Shown piece after piece: positions 1-6,938 of a stretch of DNA of 6,938 bases (the stretch's first letter is position 1; every line of letters begins with the position of its first letter). The notes under the pieces were generated by a model. It searched no databases. It saw only the letters and a list, made by a program, of their open reading frames with translations, and was not told the origin of the DNA. The position numbers were made by a program, and so were the translations under genes. The stretch is from an uncultured Bryobacterales bacterium (GTDB lineage: Bacteria; Acidobacteriota; Terriglobia; Bryobacterales; UBA6623), in NCBI GenBank assembly GCA_946887065.1, contig CAMPKL010000190.1, forward strand, positions 1 to 6,938, in the 5' to 3' direction.

Positions 1-1
1 C

Positions 2-535
2 ACGCAGAAGTCGGTCCAAGAGCAAGCCGAGATGGCCGCGCGCATCGTAGCCGACCCCGGCGGCAGCGACTTCCAGTGGTCGCCCAAGCGCGAAGACCGC
101 GAAAAACTGTGGGACGCCCGCCACAAAGCTTACTTCGCCACCAAAGCAATCCGCCCTGGCACACGCGTCTGGGCGACCGACGTGGCTGTCCCGATCTCGC
201 GCCTTGCCCAGTGCATTCAAGAAACCCGCCGCGAAATCGTCGCCGCGGGAATCATGGCGCCCATTCTCGGACACATCGGCGACGGCAACTTCCACGTGCT
301 GTTCATCCTCGACGAGAAACAGCCGGAAGAAATCGCGACCGCGAAACGCCTCAACCAAAATCTGCTCGCGCGCGCTCTTGCCATGGGCGGCACCTGCAGC
401 GGCGAACACGGCGTCGGTCTGGGAAAAATTGACGCCCTCCGCGAACAGCACGGACAAGGCGTCGACGTCATGCGCGCCATCAAGGCCGCCCTCGACCCCA
501 ACGGCATCATGAACCCCGGCAAGATCTTCAAGTAG
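2..535 (+). CDS. FAD-linked D-lactate dehydrogenase (cytochrome type), C-terminal fragment
   Basis: The gene is cut by the left edge. The frame is open from base 2, and 177 residues remain before the TAG stop; the ATG at 32 is internal. This is the C-terminal half of the FAD-linked oxidase family (D-lactate dehydrogenase, GlcD, D-2-hydroxyglutarate dehydrogenase), which oxidises D-2-hydroxyacids and passes electrons to a quinone or cytochrome. Visible marks, in fragment numbering, are the metal-binding HIGDGNFH (H91, H98), the segment GGTCSGEHGVGLGK with E135-H136, and the closing stretch LDPNGIMNPGKIF. The segment VWATDVAVPISRL, before the HxGDGNxH motif, resembles mitochondrial-type LDHD more than GlcD. 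The FAD-binding domain lies outside the window. The family is clear; the exact substrate (D-lactate or glycolate) is inferred. No strong terminator follows directly. Confidence 0.9.
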   Translation, partial: TQKSVQEQAEMAARIVADPGGSDFQWSPKREDREKLWDARHKAYFATKAIRPGTRVWATDVAVPISRLAQCIQETRREIVAAGIMAPILGHIGDGNFHVLFILDEKQPEEIATAKRLNQNLLARALAMGGTCSGEHGVGLGKIDALREQHGQGVDVMRAIKAALDPNGIMNPGKIFK

Positions 536-655
536 CAGGCGCTTTGGATCGTGTAGAAGAGAACCCATCCGGCCCTTCGCGACCCATTAATTCTGCCGGA
601 ATCGTACCGCATCGCCGTAACACCTTTCCACCGCAAGTGTTCTAGAAAGTAAGAC

Positions 656-675
656 CTGCACGGTCGCGCGTGCAG
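656..675. terminator. Small GC-rich hairpin, possible terminator of the dehydrogenase gene
   Basis: CTGCACG (656-662) and CGTGCAG (669-675) are perfect reverse complements around a 6-nt loop. The hairpin lies about 120 bases after the dehydrogenase stop and is followed by G-rich sequence rather than a T run on the + strand, so intrinsic termination is doubtful. It may instead be a protein site or chance. Confidence 0.25.
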
Positions 676-756
676 AGTTGGAGGGGAGTGGGGCTAGAGC
701 CCAACCGCATTCCCCTGCGCGCCCGTCATGCGGAGTGCGAGAGTCAGTTGGAAGTA

Positions 757-784
757 TTTACAAACGGGCTGTCCACTCAACAAT
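757..784 (+). promoter_or_regulatory. Candidate sigma70-like promoter of the receptor gene
   Basis: TTTACA (757-762) matches the -35 consensus at five of six bases. AACAAT (779-784) matches the -10 consensus at four of six, with a 16-nt spacer. The predicted start of transcription would fall near 791, just before the dyad at 797-822, so that hairpin would form the 5' end of the mRNA. The -10 element is weak and the call is tentative. Confidence 0.3.
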
Positions 785-796
785 TGCCGAAGAAAA

Positions 797-822
797 GGTG
801 AACCCGAGGGGTCTGGTTCACC
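797..822 (+). promoter_or_regulatory. Perfect 8-bp dyad (operator or 5' UTR hairpin) upstream of the receptor gene
   Basis: GGTGAACC (797-804) and GGTTCACC (815-822) are exact reverse complements separated by 10 nt. The dyad ends 13 nt before the Shine-Dalgarno of the receptor and begins just after the candidate promoter. It could be a repressor operator, or a leader hairpin that affects translation or mRNA stability. No run of T follows, so it is not a standard terminator. The sequence does not show which role applies. Confidence 0.45.
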
Positions 823-828
823 GAGGGG
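804..828 (+). repeat. Short direct repeat CCGAGGGG, two copies
   Basis: CCGAGGGG occurs at 804-811 and again at 821-828, a 17-base period. The first copy covers the loop of the 797-822 dyad and the second begins on its last two bases. GAGGGGAAA in the second copy resembles a ribosome binding site but is too far (about 18 nt) from the ATG at 849. The repeat may be incidental. Confidence 0.35.
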
Positions 829-835
829 AAATTTT

Positions 836-842
836 GAGGAAA
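836..842 (+). promoter_or_regulatory. Shine-Dalgarno of the receptor gene (decides the start)
   Basis: GAGGAAA lies 6 nt before the ATG at 849. This spacing, together with the signal peptide that starts at this ATG, fixes the start there rather than at the in-frame TTG at 678. Confidence 0.75.
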
Positions 843-848
843 CGATTT

Positions 849-3800
849 ATGTATAAAACAATACTTGCGTCATGCGCGCTCACTCTGCTGGCCGCTCTGC
901 CAAGTTTTGCCCAGAGCGGAGTAATCAGCGGAGTAGTGTATGGTCCAGGCGATACCCGGGAAGCGAACTTTATCATTCAGATTACGAGTGACCGCACCGG
1001 TGAAGAATTCGAGACCAGAACCAACGACAACGGTGAGTTTCGGCTGGGCGGATTGCAGCCCGGCGACTACCTGTTAACCAGCGACGTCGGACAAGAGGAA
1101 CCGGTGCGTTTCTCTGTTTCGAGCCTGAGGCCTGTCGAAGTCGTCGTGCATTCGTCGGCGGGAGGCGGTCTGCAGTCCGAAGTCAAATCCGAGGTCATGT
1201 CTGTGGCGCTGACGCCGCCGCAGGTCAGCGAATCATATCCACAGGGCGTTATCGACGAAGCGGTTCAGCCCGACTGGATCAACCCCAACGGGGAATTATA
1301 CGGCGCCTATAACCTGTCGCTTCTGGTGGAAGCAATACGTCCGCCGCTGGAGATCGGCAACATTGTAGCTCCCAGCGTTGCCGGCCGGCCGGGGGACGCG
1401 AATGACTTTTCCCTCGACGGAATCGACAATAACGATCGAACCATACCGGGTCCGTTGCTCTACCTGCCTGACGATGCGACGGAAGAATTCACCCTGCAGC
1501 AAAATGGTTTCGATCCAATATCCACTCATATTACTGGAGCCACCTTCAACTCGATCATTAGAAGCGGGGCCAACGATTGGCACGGCTCCGGCTATTGGTA
1601 TTTCCTGAATCACCAACTGAATGCCCGCGATGCCCGGCTGGATAACCTGGAATTGCAAGACCGCCCCCGGTTCTCTCAACACCGCGTGGGAGGCACATTG
1701 GGAGCGCCGATAATCGAGGATCGCCTCTTTGGAACAGTCAATCTCGAATATATTCCGCTAGGTCTTACTCGATATGCGGCCGGCCGCACGTTGTTCCCCA
1801 CGGAAACGGGTTTGCGACTATTAAGCAACAACCCGCGCGTGTCCCGGCGTAACTTGAACCTGCTCAATCCGGACCTGGCGACGACGTCCGCTATTGACAC
1901 CGTCAACGTCGACGGCGTCAGCATCCCGGTCGGGCTCGTGAGCCAGGGTTCTCTTGACACGACCGATACAATCGCCGGTTCGGCCGGTCTCGACTTCGTC
2001 GTGGATGAGGGCGATCGCATCACCGGACGTTACGTCCACAACGATGTCGAGGGCACGCTCCTCGGCGCCGCCGTTCCCGGATTTCGGACGTTGCGGGATA
2101 CGCAATCCACATTGGCGACGGTCGGCTACACGCATGCCGGCGCGGCATGGTGGGCGAACGATTTACGTTTGGGCTATACCCGGCTCGATACCGGCCTCAA
2201 TCCGGATGAGTTCGCTTTCGCGGACGGAACTGACGCACCGCTGATTTCGATTCAAGGCGTGGACCTGAACTTGGGGCCTCGCTACCCATTCCGCGATGCT
2301 AAGTTCAACACTTACCAACTCAACGACAACCTCACCCTCATGATGGGACGTCACGACATCAAGATCGGTATCGACGCACGTAGAATCATATCGAGCCAAA
2401 CTGGATTTCCGCAGTTCAGCGGAAACTACACCTACTCGTCATTGGAGCGATTCCTGCTTGATCGCAGCCCCGACGTGCAGGCGCAACGGGCGTTCGGCGA
2501 TCCCGCTTTGAACGCCAATCAATGGCTGATTCAAGGGTGGATCCAGGACCGCTACAAGCTCGCTTCGACGCTCACGCTCGAGATGGGTTTGCAATATCAG
2601 TGGGCCCAGTTGCCGGAATTCGTCCGCCGTCAGGGTTTGAATGCAGACCTGGACGTCGACGATATCGTTTCGTTCAACGAACCGAGTGAGGACCGCGACG
2701 GTTTCGGTCCTCGTGTCGGCATCGCCTATGCGCCGTTCCAAAGCTTCGTCGTCCGTGCCGGAGGCGGCGTACAGTACGACACGCTTTATCTGGCGAGCCG
2801 CATGTCGAGCTTGCTCGGCCCGCAGTCCGACCTCGTCACGATGTCGGATCCGCTTTCCACGACTTCCGGCTTCTTGAACTCCGGTCTGCAAAGGCCCAAC
2901 GATCCCCGCGGCCGTTTGGGAGCATTCTTTCCGGACCAAGAACTGCCCTATACCATCCACTGGAACGCCGGCGTTCAAGGCTCTTTGTGGAAAGGCTTAA
3001 CCGCGTCGGTTCGCTACATCGGCAATCGCAACGTGAATCAGCTGCGTTACTCAACCGCGAATCCCAATGGCTTCGTCAACGCCGAGCGTAACCTGCCGGT
3101 ATTCTTCAACGCGCCGAGCGCCGCTGAACTCAGCGAGCTCGATTTGACGTTGACCGATATTCGCAACATCGATCCCAGCGATGAGATCGCAGCGGGATTC
3201 ACGAATCCCGTCTTCGGGTTCGATCCGGTCGGAACGTCTTGGTATCACGCGGCCATAGCGGAGATCAACCAAAGCCTCGTACGCGGATTTCAAATGTCCG
3301 CTCGCTACACGCTGAGCGACCTGCAGATCGATAGCTACGGCACGCAGCTCGACCTCGGCTTCGATCGCTCAGGTCATTTCAACGCGCCTTTCAATCCCGA
3401 CCACCGGCTGACGCTGAGCGGCGTCATCGACGTAGCGGATATGTTCCCCGGCGGCGGCAACGTCTGGTCGAGGATCGTCGCGAACCTCTCCGTGATGGGC
3501 GCCTACACCTTTACCTCCGATATCGGACTTCCGCTGTCCAATGGGCTTGACACCAGTCTCACTGGCGTCGGCGCCGGCGCAGCGATTTTCGAGAATCGCG
3601 ATTCATCCACAAGCCTTGGCACGGGAGTCGTGCCGTTGCGCAATAACGCGGGGCAAATCGTTGCCTACCGCGCCAGCAATCCGAACGCACGTTTCGTCCA
3701 AGGAGGCATCGGCTCGTTCTCAACGGGTCAGTCCTTCATCGACCTGGACCAGTCGCATAATTTCGACGTCGCGGCCGCGAAGAAATTCACCTTCGTGGAA

Positions 3801-4010
3801 GACCTGACGTTTGAATTCCGGGCCGAGGCCTACAACGTGCTCAACACTAGACAGACGACAGGCTATGCGCTCCATGGTTTGGCGACGCCCAGCCTTTCTC
3901 TGTTTACGCCCAGTCAGCTAGTGCCTAGTTCGGCGAACTTCGGCGACTTAAATTCGCTGTTCTCGTCGAATCCTCGCAGGTTGCAACTGGCCCTGCGACT
4001 GACCTTCTAG
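849..4010 (+). CDS. Oar-like TonB-dependent outer-membrane receptor with carboxypeptidase-regulatory-like domain
   Basis: The 1053-residue product is a large outer-membrane beta-barrel that probably imports a bulky ligand (glycan, peptide or siderophore) using TonB energy; the ligand cannot be told from sequence. Order of parts: signal peptide (1-21, predicted cut SFA|Q, so the mature protein starts with Gln22); a Cna-B/carboxypeptidase-regulatory-like beta domain (about 24-100; TNDNGEFRLGGLQPGDY at 58-74); a plug with SVAGRPGDANDFSLDGIDNND (split here as SVAGRPG at 176-182 and DGIDNND at 190-196) and SIIRSGANDWHGS (235-247); barrel entry with RVGGTLGAPI (279-288); then long barrel strands such as ELPYTIHWNAGVQ near 700 and FNPDHRLTLSGV near 848. 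The C-terminal RLQLALRLTF ends in Phe, as expected for BAM-dependent insertion. No obvious TonB box was found. The start at 849 is supported by GAGGAAA at 836-842. The gene appears monocistronic and convergent with the kinase operon. The 5' third looks less GC-biased in codon use than the rest (by eye). Confidence 0.9.
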   Translation: MYKTILASCALTLLAALPSFAQSGVISGVVYGPGDTREANFIIQITSDRTGEEFETRTNDNGEFRLGGLQPGDYLLTSDVGQEEPVRFSVSSLRPVEVVVHSSAGGGLQSEVKSEVMSVALTPPQVSESYPQGVIDEAVQPDWINPNGELYGAYNLSLLVEAIRPPLEIGNIVAPSVAGRPGDANDFSLDGIDNNDRTIPGPLLYLPDDATEEFTLQQNGFDPISTHITGATFNSIIRSGANDWHGSGYWYFLNHQLNARDARLDNLELQDRPRFSQHRVGGTLGAPIIEDRLFGTVNLEYIPLGLTRYAAGRTLFPTETGLRLLSNNPRVSRRNLNLLNPDLATTSAIDTVNVDGVSIPVGLVSQGSLDTTDTIAGSAGLDFVVDEGDRITGRYVHNDVEGTLLGAAVPGFRTLRDTQSTLATVGYTHAGAAWWANDLRLGYTRLDTGLNPDEFAFADGTDAPLISIQGVDLNLGPRYPFRDAKFNTYQLNDNLTLMMGRHDIKIGIDARRIISSQTGFPQFSGNYTYSSLERFLLDRSPDVQAQRAFGDPALNANQWLIQGWIQDRYKLASTLTLEMGLQYQWAQLPEFVRRQGLNADLDVDDIVSFNEPSEDRDGFGPRVGIAYAPFQSFVVRAGGGVQYDTLYLASRMSSLLGPQSDLVTMSDPLSTTSGFLNSGLQRPNDPRGRLGAFFPDQELPYTIHWNAGVQGSLWKGLTASVRYIGNRNVNQLRYSTANPNGFVNAERNLPVFFNAPSAAELSELDLTLTDIRNIDPSDEIAAGFTNPVFGFDPVGTSWYHAAIAEINQSLVRGFQMSARYTLSDLQIDSYGTQLDLGFDRSGHFNAPFNPDHRLTLSGVIDVADMFPGGGNVWSRIVANLSVMGAYTFTSDIGLPLSNGLDTSLTGVGAGAAIFENRDSSTSLGTGVVPLRNNAGQIVAYRASNPNARFVQGGIGSFSTGQSFIDLDQSHNFDVAAAKKFTFVEDLTFEFRAEAYNVLNTRQTTGYALHGLATPSLSLFTPSQLVPSSANFGDLNSLFSSNPRRLQLALRLTF

Positions 4011-4021
4011 GCGACTAGCGT

Positions 4022-4074
4022 TTGAGGGCGCGTTCGGAATTCCGCCCACCCGGAACATCCGATCGCGCCCTCAA
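4022..4074. terminator. Composite stem-loop between convergent genes, probable bidirectional terminator
   Basis: TTGAGGGCGCG (4022-4032) pairs perfectly with CGCGCCCTCAA (4064-4074). Inside it TCGG (4034-4037) pairs with CCGA (4059-4062), and TTCCG (4040-4044) pairs with CGGAA (4051-4055) around the loop CCCACC. This makes 20 base pairs with one T-T mismatch and a small AA/CAT internal loop. The structure begins 11 nt after the receptor stop. On the - strand its first arm contains the TGA stop of the kinase (4073-4071). Neither side carries a strong T run, so termination may be imperfect or may need Rho; it could also protect the mRNA 3' end. Confidence 0.65.
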
Positions 4075-5003
4075 TCTAATCCTTGCCGTGCCAGCACCGC
4101 CGCCCCCTGCGCCACGACCCGCTCGCCTAGTTCACTCACCGCCATCCGCCAATGATCCCGAAAATAAGGCGTAATCAGCGGACGCATCCTGCGCTCGACT
4201 TGCTCCAAATAGTCCGGATTCCCTGCGCCCAGTCCTCCGCCGATCACGATCAACTCTGGGGCAAACAGGCTGACCACCGCAGCCAGCCCCTGCGCCAGGC
4301 CATTCGCCGCGAGTTCCACCGTGCGCGCCGCCAGTGCATCGCCTGCCCGCCAAGCCTCCAAGATCTCGCGCGCATCCGCGAACGGGTTGTCGCCGCCGTT
4401 CAACCACCCCGCCGTCGCGTGCAGCCCCGGCCCGGAGGACAGCGCTTCGACGCAACCGCAGCCGCCGCAAACGCAGGGCGGGCCCTGCGGCAGCACCTGG
4501 ATGTGCCCCAACTCGCATTCGCCCCGGGGACTCAGCTCGACGATCTTTCCGTCCCGCACAAATCCCCCGCCGATTCCCGTGCCAAGGGTCACGTAGAAAA
4601 CCGACCGCGCCTCCCGGCCGGCGCCGAAATGCGCTTCGCCCAATGCCGCGACCTTACAGTCGTTGTCGACCGCCGCGGGCAATTCAAACACCTCCGTGAG
4701 CCGCCCAGCAATATGAAAGTCTTCCCAGCCGGGCTCGTGCAAACAGACCAGCGGATGTCCGGACGCGCGATCGAAACCGCCGCCGTAGCCGAAACCGATC
4801 GCCGCGAACGCCGATCCCTGCTTTTCGTACTTGGCGCGCAGCGTTTGTCCCGCGGTTATGAGCCGCGCCAGGCTCTGCTCGCCGCGATGCTCGGCGACGC
4901 GCGGAAACACATCGACCTCCAGCAGCCTCGCATCCGGCCCGGCGACCCCGGCTACAAGCTTGGTTCCGCCGGTTTCAAAAACGAGGTAGTGGTCTGCGCT
5001 CAC
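4071..5003 (-). CDS. ROK-family sugar kinase (glucokinase/fructokinase-like)
   Basis: The 310-residue product has the usual length of a ROK kinase, a cytoplasmic enzyme that phosphorylates a hexose using ATP. The N-terminal phosphate-binding loop is ETGGTK (10-15). VDND at 112-115 supplies the sugar-binding Asn114 and the catalytic base Asp115. TLGTGIGGG (139-147) is the second phosphate loop. ELGH (164-167) and the zinc motif CVCGGCGCVE (177-186, C-x-C-G-x-x-G-C-x-E) give the expected zinc ligands H167, C177, C179 and C184. There is no N-terminal helix-turn-helix, so it is a kinase rather than a ROK repressor. The start is GTG at 5003, overlapping the stop of the upstream cyclase-like gene by 4 nt (GTGA). 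AAGGAA lies 14 nt upstream, rather far, so translational coupling is likely. Glu10 replaces the commoner Asp, as in some fructokinases, while the cysteine motif is of the glucokinase type. The substrate is therefore open. Confidence 0.9.
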   Translation of the reverse strand: MSADHYLVFETGGTKLVAGVAGPDARLLEVDVFPRVAEHRGEQSLARLITAGQTLRAKYEKQGSAFAAIGFGYGGGFDRASGHPLVCLHEPGWEDFHIAGRLTEVFELPAAVDNDCKVAALGEAHFGAGREARSVFYVTLGTGIGGGFVRDGKIVELSPRGECELGHIQVLPQGPPCVCGGCGCVEALSSGPGLHATAGWLNGGDNPFADAREILEAWRAGDALAARTVELAANGLAQGLAAVVSLFAPELIVIGGGLGAGNPDYLEQVERRMRPLITPYFRDHWRMAVSELGERVVAQGAAVLARQGLD

Positions 5004-5899
5004 GGACGTTGGGCAAGTTCCTTCAGCGATTCATCGATCACGTGCAGCACCACGGCCAGGCTCCGTGCGCTCAGCTTGTCGATCGTGTCGGACTCCTCGT
5101 GCCAATGGCGATTCAGCAACCCGTAGTTGAAATCGATCAAGTCGACGGCCGGCATGCCGCGCTGAGTGAACTCGACGTGGTCGTCGGCGACGTATTGGAT
5201 CGGGCCGCTCTCGAACTCGTCCGTGTAGCCGAGCCGGCGAGTGACGCCGACGACCAAGTCGCGCAGCCAAGGCGTGGAGTAACCTTCGTAGTGAATGGAG
5301 AGATCGCTGTCGCCGACCATGTCGACGTTGATGATCGCCTTGATCGACTTGGCCGAGCCGTCGCGCTGCCAGCGTTCGGCCAGATACCGGCTGCCGTAGG
5401 TGTGGTCGTTGCCTTCCCACTCCACGGTCGACTCTTCGCCGTCGAAGAACGTCAGCCACACGCCGTCTCGCAGTGTGCGGCCCTGCATCATTCCCGCAAG
5501 CGCCAGCAGAGCGCCCGTCGAAGAGCCGCCGTCATTGGCGCCCACGAAGTTGAGACCCGTGCGCGAGTAGGTATCGTAATGACCCGAGATGACCACGTTC
5601 TTGCCGCTCGTTCCGGCGAATTTGCCGAGGATGTTCTTCATCCGCTTCGGGCCCAGGGGCGTGTACGACGTAAAGTCGATCTCTTGCACCACGGCGCCAT
5701 TCTTCTTCAACTCGGCGATGATCCACGCCTGCTGCTTGGACTGTGCGGCGGAGCCCGCCGGCCGCGGCCCGAACTTCACCGCCGCGGCAACGTAGTTCAG
5801 CGCCTTCTGGCCCGCGCGAGCATAGTTCGGCGGGGGTTCGGCAGCTTGCGCAACCGCGCTCAACAGCAGCGTTAGGCAGATGGTTTTCGCGCGATGCAT
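5000..5899 (-). CDS. Secreted M28-fold zinc enzyme, glutaminyl-peptide cyclotransferase-like
   Basis: The 299-residue product starts with a signal peptide (MHRAKTICLTLLLSAVAQA). Cleavage is plausible after AVA (17, leaving Gln18) or after AQA (19). The M28 metal-site residues are present: H107/D109 in GHYDT, D123 in VGANDGG, E155-E156 in FFDGEE, D193 in NVDMVGD and H267 in HWHEESD. Several marks point to animal-type glutaminyl cyclase, which converts N-terminal Gln to pyroglutamate. These are a Trp five residues after the second Glu (W161), followed by YGSRYLA; ADDHVEFTQRGMP around 238-250; Trp directly before the last His (W266-H267); and EIDFTSYTPLGP after the first helix. Aminopeptidases of the fold usually lack this Trp pair. 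The same residues leave an M28 aminopeptidase possible. The frame is open to a GTG at 6004, but the ATG at 5899 is preferred because of the signal peptide; no strong Shine-Dalgarno precedes it. It overlaps the upstream methyltransferase by 28 nt. Confidence 0.85.
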   Translation of the reverse strand: MHRAKTICLTLLLSAVAQAAEPPPNYARAGQKALNYVAAAVKFGPRPAGSAAQSKQQAWIIAELKKNGAVVQEIDFTSYTPLGPKRMKNILGKFAGTSGKNVVISGHYDTYSRTGLNFVGANDGGSSTGALLALAGMMQGRTLRDGVWLTFFDGEESTVEWEGNDHTYGSRYLAERWQRDGSAKSIKAIINVDMVGDSDLSIHYEGYSTPWLRDLVVGVTRRLGYTDEFESGPIQYVADDHVEFTQRGMPAVDLIDFNYGLLNRHWHEESDTIDKLSARSLAVVLHVIDESLKELAQRP

Positions 5900-6576
5900 C
5901 GGTAAGCCAACGTGAAGTCCTTGTTTGAGTCTAGAAAATCTAAAGACGGGATCAACAGCGCCGCGGGTACAACAGCGGCGGCAACAAACGGAAACGCCAA
6001 CCACCGCACTCCGCCCTGGAAGAAGTTCAGCGAACCCGTCAGCCGCCGCGCCAGCAAGGCGAAGTAGCCGCCCATCGGCTCGACGGACTCCAGCGTTAAG
6101 CTGGCCCTATGGCACAATTCCTGCAAGCCATACCGCGTGAAGCGGAAGTAGTCGTGCGGCGCCTGATGCACTTCCCACTGTTGCGGAGCGATGAGCAGCA
6201 ATTTGCCTCCCGGCTTAAGCACCCGCGCGATCTCGCCTAACGCCAGGTCAGGGCGGGGCAGGTGCTCCAACACCACGACGTTCAGCGCCGCATCGAACGA
6301 ATCTGCCGCCAAAGGGATGGCCGCCAAATCGCCCACGCAATCGATACCGGCGTAGTCCCAGGCCTCATCGCCCACCGCCAGGTCCACCGCCACATAGGCG
6401 CAATGCCCGAATGCCGCGCGGTGGCGGCTCTCGCCCGCGCCCGCATCGAGCACCCGCGAACCGTGGGGCAGCCCAGCGGAAAACTCCGCAACCGATCGCT
6501 CGATCACCGCCTCAACCGCCATCAAGCGGTTGCGCAAAAAACCGGGGACGAACTTGCCGAAGCGGCGCTCCAGCAC
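5872..6576 (-). CDS. Class I SAM-dependent methyltransferase with hydrophobic C-terminal segment
   Basis: The 234-residue product is complete. Motif I is VLDAGAGES (42-50), with the acidic residue at the end of strand 2 in VAVDLA (D65). Further marks are GDLAAIPLAADSFDAAL (82-98), VLEHLPRPD (102-110) and RVLKPGGKLLLIAPQ (118-132), all typical of the Methyltransf_11 type. APHDYFRFTRYGL (139-151) recurs in methyltransferases often found in glycan or cell-surface loci; that association is general knowledge, not shown here. A hydrophobic stretch at about 190-212 could be a membrane anchor or amphipathic helix. The start is GTG at 6576, with AGGGAG 9 nt upstream, one base after the stop of the preceding gene. 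The end overlaps the cyclase-like gene by 28 nt. The substrate is unknown. Confidence 0.88.
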   Translation of the reverse strand: MLERRFGKFVPGFLRNRLMAVEAVIERSVAEFSAGLPHGSRVLDAGAGESRHRAAFGHCAYVAVDLAVGDEAWDYAGIDCVGDLAAIPLAADSFDAALNVVVLEHLPRPDLALGEIARVLKPGGKLLLIAPQQWEVHQAPHDYFRFTRYGLQELCHRASLTLESVEPMGGYFALLARRLTGSLNFFQGGVRWLAFPFVAAAVVPAALLIPSLDFLDSNKDFTLAYRCIARKPSA

Positions 6577-6577
6577 C

Positions 6578-6938
6578 TCAGCCGTCTCCCTCGCGGACCG
6601 CTTCGATCATGATGCTTGAGCCCGCTGCCGCCGTCGCCTCCAGCAAAGTGAACGGAGCCGAGGCGGCAACCAGTCCTAGATAGAGAAGGTTCTTGACCAT
6701 CGAGCTCAGCCCGCTCTCTTTTACGCCGCGCACCTTGCGCGATACCGGTTCCAGCGACGGCACGAGACTGGTGGCCAGGCCGGCCGGATTGTCTCGCAGC
6801 GAAAAGAACTTCTTTCGTTTGACGCTAAACCCGGAATATTCAAGTAATTCTTGAAGATCCTTGGCGCTGAAATTGATCAAGTGCCTGGGGATGTCGAAGC
6901 CGCTCCAGCGCTCGCCCAGCAAAAGCATCTGCCAGCAT
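6578..6938 (-). CDS. SAM-dependent methyltransferase, C-terminal fragment
   Basis: The frame is open to the right edge, so the 5' end of the gene lies outside; the ATG at 6928 is almost certainly internal. About 119 residues are visible. LGERWSGFDIPRHLINFSAKDLQ followed by LLEYSGF (given in parts: GERWSGFDIPRHL and LLEYSGF) is the typical C-terminal region of Methyltransf_23-type enzymes, where the usual form is W-x-G-x-x-x-P-R-H-L-x-x-F-S. The SAM-binding motifs must lie upstream, outside the window. A hydrophobic stretch (LLYLGLVAASAPFTLLEA) near the C-terminus parallels that of the next gene. The TGA stop at 6580-6578 is one base from the GTG of the downstream methyltransferase, so the two are co-transcribed. 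Family assignment without motif I is good but not certain; the substrate is unknown. Confidence 0.75.
   Translation of the reverse strand, partial: CWQMLLLGERWSGFDIPRHLINFSAKDLQELLEYSGFSVKRKKFFSLRDNPAGLATSLVPSLEPVSRKVRGVKESGLSSMVKNLLYLGLVAASAPFTLLEATAAAGSSIMIEAVREGDG
6586..6591 (-). promoter_or_regulatory. Shine-Dalgarno of the complete methyltransferase gene
   Basis: On the - strand AGGGAG lies 9 nt before the GTG at 6576 and inside the end of the preceding gene. It supports the GTG start and the tight coupling of the two methyltransferase genes. Confidence 0.55.

What the first reader, a model, noticed from the sequence alone, without database searches (positions are those of the whole stretch)
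849..5899. Exported proteins predicted to begin with Gln beside an exported glutaminyl cyclase: a possible Q-rule outside Bacteroidetes
The receptor has its best signal-peptidase site at SFA|Q, leaving Gln at the mature N-terminus. The cyclase-like protein has an AVA|Q site as one of its two plausible cuts. In Bacteroidetes a strong preference for Gln after signal peptidase I cleavage (the Q-rule) has been reported and linked to pyroglutamate formation by cyclase. The pair in this window suggests the same N-terminal capping of the secretome here. Two proteins cannot prove a rule, and the second site is ambiguous.
Basis: partly seen in the sequence, partly recalled or inferred. Interest (0 to 1): 0.7.

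Follow-up and report, generated by a model that had tools for sequence, protein, structure and literature searches.

The report
N-terminal glutamine rule in Acidobacteriota exports
Many exported proteins of soil bacteria of the phylum Acidobacteriota are predicted to start with glutamine once their signal peptide is removed, and these bacteria carry enzymes that could cap such ends, a habit so far described as typical of Bacteroidetes.

Summary
The window comes from an unnamed Acidobacteriota genome (cyclase 90% identical to one in MAG casp40-mb.95). It encodes an Oar-like TonB receptor whose mature end is most likely Gln (SFA|Q) and an exported type II glutaminyl cyclase (QC); best solved match 'Acidobacteriales bacterium glutaminyl cyclase'. 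The QC's own AVA|Q site is its weaker one.

Gln at +1: closest genome 26 of 68 (mature Gln 4.5%, p 6e-18); seven QC-bearing acidobacteria 73 of 216; Granulicella tundricola 20 of 38. Controls: Prevotella 7 of 17, E. coli 3 of 26, acidobacteria without detected QC 1 of 20.

So a Q-rule-like bias is real but uneven (17-53%). Against a simple reading: the receptor is not beside the QC in the closest relative, and Oar-like receptors carry Gln at +1 even where no QC was detected. Pyroglutamate is inferred. My searches found no paper reporting this for Acidobacteriota.

The parts
849..4010 (+). Oar-like TonB-dependent receptor (PF25183 barrel, CarboxypepD_reg-like N-terminus)
   Evidence: 'Oar-like' is a recalled name
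849..911 (+). signal peptide of the receptor, predicted cut SFA|Q
   Evidence: site supported by homologues
912..914 (+). codon of the predicted N-terminal Gln (residue 22) of the mature receptor
   Evidence: sequence; Gln follows Ala or Ser in 12 of the 13 closest homologues (by eye)
5000..5899 (-). exported type II (animal-type, M28-fold) glutaminyl cyclase, 299 aa
5843..5899 (-). signal peptide of the cyclase; cut AQA|A (0.68) preferred to AVA|Q (0.18; Gln codon 5846-5848)
5872..6576 (-). SAM-dependent methyltransferase, overlaps the start of the cyclase gene by 28 bases; a relative lies beside the QC in 12 of 29 other loci
6578..6937 (-). C-terminal part of an upstream gene (no Pfam hit; reads to me like the end of a methyltransferase), with a relative upstream of the QC in 25 of 29 other loci
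4071..5003 (-). ROK-family protein, start overlaps the stop of the cyclase by 4 bases; kept beside it in the closest relative

Best explanation
QC-bearing Acidobacteriota, including the organism of this window, follow a Q-rule-like pattern. Signal peptidase I cuts many Sec substrates, among them most Oar-like TonB receptors, just before a Gln. A periplasm-facing glutaminyl cyclase (type II here, the unrelated type I in some relatives) then probably turns that Gln into pyroglutamate, shielding exported proteins from aminopeptidases. Shown here by computation: Gln excess at the predicted +1, export signal and family identity of the cyclase. Inferred: the actual cut, cyclisation, and protection.
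Against: The caller is home-made; SignalP was not available, and only parts of each genome were read. Values vary (17-53%) and four of seven QC-bearing genomes lie below 35%, under the >48% printed for 332 of 334 Bacteroidetes. In G004 Gln only ties with Val, in G197 with Ala and Gly. The QC-less set is small (1/20; 2/26 with PF00144 loci) and E. coli without receptors differs only at p 0.04. Receptors with CarboxypepD_reg of QC-less genomes also carry Gln (10 of 19 best site, 15 of 19 reachable), so Gln at +1 does not need a detected QC. Phylum-wide the two QC types are not complementary: both occur in 21 of 159 genomes, about 15 expected (odds ratio 2.2, p 0.04), and 81 of 159 show neither. 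No N-terminal proteomics.
Confidence: 0.7

Rival explanations
1. The Gln excess reflects a preference of acidobacterial signal peptidase I or of the export route, not capping; the QC serves other substrates.
For: CarboxypepD_reg receptors start with Gln even in genomes without detected QC; values differ between QC-bearing genomes.
Against: Proteins other than Oar-like receptors show 1/20 Gln in QC-less acidobacteria against 68/208 in QC-bearing ones; Asn, the closest chemical analogue, is not enriched.
Confidence: 0.16
2. Family inheritance only: Gln is an old start of Oar-like receptors, and the window pair shows nothing more.
For: Of 120 listed homologues of the window receptor (itself included) 84 have a called signal peptide and 78 of these a reachable Gln start; Gln start independent of QC genotype.
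Against: Explains the receptor but not the rest: 25 of 67 non-Oar exported proteins of G001 and 18 of 31 of Granulicella start with Gln, spread over many sequence clusters.
Confidence: 0.07
3. Artefact of site calling: polar Gln after Ala-X-Ala marks the end of the c-region and is picked too often.
For: Sites are ambiguous in many proteins; the receptor itself splits 0.46/0.33.
Against: Same caller gives E. coli 3/26; Asn, Asp, Glu and Lys at +1 reach at most about twice expectation in the QC-bearing acidobacteria. Prevotella comes out at 7 of 17, below the printed Bacteroidetes range, so any error is more likely an undercount.
Confidence: 0.06
4. The 'cyclase' is an ordinary M28 aminopeptidase.
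Confidence: 0.05

Closest known systems
Bacteroidetes Q-rule (Bochtler et al. 2018, PMC5837995; Szczesniak et al. 2023, PMC10653852)
   Same: Gln is the commonest residue after signal peptidase I cleavage; exported QC present; receptors and other exported proteins included.
   Different: Another phylum; more variable and mostly lower Gln fraction with my caller; pyroglutamate not shown. The 2018 paper reports scattered high values outside Bacteroidetes (e.g. Ignavibacterium album 77%, some cyanobacteria) but neither main text holds the word Acidobacteri.
Type II (animal-type) glutaminyl cyclases: 7d18 (Acidobacteriales bacterium), P. gingivalis 6qql/7cjg, human QC 2afm
   Same: Fold, length, presumed metal and catalytic residues.
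   Different: 35% identical to 7d18 and 22% to human QC in the structural alignments; simple signal peptide here, lipobox-like motif in some relatives.
CarboxypepD_reg (Oar-like) TonB-dependent receptors of Acidobacteriota
   Same: Domain order, length and Gln start.
   Different: This copy is not beside the QC in the closest relative.
Type I (plant-type) QC, PF05096
   Same: Found in relatives, including the eight larger relatives without type II.
   Different: Unrelated fold (recalled); not found in G001.

Membership tests
Type II glutaminyl cyclase | M28-type fold closest to solved QCs | tested here: met
Type II glutaminyl cyclase | Zinc ligands Asp/Glu/His and catalytic Glu/Asp residues | tested here: met
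   D123, E155, E156, D193, D197, D239, D240, H267 invariant in 21 sequences and present in the printed alignments with 7d18 and Drosophila QC, except that Drosophila QC lacks D197 and its gapped alignment does not place H267 clearly; roles assigned from recalled human QC numbering
Type II glutaminyl cyclase | Active-site Trp residues thought to set QCs apart from M28 aminopeptidases | tested here: inconclusive
   W161 and W266 invariant in the 21 sequences, but 7d18 has His at the W266 place and the role of the Trp residues is recalled
Type II glutaminyl cyclase | Cyclase activity | not testable with these tools
   needs an assay
Q-rule | Gln the commonest +1 residue, far above mature background | tested here: met
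   sole top in five of seven QC-bearing genomes and Granulicella, tied in G004 (with Val) and G197 (with Ala and Gly); 4.8- to 16-fold over background
Q-rule | About half or more of SPI substrates with Gln at +1 | tested here: inconclusive
   53% Granulicella, 52% G039, 45% G023, but 17-38% in five others; the caller gives only 41% for Prevotella (7 of 17)
Q-rule | Exported QC in the same genome | tested here: met
   window; type II in 32 of 41 genomes, type I in 8 of the other 9; export signals were checked for type II only
Q-rule | Exposed Gln converted to pyroglutamate | not testable with these tools
   needs N-terminal proteomics
Bacteroidetes Q-rule as phylum trait | Organism belongs to Bacteroidetes | tested here: not met
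   closest relative found is an Acidobacteria MAG

The most novel reading that the evidence does not exclude
Acidobacteriota, at least the lineages around this genome and Granulicella, have a secretome-wide N-terminal pyroglutamate cap of their own, kept up by whichever of two unrelated cyclases a lineage holds, so that the Q-rule is a trait of envelope-rich, TonB-receptor-rich bacteria and not of Bacteroidetes alone.
Probability: 0.4. Interest if true: 0.8.

Novelty: new member of a known kind. Interest (0 to 1): 0.68.

Why it matters
The 2023 paper calls Bacteroidetes 'unique among procaryotes' in this and links it to the proteolytic pressure around P. gingivalis and its kin (passages). A second large phylum of mostly soil bacteria with the same bias would strain that explanation, would make cyclase activity a candidate essential function in Acidobacteriota, and would tell annotators to expect blocked N-termini. 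Two unrelated cyclases in one phylum, with lineages that seem to lack both, give a natural experiment for asking whether Gln at +1 follows the enzyme or precedes it.

Tried and rejected
EM training of the signal-peptide model drifted: it learned Gln at -2 and Cys at -3, so I dropped it for fixed weights with +1 and -2 flat and later Gln/Asn symmetric weights. Its numbers (Gln 30 of 105, 10 of 47, 17 of 64) point the same way but are not used. The label swap tests little, because the weights are symmetric by then. Receptor/QC adjacency as a functional link: rejected; L001 has ROK and FAD-oxidase with no receptor between. Complementarity of QC types as phylum-wide evidence: rejected; it holds among 41 genomes (p 1e-4, not corrected for kinship) but not in the phylum sample. 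A matched-family comparison with PF00144 could be made only for QC-less genomes: 12 loci, 6 called non-lipoprotein exports, 1 with Gln. The QC genotype of Granulicella could not be found; its FlhA has no close match in the 159-genome sample (top match 67% identity). Papers: PMC5837995 seen as passages and section 16; PMC10653852 as passages, parts of the abstract among them; all others as search listings only. Searches joining Acidobacteri with glutaminyl cyclase, Acidobacteri with pyroglutam and signal peptid, and Solibacter with glutamine and signal peptide cleavage gave 0, 5 and 0 papers; I did not open the five, whose titles and abstract starts are on other subjects. Two further searches, for 7d18 and for pyroglutamate in soil bacteria, gave none. 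Supplements could not be read.

Full report
Setting. No whole genome is held for the window. Its QC-like protein finds one relative in the species genomes, 90% identical, in Acidobacteria MAG casp40-mb.95 (L001, genome G001). Genes: end of an FAD-linked oxidase (+), the receptor (849-4010, +), then on the minus strand a ROK-family gene, the QC, a methyltransferase and the end of an upstream gene that reads like a second one but has no Pfam hit.

The two sites. The receptor's SFA|Q is not a clear first by my model (0.33 against 0.46 for AQS|G). Of 120 listed homologues (221 found; the window protein is one of them) 84 have a called signal peptide, 55 of them with Gln at the best site and 78 with Gln at a site of at least 5% (next residue Gly, 27). 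The QC's AVA|Q is second to AQA|A (0.18 against 0.68); Gln is the best +1 in 7 of its 22 relatives with a called signal peptide.

Secretome test. I wrote a gene finder and a semi-Markov signal-peptide model (n, h and c regions, -3 and -1 preferences, competing TM anchor) in which residue +1 has background emission, so that it cannot choose Gln sites by their Gln. Only parts of the genomes were read: 656 kb of G001 (in part contigs chosen because they hold M28 genes), 400 kb each of G007 and G029, 200 kb each of G004, G039, G023, G197 and G068, about 179 kb of G062, also from contigs with M28-like matches. Dropped before counting: calls with posterior under 0.6, lipobox matches, proteins with a further hydrophobic segment, gene calls under 90 aa, and five gene calls of G197 with masked N-termini. 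Gln at +1 of all remaining SPI proteins: G001 26/68, G007 12/38, G004 4/23, G039 13/25 (type II QC); G029 6/27, G023 9/20, G197 3/15 (type I QC); total 73/216. Mature Gln is 3.2-4.5% in these genomes, so the excess is 4.8- to 16-fold; p from 6e-18 (G001) to 0.02 (G197). Asn totals 5 of 216. In G004 Gln ties with Val (4 each) and in G197 with Ala and Gly (3 each). Granulicella tundricola MP5ACTX9 (245 kb of two plasmids; QC genotype unknown) gives 20/38.

Controls by the same caller. Prevotella sp. oral taxon 299 (Bacteroidota) 7/17; the 2018 paper gives >48% for 332 of 334 Bacteroidetes by SignalP, so the caller may undercount, though 17 proteins are few. E. coli K-12 3/26. QC-less acidobacteria G068 0/5 and G062 1/15. 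Earlier weights give the same picture. Oar-like receptors by a sequence pattern: 5 of 8 with Gln at the best site in the seven genomes, 2 of 7 in Granulicella. Without them 68/208 remain against 1/20 (p 0.009) and 3/25 in E. coli (p 0.04). Weighting by BLAST cluster leaves 0.37, 0.25, 0.53, 0.50 and 0.57 in G001, G007, G039, G023 and Granulicella, the five examined.

QC distribution. Of 41 genomes (G001 and 40 relatives) 32 have a strong type II match (E <= 1.1e-47); seven of the other nine have only weak M28-like matches and two none. Type I is over Pfam's cut-off in 13. Five have both; one (G002, 1.8 Mb, a type I match under the cut-off) neither; the other eight without type II have type I (p 1e-4 for exclusion, kinship not corrected). 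In a phylum sample of 159, type II (E <= 1e-25) is in 56, type I in 43, both in 21, neither in 81, a slight positive association (p 0.04), so exclusion is not general. 'Neither' includes small genomes. Of ten of them checked with a QC alignment, three had no match and seven only weak ones (best E 7e-16); G068 and G062 are of those seven.

Result against a simple reading. Receptors with CarboxypepD_reg: I fetched 20 N-termini each from QC-less, type II and type I genomes. Among those with a called signal peptide, Gln is the best site in 10 of 19, 6 of 11 and 11 of 13, and reachable in 15, 9 and 13. So the Gln start of these receptors is a family trait that does not need a detected QC: it may be older than the loss of QC, or a cyclase escaped the searches, or spontaneous cyclisation suffices, or Gln has another use.

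Neighbourhood. In L001 the QC and ROK genes are followed by the FAD-oxidase with no receptor between. What is conserved is upstream: the 6578-6937 protein has a relative upstream of the QC in 25 of 29 loci (L009-L037) and the methyltransferase in 12. In the window methyltransferase and QC overlap by 28 bases and QC and ROK by 4, which suggests one transcript.

Judgement. A Q-rule-like excess in Acidobacteriota is well supported by computation; its strength is uneven; pyroglutamate and purpose are inferred. In print, high Q-values outside Bacteroidetes exist as scattered cases, while the 2023 paper calls the trait exclusive; neither main text names Acidobacteria, and searches found no paper on it. 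I therefore class it as a new member of a known kind.

Noticed in passing
window 4071-6937 (-): A gene end that reads like a methyltransferase, a methyltransferase, the QC and a ROK-family gene lie head to tail, the last three with overlapping ends; a relative of the first is upstream of the QC in 25 of 29 other loci. Why a cyclase travels with methyltransferases is unknown.
   Followed up: partly
G001-G041: The eight larger genomes without type II QC all have the unrelated type I QC, as if one replaced the other; they may be one clade.
   Followed up: partly
L192-L211: CarboxypepD_reg receptors start with Gln even in acidobacterial genomes in which no QC of either type was detected.
   Followed up: partly
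L009, L010, L011, L016, L018: In several relatives the QC itself has a lipobox-like motif and may be a lipoprotein.
   Followed up: no
L001:1883-2704: The closest relative lacks the receptor at this place, so the receptor was gained or lost since they parted.
   Followed up: no
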